A program made the position numbers and the translations under genes. The notes beneath the pieces are model-generated. The model saw only the letters and a list, made by a program, of their open reading frames with translations, did not search any database and was not told the DNA's origin. Of a stretch of 64,000 bases of DNA, positions 1 to 64,000 are shown one piece after another. Origin of the DNA: Brevibacterium sp. S22 (lineage in GTDB: Bacteria > Actinomycetota > Actinomycetes > Actinomycetales > Brevibacteriaceae); NCBI RefSeq assembly GCF_004745485.1, contig NZ_RHFG01000002.1:310001-374000 (forward strand). Reading direction: 5' to 3'. How positions within the stretch are numbered: position 1 is the first letter of the stretch; each line of letters opens with the position of its first letter.

Positions 1-255
1 GGTGACGACGGCGTGCTCGCCGCCGTCGGCGTCCTTGGCGACTCCGCTGTACTGGGAGAAGCCGGTTCCCTCGAGCTGCGACGAGGTGATCTTGAACTGA
101 GTGCCGGAGATGGCGAACGAGACCGGGACTGCGCCCTGAGCCACCCCGCCCATGAGCATGGCTGAGACGACGCCGGTGGGAATCGCGACCATCGCGATGC
201 GGCCGGCGTGAGATGAACAGAGCCTGCGGACCAGGCTGGGATTGCGGAACTTCAT
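1..255 (-). CDS. DUF6230 family protein, N-terminal part (runs off the window)
   Basis: The minus-strand frame opens at an ATG (255-253) preceded by an AAGGAGG ribosome site and stays open for 85 codons to the window edge. The protein starts with a basic stretch, then one hydrophobic segment (about residues 17-40), then 'VPVSFAISGTQFKITSSQLE', 'GTGFSQYSG' and a 'KDADGGEHAVVT' region. This order matches the actinobacterial DUF6230 family, small proteins with one N-terminal membrane segment and an extracytoplasmic body. The family has no established function. In streptomycetes it usually sits beside a DUF6114 gene, which would lie outside this window to the left. The C-terminal half is missing, so the assignment rests on the N-terminus only. 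Confidence 0.7.
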   Translation of the reverse strand, partial: MKFRNPSLVRRLCSSHAGRIAMVAIPTGVVSAMLMGGVAQGAVPVSFAISGTQFKITSSQLEGTGFSQYSGVAKDADGGEHAVVT

Positions 256-594
256 TGATCCTCCTTGATCACCGACGGCATGGTCGGCATCAGCGTGTGA
301 CGTAAGTTACTGCGGGGTGTTACTAGACAGTATCGCGGGTGAAGTTTGAGCGTCAACAGCTTCTGCTGTCGTCGCCTTCGAGGGCGAGCGTTCGGGCGCC
401 TGTACCGCCAGATCCAAAGTTGCCCTGTCGGATTCTGCAGTTCGTCATCCATCCAGGTCAGATGGTGTATTCGGGGCCTCTGGGAAGGTGGTCTGTCCCG
501 CTTCCGGCGCCCCGGCCGCGCTGGCGATGATGGCGAAATCCCAGTGGGGTCCGCTCGTGAACAAAACTTTCAAAACTCAGCGACGGCCGCATGT
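256..594. other. Intergenic region upstream of the DUF6230 gene
   Basis: This 339-base gap lies between the DUF6230 start and the LysR stop. The part next to the DUF6230 gene (about 295-345) is relatively AT-rich and holds GATACTGT and TAGTAA elements on the minus strand that could serve as a -10 region. Short frames cross the gap, but none has a ribosome site or a recognisable product. I see no repeat, RNA gene or convincing terminator. Confidence 0.4.
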
Positions 595-1512
595 TCAGAG
601 CGCGGCGAACTCAGCGGCGAGAGCTGCACGCAGGGCGATGATCCGCGGAGTCCGGGCGCTGCCGCGGCGAATCGCCGTCGAGACGCGCCTGCTCGCAGGT
701 TCGGGCAGTCTGCTCGTCGTGATCGCGACAGGATCGATGCCCGTGCTTGCCGCGGCGGCCCGCAGCGACATGCGCGGAACCAGCGCCGAAGCGAGGCCGA
801 GAGAGACGAGGCGGACGAGCAGGACGATATCGGAGGACTCGGTGTGCACCACGGGTTCGAAGCCTGCTCGCCGGCATTCGGCGCGCGACCAGTGCCCGGC
901 ACGGGTGTCGGCTGGCTCCATGGCCCAGACGTGGTGGGCGCACGCGGCGAGGCCCGGTGACGCGGCATCGGCACCGCTGGTGTCGGCAGTGATGAGGCAG
1001 AGTTCGTCGTCGCCGAGCACCTCGGTCTCGACTCCCTCGCCACGGCGGGCGGGTCGCGACGGATAGTCCTCTTGGAGGACGAGGTCGAAATCTCGGGCGA
1101 GCAGCGCCGGGACGGCATCCTCGGTGCGGATATGCGTCGTGATGACCGTGAGGTCGGGATGATCCTCGGCCAGTCGGGCGAGAGCGCCGGGCACGATCGT
1201 GTGCAGGGCCGTCTGGAAGGCGGCGATGCGAACCGTGCCGCCCACTCGATGTCGAACCTCGGCGATCTCGGCCTCCGCGGCCTCGAGTTCGCGCAGGACC
1301 GCCTCGGTGCGGGTGACGAGGATCTGTGCTTCCTCGGTCAGGCGGACTCCGCGCCCCACGCGCTCGAGCAGGACCGCGCCGGCCTCGGATTCGAGGAGCT
1401 TGAGCTGGTGGGAGACCGAGGACGGGTCCTGGCCCAGAGCGGAAGCGGCGGCGGCCAGGCTGCCGCGCGCTGCGACCTCCCGCAGCAGACGGAGCCGTCT
1501 GAGACTGAACAT
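595..1512 (-). CDS. LysR-family transcriptional regulator
   Basis: A 305-residue LysR-type regulator. The start is placed at the internal ATG (1512-1510) because GGAGG lies 7 bases upstream and the helix-turn-helix begins at once ('MFSLRRLRLLREVAARGSLA'). A longer frame reaching 1584 adds 24 unlikely residues. Residues 1-60 form the winged helix ('AAASALGQDPSSVSHQLKLL'); the rest is the periplasmic-binding-protein-like effector domain. It is divergent from the M20 amidohydrolase at 1634 with 121 bases between them, the standard arrangement for a LysR protein controlling its neighbour. The effector is unknown; the amidohydrolase substrate or product is the obvious candidate. Confidence 0.9.
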   Translation of the reverse strand: MFSLRRLRLLREVAARGSLAAAASALGQDPSSVSHQLKLLESEAGAVLLERVGRGVRLTEEAQILVTRTEAVLRELEAAEAEIAEVRHRVGGTVRIAAFQTALHTIVPGALARLAEDHPDLTVITTHIRTEDAVPALLARDFDLVLQEDYPSRPARRGEGVETEVLGDDELCLITADTSGADAASPGLAACAHHVWAMEPADTRAGHWSRAECRRAGFEPVVHTESSDIVLLVRLVSLGLASALVPRMSLRAAAASTGIDPVAITTSRLPEPASRRVSTAIRRGSARTPRIIALRAALAAEFAAL

Positions 1513-1534
1513 CGTGCCTCCAGCGCGCTGTGAA

Positions 1535-1587
1535 TCATGAGAAAAGTTCATGAGTGATGATGAGAGTAATTCTATCGATCTCATGAG
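1535..1587. promoter_or_regulatory. Three TCATGAG boxes between lysR and the M20 gene
   Basis: TCATGAG occurs at 1535-1541, 1548-1554 and 1581-1587 in the 121-base divergent gap. The inner TCATGA is self-complementary, so the boxes also work as inverted repeats. They are the best candidates for the binding site of the adjacent LysR regulator. Inference from position and repetition only. Confidence 0.45.
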
Positions 1588-1633
1588 TGTGTGTTCGTAG
1601 GCTCGTCAGCAGAGACTCGAGAAAGGACGCTCA

Positions 1634-2911
1634 ATGACCCTTACCACTGCGAACACGGGCCCAGACCTCCAGATCGACGGAGACCGACTGTGGGCCGACC
1701 TCATTGACCTCGCCGCGATCGGTGCCTTCGACGACGAGGCGACCGGCCTGGTCGGAGTCGACCGGCAGTCGCTGACCGATGCGGACCGGTCAGGCCGCGA
1801 ACTGCTCATCTCCTGGATGGAGGAGCTGGGGCTTGAGATCACGATCGACGAGATGGGGACGATCTTCGGACGCCGTGAAGGTCAGGACCCCGAACTCGCG
1901 CCGGTGCTCATCGGCTCGCACATCGACACCGTGGCCACCGCCGGAGCCTTCGACGGATGCCTCGGAGTGCTCGGAGGACTGGCCGTCCTCCGTTCCCTCG
2001 CCGAGGCGGGGCTGCGTCCGCGCCGTCCCATCGTCGTCGCCGCGTGGACCGAAGAGGAGGGGGTGCGCTTCGGCACCGATATGCTCGGATCCGCCGTCGC
2101 GGCGGGGCGGTTGAGCCTCGACTATGCCTATGGACTCACTGACGCCGCGGGCGCCAGGCTCGGAGACGAACTGATGCGCATCGGATTCAGAGGAGACCGC
2201 CCGGTCCGCCTCGAACCGCCGCACGCCTATCTCGAATGCCATATCGAGCAGGGCCCCGTGCTGGCTCAGGAGGACCGCCCCATCGGCATCGTCACCGGAG
2301 TGCAGTCGATCTCCTGGCAGAAGGTCACCCTCCACGGACGTGCCGCCCATGCGGGAACCACTCCGACCGAACTGCGCATCGACGCCGGTCTGGCCGCGGC
2401 GCAGATCATCATCGAGGTCCGTCGCATGGTCGACTCCGGCAGGTACGGGCGGCTGCGGGCGACGGTCGGGCACATCGAAGCCTCACCCGGGCTGCCGAGC
2501 GTCGTGCCCGATCGGGCCGAGATCACCGTCGATCTGCGCAACCCCGATGATGCGGACATGGCCCGCGCCGAGGCGGATCTCGCCGCCTTCCTCGGCACCC
2601 TTTCCGACAGTCAGCCCGGTCTGCGGGTCGAGACCGCACAGATGGCTCGGACGAAAGCGGTTCCCTTCGCCGAGGAGGTCCAGGACGCTCTCGAGACCGC
2701 TGCGAAGGAACGCGGATACGATTCGATGCGACTGATGTCCGGGGCCGGTCACGATGCGCAGGAGATGGCGGCGATCGCTCCGGCGGCCATGGTCTTCGTC
2801 CGCGGTCAGCATCAGGGGATCAGCCACAACCCCCGCGAATACTCGACTCCCGAGGACTGCCGCGCGGGAGTCGAAGTCCTCGCCTCAGCAGTGAGAGAGC
2901 TGAGCGCCTGA
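1634..2911 (+). CDS. M20-family Zn-dependent amidohydrolase (allantoate / N-carbamoyl-amino-acid hydrolase type)
   Basis: A 425-residue enzyme of the hydantoinase/carbamoylase branch of the M20 metallohydrolases, which hydrolyse N-carbamoyl amino acids, allantoate or ureidoglycolate-like compounds in the cytoplasm. Metal-site motifs are visible: 'IGSHIDTVATAGAFDG' (His and Asp ligands), 'AAWTEEEGVRF' (catalytic Glu pair), 'YLECHIEQGPVL' and, near the end, 'GAGHDAQEMA'. The central dimerisation domain contains 'HGRAAHAGTTP'. The length is normal. An AGAAAGGACG ribosome site precedes the ATG. The gene is divergent from a LysR regulator and convergent with an AbgT-type transporter, so it probably acts on an imported amide. 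The exact substrate cannot be read from sequence. Confidence 0.88.
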   Translation: MTLTTANTGPDLQIDGDRLWADLIDLAAIGAFDDEATGLVGVDRQSLTDADRSGRELLISWMEELGLEITIDEMGTIFGRREGQDPELAPVLIGSHIDTVATAGAFDGCLGVLGGLAVLRSLAEAGLRPRRPIVVAAWTEEEGVRFGTDMLGSAVAAGRLSLDYAYGLTDAAGARLGDELMRIGFRGDRPVRLEPPHAYLECHIEQGPVLAQEDRPIGIVTGVQSISWQKVTLHGRAAHAGTTPTELRIDAGLAAAQIIIEVRRMVDSGRYGRLRATVGHIEASPGLPSVVPDRAEITVDLRNPDDADMARAEADLAAFLGTLSDSQPGLRVETAQMARTKAVPFAEEVQDALETAAKERGYDSMRLMSGAGHDAQEMAAIAPAAMVFVRGQHQGISHNPREYSTPEDCRAGVEVLASAVRELSA

Positions 2912-2952
2912 AATACCCCGGTGCTGCTTGACGCCGAAGGTGACGGGCATGG

Positions 2953-4497
2953 TCAGCGGACCGGAGCGTCCGGCCCGAGCGGAATGCCCAGACCCCACCA
3001 CAGGAAGAACAGCAGGCTCCAGCTGATCGTCATGCATATGGCCAACGGCAGGGTGTGCGAGGCGAGCGTGCCGATGCCGGCGTTCTTCTGATACTTCTGC
3101 ATGAAGCCGAGCGCGAGGATGAAGTACGGACTCATCGGAGTGATCGACGTCGAACCGGAATCGGCGATGCGGAAGATCGCCTGCGAGGTCTCCGGCGGCA
3201 CCTCGAGGAGCATGAGCAGCGGCACGATGACCGGAGCCATGATCGCCCACATCGCCGAACCGGAGGTGATGAGCACGTTGACGACGGAGAGCAGGAGCAG
3301 GACGAGGATGAACACCACCCAGGTCGGCAGACCGAGACCGGTGAAGAGTTCGGACACGGACACCGAGACGAGCATGCCGATGTTCGTCCATTCGAAGTAT
3401 TCGAGGAACTGGGCGATGGCGAAGAAGAGGACGAGGACCCCGGAGATGGACGCGAGCCCCTGACCCATGAGCTTCGGGACGTCTGACCAGGTCTCGATCT
3501 CGCCGACGCGGAAGCCGTAGACGATGCCGCCGATGCCGAAGAGCATGGCGATGAGGAAGGCGATTCCGGTGAGGAAGGGGGATTCGCCGAAGGGGCCGTC
3601 GCCGCGCAGCGGTGCGCCCTCGGGAACGACGAGGACGACGATGGCGATGACCGCGGCGATGACGGCGAACATGGCCAGGCGCAGGGCCTTCCGCTCCTTG
3701 TCGGAGATGACGAGGTCTTCGTATTCGGCATCCGGGTCAGGTTCGAGGTTGTCGCGTTTCATGAGCACGAGCTCGGTGACGATGGTGATGACGACGGCCA
3801 GCAGAATGGAGCTGGCGATGTTGAAGTACCAGTTGCCGATCGGGGTGACGATGTAGTCGGGGTCGATGATGTTCGCCGCGGCGGTCGTGATGCCCGCGAA
3901 GATCGCGTCATTGGGAGTCGGGATCGGGCTGGCATCGTAGCCGGAGGCGATCGAGGTGTAGGCGACGATGACGCCGAGGACGGGGGAGCGGCCCACGGCC
4001 TTGAACACCATGCCGCCGAGTGGGACGAGGATGACATAGGCCGCCGCCGAGGCGACGTGCGAGACGGTGCCCATGAACGCGACCGTGAACACGATGAGTC
4101 CGGCCGGGACGCGGGCGATCGAAACCTTCATCGCCGTCGACAGCAGGCCTGTGCGCTCGGCCAGAGCCACACCCATGATGACGACCATGATCGTGATCAG
4201 CGGCGGGAACGACTCATAGGCGTCGAGAGCGGTGCTCACGGCCATCGCGACGCCCTCGCCGCTGAGCAGATTGTTCACCGGGGTCCAGTCCCCGGTGCCG
4301 GGATCCTCGACTCCTGCACCGGCGAAGGAGAGGACGAGGCTGCATACGGCGAGGATCGCCGCGAGGATCCAGAACAGCCAGAAGGGGTTCGGCAGCTTGT
4401 TGCCGACGACTTCGATGACGTTGAGGGCGCGGATGACCAGCGGCAGCTTCTCCTGCTCCGGCGTCTGCGCGGTGTCGGTGGTCTGGGTCGGTTTCAT
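2953..4497 (-). CDS. AbgT-family transporter
   Basis: A 514-residue polytopic membrane protein of the AbgT family, whose founding member imports p-aminobenzoyl-glutamate; other members export sulfonamides. About a dozen hydrophobic segments are visible, with family-typical stretches 'AAYVILVPLGGMVFKAVGRSP', 'GYDASPIPTPNDAIFAGI' and 'SGSAMWAIMAPVIVPLLMLL'. The start at 4497 is chosen because AGGAG precedes it and the protein then begins with a short polar leader followed by 'NPFWLFWILAAIL'. It lies 221 bases downstream of, and on the same strand as, the creatininase-family gene. That suggests uptake of an amide hydrolysed by the creatininase-family enzyme or the M20 enzyme. The cargo is inferred, not shown. 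Confidence 0.88.
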   Translation of the reverse strand: MKPTQTTDTAQTPEQEKLPLVIRALNVIEVVGNKLPNPFWLFWILAAILAVCSLVLSFAGAGVEDPGTGDWTPVNNLLSGEGVAMAVSTALDAYESFPPLITIMVVIMGVALAERTGLLSTAMKVSIARVPAGLIVFTVAFMGTVSHVASAAAYVILVPLGGMVFKAVGRSPVLGVIVAYTSIASGYDASPIPTPNDAIFAGITTAAANIIDPDYIVTPIGNWYFNIASSILLAVVITIVTELVLMKRDNLEPDPDAEYEDLVISDKERKALRLAMFAVIAAVIAIVVLVVPEGAPLRGDGPFGESPFLTGIAFLIAMLFGIGGIVYGFRVGEIETWSDVPKLMGQGLASISGVLVLFFAIAQFLEYFEWTNIGMLVSVSVSELFTGLGLPTWVVFILVLLLLSVVNVLITSGSAMWAIMAPVIVPLLMLLEVPPETSQAIFRIADSGSTSITPMSPYFILALGFMQKYQKNAGIGTLASHTLPLAICMTISWSLLFFLWWGLGIPLGPDAPVR

Positions 4498-4718
4498 GTG
4501 AGCTCCTGAGAGTCCAGGCGGATGGATCCGGATGGAATCCGATCGGAGGAGGACGGTCGATCGGAGGTTTCGTGCGGACGTTTCGTGCGGGGGTTTCAAC
4601 TAGGGCTCGGGCCGGATTTTCGGGCAGAGTCCACCGCGGCCCGGTGATTCCGGCGCTGGAATCGGGTGATGGTGCGGTGGGGTGTTCGGCCCGGCGGCCG
4701 GTCAGTGGGAAACGGCTG

Positions 4719-5531
4719 TCACAGTCTCTGCAGCTCCTGACAGTAGGAGACGAGTTCGGAGACGACCTCGCCGAGGATGTCCTCCCCGGCCGCGGCCGTG
4801 GCGGTCCGTGGATCGCCGAGCACGCCGTTGGCGGCGTAGCGGTCGAACGTCACCGCTGTTGACGGTGATTTCGTTCGCGAGAGCCGGGCGCGGGGCTCGA
4901 GATCATCGAGTCGGGTGGCGCCGGGTCTGAGACGTTTGGTGTCGACGAGGTCGGCGTCGATCGCGAGCATCTGGGACGTCTCTGACTCTCCGCAGTGGCC
5001 GCTGACTTCGGTGCGCGGCAGCTCGGCGGTCGACTTCGCGGCCAGCGCCGAGATCGGGGCGTAGGCGAAGACGAACTCGGGGTGGGTGGCGAGCAGAGAC
5101 TGCTGGACCACACCGAGCGCGGCGAGGTTGCCTCCGTGGCCGGTGATGACGAGGAGTCTGTCGAATCCGGCATCGGCGAGCTGTGTCGCGATCGAGGTGA
5201 CGAGATCGATGAACAGCTGCGGGCCGACGTTGATCGTGCCGGGCAGGAACCGGTGATGCGGCGAGACGCCGTAGTCGATGCTCGGCAGGACGAAGGCGTT
5301 GCCGGCCTGTCCCTGATCGCCATCGGTGAGTTCGTCGACGACAGCGCGGGCGACGTGGTCGGCGCGGATGTTGTCGGTGCCCAGAGGCAGTCCGTCGCCG
5401 TGCTGTTCGCAGGCGCCGACGGGCAGGATGAGCAGGCTGCCGCGCTCCTTCGCGAGCTCGACCTCGAGTGAGGTGAGTTCGGCGTAGTCGCGGATATGCG
5501 GACGGATCTCGGTGATCGTCGGACGGGTCAT
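4719..5531 (-). CDS. Creatininase-family amidohydrolase
   Basis: A 270-residue metal-dependent amidohydrolase of the creatininase superfamily. The metal and catalytic set is present: Glu42 and His44 in 'GACEQHGDGLPLGTD', Asp53, His132 in 'TGHGGN', and Glu182 in 'HCGESETS'. Superfamily members open creatinine to creatine but also hydrolyse formamides and cyclic amides. The 'LPLGTD/GHGGN' subgroup seen here is not the Pseudomonas creatininase sequence type, so creatinine itself is only a possibility. It is attractive because a clear creatinase lies at 37437. The ATG overlaps the stop of the upstream GntR gene by 4 bases (ATGA), so the two are translationally coupled. Transporter and regulator neighbours suggest a dedicated catabolic operon. 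Confidence 0.85.
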   Translation of the reverse strand: MTRPTITEIRPHIRDYAELTSLEVELAKERGSLLILPVGACEQHGDGLPLGTDNIRADHVARAVVDELTDGDQGQAGNAFVLPSIDYGVSPHHRFLPGTINVGPQLFIDLVTSIATQLADAGFDRLLVITGHGGNLAALGVVQQSLLATHPEFVFAYAPISALAAKSTAELPRTEVSGHCGESETSQMLAIDADLVDTKRLRPGATRLDDLEPRARLSRTKSPSTAVTFDRYAANGVLGDPRTATAAAGEDILGEVVSELVSYCQELQRL

Positions 5532-6223
5532 CGTCGTGATCCTTCCGTGGGGTCGGTGTCGTCGGCCCAGTCGGCGAGGACGGCGGTCTTGATCGCCTCC
5601 AGATGCTTGCGGGTGCGGTGAGAGGCTTCGAAGCCGTCGCCGCGGCGGATGGCATCGAGGATGTCGGCGTGTTCGTCGTGATCGCGCAGTCGGTCGTAGC
5701 TCGTGCGTGCGGCCTGCTGGGTCCGGGAGTGGATGGCCAGCAGGGACACGAGCATCTCGTGCAGGGCCCGATTGCCCGAAGCTCTGGCGAGTTCGACGTG
5801 GAAGTGTCCTGCCGGGACCGCGGTCTTGACTTGGAGGGCATTGTCGAGCGCGGATTCCATCGAGTTCACGGCATCGGCGTCCTGGACGTTCGCTGCGAGT
5901 TCGGCGATGCCGGGTTCGATGGCGATGCGGGCGTCGAGGAGCTCGATGGCCGCGGCGAGGTCGACGGGCACATAGTGCGGATTGTCGAGGATGCGGCGGT
6001 TGATCGCCTCGCGGACGTAGGTGCCCGAACCGTGCTTGAGTTCGACCGAGCCGGTGGCCTCGAGGCGACGCAGCGCCTCGCGGACGGTGGGGACGGTGAC
6101 CTCGAAGCGGGAGGCGAGGACCTTGGCCGAGGGCAGGCTCTGCCCGGGTTGGAGGTTCTCGGTGCGGATGGTCTCGACGATTTCGCGGGTGAGGCGTTCG
6201 ACGAGTCCGATGGAAGCTGGCAT
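5528..6223 (-). CDS. GntR-family (FadR/FCD-type) regulator
   Basis: A 231-residue regulator. The N-terminal winged helix ('LASRFEVTVPTVREALRRLE', roughly residues 40-65) is typical of GntR. It is followed by an all-helical FCD ligand-binding domain ('DARIAIEPGIAELAA', 'HFHVELARASGNRAL'). The start at 6223 has AAGGAG about 8 bases upstream; the in-frame ATG at 6238 lacks one. It is the first gene of the GntR-creatininase-family set and overlaps the next start by 4 bases, so it probably controls its own operon. FCD regulators often bind small carboxylates; the ligand here is unknown. Confidence 0.9.
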   Translation of the reverse strand: MPASIGLVERLTREIVETIRTENLQPGQSLPSAKVLASRFEVTVPTVREALRRLEATGSVELKHGSGTYVREAINRRILDNPHYVPVDLAAAIELLDARIAIEPGIAELAANVQDADAVNSMESALDNALQVKTAVPAGHFHVELARASGNRALHEMLVSLLAIHSRTQQAARTSYDRLRDHDEHADILDAIRRGDGFEASHRTRKHLEAIKTAVLADWADDTDPTEGSRR

Positions 6224-6244
6224 GGCACTCTCCTTCAAGTGTTT

Positions 6245-6261
6245 AAGTCATCTAATCACTT
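6245..6261. promoter_or_regulatory. Candidate GntR operator upstream of the GntR-creatininase operon
   Basis: AAGTCATCTAATCACTT lies just upstream of the GntR ribosome site. It begins with the same AAGTCATC half found in the palindrome upstream of the esterase gene (7479-7496), so one regulator could bind both. The outer AAGTG at 6237-6241 pairs with CACTT at 6257-6261. Inference from similarity of two sites. Confidence 0.35.
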
Positions 6262-6320
6262 CAGTGGCGGATGTGTCAATGGTCACTTTTGGGTCAGTTT
6301 CTGGGCGACGCCTCGGGCGC

Positions 6321-7433
6321 TCATTTCTGTGCCGGCCCCTCGGTCGCGCCCGGATGGCTGCGGAAGAAGTCCCAGACTGTGTCGGTGGCCGAGAAGTGCT
6401 CTGTGACGTATCCGCCGCCGCTGTAGACGACCTCACCGGGCCAGACATGCCCGCCGTCGGCGACGGAATAGAGCTCGACGTCGGCCGACTTTCCTGAGTT
6501 CTCTGAGCTCTCTGATTTCCCGGCCTGCCCGTCGCACTTCTTCCAGCGGGTGCGGGTGACGTCTTCGCCCTTCTTGCCGACATTGCGTTCGGTCATCACT
6601 CGGCAGCCGGCTGCCTCGGCCCAGGGCTGGATCCATTCGCGCACGCCGGGATAGGTCTCGCCCTGGCGCTCGCCTCCGTCGTAGTGCATCGTCTCGTCTC
6701 CGGTGCCGTGGATGGCGAGGACGGGAGTCGGCGTCTTGTCGTCGCAGTCCTCGGTCGCCTGCGGGTAGTAGGCGCCGGCGACGGGGGCGAAGGCGGAAAA
6801 GCGATCGCGCAGGTGGCAGGCGAGCACGGAGACCATTCCGCCGCCGTTCGACTTGCCGGTGGCGAAGACGCGATTGAGGTCGATGCAGTGTTCGGACTCG
6901 ATCGAATCGAGCAGATCGGCAACGAAGGCGACGTCATCGGCGCCGCTGGCGTATGGAGCGCCCTGCCAGGATCGCTTGCCGTCTTCGAGGTCGCCGTCGG
7001 GGAAGACGGTGATCGCCGGCAGGGTCGGCAGGCCCGTATAGTTCTGGAACTCGGCGCCGTCTGAGCCGTTGCCGTGGAACCCGAGGACGAGCGGCAGCGG
7101 AGTCGAGGCGTCGTAGTCGCGGGGGATGTTGATCCGATAGCTGCGTTCTTCGCCGTCCGAGGTGATCGTCCGTTCGTCGTTGCCCGGGGTCTGCTCGGTG
7201 CCGCAGCCGGCCGATGGTGCGGCGGTCATCGTCGTGCCCGCCGGCGTCGTCCCGCCTGATGTCTGAGCGGCCCCCGACGACTGGGTGGCACTGTTCGTGG
7301 GAGCGGCTTCGATGCGGGAGGTCTGCCCTGCGTCCGAGACTCCCGTCGCAGGCCCGGCGGTTCCCGTCAGCAATGTGAGGCTTGCGGTGGCTGCGAGAAG
7401 GGCAGTTGTGATGCGTTTCGTCGTCGATGACAT
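6321..7433 (-). CDS. Secreted PHB-depolymerase / feruloyl-esterase-like alpha/beta hydrolase
   Basis: A 370-residue exported esterase of the LpqC/polyhydroxybutyrate-depolymerase family (esterase CE1-like). Residues 1-31 form a signal peptide ('KRITTALLAATASLTLLTGT'). A Ser/Thr/Ala/Gly-rich linker follows to about residue 75, then the catalytic domain. Visible elements: the oxyanion region 'LVLGFHGNGSDG', the nucleophile Ser195 in 'ATGKSNGGGM', the acid Asp in 'LAIHGTGDE' and the His in 'DGGHVWPG'. The start at 7433 is chosen for the AGAGGA ribosome site and the signal peptide that follows. It probably hydrolyses polyester or aromatic ester substrates outside the cell; the substrate is not determinable. 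A 97-base gap separates it from the GntR gene downstream. Confidence 0.85.
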   Translation of the reverse strand: MSSTTKRITTALLAATASLTLLTGTAGPATGVSDAGQTSRIEAAPTNSATQSSGAAQTSGGTTPAGTTMTAAPSAGCGTEQTPGNDERTITSDGEERSYRINIPRDYDASTPLPLVLGFHGNGSDGAEFQNYTGLPTLPAITVFPDGDLEDGKRSWQGAPYASGADDVAFVADLLDSIESEHCIDLNRVFATGKSNGGGMVSVLACHLRDRFSAFAPVAGAYYPQATEDCDDKTPTPVLAIHGTGDETMHYDGGERQGETYPGVREWIQPWAEAAGCRVMTERNVGKKGEDVTRTRWKKCDGQAGKSESSENSGKSADVELYSVADGGHVWPGEVVYSGGGYVTEHFSATDTVWDFFRSHPGATEGPAQK

Positions 7434-7480
7434 CCTCAGTCCTCTGATCGTCGGTGATCGTGATGGGGACTCTAACACAA

Positions 7481-7493
7481 GTCATCAGATGAC
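7481..7493. promoter_or_regulatory. Palindrome GTCATC-A-GATGAC upstream of the esterase gene
   Basis: A perfect 13-base inverted repeat lies 47 bases upstream of the esterase start. It is embedded in AAGTCATC..GATGACCTT, which resembles the site upstream of the GntR gene at 6245-6261. It is a plausible operator; the regulator is not proven. Confidence 0.4.
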
Positions 7494-7611
7494 CTTAAGA
7501 GTTGAGTATTGTGGGCGGACCTGGAAACCGTCTATGGGGTGATTCGGTCGAGTGCTCGCGCGTGCTCATACGCTGTGGGTCTGTGGCTGAGCTTTTCAGT
7601 GTTTCCGCAGC

Positions 7612-8271
7612 TCAGGCGCTGTGCGGTGAGTTCTCTGCGATCGTCGACCAGTTCGCCTGCGTCAGTCCGACCGCACGGGCGTGGTCTCCGGCACGGGCGG
7701 CGGCGATGATCTCGAGGTGCTGTTCGGGCGAGGCCGAACCCTTCATCGACTCGAAGTGGAGGAACTCGGCCCGGCGCAGATTGGCCGTGACGACCTCGAG
7801 GTGGTCGGGGATGAGACGATTTCCGCTGCGGAGAAGCGCCACTTCGTGGAAGTCGTCATCGGCGGCGATTGCTGAGTCGATGTCGTTCGATGTCAGTGCA
7901 CTGCGCAGCCGTTCGTTCGCCTGCTCCATCTCCACGAGGTCGTCTTCTGTGAAGTGGGGGAAGGCGAGGCTCATTGCGAGGGCGTGCAGCTGGGCCGCGA
8001 TCTGACGGGCGTGGACGATGGCGTCGGGATTCTCCGGTGCGACCCGGGTCATTCGTCCAGGCTGCGCGATGACGAGGCCTGCCTGCGCCAAACGCTGCAG
8101 AGCCTCCCTCACCGGAGTCCGCGAAACCTGCAGCCACGCCCCGAGCTCCTGATCGCGCAGCTGTTCACCGGGCGCGAGTTGGCCGCGGACGATGGCATCG
8201 CGGATCGAGACGTAGACGTCGTCGCGGAGCAGGGTGCGGTGCGCTACCGGTGAATCCGTGGGGATCGGCAT
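7612..8271 (-). CDS. GntR-family (FCD-type) regulator, divergent from acdS
   Basis: A 219-residue regulator with an N-terminal winged helix ('LGAWLQVSRTPVREALQRLAQAGLV', residues about 40-65) and a C-terminal FCD domain ('DFHEVALLRSGNRLI', 'EQHLEIIAAARAGDHARAV'). The start at 8271 follows an AAAGGG site; longer frames read into a non-conserved, Arg-rich leader. It is divergent from the ACC deaminase gene, and a perfect 16-base palindrome sits between them. It therefore likely controls acdS in response to ACC, D-amino acids or a related compound. Most characterised acdS regulators are Lrp-type (AcdR), so a GntR partner would be an alternative solution. Confidence 0.9.
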   Translation of the reverse strand: MPIPTDSPVAHRTLLRDDVYVSIRDAIVRGQLAPGEQLRDQELGAWLQVSRTPVREALQRLAQAGLVIAQPGRMTRVAPENPDAIVHARQIAAQLHALAMSLAFPHFTEDDLVEMEQANERLRSALTSNDIDSAIAADDDFHEVALLRSGNRLIPDHLEVVTANLRRAEFLHFESMKGSASPEQHLEIIAAARAGDHARAVGLTQANWSTIAENSPHSA

Positions 8272-8388
8272 GCTCGGCCCTTTCGTTCGTAGGCGACGTT
8301 CTCTTGGTCTCAGACCTCTTGTTCTCGGACGACGCTGTCGTCGGGGTTTTCTTTCGAGTGGTCTTCGCCCATTGTAGGCGCGACCGGA

Positions 8389-8404
8389 ATGCAATATATT
8401 GCAT
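8389..8404. promoter_or_regulatory. Perfect 16-base palindrome ATGCAATATATTGCAT
   Basis: It sits in the GntR/acdS divergent gap, 118 bases from the GntR start and 148 from the acdS start. It is strikingly AT-rich within GC-rich surroundings, and GntR/FCD operators have this form. It is the strongest operator candidate for the adjacent regulator. Confidence 0.6.
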
Positions 8405-8551
8405 ATTGCGACATGTGGTCCGTGCCGCCGCGCGATCGGTGGACTCCGCATCGCCGAGACCGCGCCCGCGCCACAGCAGAACTGCGCGCACAGCAACACC
8501 GTGAGTACCGCACTACCGCAAGCCCCGCACCCCGAGAGAACAGAGGACACG

Positions 8552-9568
8552 ATGGCCATCACCGATTTCGAGCGCTACCCGCTGACCTTCGGGCCGAGTC
8601 CCGTGCACACGCTCGACCGACTGAGCGACCACCTCGGCGGGGCCAGGATCTGGGCCAAGCGGGAGGACGTCAACTCCGGGCTCGCCTTCGGCGGCAACAA
8701 GACCCGCAAGCTCGAGTACATCGTCCCCGACATCCTCGCCTCGGGCGCGGACACCCTCGTCTCGATCGGCGGCTACCAGTCCAACCACACCCGCCAGGTC
8801 GCCGCCGTCGCCGCTCACCTCGGGCTGAACGCCCGGCTCGTCCAGGAGCGCTGGGTCGACTGGGAAGATCCGGGCAATGCCTTGGTCGGCAACATCGAGC
8901 TCTCCCGCATCATGGGCGCCGACGTCCGCCTCGACTCGGCCGGCTTCGATATCGGCATCCGCTCGAGCTGGGAGAACGCCCTGGCCGAGGTCGAGGAGGC
9001 CGGAGGCAAGCCCTACCCGATCCCTGCCGGTGCCTCCGAGCACAGATTCGGCGGACTCGGGTTCGCGAACTGGGCCTATGAGGTCGCCGAACAGGAGGAG
9101 GAGCTCGGCGTCTTCTTCGACACCATCGTCGTGTGCACCGTGACCGGCTCGACGCATGCGGGCATGATCGCCGGATTCGCCGCCCTCGAAGCCGCCGGCG
9201 GACGTCCCCGACAGATCATCGGCATCGACGCCTCCGCCACGATCGAGAAGACGCGCGCCCAGGTCAAGCGGATCGCGAACACCACCGCCGAACTCATCGG
9301 ACTCGGCCGCGAGATCACCGATGATGAGGTCGATATCCGCACCGGCTGGGAAGGGCCCGCCTACGGCATCCCCGACGACTCGACCGTAGGGGCAATCCGC
9401 ACCACCGCCCAGCTCGAAGGAGTCATCCTCGATCCCGTCTACGAGGGGAAGTCGATGGCAGGACTGATCGACCTCGTCGGCGACGGCACCATCGGCAAGG
9501 GCTCGACGGTGCTCTACGCCCACCTCGGCGGGCAGCTCGCACTCAACGCCTACTCCTCGATCTTCTGA
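8552..9568 (+). CDS. acdS: 1-Aminocyclopropane-1-carboxylate (ACC) deaminase
   Basis: A 338-residue PLP enzyme that converts ACC to 2-oxobutanoate and ammonia. The length and whole-sequence pattern match true ACC deaminases: '[19 protein letters not shown]', the PLP lysine Lys50 in 'FGGNKTRK', Ser77 in '[10 protein letters not shown]', and the Tyr297-Glu298 pair in '[10 protein letters not shown]'. The last two features distinguish ACC deaminases from D-cysteine desulfhydrases, although a desulfhydrase-like side activity cannot be excluded. The start at 8552 follows CAGAGGA; longer frames carry an implausible Cys-rich leader. The product 2-oxobutanoate can feed a 2-oxoacid dehydrogenase such as the one at 20151-23814. 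The divergent GntR gene probably regulates it. Confidence 0.9.
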
Positions 9569-9590
9569 GGTCGACGCCCAGATTCTCCGA

Positions 9591-9630
9591 CTGCGGCTGC
9601 CGGCCGAGAACTGCGGCTGCCGGCCGAGAA
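9591..9630. repeat. Tandem repeat, two 20-base units downstream of acdS
   Basis: The unit CTGCGGCTGCCGGCCGAGAA occurs twice head to tail (9591-9610 and 9611-9630), followed by a degenerate start of a third copy (CTTCGGCTTCGG). Each unit contains CGGCTGCCG, able to fold back on itself. Function unknown. Confidence 0.75.
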
Positions 9631-9657
9631 CTTCGGCTTCGGGGCGTCAACCGATCC

Positions 9658-9693
9658 GTGCGGATTCAGTGGTTGTATGTACTGAATCCGCAC
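9658..9693. terminator. Perfect 13-base-pair hairpin downstream of acdS
   Basis: GTGCGGATTCAGT (9658-9670) pairs fully with ACTGAATCCGCAC (9681-9693) around a 10-base loop. It lies 90 bases after the acdS stop. No T-run follows, so it may be a U-less terminator of the type common in actinobacteria, or an operator. Confidence 0.5.
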
Positions 9694-9878
9694 CACCTCG
9701 GCGGTGGTGTCGCCACCGATCCCGGACTGATGATTCCCCCAGGTTCCGGCACTTGTTGCGCAGGTCACGGATTGATAGCGTGTGAGTCAGGCATACGCAA
9801 TCCGTCGATTCCGGCGGTCAACAGGTATGCGATTGCTTAATCGGCGCCAACAGGCGCCCGAAGTCGAAGGAGTCTGGA

Positions 9879-11273
9879 ATGAGCAACGTAGGCAGTGCCG
9901 CAGGCGGCTACCGTGTCGAGAACCCGGCCACCGGTGAAGTCGTCGAGAAGTTCGACCACGCGACCGATGAGCAGATCCAGCAGGTCCTCAGCTCCGCGCA
10001 CGAGGGGTACCTGAGCTGGCGCGAGAAGACCATCGAGGAGCGCGCGGCCATCGTCAACAAGGTCGCAGCCCTGTTCGGTGAGCGCAAGGACGAGCTCGCG
10101 AAGATCATCGCCGAGGAGATGGGCAAGCCCACCGCCGAAGGTGAGGAGGAGGCCGAGTTCTGCGAGGCCATCTTCAACTACTACGCTGACAACGGGCCGA
10201 AGTTCGCTGCCGACGAGCCCATCGAGTCGATGTCGGGAGGCAAGGCCTTCATCCAGCGCCGTCCCGTTGGTCCGCTGCTGGGCATCATGCCCTGGAACTT
10301 CCCCTACTACCAGGTCGCCCGCTTCGCCGCTCCGAACCTCGTGCTCGGCAACACGATCATCCTCAAGCATGCGGAGATCTGCCCCCGCTCCTCGGCGAAG
10401 ATCGCCGAACTCATGAAGGAAGCCGGTATCCCAGAGGGCGTCTACAGCAACATCTACGCCACTCATGAGCAGATCGAGACGATCATCGCTGACGACCGCG
10501 TCGAGGGCGTGTCCCTGACCGGTTCCGAGCGCGCCGGATCGGCCGTGGCCGCGACCGCGGGCAAGAACCTGAAGAAGGCCGTGCTCGAGCTCGGCGGTTC
10601 CGATCCCTACATCGTCCTCGACACCGATGACATGAACGAGGCCGTCGACACCGCATGGGGCACCCGCCTGTACAACACCGGCCAGGTCTGCAATGCGAAC
10701 AAGCGGATGATCGTCATGGACGACATCTACGACGACTTCGTGTCCGGCCTGACCGAACGGGCCCAGTCCTGGGAGAAGGGCACCCCCGCCGAGGCGGGCG
10801 ACGGCAAGTACTCGCCCCTGTCCTCGCGTTCGGCTGCCGAGAACCTCCGCAAACAGCTCGATCGCGCCGTCGAACAGGGTGCGACGCTGGTCGGCGGTGA
10901 ACTCGCCACCGACGGTTCGGCCTACGTCTCGCCGGCCGTGCTCACGGGAGTCACCTCGGACATGGACGCCTACCGCGAGGAGCTCTTCGGTCCCGTGGCC
11001 ACCGTCTACAAGGTGACCAGCGACGATGAGGCTCTGGCTCTGGCCAATGACTCGCGATTCGGCCTCGGCGGCGCCGTGTTCGCCAAGGACGAGGAGCGGG
11101 CCGCGAAGCTCGCTCAGCGCCTCGACGTCGGCATGTCCAACGTCAACACCCCTGCCGGTGAAGGCGCGGAGATCCCGTTCGGCGGTACGAAGCGTTCGGG
11201 CTTCGGCCGCGAGCTGGGCCCCTACGGCATGGACGAGTTCGTCAACAAGCGGATGTACTACGTGGCCGACTGA
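9879..11273 (+). CDS. NAD(P)-dependent succinate-semialdehyde dehydrogenase-like aldehyde dehydrogenase
   Basis: A 464-residue aldehyde dehydrogenase, closest in pattern to the short succinate-semialdehyde dehydrogenase group (about 455-465 residues). Catalytic residues are present: Asn140 in 'MPWNFPYYQ', Glu237 in 'LELGGSDPYIV' and Cys271 in 'NTGQVCNANKR'. The C-terminus has the usual 'PFGGTKRSGFGRELGPYG'. The enzyme would oxidise succinate semialdehyde (from GABA or polyamine breakdown) to succinate. No GABA transaminase lies nearby, so the substrate is inferred from family only. The start follows a GAAGGAG site. The gene stands alone, ending at a large hairpin shared with the convergent DUF402 gene. 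Confidence 0.85.
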   Translation: MSNVGSAAGGYRVENPATGEVVEKFDHATDEQIQQVLSSAHEGYLSWREKTIEERAAIVNKVAALFGERKDELAKIIAEEMGKPTAEGEEEAEFCEAIFNYYADNGPKFAADEPIESMSGGKAFIQRRPVGPLLGIMPWNFPYYQVARFAAPNLVLGNTIILKHAEICPRSSAKIAELMKEAGIPEGVYSNIYATHEQIETIIADDRVEGVSLTGSERAGSAVAATAGKNLKKAVLELGGSDPYIVLDTDDMNEAVDTAWGTRLYNTGQVCNANKRMIVMDDIYDDFVSGLTERAQSWEKGTPAEAGDGKYSPLSSRSAAENLRKQLDRAVEQGATLVGGELATDGSAYVSPAVLTGVTSDMDAYREELFGPVATVYKVTSDDEALALANDSRFGLGGAVFAKDEERAAKLAQRLDVGMSNVNTPAGEGAEIPFGGTKRSGFGRELGPYGMDEFVNKRMYYVAD

Positions 11274-11321
11274 GGCTGCGGCGGAGGGCTGGTGAAGCTG
11301 GCCCTCGCCGAGACAACTGTA

Positions 11322-11363
11322 GAGCGTGGAGACGACGGTGTGTGCACCGTGGTCTCGACGCTC
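11322..11363. terminator. Large hairpin between convergent genes
   Basis: Arms 11322-11340 and 11345-11363 (19 bases each) pair at 17 positions around the loop TGTG. ACAAC/GTTGT at the outer edge (11313-11317 and 11369-11373) can extend the stem. It lies between the dehydrogenase stop (11273) and the DUF402 stop (11417), so it probably terminates both directions. Confidence 0.65.
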
Positions 11364-11416
11364 CAGTGTTGTTTCGGCACTTATCGACTCGGTGCCGGCG
11401 GCGGGAGGAACCGCGA

Positions 11417-12088
11417 TCAGCTCTCGAAGTCCCAGGTGGCAGCGGCGGGGAGTTCGGGCATCGGCCAGGCGGGGTCCGGCCGGAAGTCCGGATAGTCCGA
11501 GTCGAACGGGAATGTCCAGGCGCGGATGTCCTCGATGGCTGAGTCTGCGGCCGAGCGGATGCGTGCGGCCTTCTCGTCGGAGAACATCCCGGCAGCACGG
11601 GCGAACTCGAGTTCGTCCTCGTCCTTGAGCTGGTACCGTCCCTGCGCATCGACGACGATGTCAAGGACGTGGTCGGAGGTGAGGATCCCGCGGTCGAAGC
11701 GGGTGAAGGGCTCTTCGAGGTTGATGTAGAAGGAGTCGCGGCGGCCTGAGGGTGTGGCAAAGTACCACACCGAATAGTCGGCCCCCGGCTGGAACACGGC
11801 GACGATGCCCGGTCCCTGCCACCGTTTGAGGCCCTGCGCCCGCGGGGCTCCGAAGCGGGCGGGTCCGTCTGCGGTGCGGATGCCGGAGCCGTCGGCGAGC
11901 ACCTGGTGGAGCATCCTCGTCCCCGACTCCAACCACACGGCCAGGTGCTTCTCATCATCGGCGATGACCGTGACGGGGCGTTGGTCGTACAGGCCCGGGT
12001 GGGTCGGATTCGTGTAGGTCCACAGCATCTGGTCGCCGCGTTGCCAGCGCCGCTGGCTCGTTCCGTCCCGACTGCCCGTTCCGCTCAT
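11417..12088 (-). CDS. DUF402 domain protein
   Basis: A 223-residue protein of the DUF402 family ('GDQMLWTYTNPTHPGLYDQRPVTVIADDEKHL' region, then 'YINLEEPFTRFDRGILTSDHVLDIVVD' and 'KDEDELEFA'). Characterised relatives include FomD and nucleoside-diphosphate phosphatases that use acidic residues of the 'DHVLDIVVD..KDEDE' type to bind divalent metal. All of these acidic positions are visible. The start at 12088 is chosen because it lies 4 bases after the upstream stop and the conserved region begins soon after. A longer frame to 12337 runs through the MarR-like gene in another register. It is the last gene of a four-gene overlapping operon; its role with the regulators is unknown. Confidence 0.75.
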   Translation of the reverse strand: MSGTGSRDGTSQRRWQRGDQMLWTYTNPTHPGLYDQRPVTVIADDEKHLAVWLESGTRMLHQVLADGSGIRTADGPARFGAPRAQGLKRWQGPGIVAVFQPGADYSVWYFATPSGRRDSFYINLEEPFTRFDRGILTSDHVLDIVVDAQGRYQLKDEDELEFARAAGMFSDEKAARIRSAADSAIEDIRAWTFPFDSDYPDFRPDPAWPMPELPAAATWDFES

Positions 12089-12092
12089 GCTC

Positions 12093-12542
12093 TCATTGTC
12101 CCGGACCGGTATGGGTGTGAGCCGAGCGGTCCGATCCCACGCTCGCGACCACCCCTGTCGGACTGAGCCCGGAGTTCGTGAACCAGCGCTCGGCCGCTTT
12201 CTCGGCGATGCCTTCGGCCTGATCGACGAGGTGGCGTCCACTGTCGGTGAGCACGAACTCGCCGGACTCCTGGCGGAAGAGCCAGCCGAGCTTGACGAGC
12301 GGGCCGCTGGAGCGGATGGTCTCCGACCGGGTCTCACCCATCGCCTCGGCGAGATCCTCCCTGGTCAGGCCCTGCGACTGCGCACCGATGATTCGCAGCC
12401 GACGGAAGTCCGCGAAGCTGAGCCCCACACGCGAGAGCGCGGTGCCGATCGCGGTGTCCAGGGAACTCGTCGCCGCGGCCAGAGCCAGTGCGGCCTCGAG
12501 GCTCGGCTCGACCGCGGAGCCGGCGATCGTCTCCTCGCTCAT
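12093..12542 (-). CDS. MarR-like winged-helix protein
   Basis: A 149-residue protein with a MarR-type core. A helical N-terminus ('SLEAALALAAATSSLDTAIGTALSRVGLSFADFRRLRII' region) is followed by a winged helix ('LTREDLAEAMGETRSETIRSSGPLVKLGWLFR') and the wing 'SGEFVLTDSGRHLVDQA'. Such proteins bind palindromic DNA as dimers and respond to small ligands. It overlaps the upstream DUF6204 gene by 4 bases, and its stop is 4 bases from the DUF402 start, so it is translated as part of that operon. The C-terminal tail 'SVGSDRSAHTHTGPGQ' is not conserved-looking. Ligand unknown. Confidence 0.75.
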   Translation of the reverse strand: MSEETIAGSAVEPSLEAALALAAATSSLDTAIGTALSRVGLSFADFRRLRIIGAQSQGLTREDLAEAMGETRSETIRSSGPLVKLGWLFRQESGEFVLTDSGRHLVDQAEGIAEKAAERWFTNSGLSPTGVVASVGSDRSAHTHTGPGQ

Positions 12543-12880
12543 GACCGAGTCCTCGGGCGCACCTTGATGTCTTCGACGCAGACGGCAGAGACACTCATGG
12601 TTCTGCCGCCCAACCCGCGTGCGGCGAGGTCGGCGACGGAGAGCTCCTCGGCACGGATGTTCGCCAGCGTTTCGGCGTCATCGCGGTCCGCCTCATCGCT
12701 GGTGACCAAGAAGCGGTGCTGATAGTTCACGAGCTCGGGCGTATAGAGGAACGTCCCCTCACGGGAGAAGCTCGCGGAGAGCATGTCGTGATCGTCCTGT
12801 GCCGCACGGAGGGTGCGGCGCTGTTCCTCGTCGAGTCCGGCGAAGCGGCCGCGGACGGTGATGCGGAAATTCCAGGTCAT
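12539..12880 (-). CDS. DUF6204 family protein
   Basis: A 113-residue protein matching the small actinobacterial DUF6204 family: 'NFRITVRGRFAGLDEEQRRTL' at the N-terminus, then a 'DDHDMLSASFSREGTFLYTPEL' region. No catalytic motif, membrane segment or cysteine cluster is visible beyond a single Cys. The family has no known function. It starts inside the stop of the TetR gene (ATGA) and ends inside the start of the MarR gene (ATGA), so tight translational coupling links it to both regulators. Confidence 0.75.
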   Translation of the reverse strand: MTWNFRITVRGRFAGLDEEQRRTLRAAQDDHDMLSASFSREGTFLYTPELVNYQHRFLVTSDEADRDDAETLANIRAEELSVADLAARGLGGRTMSVSAVCVEDIKVRPRTRS

Positions 12881-13485
12881 TGTGGGGCCTCCTCGGCTCG
12901 GGTGGCGCGGTCGAACAGGGCGATGATCTCGCCCGCCTCGATGCTGTGGTGGGCGGGCACCGCCGCGTCGAGGACGGAGCGCAACGACAGAGCCATCGTG
13001 ATCGTGTCGAAATCGCGCATCTCACCGCGACGCTGTCCGTCCTCGAAGAGAGCTGTGAGATCGGCGACGGAATCGGCGGAGCGCTCGCCATAGGATGGCG
13101 ACGCGGCGGCGGACCTGCTGAGGTAACCGACGGCTGCGATGATGGCCGCGGCCCGAGTGGGTTCGCGGCGACAGTAGTCGATGTGGGTCGAGATATAGGC
13201 CGCGAGCCGGTCGTTGGCGCTCCCCTGCGAGTGGAGTGCTCGGGTGAGTTCGGGGCCGAGGTCCTCGACGACGAACTGCACGACCGCGGCGGCGAGTTCG
13301 TCCTTGTCGGAGAAGTTCCCATGGACCGCGCCGCGGCTGAATCCGGCGTTCTCCGCGACCGCGATGAGGGAGGTGGCGCGCACCCCGTGGTCGGCGAAGA
13401 GCGTCGCCGCCGATTCGATGAGGCGCCGTCGGGTGAGTTCCTGGCTCTCTCTGCGCGTGAGTCGAGGCGTGGGTGAGTCGGTCAT
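12877..13485 (-). CDS. TetR-family regulator
   Basis: A 202-residue TetR regulator. Residues about 10-55 contain the helix-turn-helix ('RRRLIESAATLFADHGVRA', 'IAVAENAGFSRGAVHGNFSDKDEL'), and the C-terminal helical domain is of the BetI/AcrR-like type. The start at 13485 is chosen because the regulator fold begins there. There is no ribosome site, and the ATG could be leaderless or read from the in-frame ATG at 13500. It heads a four-gene overlapping operon and is divergent from the AMP-ligase gene, with a 16-base palindrome in between. It probably represses both units, perhaps in response to an acyl-CoA or fatty acid. Confidence 0.88.
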   Translation of the reverse strand: MTDSPTPRLTRRESQELTRRRLIESAATLFADHGVRATSLIAVAENAGFSRGAVHGNFSDKDELAAAVVQFVVEDLGPELTRALHSQGSANDRLAAYISTHIDYCRREPTRAAAIIAAVGYLSRSAAASPSYGERSADSVADLTALFEDGQRRGEMRDFDTITMALSLRSVLDAAVPAHHSIEAGEIIALFDRATRAEEAPQ

Positions 13486-13502
13486 GAAATCAGAATACAT
13501 CT

Positions 13503-13518
13503 CAGTATTCGAATACTG
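13503..13518. promoter_or_regulatory. Perfect 16-base palindrome CAGTATTCGAATACTG
   Basis: It lies 18 bases upstream of the TetR start. A further GAATAC (13493-13498) and GTATCC (13523-13528) continue the same half-site series on both sides. This is a classic TetR-type autoregulatory operator covering the divergent promoters. Confidence 0.65.
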
Positions 13519-13630
13519 CAAAGTATCCCAATCAGGCCTCCGCGCTGGGGCGGCGTCGGCCACGTTGTACGGTGGGAATGGTCGGCACGGTATGCCGCCG
13601 ATGGAATGCTGGGAACCTGGGAGGTCCGAT

Positions 13631-15211
13631 TTGCCGATCACTTCGACGATCCTCGATGTGGCCCTCGAACGCCCCGATCAGCCCGCGATCGTCGGGACCG
13701 AGGCTCGGCTCACCTACGCGCAGCTCGCCGAGGATTCGCGCACGATGTCCACGGCCGTCGATGCCCTGCACGCCGAACAGGCCGATCCGCCGACGCCGGC
13801 CGCCGAAACCCAGGGCATCCCGATCACGGCAGTGAGCCTCACCTCGGCGTTCGAAACCTCCCGCACCATCGCGGGCCTGGCCGGCTTCCGTGCGGTCTCG
13901 GCAACGATCGACCCTCGCTGGCCGCTCGACCACCAGGTCGGAGTCATCACCACGACCGGCATCGGCGTCGTCATCAGCGATTCGACCGAACTCGCCGAGG
14001 CGCTCGCCGCCGCCGGCTGGACCGGAACCGTCATCACCGCGGCCGACTTCCACGCGTGCGAGGCCGCGATCGACCTCGCCGAGACCGCACCCCCGACCGT
14101 CCGTGACGATGCCGAACCGTTCCTCATGCTCTTCTCATCGGGCACGACGAGCAATCCGAAGGCGTTCATCAAGACCCGCCGGCAGTACCGCGACAACGTC
14201 GCCGTCTCCTCGGCCCATCTCGAACCCTTCCCCGGCGTCGCAACGCTCGCGCCCGGGCCCGTGTCCTACAGCCTCACCCTCTACGCCGTCATCGAGAGCC
14301 TCGCCACCGGCGGCAGCGTCCACGTCGCCGACGACTTCGACCCCTTCACCATGGGCTCGCGCATCGCCGACGAGGCCATCACTCGCATCGTCGCCGTGCC
14401 CGCCGTGGTCAAGGCCCTCGCCGAGGCGGCCCGCCGTACCCCCGAACGGTTCCGAGGTCTCGACCTCGTCGTCACAGGGGGAGCGAACCTGCCGGCGAGC
14501 ATCCGCAGCAGCCTCGGCGAAGTGCTCCCCGATACCCGGCTGATCAGCTATTACGGTGCCGCCGAGATCGGGTTCATCGGCGACAGCCGCGACGGTGACG
14601 GCACCTGGATCACCGTCTACGACACGATCGGAGCCGAGGTGCGCGGCGACGATGGCGTGCCGCTGCCCGACGGCGAGATCGGCACCCTGTGGATCAAGGC
14701 CGCCGCCTGCTCCGACGACTATGTCACCGGCACCACCGGGGAAGTGCTGCGCGGTCCCGACGGTTGGGCCAGCGTCGGCGACCAGGGCAGGATCGAGAAC
14801 GGACTGCTCCAGCTGGCCGGCCGCGCCGGGGACATCGCCATCACGGGAGGACACAAGGTGTCCCTGCCCGAGGTGGAACGGGCGTTCGAGACGTTCTCGC
14901 GGGTCGGGACCGCTGGCGATGGTGAGGTGGCAGGCGACGGTGGGTCTGCAGGCAAGGGCCAGCCCGACCTCGGCGAGGTGTGCGCGATTGCGCTGCCCGA
15001 TGACAGCCTCGGCAGCATTGTTGCGCTCGTCGTCGAGGGTGGAGGTACGGACAAGGCCGCGCTGCTCGCCCACGCCCGCGCGCAGCTTGCCCCGCAGTTC
15101 GTGCCCAGGCGGTTCTATGCGATCGACCGGCTGCCCCGGACGGTCGGCGGGAAGATTCGGCGCAGCGAAACCGTTGAACTCATCATGAGCGGAAAGGCCC
15201 GACGACTGTGA
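13631..15211 (+). CDS. AMP-forming acyl/aryl-CoA ligase-like adenylating enzyme
   Basis: A 526-residue member of the ANL superfamily. The motifs are clear: phosphate loop 'LMLFSSGTTSNPKAF', 'YYGAAEIGFIG', 'GDQGRIENGLLQLAGRAGD' with the hinge Asp/Arg, and the C-terminal lysine in 'TVGGKIRRSE'. It activates a carboxylate as acyl-AMP and hands it to CoA or a carrier protein. A TTG start at 13631 is chosen because GGGAGG lies 6 bases upstream; ATG at 13592 is the alternative. A Gly-rich insertion ('DGEVAGDGGSAGKGQ') interrupts the C-terminal subdomain. It overlaps the ketosynthase gene by 4 bases (GTGA). The substrate is unknown; the partners suggest a fatty or polyketide-like acid. Confidence 0.82.
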   Translation: MPITSTILDVALERPDQPAIVGTEARLTYAQLAEDSRTMSTAVDALHAEQADPPTPAAETQGIPITAVSLTSAFETSRTIAGLAGFRAVSATIDPRWPLDHQVGVITTTGIGVVISDSTELAEALAAAGWTGTVITAADFHACEAAIDLAETAPPTVRDDAEPFLMLFSSGTTSNPKAFIKTRRQYRDNVAVSSAHLEPFPGVATLAPGPVSYSLTLYAVIESLATGGSVHVADDFDPFTMGSRIADEAITRIVAVPAVVKALAEAARRTPERFRGLDLVVTGGANLPASIRSSLGEVLPDTRLISYYGAAEIGFIGDSRDGDGTWITVYDTIGAEVRGDDGVPLPDGEIGTLWIKAAACSDDYVTGTTGEVLRGPDGWASVGDQGRIENGLLQLAGRAGDIAITGGHKVSLPEVERAFETFSRVGTAGDGEVAGDGGSAGKGQPDLGEVCAIALPDDSLGSIVALVVEGGGTDKAALLAHARAQLAPQFVPRRFYAIDRLPRTVGGKIRRSETVELIMSGKARRL

Positions 15212-16494
15212 ACGCCGAGCGCGACGTCGTCATCACTGGACTCGGCGCCATCACGCCCAGCGGGCAGACCCCGGAAGATCTGTGGACCTCCGTGCGCCAC
15301 GGCAGCAGCGCGATCGACGTCCTCGCAGGTGAGCAGTTCGACAACCTCGCTGTGCGGATCGGCGGGCAGATCACGGACTTCGACGCCGAGGCGATCCTGC
15401 CCCGAGCGCTCGCCCGCCGGCTGAGCCCCGTCCAACACTGGGCCATCGCCGCCGCCGAACAGGCGCTCGCGCAGGCGGGAATCCCGGCACCCGCCGACGA
15501 CCTGCCGTGGGATCGCGAACGCAGCGCCGTCATCGCCGCCACCGGGTCCGGCCCCGTCGACGCCATGCAGGAGGCCACCCGTGCCCTCGATGCGGACGGC
15601 CCCCGCAGGGTCCCGCTCACCCTCGCCATCCATGGGGCGCCGGACTCGGCGGCCGCGCTCATCAGCCAGCGCTTCGACCTCCGCGGTCCCGGACAGGGAG
15701 TCTCGGCGACCTGCGCGTCCGGGGCGATCGGCCTCGGCGAGGCGATGCGGCGCATCCGCCACGGCTACGCCGATGCCGTGCTCGTCGTCGGCATGGACGA
15801 CTGCCTCGGCCCGGTCAACCTCGCATCGAACGCGAATATGCGTGCCCTCGCCGCCGGCTTCGAGGAGGATCCGACCGCCGCCAGCCGCCCCTTCGACCGC
15901 GACCGCAACGGCTTCGTCATGAGCCAGGGCGCGGCCGCGATCCTCCTCGAATCCGCAGCCTCGGCGGCCTCACGTGGGGCGATGCCGGTGGCCGAACTGG
16001 ACGGATTCGGCGCCGCCAGCGACGCCCACCACCCGACGAATCCGCATCCGGACGGACGCGGGGCCGCCTCGGCGGTGGTCCAGGCATTGCACGATGCAGG
16101 ACTGGAACCCGGCGATATCGACCACATCAACGCCCACGCGACGGGCACACCGGCCGGCGACCGTGCCGAACTCGCCGCTTTCGACTCAGTCCTGGGGGAG
16201 GTCGGGCGCACGATCCCGATTTCGGCGACGAAATCGACGACGGGGCACCTGCTCGGCGCATCAGGAGTCGTCGAGGCGATCATCGCCGCCATGACGATGC
16301 GGGATCAGACGCTGCCTCCGACGCTCAACCTCGGCGACAATGAGTTCCCCGAATGGGATATCATCGCAGGCCACGCCCGTGAAATGGGCGGGGGAGCGGA
16401 TCTGGCCGAGGCGGCCGTGGAGACCGTGCTGTCAACGTCGTTCGGGTTCGGTGGGCACAACGGCGCGATCATTCTGCGGCGCCCGAGGCGCTGA
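15208..16494 (+). CDS. Beta-ketoacyl synthase (FabF/KAS II-type)
   Basis: A 428-residue condensing enzyme with the complete KAS II catalytic set: Cys169 in 'SATCASGAIG', His310 in 'NAHATGTPAGD', Lys342 and His347 in 'TKSTTGHLLGASG', and the C-terminal 'SFGFGGHNG'. It would extend an acyl group using a malonyl-type unit on a carrier protein. It starts at a GTG that overlaps the ligase stop, with GGAAAGG upstream. No acyl-carrier protein, acyltransferase or ketoreductase is next to it, unlike housekeeping fab clusters. Together with the ligase this suggests a specialised fatty acid or polyketide-like product rather than bulk lipid synthesis. That is inference from context. Confidence 0.88.
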   Translation: MNAERDVVITGLGAITPSGQTPEDLWTSVRHGSSAIDVLAGEQFDNLAVRIGGQITDFDAEAILPRALARRLSPVQHWAIAAAEQALAQAGIPAPADDLPWDRERSAVIAATGSGPVDAMQEATRALDADGPRRVPLTLAIHGAPDSAAALISQRFDLRGPGQGVSATCASGAIGLGEAMRRIRHGYADAVLVVGMDDCLGPVNLASNANMRALAAGFEEDPTAASRPFDRDRNGFVMSQGAAAILLESAASAASRGAMPVAELDGFGAASDAHHPTNPHPDGRGAASAVVQALHDAGLEPGDIDHINAHATGTPAGDRAELAAFDSVLGEVGRTIPISATKSTTGHLLGASGVVEAIIAAMTMRDQTLPPTLNLGDNEFPEWDIIAGHAREMGGGADLAEAAVETVLSTSFGFGGHNGAIILRRPRR

Positions 16495-16567
16495 TGGACG
16501 GCCTCTCCCGCGACCTTGCCGTATCAATCTCGGACACTTGCGAATGCAACTCGCACCAGTGCGAACT

Positions 16568-16606
16568 CAGCCCCGCACTCTTGTAAACCCAGCCCCACAC
16601 TCTTGT
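16568..16606. repeat. Two direct repeats of CAGCCCCRCACTCTTGT
   Basis: Copies at 16568-16584 and 16590-16606 differ at one base and have a 22-base period. They lie in the 141-base gap between the ketosynthase and acyl-CoA dehydrogenase genes, next to a small TGCGA/TCGCA inverted repeat (16539-16555). They could be a regulator site or a slippage duplication. Confidence 0.6.
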
Positions 16607-16635
16607 GAAGCCAACCCCGAACTGAAGGAGAGACG

Positions 16636-17841
16636 ATGACCGACCGTGAGACGCGCGTGAGCGAACTCGCCGCGCAGTATCTGCCCGATGACCTGCTCGA
16701 ACGCTTCCGAGAACGAGCCGATGTCTACGACAGGGAGAACCGCTTCTTCGATGAGGATCTCGCCGAACTCAATGAGCTCGGCTACCTCACTCTCTTCGTT
16801 CCGGCTTCCCACGGAGGCCCCGGCCTGAGCCTGTTCGAGGTCTCGCGGCTGCAGCAGCGGCTGGCCTCGGCGGCCCCGGCGACTGCGCTCGCGATCAATA
16901 TGCACCTCATGACCACCGGAGTGGTCAAGGCGCTGGCCGACCGGGGCGACGACTCGCTGAATTGGGTGTTCGACGAGGTCATGGCCGGTGAGATCTTCGC
17001 CTTCGGTATCTCCGAGCCTTCGAACGATTGGGTCCTGCAGGGATCGAACACCGAGGCGGTGCCGACGGCCGATGGCGGGTACGAACTGACCGGGGTGAAG
17101 ATCTTCACCTCGCTCTCACCCGTGTGGACACGACTCATCGTCCACGGTGCCGTGGCCTCCGATGACGACGGGATCGCCGGTCCTGATGCGGACGAGCCGG
17201 CCGAGGGTCAGCTCGTCTACGGATTCGTCGAACGCTCAGCCCCCGGCATCACGGTCTCCGATGAGTGGGATGTCCTGGGCATGCGGGCCTCGCAGTCCCG
17301 GGCGACGATCCTCGAAAACGTGCCGATGAAGCCCGGGCGGGTCTCACGCGTCATCCCCGCGGGAAAGCACCCCGACCTGCTCACCTTCGCGATCACGAGC
17401 AACTTCCAGCTGCTCATCGCCGCTGTCTATGCCGGAGTCGCCGCGCGAGCGCTCGAACTGGGCGCCGCCGGACTGCACCGGCGGAAGTCGGCGAAGGCCG
17501 GAGTCACCTTCGCCGAGGTGCCCGAGACCCGGACGCGACTGGCCGATGCGCACCTCGACTTCATACCTGTGACCGCGATGATCGACGCCTACGCCCGGGA
17601 CTTCGACGACCTGATCGACCATGGCGCAGGGTGGCCGCTGCGGCTCGTCGGGGCGCGGATCAAGTCCGCCGAGGCGGCCCGCAGCTGTGCGGAGACCGCC
17701 CTCATGTGCACCAGCGGCAGCGGATTCGGCAACAAGCACGAACTCTCGCGGCTCTTCCGAGATGCCACGGCCGGCCTCTTCCACCCGCCGAGCGCCGATG
17801 CCGCCCGCCCGATGTACGCGGCGGCCCTGCTCGACGGGTGA
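16636..17841 (+). CDS. Acyl-CoA dehydrogenase-like flavoprotein
   Basis: A 401-residue protein with the acyl-CoA dehydrogenase fold. It has a helical N-domain ('LGYLTLFVPASHGGPGLSLFE'), a beta-barrel FAD domain ('FGISEPSNDWVLQGSNTEAV', 'YELTGVKIFTS') and a C-terminal helical domain. The usual C-terminal 'YEGT' segment carrying the catalytic Glu of most family members is absent. The sequence there reads 'RDATAGLFHPPSADAARP', as in flavin-monooxygenase-like members (DszC/nitroalkane-oxidase side of the family), so ordinary desaturation is uncertain. The ATG follows GAAGGAGAG. It lies 141 bases after the ketosynthase gene on the same strand and may form a three-gene unit with it. Confidence 0.8.
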   Translation: MTDRETRVSELAAQYLPDDLLERFRERADVYDRENRFFDEDLAELNELGYLTLFVPASHGGPGLSLFEVSRLQQRLASAAPATALAINMHLMTTGVVKALADRGDDSLNWVFDEVMAGEIFAFGISEPSNDWVLQGSNTEAVPTADGGYELTGVKIFTSLSPVWTRLIVHGAVASDDDGIAGPDADEPAEGQLVYGFVERSAPGITVSDEWDVLGMRASQSRATILENVPMKPGRVSRVIPAGKHPDLLTFAITSNFQLLIAAVYAGVAARALELGAAGLHRRKSAKAGVTFAEVPETRTRLADAHLDFIPVTAMIDAYARDFDDLIDHGAGWPLRLVGARIKSAEAARSCAETALMCTSGSGFGNKHELSRLFRDATAGLFHPPSADAARPMYAAALLDG

Positions 17842-17893
17842 GTCCGGCCGTCGGGTCACGGGTGACGGGAGTCTGCGGCTGGCCTTGTCATCG

Positions 17894-17961
17894 CTCAGGT
17901 AACGCGAAACTCGAAAAACGCGCCGCCGGCGACGCCTTTTTCGACGTTCGCGTTACCTGAG
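17894..17961. terminator. Long nested hairpin after the ACAD-like gene
   Basis: CTCAGGTAACGCGAA (17894-17908) pairs perfectly with TTCGCGTTACCTGAG (17947-17961). Inside it, TCGAAAAA (17911-17918) pairs with TTTTTCGA (17937-17944), leaving a GC-rich apex. It begins 52 bases after the ACAD-like stop and precedes the ABC-F promoter, so it probably insulates the two units. The symmetry also allows a DNA-binding role. Confidence 0.6.
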
Positions 17962-18009
17962 AGCGTTCGCACCAGCAGATCTGTCGCCGCACCGCTCTTC
18001 GGCGTTTGT

Positions 18010-18015
18010 TAGAAT
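18010..18015 (+). promoter_or_regulatory. -10 element TAGAAT for the leader/ABC-F transcript
   Basis: TAGAAT ends 7 bases before the ATG of the leader peptide. Transcription would therefore start at about 18022-18023 and the leader would be translated without a 5' UTR. No good -35 is evident, as in many activator-dependent actinobacterial resistance promoters. Confidence 0.5.
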
Positions 18016-18022
18016 TGATGCC

Positions 18023-18067
18023 ATGAACTTCGGCATGCCCTCCAGAAGGCTCCGCAGCCGCCGCTGA
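18023..18067 (+). CDS. Leader peptide MNFGMPSRRLRSRR upstream of the ABC-F gene
   Basis: A 14-codon frame (ATG 18023, TGA 18065-18067) lies 99 bases upstream of the ABC-F start and right behind a -10 element. Five of the last seven residues are Arg. The stop codon sits inside a strong GCCGCCG/CGGCGGC hairpin, and two mutually exclusive hairpins follow. Ribosome stalling on such peptides, provoked by 50S-targeting antibiotics, induces many ABC-F and erm genes. The same mechanism is inferred here from layout; the peptide matches no leader I recognise. Confidence 0.6.
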   Translation: MNFGMPSRRLRSRR

Positions 18068-18142
18068 CGGCGGCGAGACCCTTCATTCCGATCTCGTGCG
18101 CCGTCCTGGCCCTCGCCGGACGGTGGCTTCATGCTGTCCGGC
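18057..18142 (+). promoter_or_regulatory. Attenuator with alternative hairpins upstream of ABC-F
   Basis: Hairpin 1: GCCGCCG (18057-18063) with CGGCGGC (18068-18074), loop CTGA, over the leader stop codon. Hairpin 2: CCGTCC (18101-18106) with GGACGG (18118-18123). Hairpin 3: GCCGGAC (18115-18121) with GTCCGGC (18136-18142). Hairpins 2 and 3 share 18118-18121 and cannot form together. That is the hallmark of a switch between terminated or sequestered and open states. There is no U-run, so termination may be Rho-dependent or the control translational. Confidence 0.6.
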
Positions 18143-18166
18143 TCCACGACGAGCTGAAAGACCACG

Positions 18167-20017
18167 ATGCCGAAGACCACATCTTCATTCCCCAACCACA
18201 ACCTGCCCGCAGACGATCGAGTGACTGCAGGCGGCCCAGCTGACCATCTGCTCGGCGACGAACAGGTGCCTGCCGGCTCGGCCGCGCACATCCGGGCCGA
18301 GGACATCCACGTCGTGCTCGGCGATCGCGAGGTTCTCACCGGTCTCGACGTGACGATCTCCCCCGGCTCTCGGCTGGCTGTCGTCGGTGAGAACGGCAGC
18401 GGAAAGACGACTCTGCTGCATGTCCTCGCCGGGTGCCTGCCGCCCGACCAGGGCTCATTGCGGCGAGCCGGTACCGTCACCCTGCTCGAACAGGCACTCG
18501 ATGCCGACGAGAACCGAACCGTCGGTGACCTCATCAACGCGTCTCTGCGCCAGGAACATGCCGCCCTGGCTGCGCTCGACGCCGCCGGTGAGGCGATGGC
18601 CCGGGAAGAACCCGGCGCCGATGAGTCGTACTCCGAGGCTCTCGGACTGGCGACCCGCCTCGACGCCTGGGACGGTGAGCGCCGCATCGAGACCGCATTG
18701 GCGGGACTCTCCGCCTGCACTGATCGGCAGCGGAGCCTGGCGAGCCTCTCGGTCGGGCAGCGCTATCGGGTGCGCTTGGCCGTCGTGCTCGGTTCGAGTA
18801 CGGATATTCTGCTGCTCGATGAGCCGACGAACCACCTGGACGCATCCTCGCTGGCGTTCCTCACCGAACGTCTGCGGGAGCGCAAAGGCGGATTCGCCCT
18901 GGTCAGCCACGATCGGGCGCTGCTGCATGACGTCGCCGGCGACTTCCTCGACCTCGACCCGAGCCGCGATGGCCGTCCCCGGAAGTACTCCGGCGGATAT
19001 TCCGGATGGGTCGAAGGGAAACGTCGAGATCGGGAGAGGTGGGAACAGGAATACCTCGCCGAGGTGGCCGAGCACTCCCGCTTGACCAAAGCCGCCGATG
19101 ACGCCCGATCCCGGCTGAAGACGGGATGGCGTCCGCCAAAGGGAACGGGCAAACATCAGCGTGCGACGAGGACGGCGGGAGTCGTGCAGGCCTTCAACCG
19201 ACGAGTCGAGGACCTCGAGCGCTACGCCGTTTCAGTGCCCGAACCGCCCTTGCGGCTGCAGTGGCCGGACGTCCCGAGCGCTGACGACGACAAGTTGGCT
19301 TCGAACGGCGACAAGCTGGCGTCGAACGACGACCAACCGGCTTCGGAGGATGGCCGACCCACGGCTGCAGCTCAGCCCTCTGCGTTCGGCGGCGGCCCGC
19401 TCCTGAGTGCGGATGCGGTCACCGTCGAAGGGCGGCTGAACGAGGCGGTGTCCCTGAGTATCGACCCCGGTCAACGTCTGCTCATCACCGGCGCGAACGG
19501 CACCGGCAAGTCGACGCTGCTCGACGTGCTCACCGGCCGGCTCGAACCCAGCGGCGGACAGGTGCGGCATCGCCCGCAGGCACGAGTCGAACTGCTCAGC
19601 CAGGAGGTCCCGGAATGGAAAGCCGATGACACGGCCGAACGTGTCTTCGAAGACCACTGTCTGCGAGCGGAACTCGACAGCGGACGGAAGTCTGTGCAGG
19701 CCGACGGTGACACACGAACGACGGCCTTCTGCGGAGATGTCACTCTGCAGGCTCTCGGTCTGCTCGGTGCGGATGCCGCGGCGACCCCGGTCCACCGACT
19801 GTCGCAGGGGCAGCAGCGGAGACTCCAACTGGCGATGTGCCTGGCGGTCGAGCCTGATGTGCTCATCCTCGACGAGCCGACGAACCATCTGTCCGCCTCG
19901 TTGGTCGACGAGCTCACGGAGGCCTTCGGAACCGCCTCGGCGGCGCTCATCGTCGTCACTCACGACCGGCAGATGTTGGCGGACCTGGCGGACTGGCCGC
20001 GTCTCACCCTCCGATGA
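18167..20017 (+). CDS. ABC-F ribosome-protection ATPase (antibiotic resistance type)
   Basis: A 616-residue cytoplasmic protein with two ABC ATPase domains and no membrane segments. Domain 1 has Walker A '[12 protein letters not shown]' (from residue 73), signature '[12 protein letters not shown]' and Walker B '[12 protein letters not shown]'. The interdomain linker (about residues 285-345) is highly charged ('[19 protein letters not shown]'). Domain 2 has '[13 protein letters not shown]', '[12 protein letters not shown]' and '[12 protein letters not shown]'. ABC-F factors dislodge macrolides, lincosamides or streptogramins from the ribosome, and the leader peptide upstream supports a resistance role over a housekeeping EttA-like one. 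A short degenerate repeat ('[21 protein letters not shown]') sits in the linker before domain 2. The drug range cannot be read from sequence. Confidence 0.88.
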
Positions 20018-20058
20018 GCTGCCGGTCGGTGACCGAGCACACTGAACCGCGGTGCTCT

Positions 20059-20122
20059 CGTTCAAGGCGGAGCGCACTTGTCGAAGGGCGTACCTCACGA
20101 CAAGTGCGCTGACGCTTGAACG
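20059..20122. terminator. Nested hairpin between convergent ABC-F and E2 genes
   Basis: The inner arms AGCGCACTTGTCG (20071-20083) and CGACAAGTGCGCT (20098-20110) pair over 13 bases. The outer arms CGTTCAAG (20059-20066) and CTTGAACG (20115-20122) pair over 8. It lies between the two stop codons (20017 and 20151), so a bidirectional terminator is likely. Confidence 0.65.
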
Positions 20123-20150
20123 ACGCCAAGGCGGCTCGTCCCGGCAGGCC

Positions 20151-21620
20151 TCAGAGTTCCGGCAGGAGTGAGAGCGGGTTCTCGATGCAGTCGGCGACGA
20201 AGGTGAGGAACTGACTCGGCTCCTGACCGTCGCACGCTCGGTGGTCGAAGACGAAGGACAGATACATCACCTTGCGCACTGTCAGTTCGCCGTCGACGAC
20301 CCACGGCCGGTCCTTGATCCGACCGAGACCGAGCATGGCCACCTCGGGGAGGTTGATGATCGGGGCAGACCCGTCGACGCCGAATACCCCGTAGTTGTTC
20401 AGGGTGAACGTGCCGCCGGACAGCTCGGACGGATCGAACTTCCCCGAGGCGGCTTTCCCGACGGTCTCGGACACGGAATCGCGCAGCTGCCGCAGGCTCA
20501 TCTGATCGGCACCGTGGACGACGGGGACCATGAGCCCGCGCGGGGTCTGCGCAGCCAAGCCGAGGTTGATGTCCCCGTGGGTGACGATCTCGCCGGCGGC
20601 CGTGTCGATCGAGGAGTTGATGATCGGGTACTTCTTCAGTCCCGCGACGACGAAGCGAGCGACGAGCGAAAGAAGCGAATACTTCTCACCCGTGCGTGCC
20701 TCGAGCGCGCGCTTCGTGTTCAGCAGCTCGGTCGCATCGACGTCGAGCCAGATCGTGGCCTCGGGGATCTCCTGACGCGAACGGGTGAGGCGTTCGGACA
20801 CGACCTTGCGCAGTCCCGTGATCGGGGTGCGGGTGTCGCGCTCGCCCTGTCGGGCGGAAGAAGGCACACTCGTCGAGGCGGCGGCTGAGTGCTCGTCGGC
20901 TCCGCCGGATTCGATTGCAGCAAGCACATCGGCCCTGGTGACGACTCCACCGGAACCGGTCCCGACGAGATGCTTGGCGCTGAGACCGTGGTCCTTCGCG
21001 AGTTTGCGCACGAGGGGGGTCGACACGGGGGAGACGGTCGAGCTCTCTGCGGTCCCTCCGGAAGCGGAGGCGGTATCGGCGGAGACAGTCGTGCCGGATC
21101 CGACCTCGGTGGATGTCGGTGCTGGTACGTCTGCAACCGGGGAAGGGGCCGCCGCTGACTGTGCGCTCGACGTTGCGGTCGCAGGAGCAGTGTCCACCGC
21201 GATTCCGGTCGACGGTGCGCCTGCGGATCCGGTCGTCGGCGCACTCGCGGGTCGCTTCGCCGAACCGAACGAGCGCTTCTTCGATGACCGGGTCTTCGGC
21301 TCCGAGGTGCCATAGCCGATGAGGTTCGCGCCGCTGGAATCTTCTCCCGCCTCGGCGACGGAGAGCAGGGCCTGACCTGCGGAGACGGTGTCACCAGCCG
21401 CCGCGTGAAGCGCAGTGATCTGCCCGGCGTACGGGCAGGGGAGCTCGACGACGGACTTCGCGGACTCGACCTCGACGACCATCTGATCGACCTGGACCTC
21501 ATCTCCCACGGCGACCTTCCAGGAGATCAGCTCCGCCTCGGTGAGGCCTTCGCCGAGGTCAGGCAGGATGAACTCGCGCGTGCCCGTCCCGCGCGTACCC
21601 GTGTTCAGATCAGCACTCAT
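20151..21620 (-). CDS. bkdC: 2-Oxoacid dehydrogenase E2 (dihydrolipoyl acyltransferase), branched-chain type
   Basis: A 489-residue E2 subunit with one lipoyl domain, lipoyl-Lys55 in 'VESAKSVVELPCP'. A long Ala/Thr/Ser/Pro linker (about 95-210) follows, then an E3-binding domain ('STPLVRKLAKDHGLSAKHLVG') and the catalytic acyltransferase domain ending with His460 in 'FDHRACDGQ'. It transfers the acyl group from lipoamide to CoA. The ATG overlaps the E1beta stop (TGATG). The E1alpha-E1beta-E2 order with two separate E1 chains indicates a branched-chain 2-oxoacid (or acetoin) complex rather than the single-chain E1 pyruvate complex of actinobacteria. No E3 gene is adjacent, so a shared lipoamide dehydrogenase must be encoded elsewhere. 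Confidence 0.88.
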   Translation of the reverse strand: MSADLNTGTRGTGTREFILPDLGEGLTEAELISWKVAVGDEVQVDQMVVEVESAKSVVELPCPYAGQITALHAAAGDTVSAGQALLSVAEAGEDSSGANLIGYGTSEPKTRSSKKRSFGSAKRPASAPTTGSAGAPSTGIAVDTAPATATSSAQSAAAPSPVADVPAPTSTEVGSGTTVSADTASASGGTAESSTVSPVSTPLVRKLAKDHGLSAKHLVGTGSGGVVTRADVLAAIESGGADEHSAAASTSVPSSARQGERDTRTPITGLRKVVSERLTRSRQEIPEATIWLDVDATELLNTKRALEARTGEKYSLLSLVARFVVAGLKKYPIINSSIDTAAGEIVTHGDINLGLAAQTPRGLMVPVVHGADQMSLRQLRDSVSETVGKAASGKFDPSELSGGTFTLNNYGVFGVDGSAPIINLPEVAMLGLGRIKDRPWVVDGELTVRKVMYLSFVFDHRACDGQEPSQFLTFVADCIENPLSLLPEL

Positions 21621-22711
21621 CACAGCTCCCAATCCCAGGACTCGAGCGCATCGAGCACGCGTTCGACGGTGGGCAGAAAGAACTCCTCGAGCTTCGGCGA
21701 CGGATAGGGCACATCGAACCCGGTGATCCGCAGGATCGGGGCCGACAGGTGGGTGAAGTTGTGTTCGGTGAGGCGGGCGGCCACCTCGGCGCCGTACCCG
21801 CCGAACTGCGCGGCCTCATGGATGATCGCGGCCCGCGAGGTCTTGCGCACCGAGGCGGACACGGTCTCATCGTCAAACGGGGAGAGCGTGCGCAGGTCGA
21901 TGACCTCGATGGACAGTCCGTGTTCGGCTCCGGCCTCGGCGGAATCCAATGCCGTGCGCACGGTCGGACCATAAGCGAGCAGCGTGACATCGGTGCCCTC
22001 GCGGATGACCTGCGCCCGATTCATCGGCGCCGTCGTCACCGGCAGGGCCAGCGTCTCCTTCATCCAATACCGTGACTTCGGCTCCATGAACACGACCGGA
22101 TCCTCGGAGGCGATCGACTCGCGCAGGAGCGAATACGCATCCGCCGGATTCGACGGAGTCACGACCGTGAGCCCCGGAGTCGAGGTCCAATACGCTTCGG
22201 AGGAATCCGAGTGGTGCTCGACACCGCCGATATCGCCGGCATAGGGAATCCGGATCGTGATCGGCAGGCTGACCTGGCCTTTCGTCCGGTTCCGCATCTT
22301 CGCCACGTGCGACACGATCTGCTCAAAGGCGGGGTAGGCGTAGGCGTCGAACTGCATCTCGACAACCGGACGCATCCCGTTCATCGCCATCCCGATCGCC
22401 GTTCCGATGATCCCGGACTCCGCCAGCGGCGAATCCCACACCCGGTTCGGCCCGAATTCGGCCCGCAGCCCTTCGGTGACGCGGAAGACCCCGCCGAGGC
22501 GGCCGACATCCTCCCCGAAGACGAGCACAGCATCGTCCTCGGCCAAGCAGTCGCGCAGCGCCTGGTTGAGCGCCTTCGTCATCGTCACCGACGACTGGGC
22601 AGCCGCGTCATTGTTCGCCGAGGCGGCTGCGCCCGTTTCAACGTCCACCGCGGTCGGATCGGTGGTTGGTTCGGCGGCAGCGGTGGTGCTCGTGCCGGTT
22701 TCGACGCTCAT
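21620..22711 (-). CDS. bkdB: 2-Oxoacid dehydrogenase E1 beta subunit
   Basis: A 363-residue E1beta chain. Conserved stretches include 'VLVFGEDVGRLGGVFRVTEGL', 'DSPLAESGIIGTAIGMAMNG', 'PVVEMQFDAYAYPAFEQI' and 'FGGYGAEVAARL'. It pairs with E1alpha to decarboxylate branched-chain 2-oxoacids with thiamine diphosphate. The first 40 residues are a low-complexity Thr/Ala tail absent from most relatives. An internal Met44 ('MTKALNQALRDCL') would give the standard N-terminus, but the 22711 ATG overlaps the E1alpha stop (ATGA), supporting the long form. Confidence 0.88.
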   Translation of the reverse strand: MSVETGTSTTAAAEPTTDPTAVDVETGAAASANNDAAAQSSVTMTKALNQALRDCLAEDDAVLVFGEDVGRLGGVFRVTEGLRAEFGPNRVWDSPLAESGIIGTAIGMAMNGMRPVVEMQFDAYAYPAFEQIVSHVAKMRNRTKGQVSLPITIRIPYAGDIGGVEHHSDSSEAYWTSTPGLTVVTPSNPADAYSLLRESIASEDPVVFMEPKSRYWMKETLALPVTTAPMNRAQVIREGTDVTLLAYGPTVRTALDSAEAGAEHGLSIEVIDLRTLSPFDDETVSASVRKTSRAAIIHEAAQFGGYGAEVAARLTEHNFTHLSAPILRITGFDVPYPSPKLEEFFLPTVERVLDALESWDWEL

Positions 22712-23814
22712 GCCGTTCCTGCCGCTGCGAGTTCGGCTTCGAGGATCTGCTGCTGTTCGCGAAGAGCCGTGCGTGGGTTCGCATAGACGTGGGCGAAGAG
22801 TTCGCGCGGGTCGATCTCAGCCTCTTGGTTCATGGCATCACGAACGGACGCGGCCAGGGCTTCGGCCGCCTCGGCGACCTCATCGACACCGGCATCGTCG
22901 AGGACTCCGGCCCGCCGCAGATGCTTCTCGAGACGGTCGATGGGGTCGAACTGCTTCCAGTGCTCGACCTCCTCGGTGTCGCGGTACTTCGTCGGATCGT
23001 CGGAGTTCGTATGCGATTCCATCCGGTAGGTCAGGGCCTCGATGAGCGTCGGGCCGTCGCCGCCCCGGCCGCGCTCAAGGGCGGCGGTGACCGCGGCGAA
23101 CACGGCTGCGACATCGTTGCCGTCGACCCGCAGACCCGGCATTCCGTAGCCGGCGGCCCGGTCGGCGAGCATCGTCGCGTTCGTCTGCTCCCGCAGGGGA
23201 GTGGAGATCGCGTACTGGTTGTTCTGCAGGACGAAGACCGTCGGGGTCTGCCACACGGAGGCGAAGTTGAACGCCTCGTGGGTGTCGCCTTCGCTGCTGG
23301 CACCATCGCCGAGGAAGGTCAGAGTCGCGGCATCCTCGCCCTTGAGCTTCGCGGCCATCGCGAATCCCGTGGCGTGCAGCGTCTGTGTTGCCAGGGGCGT
23401 CGCCGCAGGTGAGGTGTGATATTCGTTCGGGTCGAATCCGCAGTGCCAGTCGCCGCGGAAGGCGGCGAGGATCTCGGCTACGGGCACTCCGCGGGTCAGC
23501 ATCGCTGCCGAGTCGCGGTAGGTGGGGAAGAGCCAGTCGTTGGGGGCCAGCGCAGTGGTGGCCCCCACCTCGGCGGCCTCCTGACCTGCCGCGGAGGGAT
23601 AGGTCGCCAGCCGACCCTGCCGGGTCAGGTGCGTGACCTGAGCTTCGAACCGACGGACGAGGACCATCTGCCGGTAGAGACCGGTCAGGGTGCGATCGCT
23701 GGGGATCCGCAGCCCTTCGGTCGGAGTGTCGGTGAGCCGGCCATCTGCGCCGATGAAGCTGATCGGCTGCAGTTGGGGCAGTGAGCGGCCTGTGGTGGGA
23801 ACGTCAATGGTCAT
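22708..23814 (-). CDS. bkdA: 2-Oxoacid dehydrogenase E1 alpha subunit
   Basis: A 368-residue E1alpha chain with the thiamine-diphosphate motif 'GDGASSEGDTHEAFNFASVW' ending in 'LQNNQYAIS'. Substrate-pocket stretches 'RQGRLATYPSAAGQEAAEVG' and 'WLFPTYRDSAAML' match the branched-chain group. It decarboxylates 2-oxoacids from Val, Leu and Ile, and often 2-oxobutanoate, the product of the ACC deaminase at 8552. It is first in the three-gene operon, all joined by 1-4 base overlaps. The ribosome site before ATG 23814 is weak. A nested hairpin just upstream (23875-23941) separates it from the YqeB-like gene. Confidence 0.88.
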   Translation of the reverse strand: MTIDVPTTGRSLPQLQPISFIGADGRLTDTPTEGLRIPSDRTLTGLYRQMVLVRRFEAQVTHLTRQGRLATYPSAAGQEAAEVGATTALAPNDWLFPTYRDSAAMLTRGVPVAEILAAFRGDWHCGFDPNEYHTSPAATPLATQTLHATGFAMAAKLKGEDAATLTFLGDGASSEGDTHEAFNFASVWQTPTVFVLQNNQYAISTPLREQTNATMLADRAAGYGMPGLRVDGNDVAAVFAAVTAALERGRGGDGPTLIEALTYRMESHTNSDDPTKYRDTEEVEHWKQFDPIDRLEKHLRRAGVLDDAGVDEVAEAAEALAASVRDAMNQEAEIDPRELFAHVYANPRTALREQQQILEAELAAAGTA

Positions 23815-23874
23815 GGCCCCATGGTGGCGTGAGCCGAATCACGATTCCATGCCTACTGAGCAGGTGAGGACGGG

Positions 23875-23941
23875 CGGCCAAACGTGTCGCGAACTCGGGA
23901 CGAAGGGGCCGGTTCCGGCAGGCCGAGTGGACGTTTGGCCG
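23875..23941. terminator. Nested hairpin between the YqeB-like gene and the bkd operon
   Basis: CGGCCAAACGT (23875-23885) pairs with ACGTTTGGCCG (23931-23941), and CTCGG and GCCGG segments inside can pair further. It lies 50 bases past the YqeB-like stop on the minus strand and upstream of bkdA, so it probably stops read-through into bkd. No T-run is seen. Confidence 0.55.
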
Positions 23942-23990
23942 GACGGCCGGGAAGCAATGTCCGTCGTCCTCGCCCTCGGCGCCGAGGGCG

Positions 23991-24506
23991 TCAGATCTCG
24001 CCCCACCGGTATCCGCGGGAGGTGAAGGCCTCGGCGATGGCGTCCTTCTTGCCCTCGACATCGCCTTTGAAGGCCTGGTGGCCGCCGGAGGTGAGGATCG
24101 TCAGGTCGTCGCCGTCGAAATATGCGGTCGAGAAGGAGCCCTTGGAGATCCGCAGCGGGTGGTCGTCGTCTCTGCCGATGGTGATTCCGTGATCGTCGAC
24201 GCGCAGGGGAGTCGTCGAGGCGGCGATGAAGAAGGCGGCGACGATCCCGAGAACCGCGCCGATGATCGGTCTGGCGGCGACGACCCAAGGCTGGTCGAAC
24301 CTGCTGAGCTTCTCGATGACTTCGCCGAAGGGGATGGGGAATTTCGCGGCGAGCGATCCGAGCGCGGGCAGGAAGAATCCGAGTGCCACTCCGACGCCGA
24401 TGCAGACGAGGCCGATGATGATGACGTCGGTGCGGCCGAGTGCGAACGTCGCAGCGGTGCGGGACTGCCGGGCGGTGGGGTCGTGCTTCTGCTGGGGCTG
24501 ATCCAT
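23991..24506 (-). CDS. YqeB-family membrane protein
   Basis: A 171-residue protein with two membrane segments: 'VIIIGLVCIGVGVALGFFLPAL' around residues 28-50 and 'PIIGAVLGIVAAFFIA' around 80-95. A soluble C-terminus follows ('DDHGITIGRDDDHPLRISKG', 'SGGHQAFKGDVEGKKDAIAEAF', 'SRGYRWGEI'). This resembles the actinobacterial YqeB family, whose function is unknown. A GTG at 24509 is directly upstream and in frame, so the start may be one codon earlier. It is divergent from the TetR gene at 24618, across two adjoining palindromes, so that regulator may control it. Confidence 0.65.
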   Translation of the reverse strand: MDQPQQKHDPTARQSRTAATFALGRTDVIIIGLVCIGVGVALGFFLPALGSLAAKFPIPFGEVIEKLSRFDQPWVVAARPIIGAVLGIVAAFFIAASTTPLRVDDHGITIGRDDDHPLRISKGSFSTAYFDGDDLTILTSGGHQAFKGDVEGKKDAIAEAFTSRGYRWGEI

Positions 24507-24531
24507 CACATGCTCAATCCTCGAGGGCGCT

Positions 24532-24573
24532 TTTGGTATTCAATGATACCAAAGTGGAACACAGATGTTCCAC
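24532..24573. promoter_or_regulatory. Two adjoining operator palindromes between the YqeB-like and tetR genes
   Basis: TTTGGTAT (24532-24539) and ATACCAAA (24546-24553) form one 8-base inverted repeat with a 6-base spacer. GTGGAACAcagaTGTTCCAC (24554-24573) follows with no gap. Both are AT-rich against the local background and sit between divergent starts. The second has the size and form of a TetR operator. Confidence 0.6.
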
Positions 24574-24617
24574 AAGTAGACTGTTCCCGGAGCATCCACA
24601 GAGCGAGGGAGGGGGCT

Positions 24618-25313
24618 GTGCCGGTGACAGGCATGCGTCGATTGGGCCGAGACGCCCTGGTCAGCGAGGCGCTGACCGTCCTTGCCGGGAACCCACAGGC
24701 GTCGATGATCGAGCTCTCCCAAACGATCGGCGTCGGCCGCACCACTCTCTATCGGCATTTCGGTGATCGGGAGGCACTCGTCGCCATGGCGGCCCGGCTC
24801 GGTGCCCGGCGATTCGGTGAGGCGGTCATGAGAGCCCGTCCCGGCGAGGGCGATGGGCTGGCCGCTCTCGAGCGGATCTGTGCGGAGCTGTTCACGCTGC
24901 CCGATGTGCTCACGCTGCTGTTCGCGGACAACCCGATCATCACCGATGAGTCCTTCGCCGAGGCGGCCGCGGAGTCCCGTGGGACCGCGGAGTCCCACAC
25001 GGGCGATGGATCTGCGGGTGGCGACGCTGCGCCTGCCGATGACGAGGCCGAGGGCGCGGGCGACGATGCCGATCCGCTCGAAGCTGTCATCGCCAGGGGG
25101 CAGGCGGACGGCTCCATCGATGCGAGCGTGCCGATCGGATGGGCGGCGGCCTTCGTCTACCTCACCATCGGCTCCGGACATCTCTACAGCGTGAGCGTCG
25201 GCGTCGACGATCCGACTGCTCGTGCACGATCCCTCGAGCTGACGACTGCGGCGGTGCGGAAGACCTTGGGTTCCGGTGCCGGCAGTGGGGCATCCGCTGG
25301 GACCGAGCCGTGA
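24618..25313 (+). CDS. TetR-family regulator
   Basis: A 231-residue regulator with an N-terminal helix-turn-helix ('MIELSQTIGVGRTTLYRHFGDREALVAMAAR'). The C-terminal domain is interrupted by a very acidic, Gly/Ala-rich segment (about residues 115-155: 'GDGSAGGDAAPADDEAEGAG') that looks like a disordered loop. A GTG start at 24618 is chosen because it sits just behind the purine-rich AGGGAGGGGG; ATG 24633 is an alternative. It is divergent from the YqeB-like membrane protein, with twin palindromes between, and is followed 50 bases later by a large gene of unknown function. Ligand unknown. Confidence 0.82.
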   Translation: MPVTGMRRLGRDALVSEALTVLAGNPQASMIELSQTIGVGRTTLYRHFGDREALVAMAARLGARRFGEAVMRARPGEGDGLAALERICAELFTLPDVLTLLFADNPIITDESFAEAAAESRGTAESHTGDGSAGGDAAPADDEAEGAGDDADPLEAVIARGQADGSIDASVPIGWAAAFVYLTIGSGHLYSVSVGVDDPTARARSLELTTAAVRKTLGSGAGSGASAGTEP

Positions 25314-25363
25314 GTGCTTGCTACGGTTGATGCTTCCGTCCACCCCTTCGGCAGGAGCCATTT

Positions 25364-27313
25364 GTGTCATCTTTCTTCGAAAGCCCGGAATTCCTCGAGC
25401 AGGCCGCTGCCGGCCGAGTGAGCCACAGTCCCGGCATGGCCGACGAGCTCATGCAGGAGATGGCGCCGTTCCTCAAGGCCGAAGGCATCGACATCGATGA
25501 CCCGAATGCGGACTTCACCGAAGCCGAATTCCACGCAGCCATGGAAAAGGCGCAGGCGCAGTACAACCGCCGCCTGTTCACACCGGTCGGAGCCCATCGC
25601 GGGCTGGCGTTGGCCGAGCTGCGGGAGTTCGCTCTCGCCGTTGCCGCCGGAGATGTCGACGGTGCATCGGCGGTCGTGTCCTCACTGCCTTCGGACCCCG
25701 AGGACTTCGCCCCGAGCGTCGCGCAGGTGACCGGTGCGGCCATGGGGTTGGTTGACGAATGGTTCACCGACGAGACCTACGGGCCCAGGCTCGGCGGAGT
25801 CATGGCACCGAAGTGGCGGGCGAAGAAGTCCCGCGCCGTGGCCCGCGACATCCTGGCCCTGGCGCACAAGGGGCGCGTCGTCGACAGCCTCGACCGCCTC
25901 ATCGCCGGCAACAGCGGGCTGCCCGTCCTCGAGGGATCCATGCTCGCCGTCGCCGCCGCAGTCACGCGGCTGAGCAGGGCGAACAAGGTGCCTGCAGAGG
26001 AGGTCGTTGACGAGCTCATGCCTCTGGCCGGCTATCCGGAACCGGTCGCGGGTTCGTGTGCGGGAACATCGGCACAAACCGACGGCGCTGTCCACGATGC
26101 TGAAACGATCCAGGCCGAACTGCCCGCTTGGCTCGGCGGGCAGACCGCGGAGGACCAGCTGCTTGCCGGCGGCGGGTCGGCTGCCGACGCTGAGACGGAT
26201 ATCGACACGCGGATGGACGAGGTCGAAGCGATCGTCCACGAGATGCCGCTCAATCAGCGCTTCCGCGACTGGCTGTCGGACGAACTCGACGACCCCGGCG
26301 AGGATTCCGAGATCTTCGCGTCCGCCCACCTCCTCTTCTGCATCGCCGTGTCCGCCGGCATCTCCATCGAGGAGCCCGAAGGAGTCCTCGACCTCCTCGA
26401 CGTCCTCGAGGGCTTCGCCGCCGATGGCAGCAAGGGCGAAAGTGACAGGTCCACAGCCATCTTCGTCGACAGCCTCGAGGCGCTTGACGACTACCTCCAC
26501 TTCCGCATGGACACCGACGAGGACCCGGCACGCTGGGACGAGGTCCACACACACGCCGAAGCGGCAGGCATGCGGACGGACCCGCTGCCGGCGATGCTCA
26601 TGAACCAGATCGAATCCAGCGCACTCGACGAGGAGGAGGCCGCCGCTCCGCTGCCGTCCAACCTCCTCGTCGATGGGGTCACCGGCCTGCTCGAATGGAT
26701 CGGCGAGGGCCGAGCGGTGACCGGCAAGGGACGCGTGAAGCGTGCCGATATCGCCGAGGTGGTCGCGAAGTTCGACATCAACGCCGTCGGAGTCGCAGCG
26801 AACGCCCGTGTCGAGGACGGCGTCAGGTACGTGCGCAGCATCGACGAGGTGCCCACATTCGACGAGATCTGGAATGTCCTGCAGTTGGCCGGCATCATCG
26901 AACTCACCGGCACAAAGGTCCGCCCGGGCAGTGCCGCCGAGCAGTGGCGTGCCGGTGACGTCCCCGCCGAGACGGCCCTGCCGCTCGTCGGGTCCTTCAT
27001 CCATGAGCTGCTGGGCAATGCTGCGGACATGGTCGGCGACAGCAGTCCGGACACCAGCCGACTCCTGCTCGCTCAGCGCATCGCTGAGATCCTCGACGCC
27101 GAGGCGGCGCCCGAACGCCCCGAGTTGGAGCTGGACGAGGATCTCATTCAGGCGATGGATGAGATGGCGGGGAAGGTGATCGAGACCCTCATCGGATACG
27201 GGATCCTCGAGCGCGCTGCCGATGGTTCGCCGAACGTGCCACGACATTTCCATCGCATCGTCGCCGGTGCCGCGGTCGTGCTGCTCACGGGCTGGGGCCA
27301 CGAGGAGAACTGA
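25364..27313 (+). CDS. Large acidic protein of unknown function
   Basis: A 649-residue protein I do not recognise. It starts at GTG with AGGAG 6 bases upstream. It is strongly acidic and predicted mostly helical, with no signal peptide, membrane segment, Walker motif or cysteine pair. Notable stretches: 'FTEAEFHAAMEKAQAQYNRR', 'APKWRAKKSRAVARDILALA', 'HEMPLNQRFRDWLSDELDD', 'LDALEGFAADGSKGESDRST'-like acidic parts and 'RVKRADIAEVVAKFDINAVG'. 'LNQRFRDWLSDELDDPG' and the later 'TFDEIWNVLQLAGIIEL' look like repeated helical or winged-helix units, which could mean a DNA- or protein-binding scaffold. It lies 50 bases after the TetR gene and may share its transcript. Codon use matches its neighbours, so recent transfer is unlikely. 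Confidence 0.7.
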   Translation: MSSFFESPEFLEQAAAGRVSHSPGMADELMQEMAPFLKAEGIDIDDPNADFTEAEFHAAMEKAQAQYNRRLFTPVGAHRGLALAELREFALAVAAGDVDGASAVVSSLPSDPEDFAPSVAQVTGAAMGLVDEWFTDETYGPRLGGVMAPKWRAKKSRAVARDILALAHKGRVVDSLDRLIAGNSGLPVLEGSMLAVAAAVTRLSRANKVPAEEVVDELMPLAGYPEPVAGSCAGTSAQTDGAVHDAETIQAELPAWLGGQTAEDQLLAGGGSAADAETDIDTRMDEVEAIVHEMPLNQRFRDWLSDELDDPGEDSEIFASAHLLFCIAVSAGISIEEPEGVLDLLDVLEGFAADGSKGESDRSTAIFVDSLEALDDYLHFRMDTDEDPARWDEVHTHAEAAGMRTDPLPAMLMNQIESSALDEEEAAAPLPSNLLVDGVTGLLEWIGEGRAVTGKGRVKRADIAEVVAKFDINAVGVAANARVEDGVRYVRSIDEVPTFDEIWNVLQLAGIIELTGTKVRPGSAAEQWRAGDVPAETALPLVGSFIHELLGNAADMVGDSSPDTSRLLLAQRIAEILDAEAAPERPELELDEDLIQAMDEMAGKVIETLIGYGILERAADGSPNVPRHFHRIVAGAAVVLLTGWGHEEN

Positions 27314-27329
27314 GATTTCCGGGAAATGG

Positions 27330-27358
27330 TTGCACCTCCTGTGATCTCAGGTTAGGCT
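27330..27358 (+). promoter_or_regulatory. Promoter TTGCAC-17-TAGGCT for the iron-uptake operon
   Basis: The -35 TTGCAC (27330-27335) and -10 TAGGCT (27353-27358) are 17 bases apart. The -10 lies inside the iron box, so a bound DtxR/IdeR repressor would block polymerase directly. Confidence 0.55.
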
Positions 27359-27365
27359 CACCTAT
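27347..27365. promoter_or_regulatory. DtxR/IdeR-type iron box
   Basis: TCAGGTTAGGCTCACCTAT matches the 19-base consensus TTAGGTTAGSCTAACCTAA at 16 of 19 positions. It lies 116 bases upstream of the siderophore-interacting gene and overlaps its best -10. Repression when iron is plentiful is expected from the known behaviour of this regulator family. Confidence 0.8.
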
Positions 27366-27481
27366 GAGATATAGGGAACATCGGTCTTGTCTAAGGCAGT
27401 TGACACACCTGCTTGAAGTGTTGAGTCCGACTACTCTGTGTCTCACTGTTTCATACGTCAAGAACCCTCGGAGCTGAATAC

Positions 27482-29473
27482 ATGCCGCGTACTTCCAGGC
27501 CTCTGCAGGTGCTGCCGATCATCCTGCGCGAGGTGGAAGTCACCGGCATCGCGGACATCACCCCCAATATGCGACGCCTGACAGTGGCCGGCGATCAATT
27601 GGCGGAGGCTGATGTCGACGGGATGGCACGGCCTGCATTCCGCTCCGAGGGCTTCGACGATCACGTGAAACTCGTCATCCCGCCGCCCGACGGCACCGAC
27701 TTCGACATCGGCGAGCAGGAGGAGTTCCGCTTCAAGTGGAACCGTGAAGCCCTCAACCGCGCCCGTGACTACACCGTCCGCAGCGTCGATCCCGAGAACA
27801 ACTCCTTCACCTTCGATGTCGTCCGACACGATTCCGGTCTCGCCTCGGACTGGGCCTTCGGCGCTGCGATCGGTCAGCGCATCAGCTTCGCAGGGCCGAA
27901 GACCTGCGCCGGCCTGGCCGACGGCATCGACTTCAACCTCCTCGTCGCCGACGAGACGGCGCTGCCCGCCGTCGGACGGTGGCTCGAAGAGGCTCCTGCA
28001 GGCACCCGCGGCCACATCATCGTCGAAGTCCCCACCGCCGACGACATCCAGGACATCCCCACCGAGGCGGACGTCGAGATCGACTGGCTCATCCGCGGCT
28101 CTACAGCTCCGGGCGAATCGACCCTGCTGTATGAAGCCGTGAAGAACCTGGACCTGCCCGCAGGTCGCACCTTCGCGTGGTGCGCGGGCGAGACGCTGAC
28201 CATCGCACCCATCCGCCGCTATCTGCGCCGGGATGTCGGCCTACCCAAGGAAGACGTCGAGGTCGTCGGCTACTGGCGGAAGCTGCCGGCAGAGCGCCGC
28301 GCCGAGGTCGGCAGTCACACCGTCACTGACCAGAGCCCCGTCGCCGACCGCAGCACCATCGCCGAGGCGGCCGCCCCCACTTCTGGTGCGTCTCCCGCCG
28401 CCGGCGCCCCCACGTCCGGCACCGTTACTGCTATCGTCAGCTCCCCTGGCTCCATGGCCGGGACCTCCTCCACGGATGGGACCGGCTCCACGGACGGCGC
28501 AGCCGCCTCGGCGAGCCCCGAATCCTCTCTCGACGTTCTCGAACAGGTCCATGAGATGACCGAGATCCTGCCCCCGATCATCACCCGCGCGGCCGTGACT
28601 TTCGGCCTCAACGACCTCATCGCCGGAGGCATCACCACCGCTGAGGCGATCGCGGCCGAGACCGGCATCGACACTGACGGCATCCGCGTCGTCCTCACCG
28701 CGATGTGCTCACTCGGACTGCTCGAACGCGAGGGTGAGGGCTACCGGAACACCCCGACCGGTGCGGTGCTCACGAGCGAAGGCTCGGCCGACGGCCTCGA
28801 CCTCGGGGATTCGGCGCTGCTCGATCTCTTCTCCATCGTCGATCTCATCGACGTCCTCCGCGGCGGGTTCGCGGCCAGGACCTCGCGAGCCTCGGCGACG
28901 CAGGCGCTGACCTGGCACGACCAGCGTGCCGCCGATGAGAACCTCGATGCAGCCCACCGCAGCCGCACCCTCGACCACCTCCGATACGTCCTCGACATCA
29001 TCCTCGACCTCGAGCCCATCGCGACCGCGTCGAGCGTCGCCCTGACCGGCGATGCCGGCGCCGAGGTGGCCGCCGCCCTGACCCGGAAGGCACCCGAATC
29101 CGGGCGCACCATCCACACCCCCGCCGCCGCCGCGGCGCTGACCGGCGAACAGGCCTGGCCGAAGGTCGAGGCGACCCTCGTCCTCGCGGGCCTGACCGGT
29201 CGCTCGCGGGTCGAGGCCCGCGGTCTGCTTGCGCGCGTGATCGAGAACAGCGACAGCCTCGTCGTCGTCGAACCCTTCACAGACGAGGCCGAAGTCGACG
29301 ACCACCAGGCCGAAGAGCTCGTGGCCACCTTCACCACCACCGGCCACGCCTCATGGACGAGCCGCGAGGTGCGAGAACTCCTCGTCGAGCTCGGAATCGC
29401 CTCCGTCGATGTCGTCGACATCGGTTGGGGCTTCGGACGATTCCACCGCGCCGTCATCGCCGGCAGACGCTGA
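27482..29473 (+). CDS. Siderophore-interacting ferric reductase fused to a methyltransferase-like domain
   Basis: A 663-residue two-part protein. Residues 1-280 are a siderophore-interacting protein: the FAD-binding pattern 'ARDYTVRSVDPENNSFTFDVV', 'PGESTLLYEAVKNLDLPAGR' and 'FAWCAGETLTIAPIRRYLRR'. Such proteins reduce Fe(III)-siderophores in the cytoplasm to release iron. A Ser/Thr/Gly/Pro-rich linker (about 285-345) joins a C-terminal half starting 'SLDVLEQVHEMTEILPPIIT'. That half has a winged-helix dimerisation domain and a Rossmann-like segment typical of small-molecule O-methyltransferases. The canonical SAM-binding glycine motif is missing; 'SSVALTGDAGAEVAAALTRK' occupies its place, so this half may be inactive or regulatory. 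It is controlled by an iron box and followed by a siderophore-binding lipoprotein. Confidence 0.8.
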   Translation: MPRTSRPLQVLPIILREVEVTGIADITPNMRRLTVAGDQLAEADVDGMARPAFRSEGFDDHVKLVIPPPDGTDFDIGEQEEFRFKWNREALNRARDYTVRSVDPENNSFTFDVVRHDSGLASDWAFGAAIGQRISFAGPKTCAGLADGIDFNLLVADETALPAVGRWLEEAPAGTRGHIIVEVPTADDIQDIPTEADVEIDWLIRGSTAPGESTLLYEAVKNLDLPAGRTFAWCAGETLTIAPIRRYLRRDVGLPKEDVEVVGYWRKLPAERRAEVGSHTVTDQSPVADRSTIAEAAAPTSGASPAAGAPTSGTVTAIVSSPGSMAGTSSTDGTGSTDGAAASASPESSLDVLEQVHEMTEILPPIITRAAVTFGLNDLIAGGITTAEAIAAETGIDTDGIRVVLTAMCSLGLLEREGEGYRNTPTGAVLTSEGSADGLDLGDSALLDLFSIVDLIDVLRGGFAARTSRASATQALTWHDQRAADENLDAAHRSRTLDHLRYVLDIILDLEPIATASSVALTGDAGAEVAAALTRKAPESGRTIHTPAAAAALTGEQAWPKVEATLVLAGLTGRSRVEARGLLARVIENSDSLVVVEPFTDEAEVDDHQAEELVATFTTTGHASWTSREVRELLVELGIASVDVVDIGWGFGRFHRAVIAGRR

Positions 29474-29570
29474 GTCCTGGCCGACGCCGGCAGACAGATT
29501 TCCACCGTGGAACCGAACCATCGGAACTGATCGAGCCGATGGTTCGCCTGACAGAAAGACACAGGTTGGC

Positions 29571-30587
29571 ATGAGAATCAATGGCATCAGAGGTGCCGTG
29601 GTCGCAGGTGCCGCAGGCTTGGCGCTGCTTGCCGGCTGCGGAGGCGGCGGCGACGCGGAGGCCTCTGGCGAGGCTTCGAACGAGACGCGCACGGTCACCG
29701 ACTCGAGCGGGACCGAGGTCGAGGTGCCTGCCGACCCGCAGAGCATCGTCACGCTCCACTACGCGGCGACGGAGACGCTCATGGACCTCGACTTCCCGCC
29801 CGTGAGGCAGGGTGCGTTCGTGGAAACGGGCGTGCCGGAAGAATGGGTGGACCAGTTGGGCGAGATTCCGGTGGTTGCTCAGGAGGAGCCGGATCTCGAG
29901 AAGATCGCCGAGGCGGAACCCGACCTCATTCTGTCGCCGAATACGCAGGAACCCGAGATGATCGAGCAGCTGCAGGAGATCGCTCCCGTCTACCAATTCA
30001 CTCTGCGCGGCGGCGATCGTGGGAAATGGAAGCAGCGCGTCGAGGAAGTCGCCGAGGCGATCAATCGATCCGACGAACTCGAAGCGCTCGACAGCGAGTT
30101 CGAAGCCGAGCAGAAGCGGATCGCCGATGAGTACGCCGATGTCACGAAGGGCACGACGATCGGCGCGGCCTCATCATTCGAAGACAACTCCGCCTTCCTG
30201 TGGGGCAGTGAGAACATGCTCGGCACCATCCTCAGCCCGCTCGGCTTCGACTGGTCGGCTGACGAGGACACGATGGTGGAGAAGTACGGCGAGGCCGCGC
30301 AGGGCGGCAATAAGTCAGGAAAGGTCGAGCCGGAGGCACAGATCTCCATGGAGGTCCTCGACAAGAGCCTGAGCGATGCCGACATCATCTTCGTCAACTC
30401 CGATCTGCGCGGTGACTACGACGAGCTGACCACGACGCTGACGGAATCGGCGGTGTTCAAGGAGCTGCCCGCGGCCGAGGCCGGCCATGTCTACCCGATC
30501 GGCAAGGCAACGATCGCCGGCTACTCCGATGCGGAATACGGACTGAAGATGGCGGAGGAGGCCCTCCAGGAGTACCAGAAGGACTGA
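29571..30587 (+). CDS. Fe(III)-siderophore ABC-transporter substrate-binding lipoprotein
   Basis: A 338-residue lipoprotein. Residues 1-22 form a signal peptide ending in the lipobox 'LALLAGC', so Cys is the lipidated residue; a Gly-rich tether follows. The mature part has the cluster III (FepB/FhuD) pattern: 'TRTVTDSSGTEVEVPADPQSI', 'IAEAEPDLILSPNTQEPEMI', a long backbone helix and 'AYPIGKATIAGYSD'-like C-terminal features. It captures a ferric siderophore outside the cell. No permease or ATPase genes are beside it, so it must use components encoded elsewhere. It lies 97 bases after the reductase gene on the same strand and is probably in the same iron-regulated transcript. Confidence 0.88.
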   Translation: MRINGIRGAVVAGAAGLALLAGCGGGGDAEASGEASNETRTVTDSSGTEVEVPADPQSIVTLHYAATETLMDLDFPPVRQGAFVETGVPEEWVDQLGEIPVVAQEEPDLEKIAEAEPDLILSPNTQEPEMIEQLQEIAPVYQFTLRGGDRGKWKQRVEEVAEAINRSDELEALDSEFEAEQKRIADEYADVTKGTTIGAASSFEDNSAFLWGSENMLGTILSPLGFDWSADEDTMVEKYGEAAQGGNKSGKVEPEAQISMEVLDKSLSDADIIFVNSDLRGDYDELTTTLTESAVFKELPAAEAGHVYPIGKATIAGYSDAEYGLKMAEEALQEYQKD

Positions 30588-30600
30588 TCAGCTTCGTGAC

Positions 30601-31056
30601 TCAGCCGGATCCGGGCCGGTGCCCTTCCGCCTCGTCGAGGATGAGCAGCGACCGGGAGGACACGACGCCGGCGACTTCGTGGATCCGGCGCAGGATGACC
30701 TGTGAGAGCGCCGTGTTGTCCGGAGCATTGACAGTGACCAGGGCGTCGATGTCACCGCTGACGGCCTGCACCTTCTCGACGAAGGGCAGGGCGGCCAGGT
30801 CATCGCGGACCTGCGGCCACGGACGCTCGCCGATCTTGACGACGACGACCGCGGTCACGGTCATGCCGAGGGCTCCGCGGTCCACCTCGGCGGTGAATTT
30901 CCTGATCGCACCCGATTCGATGAGGGTGGTGAAGCGCTTATGCGCGGCGGAACGGGAGATATGGACGCGTTCGGCCAGCTGGCGCACGCTCAGGCGCGAA
31001 TCCTCGACGAGGGCGGCGATGATGCTGCGGTCGATGTCATCGAGGTCGAATGCCAC
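30601..31056 (-). CDS. Lrp/AsnC-family regulator
   Basis: A 151-residue regulator: an N-terminal helix-turn-helix ('LDDIDRSIIAALVEDSRLSVRQLAERVHISRSAAHKRF') followed by a RAM ligand domain ('VVVVKIGERPWPQVRDDLAALPFVEKVQAVSGDIDAL'). A GTG start at 31056 is chosen because AAGGAG precedes it and the length then equals the family norm. It converges with the siderophore-binding gene (13 bases apart) and is divergent from the etfBA-cytochrome operon across 375 bases. It therefore may control that operon in response to an amino acid; ligand unknown. Confidence 0.88.
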   Translation of the reverse strand: MAFDLDDIDRSIIAALVEDSRLSVRQLAERVHISRSAAHKRFTTLIESGAIRKFTAEVDRGALGMTVTAVVVVKIGERPWPQVRDDLAALPFVEKVQAVSGDIDALVTVNAPDNTALSQVILRRIHEVAGVVSSRSLLILDEAEGHRPGSG

Positions 31057-31431
31057 GGGGCGCTCCTTCACCGTTGATGTTCGCGTCCTGCCCGCCCGAA
31101 CCGAAGCGGTGTCGGTCGGGAGAGGTCGGTCTGACCGCATGCTCACGGCCTGACCCCATTCTAGGGCCCCGCCCCTGCACGGGAGGTGTCGCCGCCTCGG
31201 CGCGGGGCCGCTCCTTCTTCGGCGCGAAGCCTGCTTGGGGTATTGGACAAATTCTGTCGATCGTTCGTACAGTAACGAGCACGTCTGTGGTTCCCAGCAC
31301 GTACCATGGATCGTGGACACATGATCGGTTCCGTCTGGACCCGGTCAACGGACGGAAATCAGCCACCTGTAGATTATGAGACGAAAGTCTCATTGCAGCT
31401 GGAGCTGCTTCACGAACCTAAGGAGTCATCC
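31057..31431. other. Lrp / etfB divergent intergenic region
   Basis: This 375-base region holds a possible etfB promoter (TTGGAC 31243-31248, TACAGT 31268-31273, spacer 19) and a CCGCCTCGGC copy at 31192-31201. It also holds a short inverted repeat just upstream of etfB (31376-31393). No convincing small gene is seen. Confidence 0.45.
31376..31393. promoter_or_regulatory. Inverted repeat ATGAGACgaaaGTCTCAT upstream of etfB
   Basis: A perfect 7-base-pair stem with a GAAA loop (a stable tetraloop), ending 38 bases before the etfB start and inside the probable transcript. It could be an operator or an RNA element. Confidence 0.45.
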
Positions 31432-32208
31432 TTGAAGATCGCGGTGTTGGTCAAAGAGGTCCCGGATACCTACGGCGACCGCAAACTGAACTTGGAAACC
31501 GGGCTCGCCGATCGCGGTGCCTCGGAAGCCGTCCTCGATGAGATCGGTGAGCGCGCCCTCGAGGTCGCACTGACCCAGAAAGACAGTGACGGCGACACCG
31601 AGGTGACCGTCATCTCGATGGCACCGGACACCGCGACCGCGACGATCCGCAAGGGCCTGGCCATGGGTGCGGACAATGCTGTGCACGTGGCTGATGAAAG
31701 TCTGGCAGGAGCCGACCTCGGTCTCACAGCCGAGGTGCTCGCCGCCGCCCTGCGCCGCGGCGAATACGACCTCGTCGTCACCGGGAACGTCTCGACCGAC
31801 GGCAACGGCGGAATGATCCCCGCGATGCTCGCCGAGCACCTCGACTACCCGCACGTGACCGGTCTGTCGACCGTGGAGCTGGCCGACGGCAAGGTCGCGG
31901 GCACTCGCGGCGTCGAAGGCGGCCAGCAGCAGGTCTCGGCCGAACTTCCGGCCGTCATCTCCATCACCGAGGCGCTGCCCGAAGCCCGTTTCCCGAACTT
32001 CAAGGGCATCATGGCCGCGAAGAAGAAGCCCTTCGAAGTCATCAGCCTGTCCGATCTCGACATCGACGCCGAGGACCAGTCCGTGGCCCGGTCGATCATG
32101 GTCACCGTCGCCGAGAAGCCGCCGCGTGAGGCCGGCGAGAAGGTCGTCGACGAAGGCAATGGCGGAGTCGAACTCGCCGAATACCTCACCAAGAACCGTC
32201 TGGCCTAA
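31432..32208 (+). CDS. etfB: Electron-transfer flavoprotein beta subunit
   Basis: A 258-residue ETF beta chain ('[20 protein letters not shown]' at the N-terminus, then '[28 protein letters not shown]' and '[29 protein letters not shown]'). It forms the heterodimer with EtfA that collects electrons from acyl-CoA and related dehydrogenases. A TTG start at 31432 is chosen because AAGGAG lies 6 bases upstream and the conserved 'KIAVLVKEV' begins at once. It is first in an etfB-etfA-cytochrome operon. The ETF probably serves fatty-acid or amino-acid oxidation, not the oxygen-using sarcosine oxidase further along. Confidence 0.92.
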
Positions 32209-32219
32209 GGAGAATCGTC

Positions 32220-33197
32220 ATGTCAGAATTCCCGCAGGATTCCATTCTCGTCGTCCTCACTGCCGATGCCGAGGGCCAATTGGAGAAGCCGGCCGCCGAA
32301 CTGCTCGGCGGTGCCGCTGAGATCGGCTCGCCTGTCGCCCTCGTGCTCGCCGCCGGCAGCGCCGACGCCGCTGCCGAGAAGGCCGCCGAACTCGGTGCCA
32401 CCGCGACACTGACCGCTGCAGTCACCGAGGGCAACCTCGGCACCGCGGCCGTCGACGCCGTGGCCGCAGCCGCCGAGCTCACCGCTCCCGACGCCGTTCT
32501 CGTGCCCAATACGCTCGACGGGCGTGACATCGCCGGCCGCTATGCCGTGCGCAGCGGATCGGCTGTATCCGTCGACGCCACCGGACTCGAGCGCGACTCC
32601 GAGGGCATCGTGGCAGGCCACTCCGTCTACGGCGGCGGCTACACCGCGTCGTCGGCTCCGACCTTCGGTGCCCCCATCGTCACCGTGCGTCTGGGCGCGA
32701 TCGAAGCCCGCGCCGAAGCGCAGTCGGCGAACACGCAGGCCCTCGATGTCGCCGATTCGGGTAAGCGCTCTGCAGCGATCGATTCGTTCGAAGCCGTCGT
32801 CGAGACTTCCTCACGTCCCGAACTGCGCGGTGCGCAGAAGGTCGTCTCCGGTGGCCGCGGTGTCGGCTCGGAGGAGTCCTTCGAACTCGTCGGCGATTTC
32901 GCCGACACCCTCGGCGCTGCCGTCGGTGCTTCCCGTGCGGCCGTCGACGCCGGCTACATCGCGCAGTCGCACCAGGTCGGTCAGACCGGTGTGTCCGTGT
33001 CCCCGCAGCTCTATGTCGCGCTCGGCATCTCCGGTGCGATTCAGCACAAGGCCGGAATGCAGACCTCGAAGACCATCGTTGCGGTCAACAAGGACGGAGA
33101 AGCCCCGATCTTCGACATCGCCGACTTCGGCGTCGTCGGCGACCTGTTCAAGGTCGTTCCCCAGGCCATCGAATCACTGAACGAGAACAAGTCCTGA
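32220..33197 (+). CDS. etfA: Electron-transfer flavoprotein alpha subunit
   Basis: A 325-residue ETF alpha chain. The C-terminal FAD-binding region is well conserved: '[21 protein letters not shown]', '[20 protein letters not shown]', '[20 protein letters not shown]' and '[20 protein letters not shown]'. The N-terminal half shows the usual alpha/beta fold but is Ala-rich. The ATG follows TAAGGAGAATC, 11 bases after etfB. The next gene, the cytochrome b, starts just 1 base after the stop, so co-translation is likely. Confidence 0.92.
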
Positions 33198-33198
33198 T

Positions 33199-35688
33199 AT
33201 GGCAACCTATTCCAGTTCGCTGCGCTCGGGTCTGCCCCGGGTCGAAGGCGGAGACCCCTGGCCCCCGGAGGGCACCATCGGCGAGCCCTTGGAAGAGGGT
33301 GCGTCGTGGCTGCCGGAGATATCCGACACGGAGGAACTGGATGAAGGTTCCCCCGCCGAGGCGGTCGAGTCCGATGTGACCGACATCGAGGAACCGACGG
33401 AGACCGCCGTCTCCGCTGACGCCGAAGACACTGCCGACGATTCGGATGACGCTCCGTCGTCTGGTGCCGGTGTCGCAGCGGGAGCCGGCGCGGCCGGTGT
33501 CGCCGCGGAGGCCGAGGTGCCGCTGCGCCGCGGTCTGCCGCGCGTAGAGGGTGGAGAGCCCTGGCCGCCGGAAGGCTTCGCTCCTGCCGGAGTGAAGGCC
33601 GCTGGTGCGGCTGCCGCACCGGCCGGAGGACCTGCGTCCGCCGAGGATGCGGGTGCCCCTGCCGAGGACATGACCGGCTCAGCCGAAGAGCCTTCTGCCG
33701 ACGATTCGACTGAGGAGTCGAGTTCCGCTGTTCCGGCTGCCGCGGGTGCCGGGGCGGGAGCCGCTGTCGGTGCTGCCGCAGTCGCATCCGATTCGGATGA
33801 CGAAGAGGCCGCCGACACCGAGTCCCGTGCCCCCGAATCCGCCGCAGCCGGTGCCGCCGAGGTGCCCCTGCGCCGCGGCCTTCCTCGCGTCGAGGGTGGA
33901 GAGCCCTGGCCGCCAGAAGGCTTCGCGCCCGCAGGCGTCAAGGCCGCAGGGGCATCCGCTGCTCCAGCAGCGACCGCGCCCGCTGACGAGGTTGCGGACG
34001 AATCCGCTGCGCAGGGTGATTCTGCCGAAGCAGCTTCGGCAGACACTTCCTCTGAATCCTCTCTCGCAGCTCCCGCAGCTGTCGCCGCAGGAGCCGGTGC
34101 TGCTGGTGCCGCAGGCGCCGGAGCGGTCGCGGCTGGCTCGAGCAGCTCGGGCTCCGGAGAGCTCTCCGATGTTCCGCTGCGCCGGGGACTTCCGCGCACC
34201 GCCGGCGGAGACCCCTGGCCACCGGAAGGCTTCGCACCTGCGGCGGCCGCCAAGCCTGCTGCCGGCGCGACCGCCTCTTCGGCTGACGCGCAGTCTGCTG
34301 AAGCCGCAGGCTCTGATGCTGACAAGCCTGCCGAAGACGCACAGTCCGAAGCAGCCGCGAAGCAGGAATCCAAGCCGACAGCTGCAGCCGCCGGAGACGA
34401 CGCAGACAAAAAGCCTCAGGGCCGACGCACCGGAATCGGTGGAGTCGGTGCCGGTGCGGCAGCCGCAGGTGCGGGAGCTGCCGCCGGCGCAGGTGCCGCC
34501 GCAGCGGGAGCCGCCTCGGCGAGTTCGGAGAAGTCCTCCGACGCGGACGAGAAGAAACCCGCTCAGCGCCAACCCATGGGCAAACCCGCGGCGAAGACCG
34601 CGGACAAGCCTGCCCAGCGCAAGCCGATGGCCAAGCCCGCCGCGAAGTCGGCGGAGAAGCCTGCGGCCCGGACTGCGGAGACGCCTGCCGCGAAGTCCAC
34701 GGCCTCCGCGAAACCGGCTGCGAAGTCGACGTCTTCTGGTTCGGGCAGCGCCGCCTCGGCGAAGCCTGCAGCGAAGAAGGAACCGGTCATGATCGGTTCG
34801 AAGTCGCTGGGACAGTGGTCCAAGCTCGTCGGGCTGGGACTCGGCGGTCTCATCGTTGTGGCCGGGATCCTCATCCTCGCCGCGCGCGGTGTCACGACGC
34901 TGCCGGGTGTGCCGGAGTTCCTCGAACGCTACCCGGGCGAGTACCACATCCCCGAGTTCGTCGATCCGGGCTTCCCGGGCTGGGTGCGGTGGACGCACTT
35001 CCTCAATATCTTCTTCATGGTGCTCATCATCCGTTCGGGTCTGCAGGTGCGACACCAGCAGAAGCCGCCGGCGTTCTACACCCCGAAGAAGGGCGGGAAG
35101 AAGGTCAGCATCAACCTCTGGCTGCACACGGGTCTCGACCTGCTGTGGCTGGCCAATGGTGTCGTCTTCGTCGTGCTGCTCTTCGTCTCCGGACACTGGG
35201 CGCGGATCGTGCCGACCAGTTGGGAAGTCTTCCCGAACGCACTGTCGGCGATGCTGCAGTACGCGACGATGGAATGGCCGATGGAAGATGCGTGGGTCAA
35301 CTACAACGCGCTGCAGCAGCTGATGTACTTCATCGTCGTGTTCATCGCCGCACCGCTGGCTGCGATCACGGGTGTGCGGATGAGCGAATGGTGGCCGAAG
35401 GACGCTTCGAGGCTGAACAAGATCTACCCGGCGCCGTTGGCTCGGGCGATCCACTTCCCGACGATGCTGTTCTTCGTGTTCTTCATCCTCGTCCACGTGT
35501 TCCTCGTGTTCGCGACCGGGCTGCGGCAGAACCTCGGCTATATGTTCGCCGGCACCGACGTGGTCGGATGGGCCGGGCTCATCTGGTTCCTCGTGGCGAT
35601 GGTCGTGGTCGTGGCCGGGTGGTTCGCGGCCAGGCCGCTGCTGCTGGCCCCGATCGCGAACCTGTTCGGGCGGGTCTCGAGCAGGTAG
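33199..35688 (+). CDS. Cytochrome b-type membrane protein with a repeat-bearing disordered N-terminus
   Basis: An 829-residue protein in three parts. Residues 1-390 are acidic, Ala/Ser/Glu-rich and probably disordered. They contain four copies of a motif with consensus LRRGLPRVEGGEPWPPEG, at about 8-25, 109-126, 224-241 and 327-344. Residues 450-530 are basic 'KPAAK'-type repeats. From about 535 a membrane domain follows with five or six helices resembling cytochrome b561/formate-dehydrogenase gamma. Candidate haem histidines lie in 'WVRWTHFLNIFFMVLII', 'LWLHTGLDLLWLANG', 'ARAIHFPTMLFF' and 'ILVHVFLVF'. Being 1 base behind etfA, it may take electrons from ETF and pass them to quinone. That is inference: known ETF:quinone oxidoreductases are unrelated flavo-iron-sulfur proteins. 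No ribosome site precedes the ATG. Confidence 0.8.
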   Translation: MATYSSSLRSGLPRVEGGDPWPPEGTIGEPLEEGASWLPEISDTEELDEGSPAEAVESDVTDIEEPTETAVSADAEDTADDSDDAPSSGAGVAAGAGAAGVAAEAEVPLRRGLPRVEGGEPWPPEGFAPAGVKAAGAAAAPAGGPASAEDAGAPAEDMTGSAEEPSADDSTEESSSAVPAAAGAGAGAAVGAAAVASDSDDEEAADTESRAPESAAAGAAEVPLRRGLPRVEGGEPWPPEGFAPAGVKAAGASAAPAATAPADEVADESAAQGDSAEAASADTSSESSLAAPAAVAAGAGAAGAAGAGAVAAGSSSSGSGELSDVPLRRGLPRTAGGDPWPPEGFAPAAAAKPAAGATASSADAQSAEAAGSDADKPAEDAQSEAAAKQESKPTAAAAGDDADKKPQGRRTGIGGVGAGAAAAGAGAAAGAGAAAAGAASASSEKSSDADEKKPAQRQPMGKPAAKTADKPAQRKPMAKPAAKSAEKPAARTAETPAAKSTASAKPAAKSTSSGSGSAASAKPAAKKEPVMIGSKSLGQWSKLVGLGLGGLIVVAGILILAARGVTTLPGVPEFLERYPGEYHIPEFVDPGFPGWVRWTHFLNIFFMVLIIRSGLQVRHQQKPPAFYTPKKGGKKVSINLWLHTGLDLLWLANGVVFVVLLFVSGHWARIVPTSWEVFPNALSAMLQYATMEWPMEDAWVNYNALQQLMYFIVVFIAAPLAAITGVRMSEWWPKDASRLNKIYPAPLARAIHFPTMLFFVFFILVHVFLVFATGLRQNLGYMFAGTDVVGWAGLIWFLVAMVVVVAGWFAARPLLLAPIANLFGRVSSR

Positions 35689-35720
35689 GCGATACTGCGC
35701 GGTCTACTCCGTGATGTGGT

Positions 35721-35758
35721 GAAGGCCCCGTGCGACGAATATGTCGCTCGGGGCCTTC
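35721..35758. terminator. Terminator hairpin of the etfBA-cytochrome operon
   Basis: GAAGGCCCCGTGCGAC (35721-35736) pairs with GTCGCTCGGGGCCTTC (35743-35758) with one mismatch around a 6-base loop. It lies 33 bases past the cytochrome stop. No strong T-run follows. Confidence 0.75.
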
Positions 35759-35932
35759 TGCATGTGCAGGAGCCTTTCGTGTCCTGGCGCGCTTCGAGCC
35801 TGTGCATTTTCCGATTCGATGCACCTCCGATTCGATCCATGAGCGAAATCGTGTCTGCTGTGGTTCGACACCGGCGGTCAATCGTTCGGTGGGAATCCCT
35901 TGACCCGAGGCATGGAGCGCCATAGTCTGGGA

Positions 35933-35958
35933 TGCAACGCAGTTGTAAAGAATGCAAC
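35933..35958. promoter_or_regulatory. Candidate IclR operator (TGCAACgcaGTTGTA plus TGCAAC)
   Basis: TGCAACgcaGTTGTA (35933-35947) is a near-perfect 6-base inverted repeat, and a third half-site TGCAAC lies at 35953-35958. This form fits IclR-family operators, and an IclR gene is third in the operon that follows. Confidence 0.5.
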
Positions 35959-35971
35959 ATGCTTGGACGGC

Positions 35972-35989
35972 CACCAATATTGATTGGTG
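35972..35989. promoter_or_regulatory. Inverted repeat CACCAATattgATTGGTG
   Basis: A perfect 7-base inverted repeat lies 32 bases upstream of the MHS transporter start, between the IclR-like site and the ribosome site. It could be an operator half or a 5'-UTR hairpin. Confidence 0.5.
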
Positions 35990-36021
35990 CGCCGGCACCG
36001 CTCACGATGATGGAGAAGACA

Positions 36022-37371
36022 ATGAAGTCCGACCTCGCTCCAGAGAACAACGACGCGGCGAAGACGGAAGAGCCGTCGCCCACCCAGCCCACACTCGAGC
36101 AGAAGCGCACCCTGCGGCGCGTTGTCTCCGCGAGCTTCGTCGGCAACTTCGTCGAATGGTTCGACTACGGCGTCTACGGCTACTTCGCGACCACGATCGC
36201 GATCGTCTTCTTCCCCGAGTCCGAAGGCAACCTCGCGCTGCTGTCGACCTTCGCGGTCTTCGCCGTGTCATTCGTCGTCCGTCCCGTCGGCGGTTTCATC
36301 TGGGGACACATCGGCGACAAAATCGGACGCCGCTCCGCGCTGTCCGTGTCGATCCTCATCATGTCGGTCTCCACCTTTGCGATCGGACTGCTGCCGAGCT
36401 ACGCCATGGCCGGGCTCTTCGCCCCCGTGCTGCTGCTGCTCGTCCGGCTCGTGCAGGGCTTCTCTGCGGCCGGCGAGTATGCAGGCGCCTCCGCCTTCCT
36501 CGTCGAATACGCTCCTCCCCGCCGCCGCGGCCTCTATGCCGCGGTGGTCCCCGCCAGCACCGCGACCGGACTGCTCCTCGGCTCGGTACTCGCCGCGGTC
36601 CTCTCGGCCACGCTCAGCGATGGCCAGCTGGAGAGCTGGGGCTGGAGGCTCCCGTTCTTCCTCGCCGCCCCCATGGGACTCATCGGCCGCTACATCCGGA
36701 CCCGTCTCGAGGACACCCCGGCCTTCCGCGAACTCGCACAGCAGGACGAAGTCATCAAGGCCCCCGTGTTCGCGATGTTCCGCGACCACTGGCGTCCCCT
36801 GCTCATCTCGATGTGTGCGGTGCTGCTCAACGCGGTCGGCTTTTACGTCGTCCTCACTTATATGCCCACCTACCTCACGACCGAACTCGGCTACGAGGCG
36901 ACCGAATCTTTCATCGCTACGACCATTGCGCTTGTGACCTACATCGGGTTCATCCTGCTCACCGGACTCGCCTCCGACCGGTTCGGTCGCAAGCGGATGC
37001 TCACCATCGCGTCCATCGCTTTCATCGCACTCACAGTGCCCGCGTTCATGCTCCTCGACGCCGGCAGCTTCACCGTCGTCGTCCTCGTCGAGATCGGGCT
37101 CGGTGCGATGCTCACGCTCAACGACGGCACACTGCCGAGCTTCCTCGCTGAGATGTTCCCGACGAAGATCCGATACACCGGATTCGCGGTCAGCTTCAAT
37201 GTCTCGAACGCACTCTTCGGCGGCACGGCTCCCTTCATGGCGACCCTGCTCATCGGCCTGACGCATTCGAACTTGGCCCCCGGCTGGTACCTCATGGCCG
37301 CGGCCGCTGTCTGCCTCGGCGCGGTCATCTGCGCCAAGGAGACCTTCCACAAGCCCCTGCGCGAAGTCTGA
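36022..37371 (+). CDS. MFS transporter, metabolite:H+ symporter (MHS/ProP-like) family
   Basis: A 449-residue transporter with 12 predicted membrane helices. Signature loops of the MHS group are clear: 'NFVEWFDYGVYGYFATTIA', 'RPVGGFIWGHIGDKIGRRSA', 'LVRLVQGFSAAGEYAGASAFL' and 'GLASDRFGRKRMLTI'. Members import compatible solutes and organic acids with protons. Being first in an operon with creatinase, it probably imports creatine, creatinine or a related zwitterion. The start at 36022 follows GGAGAAG. A longer frame from 35932 adds a Cys-containing leader through the operator region and is rejected. Confidence 0.88.
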   Translation: MKSDLAPENNDAAKTEEPSPTQPTLEQKRTLRRVVSASFVGNFVEWFDYGVYGYFATTIAIVFFPESEGNLALLSTFAVFAVSFVVRPVGGFIWGHIGDKIGRRSALSVSILIMSVSTFAIGLLPSYAMAGLFAPVLLLLVRLVQGFSAAGEYAGASAFLVEYAPPRRRGLYAAVVPASTATGLLLGSVLAAVLSATLSDGQLESWGWRLPFFLAAPMGLIGRYIRTRLEDTPAFRELAQQDEVIKAPVFAMFRDHWRPLLISMCAVLLNAVGFYVVLTYMPTYLTTELGYEATESFIATTIALVTYIGFILLTGLASDRFGRKRMLTIASIAFIALTVPAFMLLDAGSFTVVVLVEIGLGAMLTLNDGTLPSFLAEMFPTKIRYTGFAVSFNVSNALFGGTAPFMATLLIGLTHSNLAPGWYLMAAAAVCLGAVICAKETFHKPLREV

Positions 37372-37436
37372 GACCGCGCGGAAACACACCCAGCAGCCCC
37401 ATTGGGACAGCTGTGCAGAACGAATAGGAGAGAACA

Positions 37437-38690
37437 ATGACCACCTTTGCCGACAACGCCTCCACCGCTGACCTCGACCGCCTCAAGGTGCTCCACAACG
37501 GCTCGAAGACGCCGCTGACCTTCACCGACGCAGAGATGGAACGCCGACTGACCGGGCTGCGAACGATCATGGCTGAGAAGGAACTCGACGCCGTGATCCT
37601 GACCTCGTATCACAACATCAAGTACTACTCGGACTTCCTCTTCACCTACTTCGGGCGCTCCTATGCGATGGTTGTCACCGCCGACAACACCGTGACAATC
37701 ACGGCGAACATCGATGCGGGTATGCCCTGGCGGACCAGCTACGGCGAGAACATCGTCTACACGGACTGGCGACGTGACAACTACTACCATGCGATCCAGG
37801 AAGGTCTCCGCGAACGAGGCATCACCGCGCCGCGCCGCCTCGGCGTCGAGGACGACAACCTTCCCCTGGACAACCGCAACCGACTGCAGGCAGCCTTCCC
37901 CGAGGCCGAACTCGTCGACATCGCCCAAGCCTCGATGCGGCAGCGGATGATCAAATCGGACGAAGAGATCGAGGTGATCAAGCACAGCGCCCGGATCGGT
38001 GACCTCGGCGGTGAGGCGATCAAGACCGCCATCACCGAGGGCATCAGCGAATACGAACTCGCCCTCATCGGCACCGAGGCGATGATCCACGAGATCGCGA
38101 AGACCTTCCCCAGCCAAGAGATCAGGGATACCTGGGTGTGGTTCCAGTCGGGAATCAACACCGACGGTGCACATAACTGGGCGACGACGAGGAAGATCCG
38201 CAAGGGCGACATTCTCAGCCTCAACTGTTTCGCAATGCCCTCGGGCTACTACACGGCATTGGAGCGGACCCTGTTCTACGGCGAGCCCGACGAGCGGTCG
38301 CTCGAGCTGTGGAACGTCAATGTCGAGGTGCACAAGCGCGGGATCGAGCTCATCAAACCCGGCGCCGTGTGCAAGGACATCGCGGCCGAACTCAACGAGA
38401 TCTACATCGAGCACGGCCTCTTCGGAAATCGCACCTTCGGATATGGGCACTCCTTCGGCGTCCTCAGCCATTACTACGGTCGGGAGGCGGGCCTGGAGCT
38501 GCGTGAGGACATCGACACCGTGATCGAGCCGGGCATGGTCATCTCCATGGAACCGATGATCACGGTGCCGGAAGGTCAGCCCGGTGCCGGCGGGTATCGG
38601 GAGCACGACATCGTCGTCGTCGGTGAGCACGGCTCCGAAGACATCACGAAGTTCCCGTTCGGTCCCGACCACAACATCATTCCGGCCTGA
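37437..38690 (+). CDS. Creatinase (creatine amidinohydrolase)
   Basis: A 417-residue enzyme of the M24 'pita-bread' fold that hydrolyses creatine to sarcosine and urea in the cytoplasm. It matches known creatinases almost end to end: 'FTSYHNI'-type 'LTSYHNIKYYSDFLF', 'VYTDWRRDNYYHAIQ', the catalytic histidine His246 in 'WFQSGINTDGAHN', 'KGDILSLNCFAMPSGYYTALE', 'YGHSFGVLSHYYGREAGLEL' and 'GYREHDIVVV'. The metal ligands of M24 peptidases are replaced as expected for the metal-free creatinases. The ATG follows AGGAGAGA, 65 bases after the transporter. Its product feeds the sarcosine oxidase operon at 41786. Confidence 0.93.
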   Translation: MTTFADNASTADLDRLKVLHNGSKTPLTFTDAEMERRLTGLRTIMAEKELDAVILTSYHNIKYYSDFLFTYFGRSYAMVVTADNTVTITANIDAGMPWRTSYGENIVYTDWRRDNYYHAIQEGLRERGITAPRRLGVEDDNLPLDNRNRLQAAFPEAELVDIAQASMRQRMIKSDEEIEVIKHSARIGDLGGEAIKTAITEGISEYELALIGTEAMIHEIAKTFPSQEIRDTWVWFQSGINTDGAHNWATTRKIRKGDILSLNCFAMPSGYYTALERTLFYGEPDERSLELWNVNVEVHKRGIELIKPGAVCKDIAAELNEIYIEHGLFGNRTFGYGHSFGVLSHYYGREAGLELREDIDTVIEPGMVISMEPMITVPEGQPGAGGYREHDIVVVGEHGSEDITKFPFGPDHNIIPA

Positions 38691-38740
38691 ATCTGTCGAG
38701 GACAAGGTTCCAGTGTCACGACAGTGACCGATGGCGCTGC

Positions 38741-38820
38741 TCTCGGTTCCGTGGACGGGGAGAGCCGAGAATGGGAACTCTGCTCTCCCCGACCCCGTGG
38801 CAGCAGGCCGGGGTCGGGGA
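38741..38820. promoter_or_regulatory. Chain of overlapping hairpins between creatinase and iclR
   Basis: Hairpin C: TCTCGG (38741-38746) with CCGAGA (38765-38770). Hairpin A: CGGGGAGAG (38756-38764) with CTCTCCCCG (38783-38791). Hairpin B: TCCCCGACCCC (38786-38796) with GGGGTCGGGGA (38810-38820). A shares bases with B and its arm lies in the loop of C, so neighbours exclude each other. It may be a terminator/antiterminator tuning iclR expression within the operon. Confidence 0.5.
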
Positions 38821-38839
38821 ATGGGAATAAGGTGAGAGC

Positions 38840-39538
38840 ATGCCTCGCACCAGTTCGAATTCTGAGTCCACGGGCCGCGGTGCCTCGGTCATCGAGAACA
38901 CCGTGGCGATTCTGCGTTGCTTCTCGCCCGACCGGCAGGAGCTCGGTGTCACCGAGATCGCCCCACGCGTGGGGCTGCACAAGAGCACGGTGTCCCGCAT
39001 CCTTGCCTCGCTCGAGCAGGAAGGGATCGTCGAGCAGGTGCCGTCCAAGCAGTATCGCCTCGGCCTCGGAATCATCGCTATCGCCGGACCTCTGCTGGCC
39101 GACCTCGATGTGCGACGTGCCGCTTACCCGATCCTGCAGGCCCTGACACGTGCGACTTCGGAGACGAGCGCACTGATGGTGTGGGACGGGGCGGAAGCGA
39201 TCACGGTCGAACAGATACCGAGTCCCCAGCCGGTCAAGCACACCTCCAGTCTGGGATCACGGTATCGGACGGATGGCAGTGCCTCGGTGAAGGTCTTCCT
39301 CGAGGCCGCGGACGGTGAAGAACGGACCGACGGGGCCGCCTATGCCCTCAATGATGCCGAGACCTCACCGAACGAGGTCGGCATCGCCGCGTCAGTGCGC
39401 GACCACCGAGGCGCGGTCGTCGCCGCGGTCCTCATCGCAGCGCCGAAGTTCCGCACCGATGCGAAACGGGTCGCCGAACTCGGGGACCACTGCGTCCAGG
39501 CCGCGCAACGGATCTCCCAGCGTCTCGGCGGACGTTAG
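38840..39538 (+). CDS. IclR-family regulator
   Basis: A 232-residue regulator with an N-terminal winged helix ('SVIENTVAILRCFSPDRQELGVTEIAPRVGLHKSTVSRILASLEQEGIVEQV') and a C-terminal effector domain ('ATSETSALMVWDGAEAITVE', 'VRDHRGAVVAAVLIAAP'). The effector domain is somewhat shorter than the family norm. It lies 149 bases after creatinase on the same strand and probably controls the transporter-creatinase operon through the TGCAAC-type site upstream. Creatine or sarcosine is the obvious candidate effector (inference). It converges with the YkvI-type transporter gene. Confidence 0.88.
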   Translation: MPRTSSNSESTGRGASVIENTVAILRCFSPDRQELGVTEIAPRVGLHKSTVSRILASLEQEGIVEQVPSKQYRLGLGIIAIAGPLLADLDVRRAAYPILQALTRATSETSALMVWDGAEAITVEQIPSPQPVKHTSSLGSRYRTDGSASVKVFLEAADGEERTDGAAYALNDAETSPNEVGIAASVRDHRGAVVAAVLIAAPKFRTDAKRVAELGDHCVQAAQRISQRLGGR

Positions 39539-39615
39539 AGCAGCGAATCCCGCCTTCACCGGCGCCGCAGCGACGGTGAGAGCGGGACGACGAGTCGCCT
39601 CGGTGACGGAAGGGC

Positions 39616-40740
39616 TCAGACCTTGCTGCGGGTGGCAAGGTGGCGGATGGTGCGGATGATCATCAGCGCCAGGAGCACGATGCCGACGTAGCCGTTGATG
39701 ACGTAGACGACGTTGACCATCTGCGAAAACGGCAGGACGAGGCCGATGACCGTGCCGAGGGCGGCGAGGCCGATCGTCAGGTACTTGAACTTCTTCGTCT
39801 TGTCGTCGAAGAAGCGCGCCGAGACCGTCCACAGCAGCGGGATGGCCGTGGTGTAGATGCCGGCGAGGATCATCACGGAGATGAGGGCGCCGATCCACGG
39901 GCCGAGGTCACCGGCGAGGACGAGCATGGGGATCTCGGCGTCATAGACCTGCGCCATGTTCGCGAGCAGCCCGAGCCCGACGACCATGCACGCCAGCGAG
40001 AACGCGATCCCGCCGACGAGGCCGCCGGCCGTGGCCTCGCGACGGTTCTTCACGGTCTTGCCGAGGGCCGTGAGGAAGGCGGCGAGCCAGAGCATGCAGA
40101 AGCCGACGTAGGACAGGCCGAAGAGGAGCCAGTTCGACGAGGCCTGGGTGACGTCGAGGTTGGGCAGCATCGCGTTGCCGGTCGAGATGCCCTCGGGATC
40201 GCGGACGATTCCGTAGATACCCAGTGCAATCGCCACGATGACGATGATCGGGCCGATCTTGCCGATGACGTCGACGAGGCTGGTCAGGCCGAACCACACG
40301 GTGAGTCCGACGACGGCGGCCAAGGCGATTCCGCCGATGAACTTCGAAAACCCGTAGTACTCCTCGAATACGGCTCCGGCTCCGGAGATCATCACGGTGA
40401 AGCTCAGGAACACGAAGAGGATCGAGAAGTAGTCGAAGAACGTTCCGAGGTACTTCCCGCAGTAGTGGTAGAAGACGCCCGAGGGCTTCTCGAACTGCTC
40501 ACGCCGGCCGGTGAGGAAGAACTCGACGGCGACATAGGAGATGAGGATGAGGACGATCGAGCCGGTGCCGAAGACGCCCCAGAACCCATAAGAGGCGTAG
40601 TACTGGAGGATCTCCTGGCCGGTGGCGAACCCGGAGCCGATGAGGAAGGCGATGATCGCCCCGGCGTAGGTGATGACCCGCAGGATGCTGGTCTTCTCGG
40701 TGGTGGCCAGGTGAGTGGTGGTGGAGGTGTTGTCTGCCAT
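39616..40740 (-). CDS. YkvI-family membrane transporter
   Basis: A 374-residue protein with 10 or more hydrophobic helices and the LeuT-fold-like pattern of the YkvI family ('AGAIIAFLIGSGFATGQEILQYY', 'GVFYHYCGKYLGTFFDYFSILFVFLSFTVMISGAGAVFEEYYG'). The family is poorly characterised. It lies in the gap between the creatinase and sarcosine oxidase operons. Its upstream region carries a palindrome whose core recurs upstream of glyA, so it likely belongs to the same regulon and may move sarcosine, glycine or betaine-type compounds. The start has GAAGGAA upstream. Confidence 0.82.
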   Translation of the reverse strand: MADNTSTTTHLATTEKTSILRVITYAGAIIAFLIGSGFATGQEILQYYASYGFWGVFGTGSIVLILISYVAVEFFLTGRREQFEKPSGVFYHYCGKYLGTFFDYFSILFVFLSFTVMISGAGAVFEEYYGFSKFIGGIALAAVVGLTVWFGLTSLVDVIGKIGPIIVIVAIALGIYGIVRDPEGISTGNAMLPNLDVTQASSNWLLFGLSYVGFCMLWLAAFLTALGKTVKNRREATAGGLVGGIAFSLACMVVGLGLLANMAQVYDAEIPMLVLAGDLGPWIGALISVMILAGIYTTAIPLLWTVSARFFDDKTKKFKYLTIGLAALGTVIGLVLPFSQMVNVVYVINGYVGIVLLALMIIRTIRHLATRSKV

Positions 40741-40832
40741 GTGTTCCTTCTTCGTTGAGGGTCAGGTCAGAGTCGGTCGGCTGACGGCGTTGCCATGCGC
40801 AAAGGCGACCGTCCAGTCCAGATCTTTCAGAT

Positions 40833-40856
40833 CAACAACTGATATGTCAGTCGTTG
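40833..40856. promoter_or_regulatory. GntR operator candidate upstream of the YkvI-type gene
   Basis: Arms CAACAACTGA (40833-40842) and TCAGTCGTTG (40847-40856) match at 9 of 10 positions around TATG. The core CTGATATGTCAG (40839-40850) is nearly identical to CTGATATATTAG upstream of glyA, pointing to one regulator, most simply the GntR protein encoded between them. Confidence 0.6.
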
Positions 40857-40969
40857 GAGAGACTATCGTGCGGATGTGATCCAGTCAACATTATGTGATC
40901 ACGCAGGTGGCGGGTGGTTCTTCGCGTGCTGCGGGGTCTAGGCGCTATCGAACGTGGCCGCTGTGCAGG

Positions 40970-41623
40970 CTAGGTGAGTGCGGACCGGATGGTGGCTTCG
41001 AATTCGCGGACGTGCTCGCCTGCGTGGGAGGCGACTTGGTCTTCATCGCCGGAGAGGATGCCTTCGAGGAGGCCGATGTGCTCGCGGATGTGGCCGATGA
41101 GGTCGGGGATCCGCGGCAGCACGAGGCACCAGATGCGCGTGGCGAGGTCGTCGAGGTGGACGAGGGTCTCCTGCAGGTGGAGATTGTCGACCGCGCGGTA
41201 GATGAGGCGATGGACGCCGAGGTCGCGCTCGATGAGCGTGCGCGCATCCTGCTCGGGGTCGAGGTTCTTGATCGCCGTGATCGTTTCGGCGAACTCCGCG
41301 CGCAGTTCGGGCGTGATGTTCCGAGCGGCCCGACGGGCGGCGATCGGCTCGAGCGCCTCGCGCATCTCGGTGATCGCGGCCAGGTCCGTGAGATCGACAT
41401 TGCTCGCGAAGGTCCCGCGCCGTGGGTACGAATTGACCAGATGCTCACCTTCGAGCCGCTTGAGGGCCTCGCGGATCGGCGTCCTGCCGACGCCAAGCTC
41501 GGCGCTCAGTGATGCCTCGTTGATCGCGTCACCGGGCGCGATGTCGAGCATGATGAGTCGGTGACGAAGCACCTCGTAGGCGTGTTCGGCCAGGGAGGAC
41601 TTGCTGTCGAGGGTCTCGGCCAT
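40970..41623 (-). CDS. GntR-family (FCD-type) regulator of the sarcosine region
   Basis: A 217-residue regulator: winged helix ('LSAELGVGRTPIREALKRLEGEHLVNSYPRRGTF' region, about 38-72) and FCD domain ('EMREALEPIAARRAA', 'RDLGVHRLIYRAVDNLHL', 'REHIGLLEGILSGDEDQV') with the metal-binding His positions of that domain. The ATG has GAGGAGCCGAG upstream. It is divergent from glyA-sox and adjacent to the YkvI-type transporter. Both flanking promoters carry the same CTGATATRTYAG core, so it is the likely repressor of sarcosine breakdown. Confidence 0.88.
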   Translation of the reverse strand: MAETLDSKSSLAEHAYEVLRHRLIMLDIAPGDAINEASLSAELGVGRTPIREALKRLEGEHLVNSYPRRGTFASNVDLTDLAAITEMREALEPIAARRAARNITPELRAEFAETITAIKNLDPEQDARTLIERDLGVHRLIYRAVDNLHLQETLVHLDDLATRIWCLVLPRIPDLIGHIREHIGLLEGILSGDEDQVASHAGEHVREFEATIRSALT

Positions 41624-41682
41624 CGATCTCGGCTCCTCTCTGCGCTCTCAATACAGCCGCCGAAGAATTCTCGTTCCAGGCA

Positions 41683-41712
41683 TTGCACTTCTCAAGTTCC
41701 GCGTTCTAGACT
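41683..41712 (+). promoter_or_regulatory. Promoter TTGCAC-18-TAGACT of the glyA-sox operon
   Basis: The -35 TTGCAC (41683-41688) and -10 TAGACT (41707-41712) are separated by 18 bases. Transcription would start near 41719, just before the CTGATATATTAG operator, a normal position for a repressor site. Confidence 0.5.
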
Positions 41713-41724
41713 ACAGGAACGCAT

Positions 41725-41747
41725 CTGATATATTAGTTGACGATCAA
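41725..41747. promoter_or_regulatory. GntR operator candidate upstream of glyA
   Basis: CTGATATATTAG (41725-41736) is an imperfect palindrome matching the core of the site at 40839-40850. TTGAcgaTCAA (41737-41747) follows directly as a second small inverted repeat. Both lie between the promoter and the glyA ribosome site. Confidence 0.55.
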
Positions 41748-41785
41748 CCCGAATAAAGGGTTCGTCGGCCGATCGAAGGAGATCC

Positions 41786-43153
41786 ATGACAGAGCAACTC
41801 GCAAACCCCGCCGAAGCCGGCACGACCGAGACCTTTGCCAGCCGCCAACCTGTCGAGCTGAACACCAGCCTCGCCGAACTCGATCCCTCGATTGCCGGTT
41901 TCATCGACGCTGAACTGGCCCGGCAGCGCGAAGGGCTGGAGATGATCGCCTCGGAGAACCACACCGCCGCGGCAGTCATGGAAGCACAGGGATCGGTGCT
42001 GACGAACAAATACGCTGAAGGGTACCCGGGACGCCGCTACTACGGCGGCTGCGAACACGTCGATGAGATCGAACGCATCGCCATCGACCGCGTCAAGGCC
42101 CTCTTCGGCGCGGAGTATGCGAACGTCCAACCGCACTCCGGCGCCCAGGCCAACGCCTCGGTCATGCACGCCCTCATCCGTCCCGGCGACACCGTCCTCG
42201 GACTCAACCTCGCCCACGGGGGCCACCTCACCCACGGGATGAAGATCAACTTCTCCGGTCGCCTCTACAGCATCGTCCCTTACGGCCTCGATGCCGAGAC
42301 CGGCCGCGTCGACATGGACGAGGTCGAACGTCTGGCCAAGGAGCACCAGCCGAAGCTCATCGTCGCCGGCTGGTCGGCGTACTCCCGGCAGCTCGACTTC
42401 GCTGAGTTCCGGCGCATCGCCGATGAGGTCGGCGCCTACCTCATGGTCGACATGGCCCACTTCGCCGGTCTCGTCGCCGCCGGCCTCCACCCCTCGCCCG
42501 TTCCGCACGCCCACGTCGTGTCCTCGACGACGCACAAGACGCTCGGCGGACCGCGCGGCGGCATCATCATCACCAACGATGCGGACATCGCGAAGAAGAT
42601 CAACTCCGCCGTCTTCCCCGGGCAACAGGGCGGGCCGCTCGAACACGTCATCGCCGGAAAGGCCGTGGCCTTCGGCCTGGCCGCCACGGACACCTTCGTC
42701 GACAAGCAGAAGCGGACCCTGGCCGGTGCTGCGGAGCTTGCTCGCCGCCTGACCGAACCCGATGTCGCCGACCGCGGAATCTCCGTGCTCACCGGAGGCA
42801 CCGATGTCCACCTCGTCCTCGTCGACCTGCGCAACTCCGTGCTCGACGGCGCACAGGCCGAAGATCTGCTCGCCCAGATCGGGATCACCGTCAACCGAAA
42901 CGCCGTACCCGACGACCCCCGACCACCGATGGTCACCTCCGGTCTGCGGATCGGCACCCCGGCCCTGGCCAGTCGCGGCTTCGGATCCGGAGCCTTCGCC
43001 GAGGGGGCCGACATCATCGCCGAGGTGCTCAAGGCCGGCACGAACGAGGACGGAGCGAGCCCCGAGACCATCGCCTCCTTAAGCGAACGCGTCACCCGGC
43101 TGGCGAACGACCACCCCCTGTACCCCACCCTCACCGAGATCGGAGCACGCTGA
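41786..43153 (+). CDS. glyA: Serine hydroxymethyltransferase
   Basis: A 455-residue PLP enzyme that interconverts glycine plus methylene-THF with serine. Conserved features: '[20 protein letters not shown]', '[23 protein letters not shown]', '[14 protein letters not shown]' and the PLP lysine Lys251 in '[16 protein letters not shown]'. It is the first gene of the sarcosine operon, where it combines glycine and the methylene-THF made by sarcosine oxidase into serine. It is probably a second, catabolic copy beside a housekeeping one, as in other actinobacteria. The ATG follows GAAGGAGATC. Its stop overlaps the soxB start (TGATG). Confidence 0.94.
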
Positions 43154-44370
43154 TGGCAGACCAGCTTCCCGAACACCCCGACTTCCTGTGGCGCAACCCC
43201 GAGCCGAAGAAGTCCTACGAAGCCGTCATCATCGGCGGCGGCGGACACGGCCTGGCCACCGCCTACTACCTGGCGAAGAACCACGGGATGACGAACATCG
43301 CCATCCTCGAGCGCGGGTGGCTGGCCGGGGGCAACATGGCCCGGAACACGACGATCATCCGCTCGAACTACCTCTGGGACGAATCCGCGGCGATCTACGA
43401 GAAGTCTCTCAAGCTCTGGGAGCAGCTTCCCGAGGAACTCGACTACGACTTCCTCTTCTCCCAGCGCGGCGTGCTCAACCTCGCCCACACCCTCCAGGAC
43501 GTTCGCGAATCCCAGCGCCGCGTCAACGCCAACAAGCTCAACGGCGTCGACGCCGAATGGCTCGACCCCAGCCAAGTCAAGGAAGTCTGCCCGATCATCA
43601 ACATCGGCGACGACCTGCGCTACCCCGTGATGGGCGGGACCTACCAGCCGCGCGCCGGCATCGCCAAGCACGACCATGTGGCCTGGGCCTTCGCCCGCAA
43701 GGCCGATGAGATGGGTGTCGACATCATCCAGAACTGCGAGGTCACCGGCATCGAACGCATCGGCGACAAGGTCGTCGGCGTGCAGACGAACCGCGGACCG
43801 ATCGCCACCGAGAAGGTCGCGCTGGCCGTGGCCGGCGACTCCTCGGTGCTCGCCGATATGGCCGGGATCCGCCTGCCGATCCAGACTCACCCGCTGCAGG
43901 CGCTGGTCTCCGAACTCTTCGAACCCGTGCACCCGACCGTGGTCATGTCCAACCACGTCCACGTCTACGTGTCCCAGGCGCACAAGGGCGAACTCGTCAT
44001 GGGCGCCGGCGTCGACTCGTACAACGGCTACGGTCAACGAGGCGGCTTCCACGTCATCGAGGAGCAGCTGGCGGCCGCGGTCGAGCTCTTCCCGATCTTC
44101 GCCCGCGCCCATGTGCTGCGCACCTGGGGCGGCAACGTCGACGTCACCCTCGACGCCTCACCGATCGTGTCGAAGACGGAAGTCCAGGGACTCTACGCCA
44201 ACTGCGGCTGGGGCACCGGCGGCTTCAAGGGAACCCCTGCGGCGGGCTTCACCTACGCCCACACCATCGCCAACGACGAACCCCACCCGCTCAACGCCCC
44301 GTTCGCCCTCGACCGCTTCGAAACCGGCCACCTCATCGACGAACACGGCGCCGCCGCCGTGGCGCACTGA
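43153..44370 (+). CDS. soxB: Sarcosine oxidase beta subunit
   Basis: A 405-residue flavoprotein subunit of heterotetrameric sarcosine oxidase, which oxidises sarcosine to glycine with formation of methylene-THF and H2O2. The Rossmann motif '[19 protein letters not shown]' starts at residue 24. His173 in '[15 protein letters not shown]' aligns with the residue that carries covalent FMN in characterised enzymes. '[13 protein letters not shown]' near the C-terminus belongs to the second FAD motif. The substrate is oxidised in this subunit. It is part of a tightly packed operon, starting inside the glyA stop and ending 32 bases before soxD. Confidence 0.94.
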
Positions 44371-44402
44371 GCGAGTCGACGCACCGGACTGAAAGGACCG
44401 AC

Positions 44403-44693
44403 ATGCTGCTCATCCACTGCCCGAACTGCGGGCCGAGGGACGAAACCGAATTCCACTACGGCGGACAGGCGCACGTTCCCTACCCCGAGGACCCGTACGC
44501 CCTGACCGACAGGGAATGGGGCGAATACCTCTTCTACCGTGAGAACAACCGCGGTGCCTTTGCCGAGATGTGGAGCCACAGTGCCGGCTGCCGGAAATGG
44601 TTCAACGCCGTCCGCGACACGGCCACCTACGACTTCACCGCGATCTACCCGATGGGATCGCCCCGTCCCGACACTCAAGGAGAGGTTCGATGA
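44403..44693 (+). CDS. soxD: Sarcosine oxidase delta subunit
   Basis: A 96-residue small subunit that binds structural zinc in the heterotetramer. The four known ligands are all present: Cys6 and Cys9 in 'HCPNCGPR', and His59 and Cys63 in '[11 protein letters not shown]'. The family-typical '[18 protein letters not shown]' and '[13 protein letters not shown]' are also seen. The ATG follows GAAAGGACCG, and its stop overlaps the soxA start (ATGA). Confidence 0.95.
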
Positions 44694-47599
44694 CGAACAC
44701 CACCCGTCTGCCCGGTGCCACCGGCATCGACACCAGCCGTCCGATCGACTTCACCGTCGACGGAGCGACCTACTCGGGCTTCGCCGGTGACACCATCGCC
44801 AGCGCGCTCATCGCCGCAGGCCGCATCGACTGCGGCAACTCCACCTACCTCGGCCGGGCCCGCGGCGTCCTCGGCGCCGGCGTCGAGGAGTCCAACGCGC
44901 TCGTCCGCGTGCACTCCCGGTTCCCCGGTGATGTCTCCGAGTCGATGCTGCCCGCCACCCGCGTGGCCATCGTCGAGGGACTCGAAGCCGACTACCTCGC
45001 CGGGCTCGGCATCCTCGACCCCGGCCAGGACGAACTGACCTATGAGCACAAGCACGTGCACACCGACGTCCTCATCGTCGGCGCCGGCCCTGCCGGACTC
45101 GCTGCCGCCCGCGAAGCCGGCAAGTCCGGTGCCCGCACGCTGCTGCTCGATGACCAGTCCGTGCCCGGCGGCTCCCTGCTCTCGGCAGGACCGGCCACCG
45201 CCGAGACCATCGACGGCCAGGACGCCACAGACTGGGTCGAATCCACCGTCGCCGGATTCGCCGAGCACGAAGAGCTCAGCTACGTCCCGAACACCACGGT
45301 CTTCGGCAGCTACGACTCGAACTACTTCGTCGCCCTCGAAGACCGCACCGAAGCCGTCGCCGCCGCCGGCGGCCGCGGAGTGCGCCAGAAGGTCTGGCAC
45401 ATCCGCGCCGGCCAGGTCGTGCTTGCCACCGGCACCCACGACCGTCCGATCGTCTTCGCCGACAACGACCGCCCGGGCATCATGCTCGCCTCGGCCGTGC
45501 GCACCTACCTCGGCCGCTATGGCGTGGCCGCAGGACAGACTGTTGCCGTGGCGACCACGAACGACTCCGCCTACGACCTCGTGGCCGACCTCCACGCGGC
45601 AGGCATCACCGTTCCCGCGGTCATCGACTCCCGCCCGACCGCCTCGGCAGTGGCCGAATCCGTCACCGCGGCCACAGGCACCCGCCTCATCCTCGGCTCC
45701 GCCGTCACCGGCACCGCCGGTGAGGGGCCGACGGGTCGCATCAGCGCGATCACCGTCGCCTCCCTCGACGACGACGGCGTCGCTGCTGCTGAGAGCGAAG
45801 AGATCGCCGTCGACCTGCTCGCGGTGAGCGGCGGACACTCGCCGGTCATCCACCTGCACGGCCAGCGCAGGGGAAAGATCCACTGGAACACCGACATCGC
45901 GGCCTTCGTGCCCACGACCCCCGTCCGCGACCAGTTCACCGTCGGAGCCGTGACCGGGGACTATTCCCTCGAATCGGCACTGCGTCAGGGCGCCGAGGCA
46001 GGCAACCAGGCTGCGAACCGCACCGGCTTCCCGGCCGCGCTCAGCGTCCCTGCGGCCTCCGCGATGGCCTATGCTCCGGCCCGCCCGCTGTGGCTGGTCA
46101 CCTCGGCGAATGACGATCACACGAACCTGACCACGCACTTCATCGACTTCCAGCGTGACCAGACCGTCGCCGACGTGCAGCGGGCCATGGGCGCGGGCAT
46201 GCGCTCGGTCGAGCACATCAAGCGCTACACCTCGATCTCGACGGCGAACGATCAGGGCAAGACCTCAGCGGTCAACGCCATCGGCGCGATCGCCTCGGTG
46301 CTGGGGAAGGCCGACGACCTCGGACAGGTCGGACACACGACCTTCCGCGCACCGTTCGCCCCGGTCCCGTTCGCGGCACTGGCCGGACGGCGCAAGGGCG
46401 AACTCTTCGACCCGGCCCGAGTCACCTCGATCCACCCCTGGCACGTCGCCCACGGCGCCGAATTCGAAGACGTCGGCCAGTGGAAGCGGCCCTGGTACTA
46501 CCCGAAGCCGGGTGAGGACATGGACGCGGCGGTGCTGCGCGAAGGCAAGGCCGTGCGCGAATCCGTCGGCTTCCAGGACGCCTCGACGCTCGGCAAGATC
46601 GAGATCCGCGGAAAGGATGCGGGCGAGTTCCTCGGCCAGATCTACACGAACGGCTTCAAGAAGCTCAAGGTGGGCAAGGGCCGCTACGGGCTGATGTGCA
46701 AACCCGACGGCATGATCTTCGACGACGGCGTGACCCTGCGCGTGGCCGAGGACCGCTACTACATGACGACGACCACCGGCGGAGCGGCGACCGTCCTCGA
46801 ATGGCTCGAGGAATGGCACCAGACCGAATGGCCCGAACTCGACGTCGTCTTCACCTCGGTGACCGAACAGTGGTCGACCGTCGCCGTGGCCGGACCCCGG
46901 TCACGCGACGTCATCGCGAAACTCGCCCCGAACCTCGACGTGTCGAACGAGGCCTTCGAGTTCATGGGCTTCCGCGAGACGACATTGGCGAACGGCATCC
47001 CCGCACGGATCTGCCGGATCTCGTTCTCCGGCGAACTCGCCTTCGAGATCAACGTCGACACGTTCTACGGTCTGACCGTCTGGGAGGCCGTCGCCGAGGC
47101 GGGTGCCGAGTTCGACATCACCCCGTACGGGACCGAAGTCATGCACGTGCTGCGTGCCGAGAAGGGCTTCATCATCGTCGGCCAGGACACCGACGGCACC
47201 GTGACCCCACAGGATGCGGGCATGGAGTGGATCGTCTCGAAGCTCAAGGACTTCATCGGCAAACGCTCCTACACCCGGGCCGACAACGTCAAGGAGGACC
47301 GCAAGCACCTCGTGGGCGTGCTCCCGGTCGACGGGACGACACGTCTGGCCGAAGGCGCCCAGCTCATCACCTCGGGCACCCCGGTCACCCCGGAGGAGGG
47401 ACCGGTGCCGATGATCGGCCATGTCACCTCGTCCTACATCTCGCCGTCGCTCGACCGGCCCATCGGGCTCGCCCTCGTCGAGAACGGCCGCAACAGAGAA
47501 GGTGAGGTCGTCCAATCCCCGCTGGGGGACACCCTGGTCGACGTCGAGATCACCTCGCCCGTCTTCTACGATCCGGAAGGGAACCGCCGCGATGGCTGA
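44690..47599 (+). CDS. soxA: Sarcosine oxidase alpha subunit
   Basis: A 969-residue subunit. An N-terminal ferredoxin-like fold without cluster cysteines ('[24 protein letters not shown]') is followed by an NAD/FAD-binding region ('[20 protein letters not shown]', about residues 126-145). The C-terminal third is a folate-binding aminomethyltransferase (GcvT-like) domain ('[29 protein letters not shown]'). That domain captures the released formaldehyde unit on tetrahydrofolate. The start at 44690 overlaps the soxD stop; a longer frame from 44570 reads through soxD in another register and is rejected. The length agrees with known SoxA proteins. Its end overlaps soxG by 8 bases. Confidence 0.94.
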
Positions 47600-48275
47600 C
47601 ACCACCTATTCCACTGACACCCTCGTCACCCCCGAATCCCTCGATGACCTCCGGGTCTCCCCGGCAGCGCATCTGTCCGAGGCGATGGTCGATGCGAGTG
47701 CCGCCGGGGGTCGCCGGGTCGCCCTGCGCGAGCTGCCGTTCTCCGTCCAACTCGGTCTGCGGGCGCATCCAGATTCGGCATCCGGGCGTGCTCTCGAAGA
47801 CGCCTTCGGCCTGCCGCTGCCGGGTCGGGTCGGTGAGGTCACCGGAGACAGCGCAGGACTGCACATCCTGTGGCTGAGCCCCGACGAGTTCCTCGCCGTC
47901 GACGTCTCCCGGCAGCAGCAGCCGGGCGAGACGCTCGTCGCCGAGGCGGGACTCGAAGGACTGCCCGGACAGGCCGTCGACCTCTCCGCCAACCGCACGA
48001 TTCTCCAGCTGTCGGGCTCGAAGGCCCGGGAGGTGCTCGAGAAGAGCTGCCGTGCCGACCTCCATCCGCGCGCCTTCGGTGTGGGAACGGCGATCGTCAC
48101 GGCGCTGGGACCCGTCCCGGTCATCCTCCACCACTCCTCGGTGCTCGAATACCGTGTCTACCCGCGGGCGAGCTTCGCGGACTTCGCCGTCCGCTGGATG
48201 CTCGACGGAATGGCCGAGTTCCTCGTCGGTGAGGTCGATGCAGCGGGTGCCGGCGCCGCGGAGGGGAGCGGCTGA
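47592..48275 (+). CDS. soxG: Sarcosine oxidase gamma subunit
   Basis: A 227-residue subunit that packs against the folate domain of SoxA. It has the typical SoxG regions '[21 protein letters not shown]', '[16 protein letters not shown]' and '[32 protein letters not shown]'. The ATG at 47592 lies within the last codons of soxA. Longer frames extend into soxA sequence and are rejected. The stop overlaps the start of sdaA (TGATG). The last 15 residues are a Gly/Ala-rich tail. Confidence 0.92.
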
Positions 48276-49702
48276 TGGCACTCGGGGTCCTCGATCTCTT
48301 CTCGATCGGCATCGGCCCCTCCTCCTCCCATACGGTGGGGCCGATGCGGGCGGCACTGCGGTTCGTCGATGAACTCGAAGAGCAGGGTCTCCTGCACCGG
48401 GTCCGCCGGGTCCGCGTCGGACTCTACGGTTCGCTGGCCGCGACCGGCATCGGGCACGGTTCGGATTCGGCGGTGCTCGTCGGGTTGAGCGGTTTCGATC
48501 CAGAGACGCTCGACCCCGACCAGGTGGGCCCGCTGGTCGAGGAGGTCAAGAGCCGACGCAAGCTCCACCTCGGCGGGCGCCTGGTCATCGAATTCGAACC
48601 CGAGACCGACTTGGTCCTCCACTTGAGGAAGAACCTGCCCGGCCATCCCAACGGGATGCTCATCCGCGCCGAGGCGGGCGACGAGGTCATCGAGCGCGAA
48701 TACTACTCAGTCGGCGGGGGTTTCGTCGTCACCGCCGAGGAGCTCGCGGCCGACAAGGACGCCGCCGAGACGATCGAGGCCTCCGAACAGGCAGTGCAGC
48801 AGGACACCGCCGCGGGGGAGAAGCAGCAGACGATCGAGTTCGCCACGGCCGATGAGCTCCTCGCCCGCTGCCGGGAGCACGGACTGAGCATCGCCGAGCT
48901 CATGGCCGTCAACGAACGTGTGACTCGCACGGATGAGCAGCTGCGGGAGAAGCTGTTGGCGATCTGGGCGGTGATGCGCGAATGCGTGCACAACGGGTGC
49001 ACGCGGGAGGAGACGACTCTGCCCGGCGGGCTCAAGGTGCGCAGGCGGGCCCCGGAGCTGGCTGCGAAGCTCGAAGACGCCGAGTACAAGGCCTCCGGTT
49101 CGCTCGACGCCCTCGAATGGGTCAACCTCTACGCCTTGGCCGTCAACGAGGAGAACGCCTCGGGTGGGCGGATCGTCACGGCCCCGACGAACGGGGCCGC
49201 GGGGATCATCCCCGCGGTGCTCCATTACATGGATCGCTTCGTCACCGATGCGGACATGTCCGATGACGCCGTCGTGAAGTTCCTGCTCACCGCCGGGGCG
49301 ATCGGGATCCTGTTCAAACGCAATGCCTCGATCTCTGGCGCCGAGGTGGGCTGCCAGGGAGAGGTCGGATCGGCCTGTGCGATGGCTGCCGCGGGACTGT
49401 GTGCCGTCCTCGGCGGAACACCTGAGCAGGTCGAGAACGCCGCCGAGATCGGTCTCGAGCACAACCTCGGGCTGACCTGTGACCCGGTCGGCGGACTCGT
49501 CCAGGTTCCGTGCATCGAACGCAACGCGATCGCCTCGGTGAAGGCGATCAACGCCGCCCGCCTGGCGATGCACGGCGACGGCACTCACCGGGTCAGTCTC
49601 GATCAGGCGATCGAGACGATGCGGCAGACTGGTGCCGATATGAAATCGAAGTACAAGGAGACCTCGCGGGGCGGTCTGGCCGTCAACGTCGTCGAATGCT
49701 GA
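48275..49702 (+). CDS. sdaA: L-serine ammonia-lyase (iron-sulfur type)
   Basis: A 475-residue single-chain L-serine dehydratase that converts serine to pyruvate and ammonia using a [4Fe-4S] cluster. N-terminal beta domain: '[23 protein letters not shown]' and '[18 protein letters not shown]'. Catalytic alpha domain: '[16 protein letters not shown]', '[21 protein letters not shown]' and '[20 protein letters not shown]', supplying the cluster cysteines. It drains the serine made by GlyA, completing sarcosine -> pyruvate. It overlaps soxG by one base, so it is firmly in the operon. Confidence 0.94.
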
Positions 49703-49760
49703 CCGCCCTCGGGTCTCTGTGCACCACCCCTCTCACTTTCACACCACTGAACAGGAAGAC

Positions 49761-50621
49761 ATGGACATGCAGGATTTCATCTTCACCCTCGAATGCGACG
49801 AGCGCCCGGGCATCCTCCACTCGGTGACCGGGGCGCTGCTCACCCACGGCGGTGACATCAAGGAACTCAAGCAGTTCGATGATCAGCATGCGCAGCGGCT
49901 GTTCCTGCGCATCGACTTCAGCGTCTCCGCGGAGCCGGGCAACGGCATCGAAGCGCTGCGGGCGGACTTCGAATCGATCGGGCAGGAGTTCGACGCGACC
50001 TGGCAGCTGTGGCCGCAGGGTGAGAAGCGTCGGGTGCTCATCATGGTCTCGAAGTTCGAGCACTGCCTCAATGACCTGCTCTTCCGCGCCCAGATCGGCG
50101 AACTGCCGATCGAGATCGCGGCGGTGGTGTCGAATCATCCAGATCACCGTGAGCTCGTCGAATGGCACCGCGTCCCGTTCTTCCGGATCCCGGTGACGAA
50201 GGATACGAAGCCCGAGGCGGAGGCGAAGCTGCTTGAGCTCGTCGATCGTTTCGAGGTCGATCTCGTCGTGCTGGCCCGCTATATGCAGGTTCTCTCCGAT
50301 GACCTGGCGCGCGAGCTCACCGGTCGGGCCATCAACATCCACCACTCGTTCCTGCCCTCGTTCAAGGGCGCCAAGCCCTACCACCAGGCGTGGGAGCGGG
50401 GAGTGAAGACCGTGGGTGCGACCGCGCACTTCGTCAACAGCGAACTCGACGAGGGCCCGATCATCGCCCAGCAGCTCGTCGAGGTCGACCATTCGTTCGC
50501 GCCCGAGGACCTCGTGGCAGCCGGTCGCGATGCCGAGTGCAAGGCGTTGTCGAACGCTGTGAAGTGGCACTGCGAAGGCCGCGTGTTCCTCTCAGGCAGA
50601 AGGACCGTCGTCCTGCGGTGA
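49761..50621 (+). CDS. purU: Formyltetrahydrofolate deformylase
   Basis: A 286-residue enzyme that hydrolyses 10-formyl-THF to formate and THF. The N-terminal ACT domain ('FIFTLECDERPGILHSVTGALLTHGGDI') is followed by a formyltransferase domain with the Asn-His-Asp set in 'NIHHSFLPSFKG' and 'ATAHFVNSELDEGPII'. In the sarcosine operon it restores free THF when one-carbon units pile up. The start at 49761 follows AGGAAG; ATG 49767 is also possible. The 58-base gap from sdaA contains no promoter that I can see, so it is probably co-transcribed. Confidence 0.93.
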   Translation: MDMQDFIFTLECDERPGILHSVTGALLTHGGDIKELKQFDDQHAQRLFLRIDFSVSAEPGNGIEALRADFESIGQEFDATWQLWPQGEKRRVLIMVSKFEHCLNDLLFRAQIGELPIEIAAVVSNHPDHRELVEWHRVPFFRIPVTKDTKPEAEAKLLELVDRFEVDLVVLARYMQVLSDDLARELTGRAINIHHSFLPSFKGAKPYHQAWERGVKTVGATAHFVNSELDEGPIIAQQLVEVDHSFAPEDLVAAGRDAECKALSNAVKWHCEGRVFLSGRRTVVLR

Positions 50622-50690
50622 GGCGGCGTGGGATGCGTTCGTTCTGCCGGCACCGGGGTGCGCCGCCTCGGCGAGGTTAGACTGACGAGC

Positions 50691-51365
50691 ATGACTGAGT
50701 CCGCAGGTGAACCCGGTGTGCGCATCGGTGATCAGGTGTTCGAGGCGATGCAGGCGAAGATCCTCAGCGGTGAGTATCCCAGCGGTCATCGCCTGCGCAT
50801 CCGCCAGCTCGCCGCCGAGCTCGGCACGTCCGTGATGCCGGTGCGCGAGTCGATCGCCCGGCTCGAGGAGGTCGGGCTCGTCGAGACCAGCCCGCACCGC
50901 GGCGGGATCGTCAAGGCCTTCACCGCCGAGGAGCTTCTGCAGATCTACGCCGTGCGCCTGCTGCTCGAGGTCGAGGCGACGGTGAATGGCGTCGAGGCAT
51001 TGGACGAGGTGGGACGGGCGCGACTCGACGAGGAGTTCACAGCGATGGAGTCCGCGCTCGCGGCCGGGGACGCCGCGGCGTACCTCGACCATGACGAAGA
51101 GCTTCTGTCCGTCATCTACTCCGCCGTCGGCAATCCCGTTCTCGTCGACACCATCCGGATGCTGTGGCTGCGGTGCCGAGCCTATAAGCTCGTCGGCGCT
51201 CGCCGGGCGCTCGAATCCGGCGACCTTCAGTCGCTGCTCGAGCATCAGCGCCGCCTGATGGACGCCGTCGATGCCGGTGACGCCGAGGCGGCCCGTGTGG
51301 CTGCTGAGAATTCGCTGTCCGATGCGATCGTGCGCATCCGCAGCGTGCTCGACAAGCAGAACTGA
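50691..51365 (+). CDS. GntR-family (FCD-type) regulator
   Basis: A 224-residue regulator with winged helix 'IRQLAAELGTSVMPVRESIARLEEVGLVETSPHRGGIV' and an FCD domain ('AVRLLLEVEATVNGVEAL', 'DHDEELLSVIYSAVGNPVLVDTIRMLW'). It follows purU by 69 bases. A -10 element TAGACT (50678-50683) ends 7 bases before the ATG and no ribosome site is present, so it is probably made from its own leaderless transcript. It may sense an intermediate of the adjacent pathway, but a role there is only inferred. Confidence 0.86.
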   Translation: MTESAGEPGVRIGDQVFEAMQAKILSGEYPSGHRLRIRQLAAELGTSVMPVRESIARLEEVGLVETSPHRGGIVKAFTAEELLQIYAVRLLLEVEATVNGVEALDEVGRARLDEEFTAMESALAAGDAAAYLDHDEELLSVIYSAVGNPVLVDTIRMLWLRCRAYKLVGARRALESGDLQSLLEHQRRLMDAVDAGDAEAARVAAENSLSDAIVRIRSVLDKQN

Positions 51366-51465
51366 GTCGCCGCCCGCGGCAGGGCTGAAGCCGGCGGGCT
51401 TGCTGGAAGTCCTTGACGGCGAACCGTGCTTGAACTGAGGAAGCGGCGTTCCGAAAGGACCGGGC

Positions 51466-52281
51466 TCAGTCTGCGTGCACCGGAAGCACCACCTCGCAGT
51501 CGGGGACCTGTCCGGCGGTGAACGGAGCGTAGAACTCCCGCGGCGGACCCGACCGGGTGAGTCCGAGCTGCTTCGCTCGAGTCGCAACGGCGTCGAACGC
51601 TCCGAGGATCCGAGGGAACTGCACGTCTGCGCGGCGCACGGGAGTGAACAGCTGGGTCTGGGCGGATTCGACGCGATGTGCCCGTTCCGAGTGACGAATG
51701 GGCACGCAGATCTCGATAGGGCCGTCCGACTCCCAACCGACTTGGCCGTGGTAGATGACGAAGAGGGGGCCGGCGATTCCGCCGCGATCACTCGCAAGCG
51801 CGATGAGTCGGTCGGCACATGTATGAATGACCTCCGGGAGCTCCTTGGCTGAGGTGTGGCGAGTCGAGGTCAGTACCGGCAGCCTCGGTGACCTGCGGCT
51901 CTTCACGTCGTACCCCGGAACCGGTGGCTGCTCATCACCGTCGAGAGACCCGCGGTCGACGGCGTGTTCGAGGAATCGTGCCAGTGTCTGTCGTCTGTCG
52001 TGCTCGACTGATGCCGCCTCGCGATGACGCGCGATCATCTCCGCCCGGTCGTGGGCAGGCAAGGTGAGCAGGTCGCCGATCTCAACCAGCGACATATCGA
52101 TGCGCCGGAGCATCGAGATCAGCCGGGCAGTATTGACCTGATCCCTGCTGTACCTGCGGTACCCGGTGACCGGGTCCACGGAGTTCGGCGACAGCAGTCC
52201 GTTGCTGTCATAGATCCGCAGAGCCTTCGGCGAGAGCCAGGTGGCGGTGGAGAATTCGCCGATCGACAGGTGACCGGTCAT
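51466..52281 (-). CDS. MerR-family regulator with a GyrI-like effector domain
   Basis: A 271-residue regulator: a MerR helix-turn-helix ('LSIGEFSTATWLSPKALRIYDSNGLLSPNSVDPVTGYRRYSRDQV'), a coiled linker, then a C-terminal GyrI/effector-binding domain (from about residue 130, 'GPLFVIYHGQVGWESDGPIEICVPI'). This is the BmrR layout, in which a bound cationic drug or metabolite activates transcription. The start at 52281 follows AGGAGG. It lies 89 bases downstream of a stand-alone GyrI-like gene on the same strand; the pair may act on the same ligand class. Confidence 0.85.
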   Translation of the reverse strand: MTGHLSIGEFSTATWLSPKALRIYDSNGLLSPNSVDPVTGYRRYSRDQVNTARLISMLRRIDMSLVEIGDLLTLPAHDRAEMIARHREAASVEHDRRQTLARFLEHAVDRGSLDGDEQPPVPGYDVKSRRSPRLPVLTSTRHTSAKELPEVIHTCADRLIALASDRGGIAGPLFVIYHGQVGWESDGPIEICVPIRHSERAHRVESAQTQLFTPVRRADVQFPRILGAFDAVATRAKQLGLTRSGPPREFYAPFTAGQVPDCEVVLPVHAD

Positions 52282-52370
52282 CCGTGCCTCCTGCTCAGCT
52301 CGACGGTGCGCTCCCTCATCTTGGCGAGTATAGGCCAGCGGTCGTCGGAGTTTGCCGAGCGTTTCCCCTC

Positions 52371-52874
52371 TCATACCGTCATGAACAGCAGCTCGGTCAC
52401 CCATTTCGATGGATCGGGCTCCTCACTCGGGTCTGTGAGGAAGTGCTCGGCGTGGCCGGTCCACGGCATACCGTCTGCGTCAACCGGGGTGCTCAGATCT
52501 CGTCCTTCGGCCTCGGCCCACACTCGGATCTTCTCCTGGGCGGCGGGGATTCCGTCTGGTGAACCGACATGGCGGCCGACGACGTAGACCCCGGCGGGCA
52601 GGTAGCCCAACTGCAGTCCGGTGGAGGGGGTGACCGCCTCGGCGAGGGGAACGCCGACGGTGAGATCGACGGGGTCGCTCGGGTCCCCGACGAATCGATA
52701 GACGTAGAGTGGCCCGCCCGCGGGGGCGGTCTCATGCTCCGCGAGCCACTGATAGATCCGGGGGATCGTGTCGTTGGGGCCATCTGGAGCGCCGAATTCA
52801 GTGAATCGAGCGGTGAACGGGATCCCGATATAGGGGATCTCTGGGCGCTGCTGCACGGAGATGTCGAGTGTCAT
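52371..52874 (-). CDS. GyrI-like (effector-binding domain) protein
   Basis: A 167-residue stand-alone GyrI-like domain: 'QQRPEIPYIGIPFTARFTEFG', 'YVYRFVGDPSDPVDLTVGVPL' and 'LGYLPAGVYVVGRHVGSPDGI'. Such small proteins bind amphipathic ligands or hydrolyse them. The start at 52874 follows AAGGAG. No DNA-binding domain is present. It is expressed together with the MerR regulator downstream, an arrangement suggesting ligand buffering or sensing. Confidence 0.78.
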   Translation of the reverse strand: MTLDISVQQRPEIPYIGIPFTARFTEFGAPDGPNDTIPRIYQWLAEHETAPAGGPLYVYRFVGDPSDPVDLTVGVPLAEAVTPSTGLQLGYLPAGVYVVGRHVGSPDGIPAAQEKIRVWAEAEGRDLSTPVDADGMPWTGHAEHFLTDPSEEPDPSKWVTELLFMTV

Positions 52875-53004
52875 GGTGATGCTCCTTCGGGTGGTCGTCC
52901 TGTTGATCACGAGTCGCGGACCCGCTGGTTTCCACTGAAGGGCCTGCCCCTGGGGCAAGGTCAAGGAAACGGTCGAAATCGACGCCGAGAAGCTCTTGCC
53001 GACT

Positions 53005-53018
53005 AATGTGATCACATT
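53005..53018. promoter_or_regulatory. Palindrome AATGTGATCACATT
   Basis: A perfect 14-base palindrome in the 208-base gap between the divergent GyrI-like and flavoprotein genes, 65 bases upstream of the latter. Its GTGATCAC core also occurs at 40895-40902 near the GntR/YkvI genes. It looks like a GntR- or CRP-type operator. Confidence 0.5.
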
Positions 53019-53082
53019 TTAGAGTGTGGGCAGGAGCCGATGCGACGGAGCATCGGCGCGTGCGATTAAGGGGGTGTTCCCC

Positions 53083-54609
53083 ATGAAGGATGCGGTCATC
53101 GTCGGAGGCGGACTCGCGGGACTGTCCGCGGCTTGGCGGCTGCGGAACTGGGATATCACGCTGTTGGAATCGAGCCATCGAGTCGGCGGACGGATTCGTT
53201 CGGAAAACCGCGGCCGATACTTCCTCAACTGGGGCGGACATATGTTCGCCGGAGGGAAGTCATCGACGAACGAACTCATCACTGAGACCGAGACGCGCAC
53301 GAGTGAGATCCCCGGGTCCCTGTCGGCGATCTCGATGAACGGCAAGCTGCTTCTGAACGGTCCGGTCCAGTCCTATCCGTTCCGGATCCCGATGGCGATG
53401 AAGGACCGAGTCTCCATGGTCAAGGCCGGGGCCAAGGTCTCCGCCGACGTCCTCCGCTACGCCCAGGCCGTGCGCCTGCGCCCGAACGAGACCGCCGAGG
53501 CCCGCCAGCAGCGCATCTACGACTTCGAGAACGACCGGTCATTCGCCGACTACATCGGGGAACTCTCCGAAGACGCCGAGGCGATGTTCCGACCCACGAT
53601 CACCCGCTCGGCCGCCGACCCCGACGAACTCGCCGCCGGTGCCGGCATCGGCTACTTCAGCCTCGTGTGGAACATCGGCCAGGGACTCAACCGCAGCATC
53701 AGCGGAGGGCCGTCCAACCTCGTCGAATCGATCGCCGCCCCGCTGCAGGAGGACATCCGCCTCGACGCGAAGGTCCAGGAGATCGTCCACAAGAAGGACC
53801 ACGTCGTCGTCCGCTACCGGCAGGACGACATCGACCACGAGATTGAAGCGCTCACCGTCGTCCTCGCCACCCCGGCCACCGTCGCCCACCGGGTCGCGGT
53901 CGACCTGCAGGAGGACAAGCGTGAGGCACTCGGCAAGATCGTCTACGGCCCCTACGTCTCGGCGGCGTTCCTCACGAATGAGACGGAACCGCAGCCATGG
54001 GACGGCGCGTACGGCATCGCGACCCCGAAGCGCTCCTTCAACGTCGTGATGAACCAGGGCAATATCGTCCGCGGGACCGAGACCGAACGCCAGCCCGGCG
54101 GCAGCATCATGACGTTCTCACCGGCGAGCCTGGCCCGCAGGCTGCTCGACCTCGACGATGCGGACATCCTCGACACGTACATCTCCGACCTCGACGAGGT
54201 GCTGCCCGGCTTCGCCGGAATGGTCGCCGAGGCGCAGGTGCAGAGATGGCGGACGGGAGCACCGTACTGCTTCCCCCGCCGGGGGAAGCTCCAACCGGCA
54301 CTGACCTCCCTGTCCGGGCGGGTGTTCCTCGCCGGCGACTACCTCGGAACCCTGTACACAGAGACGGCGATCAGCTCCGGGCTCACCGCCGCCCAGCAGG
54401 CCGCGAACATCCTCGCCACCGCGCGGCAGACCAGGCGACACCACCCGGTCCAGCACCCCGACGAGAACGAACCGCCACGCCACGATGAGGGGACCGCCTC
54501 GGCGCGGGAGACGACGACGGGGATCACCCCGCACACCCGCCACATGAGCGCCCCAACACCATCAGCCACAGCGACAACCACAGCATCGACGAACTCGGAG
54601 GCATCATGA
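53083..54609 (+). CDS. FAD-dependent amine oxidase / protoporphyrinogen oxidase-like protein
   Basis: A 508-residue flavoprotein of the flavin-containing amine oxidase fold. It has the dinucleotide motif 'AVIVGGGLAGLSAAWRL' (residues 4-20) followed by 'ESSHRVGGRIRSE', and a second FAD segment 'RVFLAGDYLGTLYTETAISSGLTAAQQ' near 430-455. The substrate is unclear; it could be an amine, an amino acid or a porphyrinogen-like ring. The last 45 residues are a Thr/Ser/His-rich tail without homology to the fold. Its stop overlaps the DapA-family start (ATGA), so the two are coupled, suggesting that the lyase acts on the oxidation product. The start at 53083 follows TTAAGGGGGT. Confidence 0.78.
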   Translation: MKDAVIVGGGLAGLSAAWRLRNWDITLLESSHRVGGRIRSENRGRYFLNWGGHMFAGGKSSTNELITETETRTSEIPGSLSAISMNGKLLLNGPVQSYPFRIPMAMKDRVSMVKAGAKVSADVLRYAQAVRLRPNETAEARQQRIYDFENDRSFADYIGELSEDAEAMFRPTITRSAADPDELAAGAGIGYFSLVWNIGQGLNRSISGGPSNLVESIAAPLQEDIRLDAKVQEIVHKKDHVVVRYRQDDIDHEIEALTVVLATPATVAHRVAVDLQEDKREALGKIVYGPYVSAAFLTNETEPQPWDGAYGIATPKRSFNVVMNQGNIVRGTETERQPGGSIMTFSPASLARRLLDLDDADILDTYISDLDEVLPGFAGMVAEAQVQRWRTGAPYCFPRRGKLQPALTSLSGRVFLAGDYLGTLYTETAISSGLTAAQQAANILATARQTRRHHPVQHPDENEPPRHDEGTASARETTTGITPHTRHMSAPTPSATATTTASTNSEAS

Positions 54610-55541
54610 CCACTCAACTGCGCGGCGTCCTCACCGCCCTGACCACCCCCTTCGACGCCGAGGAGAACATCAACTTCGACGTTCTCAGCCGCATCGTCGA
54701 CCGTTCGATCAACGGCGGAGTCGACGGACTCGTCGTCGGCGGATCGACCGCCGAATTCGCCACGATGACCGCCGAGGAGCGGGAGACGATGGTCGAATTC
54801 GTCATCGACCGTGCCGCCGGCCGCGTCCCCGTCGTCGCACAGACCGGGGCGACGACCACCCGCGAGGCCATCCGCCAGTCGAAGGCCGCGCAGGCCGCCG
54901 GTGCCGACGTGCTCATGATCGTCACCCCCTACTACGAGCCGCTCACCCTGGCCGAGACCCTCGACTACATCCGCACGGTCGCCGCTGCCGTCGACATCGA
55001 CGTCATGCTCTACAACATCCCCGGAGCCACCGGGGTCAACCTCGACCCGGACACAGTCCTCACCCTCGCCGAGGAGATCCCCAACGTCCGGTACATCAAG
55101 GATTCCAGCGCGGACTGGGAACAGGGACTCAAGCTCATCCACCACCACAGCGACGTCATCGGCACCTTCATCGGCTGGGATTCCTACATCTACTCCGGCC
55201 TCGTCGAAGGTGCCGCCGGAATGGTCGCCGGTGCCGCGAACGTCGTTCCGGCCGAGATCGTGTCCGTCTCTGCGAAGATCGTGGCCGGCGACCTGGCCGG
55301 GGCACTCCAGGAGTGGAAGAGGCTCTACCCGGTCATCGACGCGATGATCTCCGAACCCTTCATCCAAGCGGTCAAGACCGGACTCGAACTCCAGGGCGAA
55401 CCCGTCGGGTCACCTCGGCGTCCGATGGCCGACACCGACCCCGATGCCAGGGACCGGATCAAGAGCGCGCTTGCCGGGCTGAGGCTCAGCGCCTCGTCTT
55501 CTCGACGAGACGCGCGTGCACTTCGGCCGGGAGTTCGATGA
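54606..55541 (+). CDS. DapA-family (dihydrodipicolinate synthase-like) lyase
   Basis: A 311-residue TIM-barrel class I aldolase/lyase. The Schiff-base lysine lies in 'VRYIKDSSADWEQ', the proton-relay Tyr in 'VMLYNIPGATGV', and the substrate-binding 'GGSTAEFATMTAEER' near the N-terminus. Relatives cleave or form 2-oxoacid adducts (N-acetylneuraminate lyase, Pyr4H2C deaminase of hydroxyproline breakdown, and others). The 'GSTAEF' in place of 'GTTGE' suggests a catabolic member, not lysine synthesis. The gene overlaps the flavoprotein upstream by 4 bases and overlaps the convergent Ldh-type gene by 56 bases at the 3' end. The C-terminal tail encoded there ('SSSRRDARALRPGVR') is probably non-essential. 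Confidence 0.85.
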   Translation: MTTQLRGVLTALTTPFDAEENINFDVLSRIVDRSINGGVDGLVVGGSTAEFATMTAEERETMVEFVIDRAAGRVPVVAQTGATTTREAIRQSKAAQAAGADVLMIVTPYYEPLTLAETLDYIRTVAAAVDIDVMLYNIPGATGVNLDPDTVLTLAEEIPNVRYIKDSSADWEQGLKLIHHHSDVIGTFIGWDSYIYSGLVEGAAGMVAGAANVVPAEIVSVSAKIVAGDLAGALQEWKRLYPVIDAMISEPFIQAVKTGLELQGEPVGSPRRPMADTDPDARDRIKSALAGLRLSASSSRRDARALRPGVR

Positions 55542-56496
55542 CCTCGAGGTTGCGCTTCCGGCCGAAGTCGATGCCGAAGTCGCGGTTCAGCCGGTCGAGG
55601 TGCGATGCGATGCGATCGGTGTAGCCCGGGTCGAAGGCGTCAGCGGCGATCGCGATGACGAAAAGTCCAGTGCCCGGACTGTCCTCGCCGCTGTCGAAAG
55701 CAGGCGCATCGACGGAGAAACGACCTCCGCCGTGGACGGAGAGCAGTTCGACCATGAGCGCGATATTGCTGCCCTTGACCCCACCGAACGGCAGCAGGGA
55801 ACCGGCGAGGGCAGCCTCTGCATCGATCGTGGCCGACCCGTTCGGGTCCTGCGCCCACCCCTCGGGGATCGGTTCTCCTCGGTCCGCGGCATGACGGATC
55901 TTCACCCATGCGGTCTCACTGCTCGCCTGATCGAACATGCGTGGACCGTCGGGGTGCGGGACGGCGAAGGAGTAGGGGTTTGTCCCGGTGGCTGCGCGCG
56001 TCGATCCGAACAGCGACATCAGTGCCGGCGAATCGGCTCCCGCGATCGCCAGCAGGCCATGGTCTGCGAGTCGGCTCGTATAGTAGCCGAGCTCCCCGGC
56101 GGTGAAGGCATTGGCGATGTTGAGGATGGAGATGCCGAACTTCGCCGAGGACGCGGCGAAGGCCTCGACCACCTCGTCGAAGGCGAGCTGCGCGATGCCT
56201 CGATCGGCATCGACATGATGAGCGGCAGGCAGGGGATTCGATACCGTCGGACTCGCCTGCCCGTTGATTCGACCGGCTTCGAGCCCGTCGAGGTAGTCGA
56301 AGAGATGCGCAGTGCCGACGGCGGTCTTGCCCCGTCGCTCGGCTGCCACTGTCGCCTCCGCCAAGGACTGCGTCAGTGCGGGTGACCCGCCGGCCGCGGC
56401 GATTGCTGGGATGCACAGGTCCCGCAGCTCGGTGACTGTCAGGGACACGATCGGGGAGGCGGAAGTCTCTGGCATGCCCTTCACGCTACCCGACAC
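55486..56496 (-). CDS. Ldh/YlbC-family NAD(P)-dependent oxidoreductase
   Basis: A 336-residue enzyme of the malate/L-lactate dehydrogenase type 2 fold, unrelated to classical lactate dehydrogenases. Seen: 'GISILNIANAFTAGELGYYT', 'IAGADSPALMSLFGSTRAATGTNPYSFAVPH', 'FDQASSETAWVKIRHAADRGEPIPEGWAQD' and 'LPFGGVKGSNIALMVELLS'. Members reduce 2-oxoacids, Delta1-piperideine-2-carboxylate or Delta1-pyrroline-2-carboxylate. With a DapA-family lyase next door, an imino-acid or hydroxyproline-like route is possible but unproven. The start may be the GTG at 56496 or the ATG at 56475; neither has an ideal ribosome site. It converges on the lyase with a 56-base overlap and follows the IclR gene closely. 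Confidence 0.8.
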   Translation of the reverse strand: MSGSVKGMPETSASPIVSLTVTELRDLCIPAIAAAGGSPALTQSLAEATVAAERRGKTAVGTAHLFDYLDGLEAGRINGQASPTVSNPLPAAHHVDADRGIAQLAFDEVVEAFAASSAKFGISILNIANAFTAGELGYYTSRLADHGLLAIAGADSPALMSLFGSTRAATGTNPYSFAVPHPDGPRMFDQASSETAWVKIRHAADRGEPIPEGWAQDPNGSATIDAEAALAGSLLPFGGVKGSNIALMVELLSVHGGGRFSVDAPAFDSGEDSPGTGLFVIAIAADAFDPGYTDRIASHLDRLNRDFGIDFGRKRNLEVIELPAEVHARLVEKTRR

Positions 56497-56511
56497 CGCC
56501 CGTGGCTCACC

Positions 56512-57435
56512 TCAGAGGTCACCGGCGTCCGGGGCCGGATCGGAATGGGAGCTCAGCGCCTCGGCGATGGCCTTCGCCTCCCGGCGCAGCAGAGCGACGA
56601 GACGTTCGACCCGTGAACCGGTGATGCGGTCGGCGATCGACGCGATCGACAGTGCCGCACGCGGGCGGGAGCCGCGGATGCGCAGCGGCACCGCCACCGC
56701 CCACGACCCCTTCGCGAAGAGCCCCGGGTTGTGGACGAAGCCGTCGATTCGGGCCTGATCGATGATGTCGCGCAGGTGAGGAACGGAGACCTTCGGATAC
56801 CTCTCGGCGAGGATCTCGGCGTTGGCCTCGAACTGGGCGTCCACCTCGGCGGGGGAGAGCTCGGAGAGGATCGCCAACGATCCCGCACCGATGCCCAGCG
56901 GGTGTCGGTCGCCCACGGACAGGGCGTTGTTGAAGATCTCGCCGAAGCCCTCCTCGCGGCGGGCGCAGATCGAATAGCTGCCGGTGCGCAGGGTGAGGAA
57001 CACGGTGTCCTGACTGAGCTCGGCCAGACGCAGCAGACTCGACTCGGATTCTGTGACCAGCGGATCCACTGATTTCTGTGCGAGTTGGCCGAGGATCTGC
57101 GATTGCACGCCGAGGCGGTATCCGCCCTCTTCGAGGCGCTCGACATAGCCCATGGTGATCAGCGCTTGGAGCATGCGGTGGACGCTGGCCTTCGGGCGGC
57201 CGCTGATCGAGGCGAGCTCTGACAGGCTCGCCCCCTCGCGACGTTCTCCGGCGATGAGACCGACGAGGTTGAGCAGCGTCAGCGCGCGTTGGATGCTCTG
57301 TGCGCCCGTGCCCGGTTCGAGGCTGTCGACGGCATGGGCGACATTGAACGAAGCCGACCGGCGCAGAAGCCGACCGCGCATCTTGATGCGATACTCCTCG
57401 CGGAGGTCCTCATTCGAATCGGCGCCGTTGTGCAT
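56512..57435 (-). CDS. IclR-family regulator
   Basis: A 307-residue regulator: an unusual 45-residue N-terminal extension, a winged helix ('GAQSIQRALTLLNLVGLIAGERREGASLSELASISGRPKASVHRMLQALITMGYVERL') and a full effector domain ('RHPLGIGAGSLAILSELSP', 'GFVHNPGLFAKGSWAVAVPLRI'). The start at 57435 has GGAGG only 1 base away, so an internal start at Met19 is possible. It is divergent from the GMC-ALDH operon and directly upstream of the Ldh-type gene (16-37 bases), so it may control either. Confidence 0.85.
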   Translation of the reverse strand: MHNGADSNEDLREEYRIKMRGRLLRRSASFNVAHAVDSLEPGTGAQSIQRALTLLNLVGLIAGERREGASLSELASISGRPKASVHRMLQALITMGYVERLEEGGYRLGVQSQILGQLAQKSVDPLVTESESSLLRLAELSQDTVFLTLRTGSYSICARREEGFGEIFNNALSVGDRHPLGIGAGSLAILSELSPAEVDAQFEANAEILAERYPKVSVPHLRDIIDQARIDGFVHNPGLFAKGSWAVAVPLRIRGSRPRAALSIASIADRITGSRVERLVALLRREAKAIAEALSSHSDPAPDAGDL

Positions 57436-57556
57436 GCCTCCATTATGGCCCGTGCATGTCCGGGAGCCGACCGCAGACTCAGGGGAACCGGCTGTCGGTG
57501 GGCCGCCTAGGCGAGCTGACCTGGAGCGATCCCCCTCCCCGGGGATCGGGGACCAT

Positions 57557-57573
57557 TTGTGGTTCGGTCACAA
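57557..57573. promoter_or_regulatory. Motif TTGTGGTTCGGTCACAA upstream of the GMC operon
   Basis: It contains the inverted repeat TTGTG/CACAA with a 7-base spacer, 100 bases before the GMC start. With the 7 bases that follow, it matches the site at 62213 in 20 of 24 positions. It is a probable regulator site shared with the PucR/ligase region. Confidence 0.6.
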
Positions 57574-57673
57574 TCGACGGCCGTGAAGTCTGGGTCGACT
57601 GACGAAGCATCCTTGCTGTGTTCTGCACCACACTCGAATTGCACAGAAGCAATGACGCAACAGTGAGGACATC

Positions 57674-59284
57674 ATGTACGACTACATCGTTGTAGGAGCA
57701 GGATCAGCCGGATGTGTGCTGGCCGCACGACTGAGCGAAGACCCGGACGTCAAGGTCGCGCTCATCGAAGCCGGAGCCGCCGACACCGCCGACGAGATCC
57801 ACATCCCAGCCGCATTCAGCACCCTGTTCAAGAGCCAGTGGGACTGGGATCTCGACACCGAACCGGAACTCGAACTCCACCGCCGCCGCGCCTACCTTCC
57901 CCGCGGCAAGATGCTCGGCGGGTCGAGTTCGATGAACGCGATGATCTACATGCGCGGCAACCAGGCCGACTACGACCAGTGGGCCGCCGACGGTGCCGAA
58001 GGCTGGTCCTATGACGAGGTGCTTCCGTACTTCCGCAAGGCCGAGTCCAATGAACGCGGTGCTGATGACTTCCACGGAGCCGACGGCCCGCTGACCGTGT
58101 CCGAGAGCCGGTCGATGAATCCGCTGTGCGACGCCTGGGTCGACGGTGCCGTCGAAGCCGGCTACCCGCACAACGAGGACTTCAACGCCGGCGAGCAGCT
58201 CGGCGTCGGCCGGTTCCAGACGACTCAGCGAGGCGGCATGCGCTGTTCCACCGCCGTCGCCTACCTGCACCCGGTGGCGGACCGGAAGAACCTCACCGTC
58301 ATCACCGACGCCCACGCCCGGAAGGTCGTCTTCGAGGGACAGCGCGCCGTCGGCGTCGAGATCGAACGCTACGGCGAGATCGAGGAGATCCGCGCCGAAC
58401 GCGAGGTCGTCCTCTCGGCCGGTGCCTATGGGTCGGCCCACCTGCTCCTGCTCTCCGGAGTCGGACCGGCCGCCCAGCTCGACGCCTTCGGCATCGAGGA
58501 GGTCGCGGACCTGCCGGTCGGCGAACGGATGCAGGACCACTATATGGTCATGCTCAACTACACGACCGAACTCGAAACGCTCAAGACCGCCGTCTCTCCG
58601 GCCAACGCCGAACTCCTGCAGACCGAAGGCCGCGGCCCCCTGACCTCGAACATCGGCGAGGCCGGCGGCTTCTTCGAAACCCGTGACGGGCTGAATGGCC
58701 CCGATGTGCAGTTCCACTCCACCCCCTGCCTCTTCGCCGAGGAGGGACTGGGCGCCCAGACGGTCCAGGGCCTGGCAGCCGGACCCTGCGTGCTCAAACC
58801 CACGAGCACCGGAACGCTCACCCTGCGCTCGCCCGACCCACACGTCGCCCCGCGGATCCTCCACAACTACCTCGGATCCGATGAGGACAAGCAGAGCATC
58901 CTCGCCGGTCTGCGCATCGCGCTGAGCATCGCCTCCCAGCCGGCGATGCAGAAGGTCATCTCCGGCGACCACATCGTGCCGGACGGAACGAGCGACCAGG
59001 AGCTGCTCGAATTCGCCCGCCAGGTCGGCCAGACGCTCTACCACCCGACCTCGACCTGCTCGATCGGCCACGTCGTCGACCCTGAGCTCAAAGTCATCGG
59101 CGTCGAAGGTCTGCGCGTCGCCGACGCCTCGGTGATGCCGACCGTCGTGCGCGGCAACACGAACGCCCCGACGATCATGATCGCCGAGAAGGCCGCCGAC
59201 CTCATCGGGTCCGACGGCACCACCACAACCACCGTCGCCGAGGCGACCACCCCCACCACGCAGAAAGAGGAGGTTCCGGCATGA
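57674..59284 (+). CDS. GMC-family alcohol/choline dehydrogenase-like flavoprotein
   Basis: A 536-residue FAD enzyme of the glucose-methanol-choline family. The N-terminal dinucleotide motif 'DYIVVGAGSAGCVLAARLSE' is followed by 'GKMLGGSSSMNAMIYMRGN', 'VLSAGAYGSAHLLLLSGVG', the catalytic His457 in 'TLYHPTSTCSIG' and the Asn pair in 'RGNTNAPTIMIAEKAADLI'. It oxidises an alcohol to an aldehyde. Choline is possible, given the sarcosine pathway nearby. However, grouping with an aldehyde dehydrogenase, a PucR regulator and an acyl-CoA ligase fits aliphatic or polyether alcohols equally well. The stop overlaps the ALDH start (ATGA). A Thr-rich tail ends the protein. Confidence 0.87.
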   Translation: MYDYIVVGAGSAGCVLAARLSEDPDVKVALIEAGAADTADEIHIPAAFSTLFKSQWDWDLDTEPELELHRRRAYLPRGKMLGGSSSMNAMIYMRGNQADYDQWAADGAEGWSYDEVLPYFRKAESNERGADDFHGADGPLTVSESRSMNPLCDAWVDGAVEAGYPHNEDFNAGEQLGVGRFQTTQRGGMRCSTAVAYLHPVADRKNLTVITDAHARKVVFEGQRAVGVEIERYGEIEEIRAEREVVLSAGAYGSAHLLLLSGVGPAAQLDAFGIEEVADLPVGERMQDHYMVMLNYTTELETLKTAVSPANAELLQTEGRGPLTSNIGEAGGFFETRDGLNGPDVQFHSTPCLFAEEGLGAQTVQGLAAGPCVLKPTSTGTLTLRSPDPHVAPRILHNYLGSDEDKQSILAGLRIALSIASQPAMQKVISGDHIVPDGTSDQELLEFARQVGQTLYHPTSTCSIGHVVDPELKVIGVEGLRVADASVMPTVVRGNTNAPTIMIAEKAADLIGSDGTTTTTVAEATTPTTQKEEVPA

Positions 59285-60807
59285 CCGAGATCCCCAGCTA
59301 CCGCATGTACATCGACGGCCAGTGGGTCGACACCCCTGAAACCCATGCGATCACCTCGCCGGCCACAGGCCAGACCGCCGCCCGAGTCGCCTTCGGCGGA
59401 GTCGAGCACGCCGATGCCGCAGTCGCCGCTGCCGCCGCCGCTCATAAAGAGGGCACCTGGTGGAACATGACGCCTGATCAGCGCGCAGACATCCTTGATC
59501 GGATCGCCGCGAGCATGGAGGCCAAGGCCGACCGACTGGCAGCCCTGGCGACCGCCGAGAACGGAGTCACCGTGCGTACCGCCGGCGCCTTCCACATCGG
59601 ACTCGGCACCGCGAACCTGCGAGTCTTCGCAGGCATGGCCCGCGGCTTCACCCCCGAACAGGACAATCCGCTGGCCCCCGAGTCACCGGATTCGCGGGCG
59701 ACCATCCGCCGCGAACCCATCGGCGTCTGCGCAGGAATCGTACCCTTCAACTTCCCCCTCGTCCTCGCGGGATGGAAGCTCGGACCGGCACTGGCAGCGG
59801 GCAACACCTTCGTCCTCAAAGCCGACGAGAACACCCCGCTGACCCTGCTCGAACTCGCCCGCTCGGCCGAAGAGGCAGGCCTGCCGCCCGGCGTCCTCAA
59901 CGTCATCACCGGTCCCGGTGAGACCGTCGGCGCCCGCCTCGCCGAACACCCGGACGTGCGCAAGATCGGCTTCACCGGATCCACCGAAGTCGGCAAGTCC
60001 GTGCAGCGCGCAGCCGCCGACAACCTCAAGAAGGTGACCCTCGAACTCGGCGGCAAGGGACCGAACATCATTCTCGACGATGCGGACCTCGACGCCGCGA
60101 TCGACGGCTCGATCTTCGCGTTCCTCATGTACTCCGGCCAGGTGTGCGAATCCGGCACCCGACTGCTCGTACCCAATTCCCGCAAGGACGAGATCGTCGA
60201 CCGCCTCATCACCCGTCTGAAGGACGTGCGGATCGGCGATCCCACTGACCCCGCCTCGGACATGGGCCCGGTCGCCTCGGCCGACCAGAAGGCCAGGGTC
60301 GAGCGCTACCTCCAGATCGCCGCCGAGGAGGGAGCGACCCTGGCCTACCGCGGAACCCTTCCCGAGGGGCAGATGTTCGAGAACGGTGCGTGGGTGCCGC
60401 CGATCGTGTTCACCGATGTCACCAACGACATGCGCATCGCCCGCGAAGAGGTGTTCGGACCCGTGCTCGTCGTCATCGGCTACAACGATGTGGCCGAGGC
60501 GGTCGAGATCGCCAACGACAGCGATTACGGACTCTCCGCCGGAGTCTGGGGCTCCTCCGAGCGTGCCCGCGTCGTCGCCGCCGAACTCGAAGCCGGCACG
60601 GTGTGGGTCAACGACTGGCACGCGGGCTTCCCGTTCAACCCGTTCGGCGGCTACAAGCAGTCCGGCATCGGCCGGGAGCTCGGTCCCGACGCCCTGGCCG
60701 AATACACGCAGGTCAAGTCCGTCCACGAAAGCCTCGACAACGACTGGGCCAAACACGGCTACGCTCTCGTGCTGCCGGCTCCCGCACAGGTCCCGGCCGG
60801 CGTCTGA
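59281..60807 (+). CDS. Aldehyde dehydrogenase
   Basis: A 508-residue NAD-dependent aldehyde dehydrogenase. Catalytic residues: Asn157 in 'IVPFNFPLVLAGWK', Lys180, Glu255 in 'TLELGGKGPNIIL' and Cys289 in 'YSGQVCESGTR'; the C-terminal 'NPFGGYKQSGIGRELGPDAL' is intact. The length and 'SGQVCESGTR' are typical of broad-range aliphatic/betaine-aldehyde enzymes. It is coupled to the GMC oxidoreductase, so it should oxidise the aldehyde that enzyme produces to the acid. The operon ends at the strong hairpin at 60835. Confidence 0.9.
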   Translation: MTEIPSYRMYIDGQWVDTPETHAITSPATGQTAARVAFGGVEHADAAVAAAAAAHKEGTWWNMTPDQRADILDRIAASMEAKADRLAALATAENGVTVRTAGAFHIGLGTANLRVFAGMARGFTPEQDNPLAPESPDSRATIRREPIGVCAGIVPFNFPLVLAGWKLGPALAAGNTFVLKADENTPLTLLELARSAEEAGLPPGVLNVITGPGETVGARLAEHPDVRKIGFTGSTEVGKSVQRAAADNLKKVTLELGGKGPNIILDDADLDAAIDGSIFAFLMYSGQVCESGTRLLVPNSRKDEIVDRLITRLKDVRIGDPTDPASDMGPVASADQKARVERYLQIAAEEGATLAYRGTLPEGQMFENGAWVPPIVFTDVTNDMRIAREEVFGPVLVVIGYNDVAEAVEIANDSDYGLSAGVWGSSERARVVAAELEAGTVWVNDWHAGFPFNPFGGYKQSGIGRELGPDALAEYTQVKSVHESLDNDWAKHGYALVLPAPAQVPAGV

Positions 60808-60834
60808 GGTCAGTGACCGGCCTGAGCCGGACCG

Positions 60835-60892
60835 AACCCCGCGCCGAGGTGGTCCTCCCGAAATCTGGGAGGTGCCGCCTCGGCGCGGGGTT
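60835..60892. terminator. Strong nested hairpin between convergent ALDH and PucR genes
   Basis: AACCCCGCGCCGAGG (60835-60849) pairs perfectly with CCTCGGCGCGGGGTT (60878-60892). Inside, CCTCCC (60854-60859) pairs with GGGAGG (60867-60872). TTTCGCTGTT follows on the + strand. A bidirectional terminator is the natural reading. The CCTCGGCGCGGGG arm recurs alone at 60934-60946. Confidence 0.8.
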
Positions 60893-60951
60893 TCGCTGTT
60901 CGGGTGTGAGCGCCCGGGATCAGGGCGGGATCACCTCGGCGCGGGGATTCC

Positions 60952-62190
60952 TCATCTGTGGGACGGGGTCCTGGCGTGGGCGGTGAGCATGCGGATGGCC
61001 ACGATCGTCTCCTGCAGATCCGTGAAGCTGCGGACATTGCGGCCGGTGCGCTCGGCCGCCGAGTCGACGCGGTAGTACGCGGTGTTCACATGCACGTGGA
61101 GGCGCTCGGCCGCGAGCTTCGCATTGAGATCGCAGGCCGCGTACTCGAGCAGCGTCTCGATGAGGACCCCGCCCGCGGCGAGGTCGTCCTCGACGAAGCG
61201 ACGCAGCTCGGGACGGATGAGCCGGTGGGCCACCTCGTCGTCGAGGGTGACGAGATAGTCGAGCGGGGTGAGCACGTGCAGCGACCGGACGCCCGGGGCC
61301 CCATCGAGGCTCTCCCGGGCGAGCACGGCCTCCCGGTATGCCTCGGGCACTCGGTCGAGGCCTTCGTGGACGGTTGACGTGCCTACGCACAGGTCGGTGC
61401 CGTGGCGGGCCAACTCCTGATGGACCCGTTCGAGATCGGCCAGGGTGGTGGACCCGTCGGAGGTCACCGGGGTGATGCCGACGATCTGGTCCTGGAGGAC
61501 CACGGCGATGCCGCGTCGGCCGACGTCGAAGACCGAGCGCAGGGCCGTGACGACCTCGCGCAGACCCCGATCATCACGCAGCGGCGTCTGTGAGGTGGCC
61601 GTGGCGACGAGCACGCGCGAATCCGGGCGGAGGTCGGACACCTCGGCGAGGTCGGCGCTGGGCCCCGGTGCCAGACGTCGGCCCGACAGCAGGTCATCGA
61701 CGAGGTCGCGGCGGACCCGGTCGCCCTCGGCCATGTCGAGCTGCTGGGTCTCGAGGTAGGCGACCGCCCCGACGGAGCTGCCGACCTCGATGACGCTCAT
61801 GACGTGGATGGCGATGTGCAGCGCCTCGTCGCGGGTCTCCTGTTCGGAGTCCGAGGCGTCGACGATCGCCTCCCACAGGGTCTCCTGACCGATCCGGAAT
61901 CCGGTGAGGAAGTCCGGCAGTGTCACACCCTGCCGCAGCCGGCGCCTGGCCTGGGAGGCGGTGATCGGGAAGTCCTCGGCCGTGGCGCGGCGTCCCTCCT
62001 CCAAAGGGGTGAGTGCGGCTTCGAAGACGGTGTACGTGTGTGCGGTGAGGTCCTCGGCGAGGCTCTTGTCCGGACTGCGGGGATAGGCAGGCACCTCCCG
62101 CCAGGTGCGGCTGACCGACCGCTGGACCGTGGCCGGCAGCGATGCGCGGACACGATCGACGATGCGTAAGACAAGCGGATTTGCGACCAT
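60952..62190 (-). CDS. PucR/CdaR-family regulator
   Basis: A 412-residue regulator. The N-terminal part (1-170) is helical ('PITASQARRRLRQGVTLPDFLTGFRIGQETLWEAI'), a GGDEF-related middle domain follows, and the C-terminus is the PucR helix-turn-helix ('LIETLLEYAACDLNAKLAAERLHVHVNTAYYRVDSAAE'). Such proteins are activators of purine, alcohol or amide catabolic genes. The start at 62190 lies on a CATACGATC direct repeat without a ribosome site, so it could be leaderless. It sits between the GMC-ALDH operon and the acyl-CoA ligase, and a shared motif upstream of both suggests it controls them. Confidence 0.85.
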   Translation of the reverse strand: MVANPLVLRIVDRVRASLPATVQRSVSRTWREVPAYPRSPDKSLAEDLTAHTYTVFEAALTPLEEGRRATAEDFPITASQARRRLRQGVTLPDFLTGFRIGQETLWEAIVDASDSEQETRDEALHIAIHVMSVIEVGSSVGAVAYLETQQLDMAEGDRVRRDLVDDLLSGRRLAPGPSADLAEVSDLRPDSRVLVATATSQTPLRDDRGLREVVTALRSVFDVGRRGIAVVLQDQIVGITPVTSDGSTTLADLERVHQELARHGTDLCVGTSTVHEGLDRVPEAYREAVLARESLDGAPGVRSLHVLTPLDYLVTLDDEVAHRLIRPELRRFVEDDLAAGGVLIETLLEYAACDLNAKLAAERLHVHVNTAYYRVDSAAERTGRNVRSFTDLQETIVAIRMLTAHARTPSHR

Positions 62191-62207
62191 ACGATCAGCA
62201 TACGATC
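62188..62207. repeat. Direct repeat of CATACGATC at the PucR start
   Basis: Two copies (62188-62196 and 62199-62207), separated by 2 bases, cover the PucR start codon region. They may be an autoregulatory site. Confidence 0.5.
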
Positions 62208-62212
62208 TGTTC

Positions 62213-62229
62213 TTGTTGTTCGGCCACAA
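62213..62229. promoter_or_regulatory. Motif TTGTTGTTCGGCCACAA in the PucR/ligase gap
   Basis: It matches the motif upstream of the GMC gene at 15 of 17 bases, and the downstream GACGG also agrees. A related inverted repeat GGGACCAC/GTGGTTCC lies at 62353-62376 nearer the ligase. The site is placed to serve the divergent PucR and ligase promoters. Confidence 0.6.
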
Positions 62230-62431
62230 GTGACGGCTCGCGATTCTGTCGTACATCCCGTTGTCCACGGTCGCCGACAGCGGCAGAGTGGGCGATATAG
62301 GGCCGAACGGCGGAAGTCGATTCCGGTCCGGAGCCGACTCTTCTCCTGTGCTGGGACCACAACCAGTGGTGGTTCCGATTGCACCAGCACCGAGCCGATC
62401 AAAGACGAACGAATCAAGCCTGGAGGAAGCC

Positions 62432-63931
62432 ATGACCAACCTGGCCGACAATCTCACCGTCACCGCGAGCCGACACGGTGACCGACCTGCCGTCCGCCTC
62501 GGCGATACTGCGCTGACGTATACGCAGCTGCAGGATCGTGCCCAGCGGGTTGCGACCCTGCTCACGCAGAGGGGAATCGGACCCGGCGACCGTGTCGGAC
62601 TCGTTCTGCCGAACGTCCTCGAATTTCCCGTTCTCTTCTATGGTGCGCTGTCCGTCGGTGCGATCGTCGTACCGATGAACCCGCTGCTCAAGGCACGCGA
62701 GGTGGAGTACTACCTCGAGGACTCCGGCGCCGCGATCGTCTTCGCATGGAAGGACATGGCAGGCGAGGCGGGCAAGGCTGCGGCCGCCGTCGGCATCGAA
62801 TGCGTCAGCGTCGACCCCGCCGACTTCGCCGATCAGCTGTCCGCCTTCGATCCCACTGCGGAGGTGGTGTCCCGCGCCGACGACGACACCGTCGTGCTCC
62901 TCTACACCTCGGGCACCACCGGTCAGCCCAAGGGTGCGGAGCTCACCCACTTCAATATGATGACCAACGCCGCCGTGACCGCTGAGACGCTCATCCACCT
63001 CACCGAGACCGATATGGTCATGGGTTGCCTGCCGCTGTTCCACTGCTTCGGCCTGACCTGCGGACTCAACGCCTCCGTGCTCAGCGGTTCCTGCCTCGCC
63101 CTCATCCCGCGCTTCGACCCGATCGAAGCCCTTGAGACCATCCAGGGTGCGCAGGTCAGCGTGTTCATCGGTGTGCCGACGATGTACGCACGCATGCTTC
63201 ATGCCGAGGGTCGCGAGTCCTTCGACGTGTCCAGCCTGCGCTCGTGCATCTCCGGCGGATCGGCGATGCCGGTCGAGGTGATGAAGAACTTCGAGTCCGC
63301 CTTCGACTGCATCATCCTCGAAGGGTACGGGCTGTCCGAGACCTCGCCGGTGGCGTGCTTCAACCAGCCGGGAATGGAACGCAAGACCGGCACCATCGGA
63401 GTCCCCGTGCGCGGCGTCGAGATGAAGCTCGTCGACGATGACGGCAACGACGTCGCCGTGGGTGAGGTCGGCGAGATCGCGGTCAAGGGCGAGCCCGTGA
63501 TGAAGGGCTACTGGGAGCGTGAGGCTGCGACGGAGGAGGCCATCCGCGACGGATGGTTCCACTCCGGCGACCTCGCCGAACAGGACGCCGACGGCTACTT
63601 CACGATCGTCGATCGGAAGAAGGACCTCATCATCCGCGGCGGCTACAACGTCTACCCGCGTGAGGTTGAAGAGGCACTGTATGAACACGAGGCCGTCGCC
63701 GAGGCGGCCGTGATCGGCATCGCCAACGACGACCTCGGCGAGGAGGTCGGTGCCGCCGTCGCGCTCAAGGCCGGCAGCAGCGTCGACGCCGAGGCGCTGC
63801 GAGCCTTCGCGAAGGACCGCATCGCCGCCTACAAATACCCGCGCAATGTGTGGATCGTCGACGAACTGCCCAAGGGGCCGACCGGCAAGATCCTGCGCCG
63901 TGAGATCTCCGCTCCGGCGGAGCACGCTTGA
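62432..63931 (+). CDS. Long-chain fatty-acid--CoA ligase-like acyl-CoA synthetase
   Basis: A 499-residue AMP-forming ligase. Motifs: '[20 protein letters not shown]' (P-loop, residues 153-172), '[16 protein letters not shown]', '[43 protein letters not shown]' with the hinge, and the catalytic Lys486 in '[11 protein letters not shown]'. It activates a fatty or related carboxylic acid to its CoA thioester, the logical step after the GMC and ALDH oxidations. The start at 62432 follows TGGAGGAAG; a longer frame from 62261 reads through the promoter region. Divergent from PucR. Confidence 0.9.
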
Positions 63932-64000
63932 GCCGTGTGAAGCGGCGGGGAGACGGTCGGCCTGAGGGGCTGTGACCATCGTGACATCCGGGAACATCGC
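63932..64000. other. Window end downstream of the acyl-CoA ligase
   Basis: 69 bases follow the ligase stop. They contain short GC-rich stretches but no complete hairpin or gene start before the window ends. Confidence 0.4.

What the first reader, a model, noticed from the sequence alone, without database searches (positions are those of the whole stretch)
18010..18167. Leaderless 14-codon leader peptide and switchable hairpins in front of an ABC-F gene
A TAGAAT -10 places the transcript start at the ATG of a 14-codon peptide rich in terminal Arg. Its stop codon is buried in a 7-bp hairpin. Two further hairpins (18101-18123 and 18115-18142) share bases and exclude each other. This is the layout of antibiotic-induced ribosome-stalling attenuation, but with a peptide sequence I do not recognise and no U-run, so the switch may be Rho-dependent or translational.
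Basis: partly seen in the sequence, partly recalled or inferred. Interest (0 to 1): 0.72.

Follow-up and report, generated by a model that had tools for sequence, protein, structure and literature searches.

The report
Macrolide-sensing leader peptide before ABC-F gene
A tiny peptide gene in front of a resistance-type gene in an actinobacterium carries a known macrolide-stalling signal and an RNA switch shared by relatives, so it probably turns the gene on only when the drug is present.

Summary
The 14-codon ORF (MNFGMPSRRLRSRR*, 18023-18067) starts 7 nt after TAGAAT, in front of an ABC-F gene (18167-20017). Of 81 homologues read upstream, 39 carry the same kind of leaderless peptide: a basic residue six codons before the stop, then X, then Arg or Trp. 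This is the macrolide "+X+" arrest signal of ErmDL and MefAL. Another 25 carry a second leaderless type (MHLYFL*-like, resembling MsrDL MYLIFM); 17 have neither, 15 of them a distant subgroup. Leader type tracks the ABC-F tree. A ribosome stalled at the X codon would end just where that arm begins. Drug response, transcript start and output level (translation or transcription) are untested, and folding of the window's own copy shows no opening of the start region. A new, leaderless variant of a known kind.

The parts
18010..18015 (+). -10 hexamer TAGAAT, 7 nt before the leader ATG (leaderless start inferred)
   Evidence: Sequence; a TANNNT 6 or 7 nt before the start codon in 38 of 38 type-1 leaders tabulated
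18023..18067 (+). Leader ORF MNFGMPSRRLRSRR*
   Evidence: Translation; conserved family
18047..18055 (+). Codons R9-L10-R11, the +X+ macrolide arrest motif; L10 is the predicted P-site codon, five codons before the stop
   Evidence: R/K at -6 in 43 of 43 and R or W at -4 in 43 of 43 type-1 leaders; motif and P/A-site assignment from PMC8298421 (passages)
18057..18063 (+). Arm A of hairpin 1 (codons of S12/R13/R14)
18068..18074 (+). Arm B of hairpin 1, pairs with A; stop codon in the loop
   Evidence: UGACGGCG in 43 of 43
18066..18078 (+). Arm B extended, alternative partner of 18092-18105
   Evidence: 12 pairs, 204 of 204 cells paired, 3 pairs with two-sided changes, 0 of 500 shuffles as high
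18092..18105 (+). Segment C with its 5' extension UCUCG, partner of B in the induced state
   Evidence: own partners better than permuted partners except in 4 of 5000 permutations
18101..18123 (+). Hairpin C:D (18101-18106 with 18118-18123)
   Evidence: 100% of cells paired but no two-sided change
18115..18142 (+). Hairpin D:E (18115-18121 with 18136-18142)
   Evidence: 99.2% of cells paired, one pair with two-sided change in 2 rows
18093..18153 (+). Possible closing helix CUCGU:ACGAG (18093-18097 with 18149-18153) next to the ABC-F start region; weak evidence
   Evidence: 96.5% of cells paired, 29 of 500 shuffles as high
18167..20017 (+). ABC-F ATPase gene (616 aa)
   Evidence: two ABC_tran stretches

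Best explanation
This is a drug-sensing attenuator of an ABC-F ribosome-protection-type gene. Transcription starts at the leader's ATG (inferred), so ribosomes load on a leaderless end. Without drug the ribosome runs to the stop and leaves; hairpin A:B re-forms, B is unavailable, segment C and its 5' extension stay free to take part in the blocking fold, and little ABC-F is made (inferred). With a macrolide or ketolide in the tunnel, the ribosome stalls with L10 in the P site and R11 in the A site (inferred from the same motif in ErmDL). Its front edge then covers arm A up to about 18065 and leaves B (from 18066) free. B pairs with 18092-18105, D pairs with E, and the ABC-F start is released. 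Release of translation is somewhat better supported in distant members than transcription read-through, but the output level is open. Shown here by sequence: conservation of peptide, spacing, leaderless layout and the B:C helix. Inferred: drug, stall, transcript start, direction of the switch.
For: A leader is present in 64 of 81 homologues read (39 type 1, 25 type 2). Type 1 has R/K at codon -6 and R/W at -4 in 43 of 43 leaders, these including 4 of 6 plasmid homologues. Arg at -6 uses three codons (AGG 22, CGG 5, CGC 4), so it is held at peptide level; Arg at -1 and -2 is always CGC (33 of 33 and 29 of 29) or is replaced by Ala, Val, Cys, Gly or Leu, so it is held at RNA level. The motif is that of ErmDL/MefAL (PMC8298421, PMC10314930, PMC4335068; passages). 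B:C co-varies. The start-region accessibility gain on stalling averages +0.065 over the terminated state, against about 0 in shuffles. Leader type follows the ABC-F tree. Plasmid homologues sit with MFS transporter genes (L149, L153, L154) or near erm(46) (L150).
Against: No expression, start-site or drug data. For the window's own copy the folding model shows no gain (free 0.41, stalled 0.39, terminated 0.38), and its ABC-F start has only a weak Shine-Dalgarno (GAAAG). SD-sequestering pairing is not clearly better than shuffled or permuted controls (mean z about 0; 473 of 5000). 8 of 38 type-1 leaders have Trp, not Arg, at -4, so a strict +X+ is not universal. One close relative (L014) has a frameshifted leader. 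No -35 was found. 29 of 57 genomes of the genus have no such homologue at the cut-off used.
Confidence: 0.72

Rival explanations
1. Same sensor, but the output is transcription: C:D or D:E (or Rho acting on the unpaired RNA) stops RNA polymerase unless the stalled ribosome re-folds the leader.
For: ABC-F attenuators are mostly transcriptional (vgaA, msrD, vmlR, lmrC; PMC10314930 and PMC8546547, passages). Leaderless leucine leaders of Streptomyces without a typical terminator are reported (PMC8079986, passages). The window's start region shows no accessibility change.
Against: No U-run and no terminator-like site on this strand. In several distant members the start region opens on stalling (L052 0.17 to 0.41, L053 0.11 to 0.40, L083 0.24 to 0.41).
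Confidence: 0.35
2. The leader senses arginine (or charged tRNA-Arg) shortage, like an amino-acid attenuator.
For: Five Arg in the last seven codons. Actinobacterial amino-acid leaders are often leaderless.
Against: Terminal Arg is replaced by Ala-Ala, Gly-Arg, Val-Leu or Val-Ala in relatives, the -6 residue may be Lys and -4 Trp, and the gene is an ABC-F.
Confidence: 0.05
3. It senses peptidyl-transferase-centre drugs (lincosamide, pleuromutilin, streptogramin A), as in LmrC/Are5sc.
For: Actinobacterial ARE5 genes are induced this way (PMC12421871, passages).
Against: Those uORFs are stalled at the start codon and their sequences differ (MLV, MVGDDDISG). Here residues -6 and -4, at fixed distance from the stop, are what is conserved, and the closest named resistance set by NCBIfam score is TlrC/CarA/OleB/SrmB, although far below its cut-off.
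Confidence: 0.12
4. Chance ORF in a GC-rich spacer; the hairpins are unrelated structure.
For: Arg-rich short ORFs are common in GC-rich DNA (general knowledge).
Against: 37 of 81 against a mean of 0.14 in shuffles; an exact pattern found in 9 of 396 order genomes, every time at the ABC-F leader, reversed-pattern control 0.
Confidence: 0.01

Closest known systems
ErmDL / MefAL (Mef(E)L) / MsrAL / MsrCL leader peptides
   Same: Macrolide arrest motif S-M-R/K-L-R/K; leader followed by alternative hairpins; MefAL and MsrAL precede macrolide-resistance genes including ABC-F (PMC4335068 Table 3, PMC10314930, PMC8298421; passages read).
   Different: MefAL has its own AGGAGG site 34 bases into the transcript and a U-run terminator. 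Here the leader is leaderless, the arrest codon is five codons before a stop placed inside the switch hairpin, and Trp can replace the second Arg.
MsrDL (MYLIFM)
   Same: The second leader type found here (MHLYFL, VQYLFFL, VHLPLYL and others) is also a 6-8-residue hydrophobic peptide before an ABC-F.
   Different: Leaderless, in Actinomycetes, ends in Tyr/Phe-Leu; stalling untested; it is not the window's own type.
LmrC / Are5sc / TiaA attenuators of Streptomyces
   Same: uORF-controlled ABC-F genes in Actinomycetes.
   Different: Different uORFs (MLV, MVGDDDISG), respond to lincosamide, streptogramin A and pleuromutilin, different ABC-F subfamily (PMC12421871, PMC8546547; passages).
Leaderless amino-acid leader peptides (ilvB of C. 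diphtheriae; leuL, trpL, ilvL of S. lividans)
   Same: Leaderless leader ORF with competing hairpins, some without U-run (PMC5784534, PMC8079986; passages).
   Different: They sense amino-acid supply and control biosynthesis genes.

Membership tests
+X+ macrolide leader-peptide attenuators (ErmDL/MefAL class) | Short ORF upstream of a macrolide-resistance-type gene with R/K-X-R/K | tested here: met
   RLR in the window; R/K-X-R in 33 of 43 type-1 leaders and R/K-X-W in 10 of 43; that the gene gives macrolide resistance is not shown
+X+ macrolide leader-peptide attenuators (ErmDL/MefAL class) | Mutually exclusive RNA helices coupled to the stall position | tested here: met
   A:B against B:C; B:C 204 of 204 cells, two-sided changes; own partners beat permuted ones; X codon five codons before the stop in all type-1 leaders
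+X+ macrolide leader-peptide attenuators (ErmDL/MefAL class) | Drug-dependent stalling and induction | not testable with these tools
   Needs toeprinting and reporter assays
+X+ macrolide leader-peptide attenuators (ErmDL/MefAL class) | Leader translated from its own Shine-Dalgarno site (as in MefAL) | tested here: not met
   TANNNT 6-7 nt before the start codon in 38 of 38; no room for a Shine-Dalgarno if transcription starts there. Hence a variant, not a plain member
ARE4 / TlrC-CarA-OleB-SrmB ABC-F | NCBIfam NF000171 above curated cut-off 800 | tested here: not met
   289 bits for the window protein; 293-351 bits for the five relatives scanned
Ribosomal protection-like ABC-F (NF000355) | Score above cut-off 380 | tested here: not met
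   303 bits; two ABC domains; resistance not shown
MsrDL class | MYLIFM-like hydrophobic peptide | tested here: not met
   Window leader is type 1; 25 of 81 homologues have the MsrDL-like type
Rfam RNA families | Match at gathering score | tested here: not met
   0 matches in the whole window

The most novel reading that the evidence does not exclude
Two sister clades of actinobacterial ABC-F factors each carry their own leaderless drug sensor: one uses the ErmDL/MefAL arrest chemistry, the other an MsrDL-like one, the same two chemistries that the streptococcal mef/msrD operon combines. Sensor and protein would have co-diverged across the Actinomycetes, each sensor reporting the drugs its ABC-F removes. 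The repeated Arg-to-Trp change at the A-site codon (KLW, KPW, RPW) would retune the sensor, for instance to cladinose macrolides rather than ketolides. Leaderless loading would let the sensor work on drug-bound ribosomes without a Shine-Dalgarno site.
Probability: 0.35. Interest if true: 0.8.

Novelty: new variant of a known kind. Interest (0 to 1): 0.63.

Why it matters
The macrolide-sensing leader peptides in the papers I read come from Firmicutes, and MefAL uses a ribosome-binding site. A leaderless version conserved in front of chromosomal and plasmid ABC-F genes of Actinomycetes (including the erm(46) plasmid of Rhodococcus equi) would predict drug-inducible expression that ordinary annotation misses, give natural variants for studying drug-specific stalling, and link sensor chemistry to ABC-F clade.

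Tried and rejected
Rfam scan: nothing. Intrinsic terminator: no site on this strand. SD-sequestration by duplex energy: not clearly better than shuffled or permuted controls, so translational release is stated only as likelier in distant members. Arginine attenuation: rejected by codon data. Looser pattern search for the leader in 394 class genomes: 4 hits, one (L080) before an ABC-F, three judged chance. The early tables misread minus-strand loci, which are not turned; redone. Literature: ten searches over open-access PMC text found no report of these actinobacterial leaders in the listings; subscription papers and preprints were not searched, so it may be in print. No structure prediction was run.

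Definitions: the rule "+X+ with X five codons before the stop" was written after seeing the genus and order sets and then applied to the 23 class-level loci and 6 plasmid loci. Allowing Trp followed from the genus set. Widening type 2 from MHLYFL to other [FY]L* peptides was done after seeing the class set.

Full report
WHAT IS THERE. The window is G000:C25:310001-374000 of a 4.5-Mb genome, GC 66%. TAGAAT at 18010-18015 is followed after 7 nt by ATG 18023 and the ORF MNFGMPSRRLRSRR*. ABC-F starts at 18167. It has two ABC domains and scores best with the general ribosomal-protection ABC-F model (303 bits, cut-off 380) and the TlrC/CarA/OleB/SrmB set (289, cut-off 800), both below cut-off.

CONSERVATION OF THE PEPTIDE. 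P0001 finds a homologue at E <= 1e-60 in 28 of 57 genomes of the genus, at E <= 1e-70 in 47 of 297 genomes of the order and at E <= 1e-95 in 26 of 394 of the class. I read the upstream DNA of 81 loci: 28 in the genus (L009-L036), 30 more in the order (L048-L077) and 23 more in the class (L083-L105). Not every listed homologue was fetched: 30 places of the order list were taken. Type 1 leaders: 39 of 81. Examples are MNFGMPSRRLRSRR, MYLGIASMKLWDRR, MMGIASMKLWARR, MCSHLGIASMRLRSRR, MRHTGIASMRLRTRR, MYSGIASMRLRTGR, MVPGTALMRLRSAA, MARCCWPIWSQRLRSAR, MNFCMPSRRLRPVL, VLTASMRLRFRA, MFTGFVSMACTASMRLRLAA and MMYTGIASMRLRSCR. Two of the 39 need a word: L014 has a frameshift before the motif, and L034 (MQRTSSIWVRDRIRR) lies outside the 330-nt region of the automatic count (one search prints it). 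Type 2: 25 of 81, such as MHLYFL, VQYLFFL, VHLPLYL and MQYLYFL. Neither: 17 (15 of a more distant subgroup, L036 and L101). Six of the 19 plasmid records with a homologue were opened; 6 of 6 have a leaderless leader (MYRGIASMKLRSAR, MYASTGFMKPWSLR, MSFCMKPWFCR, MARGIWSQKVRSAR, VHLYFL, MHLYFL).

CHANCE. In 200 sets of dinucleotide shuffles of the 81 regions, type 1 appears 0.14 times per set (37 observed by the automatic rule) and type 2 not at all (25 observed). An exact DNA pattern R-[LIM]-R-x-CGCCGC-TGA-CGGCGG occurs in 9 of 396 order genomes, each time at the leader of the ABC-F gene, and its reversed control in none. A looser pattern in 394 class genomes gives 4 hits, of which one (L080) lies before an ABC-F of 54.6% identity.

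WHICH PART IS SIGNAL. In 43 type-1 leaders (the 39 above and 4 from plasmids) the residue at codon -6 is R or K (31 and 12), at -4 R or W (33 and 10), at -5 mostly L (33). At -8 and -7, Ser and Met are commonest (27 and 21), giving SM[RK]L[RW]. Arg at -6 uses AGG, CGG and CGC, whereas Arg at -1 and -2 is CGC every time (33 of 33, 29 of 29) and elsewhere similar G+C-rich letters read as Ala, Val, Cys, Gly or Leu. TGACGGCG follows in 43 of 43. So the motif at -6 to -4 is kept as peptide, and the terminal Arg-Arg as RNA. ErmDL stalls at R6-L7-R8 with L7 in the P site; Ser4 and Met5 matter for erythromycin and the +X+ itself for telithromycin (PMC8298421, passages). MefAL is MTASMRLR and MsrDL is MYLIFM (PMC10314930, passages; Table 3 of PMC4335068). 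The Trp variants therefore predict response to cladinose macrolides with weaker ketolide response (inference).

LEADERLESS. A TANNNT lies 6 or 7 nt before the start codon in 38 of 38 tabulated type-1 leaders (35 at 7, 3 at 6). No -35 passes the scan. The start site itself is not mapped. Leaderless amino-acid leaders are known in actinobacteria (PMC5784534, PMC8079986, passages).

THE SWITCH. Hairpin A:B (18057-18063 with 18068-18074) encloses the stop. The added helix B:C pairs 18066-18072 with 18099-18105 and 18074-18078 with 18092-18096. On 17 aligned rows of the genus it is paired in 204 of 204 cells, with two-sided changes at 3 pairs, above all 500 shuffles and all slid versions. D:E has one such pair, C:D none, A:B none, and CUCGU:ACGAG one (29 of 500 shuffles as high). 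Only the 17 genus rows of groups L009-L025 were in that alignment, out of 38 type-1 leaders. Over 37 distinct type-1 leaders B:C has 10-14 pairs and -18.0 to -24.4 kcal/mol (the search picks the best site per sequence, which favours pairing). Against shuffles the mean z is -1.7 and negative in 38 of 38. Among 14 group representatives the own partner is better than permuted partners except in 4 of 5000 permutations; for A:B the figure is 369, for the SD partner 473. With L10 in the P site and the usual footprint (front edge about 15-16 nt from the P codon's first base, recalled), the ribosome ends near 18065 and B begins at 18066. The X codon is five codons before the stop in every type-1 leader, so this geometry is constant.

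WHAT FOLDING DOES NOT SHOW. Mean unpaired probability of the start region (-14 to -5) over 38 type-1 leaders is 0.288 free, 0.370 with a ribosome at codon X, and 0.305 with a ribosome at the stop. Stalled exceeds terminated in 28 of 38 and free in 26 of 38; shuffled controls average about 0. For the window's own copy there is no gain (0.41, 0.39, 0.38). Whether the output is translational or transcriptional stays open.

TREE. 71 ABC-F proteins were prepared; 3 short in-frame readings were dropped (those belonging to L058, L099 and L104) and 68 went into the tree. Only 5 of the 15 distant homologues without a leader were fetched for it, of which 4 remained. Type 1 (39) is one side of a branch (SH-aLRT 96). 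Leader types need 3 changes, as low in 0 of 200 shuffles. Near-copies contribute to clustering.

NEIGHBOURS ELSEWHERE. On Micrococcus pLMV7, Janibacter and Glutamicibacter plasmids the ABC-F gene is followed at once by an MFS transporter gene, and on pRErm46 it lies two genes from erm(46). This recalls mef/msr and supports a macrolide role, by context only.

VERDICT. A real, conserved, leaderless leader-peptide attenuator; it works like ErmDL/MefAL systems (inferred); it is filed as a new variant because the leaderless start differs and drug response is untested.

Noticed in passing
17894-17961: A 68-bp inverted-repeat element (CAGGTAACGCGAA...TTCGCGTTACCTG) recurs at 76-91% identity in about a dozen other places of the genome, matching on both strands; a close relative (L010) has it at the same place, L011 does not.
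   Followed up: partly
L150 5674-5829 (pRErm46): erm(46) itself has a similar layout: TAGGGT, 6 nt, GTG, VGNTNIAVTEFRRF*, a CCGCCGC..GCGGCGG hairpin over the stop and a downstream CTGGGCGGC/GCTGCCCGG pair. It may be a related leaderless attenuator with a different peptide.
   Followed up: partly
L059, L065-L067, L070, L086, L088-L090, L092-L100, L102-L105, L031, L033, L035: Second leader type (MHLYFL-like) before sister ABC-F genes, with its own repeated downstream elements (GACGGCTGAG ... CGCCGTC in the MHLYFL group).
   Followed up: partly
20041-20130: A long imperfect inverted repeat follows the ABC-F stop (CGCACTTGTCG...CGACAAGTGCG with flanking GTTCAAG/CTTGAAC); possible terminator or mobile repeat.
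   Followed up: no
L036, upstream of its ABC-F (reverse complement): A more distant ABC-F of the same genus has a three-codon leaderless-looking uORF (MKS*) after TACACT.
   Followed up: no
L014: A natural frameshift in an otherwise conserved leader; intact copies exist in close relatives.
   Followed up: no

Follow-up and report, generated by a model that had tools for sequence, protein, structure and literature searches.

Mycobacteria cannot use fatty acids without EtfD, the enzyme that normally feeds electrons from fat breakdown to the respiratory chain. Drug-discovery efforts are directed at mycobacterial EtfD, and a 2020 study by Szekely is said to deal with the repeats of EtfD. EtfD is the known actinobacterial ETF dehydrogenase (PMC13083937). 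In the M. smegmatis protein, about 30 kDa at the C-terminus are disordered and contain interspersed repeats that are conserved (EMBO J. 2026, PMC13083937), and AlphaFold 3 predicts that ETF contacts this region (PMC13083937). Here, we describe a candidate replacement for EtfD, a cytochrome b with a repeat-bearing arm, encoded directly behind the ETF genes in the window (the whole 64,000-nucleotide stretch of Brevibacterium sp. S22 DNA that was analyzed; coordinates refer to its forward strand unless stated otherwise).

In the window, etfB (31432..32208; PF01012 and NCBIfam EtfB-type matches), encoding the ETF beta subunit, is followed by etfA (32220..33197; PF00766 and PF01012), which encodes the alpha subunit and is the conserved upstream neighbor at motif-bearing loci. 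The start of etfB is most likely the TTG at 31432, not 31306, on the basis of a GGAG site ahead of TTGAAGATC; the N-terminal extension of the reading frame that begins at 31306 is poorly conserved. The etfA stop codon ends at 33197, and the next gene opens with an ATG at 33199, leaving the 1-base gap reported in the initial annotation. This gene is an 829-aa open reading frame (33199..35688) encoding the ETF-linked cytochrome b with its multi-motif arm, a single-copy protein in this genome. A divergent gene for an Lrp/AsnC-type regulator (30601..31320, reverse strand; PF13404 and PF01037) precedes the operon, and its region is conserved beside Brevibacterium etf operons, with an antisense frame (p185) kept at Brevibacterium loci. 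Several Brevibacterium also retain a 649-aa protein with no Pfam match (25364-27310 in the window) upstream of the etf region. The genome has a second ETF pair elsewhere (L257, G000:C11:52500-62000), adjoining an 853-aa FAD/GcvT-type dehydrogenase that resembles dimethylglycine or sarcosine dehydrogenase.

The first 344 residues of the cytochrome protein (33199..34230) form an acidic low-complexity arm, with 65 D/E versus 14 K/R. Four copies of an 18-residue motif lie within it, at residues 8-25 (33220..33273, LRSGLPRVEGGDPWPPEG), 109-126 (33523..33576, LRRGLPRVEGGEPWPPEG), 224-241 (33868..33921, again LRRGLPRVEGGEPWPPEG), and 327-344 (34177..34230, LRRGLPRTAGGDPWPPEG). The pattern LR[RS]GLPR..GG.PWPPEG begins at residues 8, 109, 224, and 327, with spacings of 101, 115, and 103. 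An A/K/P-rich basic linker beside the membrane follows (residues 345-538; 34231..34812), with 27 K/R versus 19 D/E in residues 345-530 and 6 K/R versus 1 D/E in residues 500-538. The initial annotation had placed all four motifs exactly, and the acidic arm and subsequent basic stretch that it described ahead of the membrane domain are borne out by these charge counts. When a homologue (L097) was modeled using AlphaFold2, its arm was predicted to be disordered (pLDDT mostly about 40).

The arm contains 63 repeated 18-mer pairs, compared with 0 in five shuffles. When we ran the motif profile over the window's genome, meaningful scores were obtained only at these four sites, the next-best match having E = 0.39. 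The four copies differ from one another by 5-9 synonymous codons in pairwise comparison, and they are therefore not recent DNA duplicates. We compared the window protein with 12 named Brevibacterium relatives. Each of these 13 proteins retains all four copies; within a copy, substitutions are exclusively synonymous at 13-15 of the 18 codons and alter the amino acid at 2-3, and the distance between motifs 1 and 2 drifts from 77 to 146 residues. The motif is thus under purifying selection while linker lengths drift. Chance or artefact as a source of the repeats is ruled out by the shuffles, the codon pattern, and the conservation. Short linear binding motifs typically show this pattern of conserved beads on a drifting string, which suggests that the copies may serve as such motifs.

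The membrane domain (34813..35685), predicted from the homologue to have six helices, matches PF01292 (Ni_hydr_CYTB) with 37.3 bits against a cut-off of 30.1, which confirms the b-type cytochrome proposed initially. A Pfam scan of the window protein returned PF01292 only, with no Fer4_ETF_QO/FAD, CCG/[4Fe-4S], or PF00174 domain. PF01292 was also matched by all 43 family members scanned (E <= 0.01), and four histidines are invariant over 43 sequences: His600 (34996..34998), His643 (35125..35127), His752 (35452..35454), and His766 (35494..35496), the last lying 14 residues past His752 in the window protein. FdnI of formate dehydrogenase N and HyaC of hydrogenase-1 belong to PF01292 as well, and in FdnI such histidines hold two b hemes. 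By analogy, the cytochrome is probably FdnI/HyaC-like and diheme, with His600 and His766 as predicted ligands of an outer heme and His643 and His752 as predicted ligands of a heme on the cytosolic side.

For the homologue L097, AlphaFold2 predicted six membrane helices (pLDDT mostly 80-94), and realignment of the model with VIA-align gave FdnI (1kqf_C, Z 10.4) and HyaC (Z 8.8) as the best structural matches. These matches stand above unrelated rows but remain below Z 13, the level that is secure for a helical bundle. Foldseek run on the arm-plus-cytochrome model returned meaningless matches only, and a search by sequence for solved structural relatives of the cytochrome found none. Loop charges, read by the positive-inside rule, suggest that the arm and the C-terminus lie in the cytosol. 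One extra helix ahead of the four-helix core would give that core the opposite orientation to that in FdnI, so that the His643/His752 heme would face the cytosol.

We then examined how the motif is distributed. Across the order (297 genomes, 94 genera), the profile matched 40 genomes belonging to 11 genera, and in 39 of the 40 the motif gene lies directly after etfA and the cytochrome is present. Of the motif-matched genomes, 29 are not Brevibacterium; we retrieved their regions (30 loci, with one genome split between two contigs), and 28 have etfB and/or etfA directly upstream, the cytochrome domain downstream, and one to four motif copies. The exception (G126; L083, G126:C8:65246-65290) is a weak 22-bit match in a 484-aa frame with no ETF or cytochrome nearby. 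The 11 Brevibacterium motif genomes show the same etfA-cytochrome arrangement, as judged by the coordinates of the ETF alpha and cytochrome domains. A search of 395 genomes of the class revealed one further clear case outside the order (G640), with two motif copies and the etfB-etfA-cytochrome order. The co-occurrence of motif and etfBA that the initial annotation had proposed to check is strict, holding in these 39 of 40 genomes across the order and in G640, and the motif is confined to etfBA-linked cytochromes, not found mainly in proteins unrelated to ETF or respiration.

Relatives from Microbacterium have this motif at the N-terminus as well as additional copies, and variants degenerate down to RRGLPRPGA. 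No motif is present in cytochromes encoded at a distance from etf genes, and two etf-linked cytochromes (L005 and L264) lack it. In the EtfA tree, the motif-linked rows form one clade (89/97); in the cytochrome tree, the motif-bearing rows cluster together (94/95), along with L099 and L003, the latter of which has no motif. The simplest history is a single gain of the motif arm, in the branch whose cytochrome entered the etfBA operon. L003, encoded on a Stenotrophomonas plasmid (NZ_CP090424.1), is a related cytochrome with 53% identity to the Brevibacterium domain and a proline/glycine-rich arm of the PGAPGAPG type. At L099 (G256), the motif lies in another reading frame than the cytochrome downstream of etfA, where a frameshift or sequence error is possible. 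The unlinked, motif-less cytochromes L259-L261 (G019, G259, and G152) and L030 start with lysine runs (KKKKKKK), unlike the motif arm. One genome (G226) has three etfBA-cytochrome sets, with full motifs (L096), the degenerate RRGLPRPGA (L263), and none (L264), and it offers a natural test of pairing specificity.

The presence of ETF dehydrogenases was compared in 53 genomes, which were chosen, not random, and are partly related (the 39 motif-bearing genomes, 13 other Brevibacterium, and G017). ETF alpha was detected in all 53. PF05187 (Fer4_ETF_QO) was detected in none, while control genomes gave positives, and a classic ETF-QO elsewhere in the genome was rejected on these grounds. A gene of this kind that could carry ETF oxidation, which would have spoken against the initial reading, is thus missing throughout the set. 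We detected the cytochrome domain in 47 genomes; it is missing from precisely the six that have EtfD. In these six (G003, G005, G009, G010, G083, and G097), we found CCG proteins of 803-810 aa that combine membrane helices at the N-terminus with two ferredoxin-type cluster motifs and two CCG domains. PDB 9ojn was matched by one of these proteins (E = 1e-222); the 9ojn chain has 1042 aa, the reported length of EtfD from M. smegmatis, and we therefore consider these proteins to be EtfD. The other CCG proteins that we read were GlcF, LutA, or a large FAD-linked oxidase, which excludes them as an EtfD elsewhere in motif-bearing genomes; CCG proteins not individually read fall in the same size classes. 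Class-wide, EtfD was found in 258 of 297 genomes; it was not found in the window's genome, and the list of matches contains no motif-bearing genome.

Across the 53 genomes covered by this pairing, every genome has EtfD or the cytochrome, with absence of one accompanying presence of the other. The anticorrelation first proposed had ETF-QO as its counterpart; ETF-QO is absent throughout, and the relevant actinobacterial competitor is EtfD, which is perfectly complementary in the genomes tested. With the EtfA tree as a stand-in for the species tree, EtfD-bearing Brevibacterium interleave with those that have an unlinked cytochrome, and the EtfD label undergoes at least three changes over well-supported branches. 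Cytochromes of the family that lack the motif and are not linked to etf genes show this complementarity too, so the basic function does not depend on the arm. This repeated exchange, which includes motif-less forms, suggests that the whole cytochrome family replaces EtfD and that the arm marks its etfBA-linked branch.

Given the etfBA linkage, the complementarity, and the repeated exchange, we consider it likely that the cytochrome replaces EtfD in function. A caveat for this role is that no FeS cluster or flavin stands between ETF and heme, unlike in EtfD and ETF-QO. We propose that the core is a diheme cytochrome b of the FdnI/HyaC type with one extra N-terminal helix; judging by the loop charges, the N-terminal arm would lie in the cytosol and the His643/His752 heme at the cytosolic face. 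This heme would take electrons from the ETF flavin, and the electrons would pass through the second heme to menaquinone. The etfBA-linked branch would have gained the long disordered arm, in which [LVI]RRGLPRxxGGxPWPP occurs one to four times; these motifs most likely bind ETF and keep a local ETF pool at the membrane. On balance, we favor this reading as a whole, in which the armed cytochrome is a stand-alone, EtfD-replacing ETF:menaquinone oxidoreductase with an ETF-binding motif arm. An alternative to ETF-QO, as suggested in the initial annotation, is well supported by comparative genomics; docking of ETF by the motif remains conjectural, and nothing was found in support of the suggestion that the arm tethers several dehydrogenases.

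Binding of ETF by the motifs is, in our estimation, probable, and the strongest hint is the analogy to the EtfD repeat tail, which is itself predicted to contact ETF. In the EtfD proteins of family f22 (L195-L212), the disordered C-terminal tails carry 2-7 copies of a KGL/KGF-type motif, e.g., KGLGIAAGAKRPGAKK. This motif resembles KGLGIAxGAxRPGAKK and has only [KR]GLxxxxG in common with the cytochrome motif. Neither GLPR nor PWPP occurs in the 19 EtfD tails that we read. The tail motifs differ from the cytochrome motif, and the likeness is therefore one of architecture. Another EtfD (L185, G077:C3) has a tail of ~518 residues with 11 copies of NA[AK]PSWE, a repeat unrelated to the motifs of mycobacterial-type EtfD or of the cytochrome. 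We also modeled EtfA with a three-motif arm using AlphaFold2, in the absence of EtfB and of an arm alignment; EtfA was folded and the motifs were undocked, with pLDDT of about 25-55.

The undocked motifs in this model bear on a reading in which the cytochrome is an EtfD-replacing ETF dehydrogenase, but its motifs bind a partner other than ETF (bcc-aa3, a membrane or envelope protein, or each other) and so place the enzyme. Such a role would also agree with the complementation of EtfD by motif-less, unlinked cytochromes, which need no arm to dock ETF. However, a general respiratory partner would be expected to act on motif-less relatives as well, whereas the motif occurs only in the etfBA-linked branch, whose EtfA partners form the single clade described above. 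Together with the predicted contact between ETF and the analogous EtfD tail (PMC13083937), this confinement leads us to regard a non-ETF partner as rather unlikely.

A different electron donor is a further consideration. Some relatives of the cytochrome have a molybdopterin oxidoreductase domain (PF00174) on the same chain, and others are encoded far from etf genes, as might be expected if the protein were the quinone-linked subunit for another donor and its place behind etfBA reflected shared regulation only. The window protein, however, has no Mo domain, and the mutual exclusion with EtfD in 53 genomes, with at least three independent exchanges, and the retention of the etfB-etfA-cytochrome order in several families and beyond the order also speak against this reading; we consider it quite improbable. 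The possibility that the arm is low-complexity filler, with repeats that are a by-product of recent internal duplication, draws on its biased composition (A, G, E, S, and P) and freely variable length. It is hardly tenable in view of the synonymous differences that separate the copies, the mainly synonymous variation within each copy, and the retention of the same motif in several families and beyond the order.

If the armed cytochrome is indeed an ETF:menaquinone oxidoreductase, replacement of EtfD by a non-homologous protein in sister lineages would reveal the indispensable parts of the reaction, and the cytochrome would provide a simple, FeS-free system for ETF-to-quinone transfer. Through the repeated motif, the way in which ETF locates its partner in the membrane could be studied as a peptide-binding problem. 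Annotation that seeks only ETF-QO or EtfD would wrongly call such organisms unable to couple beta-oxidation to respiration. We searched the literature for an ETF-linked cytochrome b561 in actinobacteria and found no report, although one may exist. It is conceivable, if somewhat short of probable, that a diheme cytochrome b alone constitutes a third, unrecognized kind of actinobacterial ETF dehydrogenase and that ETF-capturing repeat arms evolved independently on unrelated ETF dehydrogenases, with GLPRxxGGxPWPP in the cytochrome, KGLGIAxGAxRPGAKK in mycobacterial-type EtfD, and NAAPSWE in another EtfD.

Most likely, the arrangement falls within known kinds, namely, ETF dehydrogenases and b561-type quinone-reducing cytochromes. 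The cytochrome would share with mycobacterial EtfD (Rv0338c / MSMEG_0690, PDB 9ojn) the role of ETF dehydrogenase, and it resembles EtfD in its predicted membrane heme b and in having an extended disordered arm along which conserved repeats are interspersed; EtfD is present where the cytochrome is absent. In contrast, the soluble domain of EtfD has two [4Fe-4S] and two CCG clusters, whereas the cytochrome has PF01292 and no CCG match, and the arm of EtfD is C-terminal, with the motif KGLGIAxGAxRPGAKK. The proposed ETF-to-quinone reaction is that of ETF:ubiquinone oxidoreductase (ETFDH, PF05187), but ETFDH is a flavoprotein with a [4Fe-4S] cluster, has no homology to the cytochrome, and occurs in none of the 53 genomes. 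The fusions of cytochrome b to molybdopterin oxidoreductase (PF00174), e.g., on Rhodococcus plasmids, have a homologous cytochrome domain with about 40% identity, but they have a C-terminal Mo domain and no motif arm. With FdnI (1KQF chain C) and HyaC (4GD3 and 6G94), the cytochrome probably shares the PF01292 four-helix core, and it has in common with them four histidines, the last two 14 residues apart. Those proteins receive electrons from FeS subunits on the periplasmic side, whereas the cytochrome has an extra first helix, which would invert the core, and an arm predicted to lie in the cytosol.
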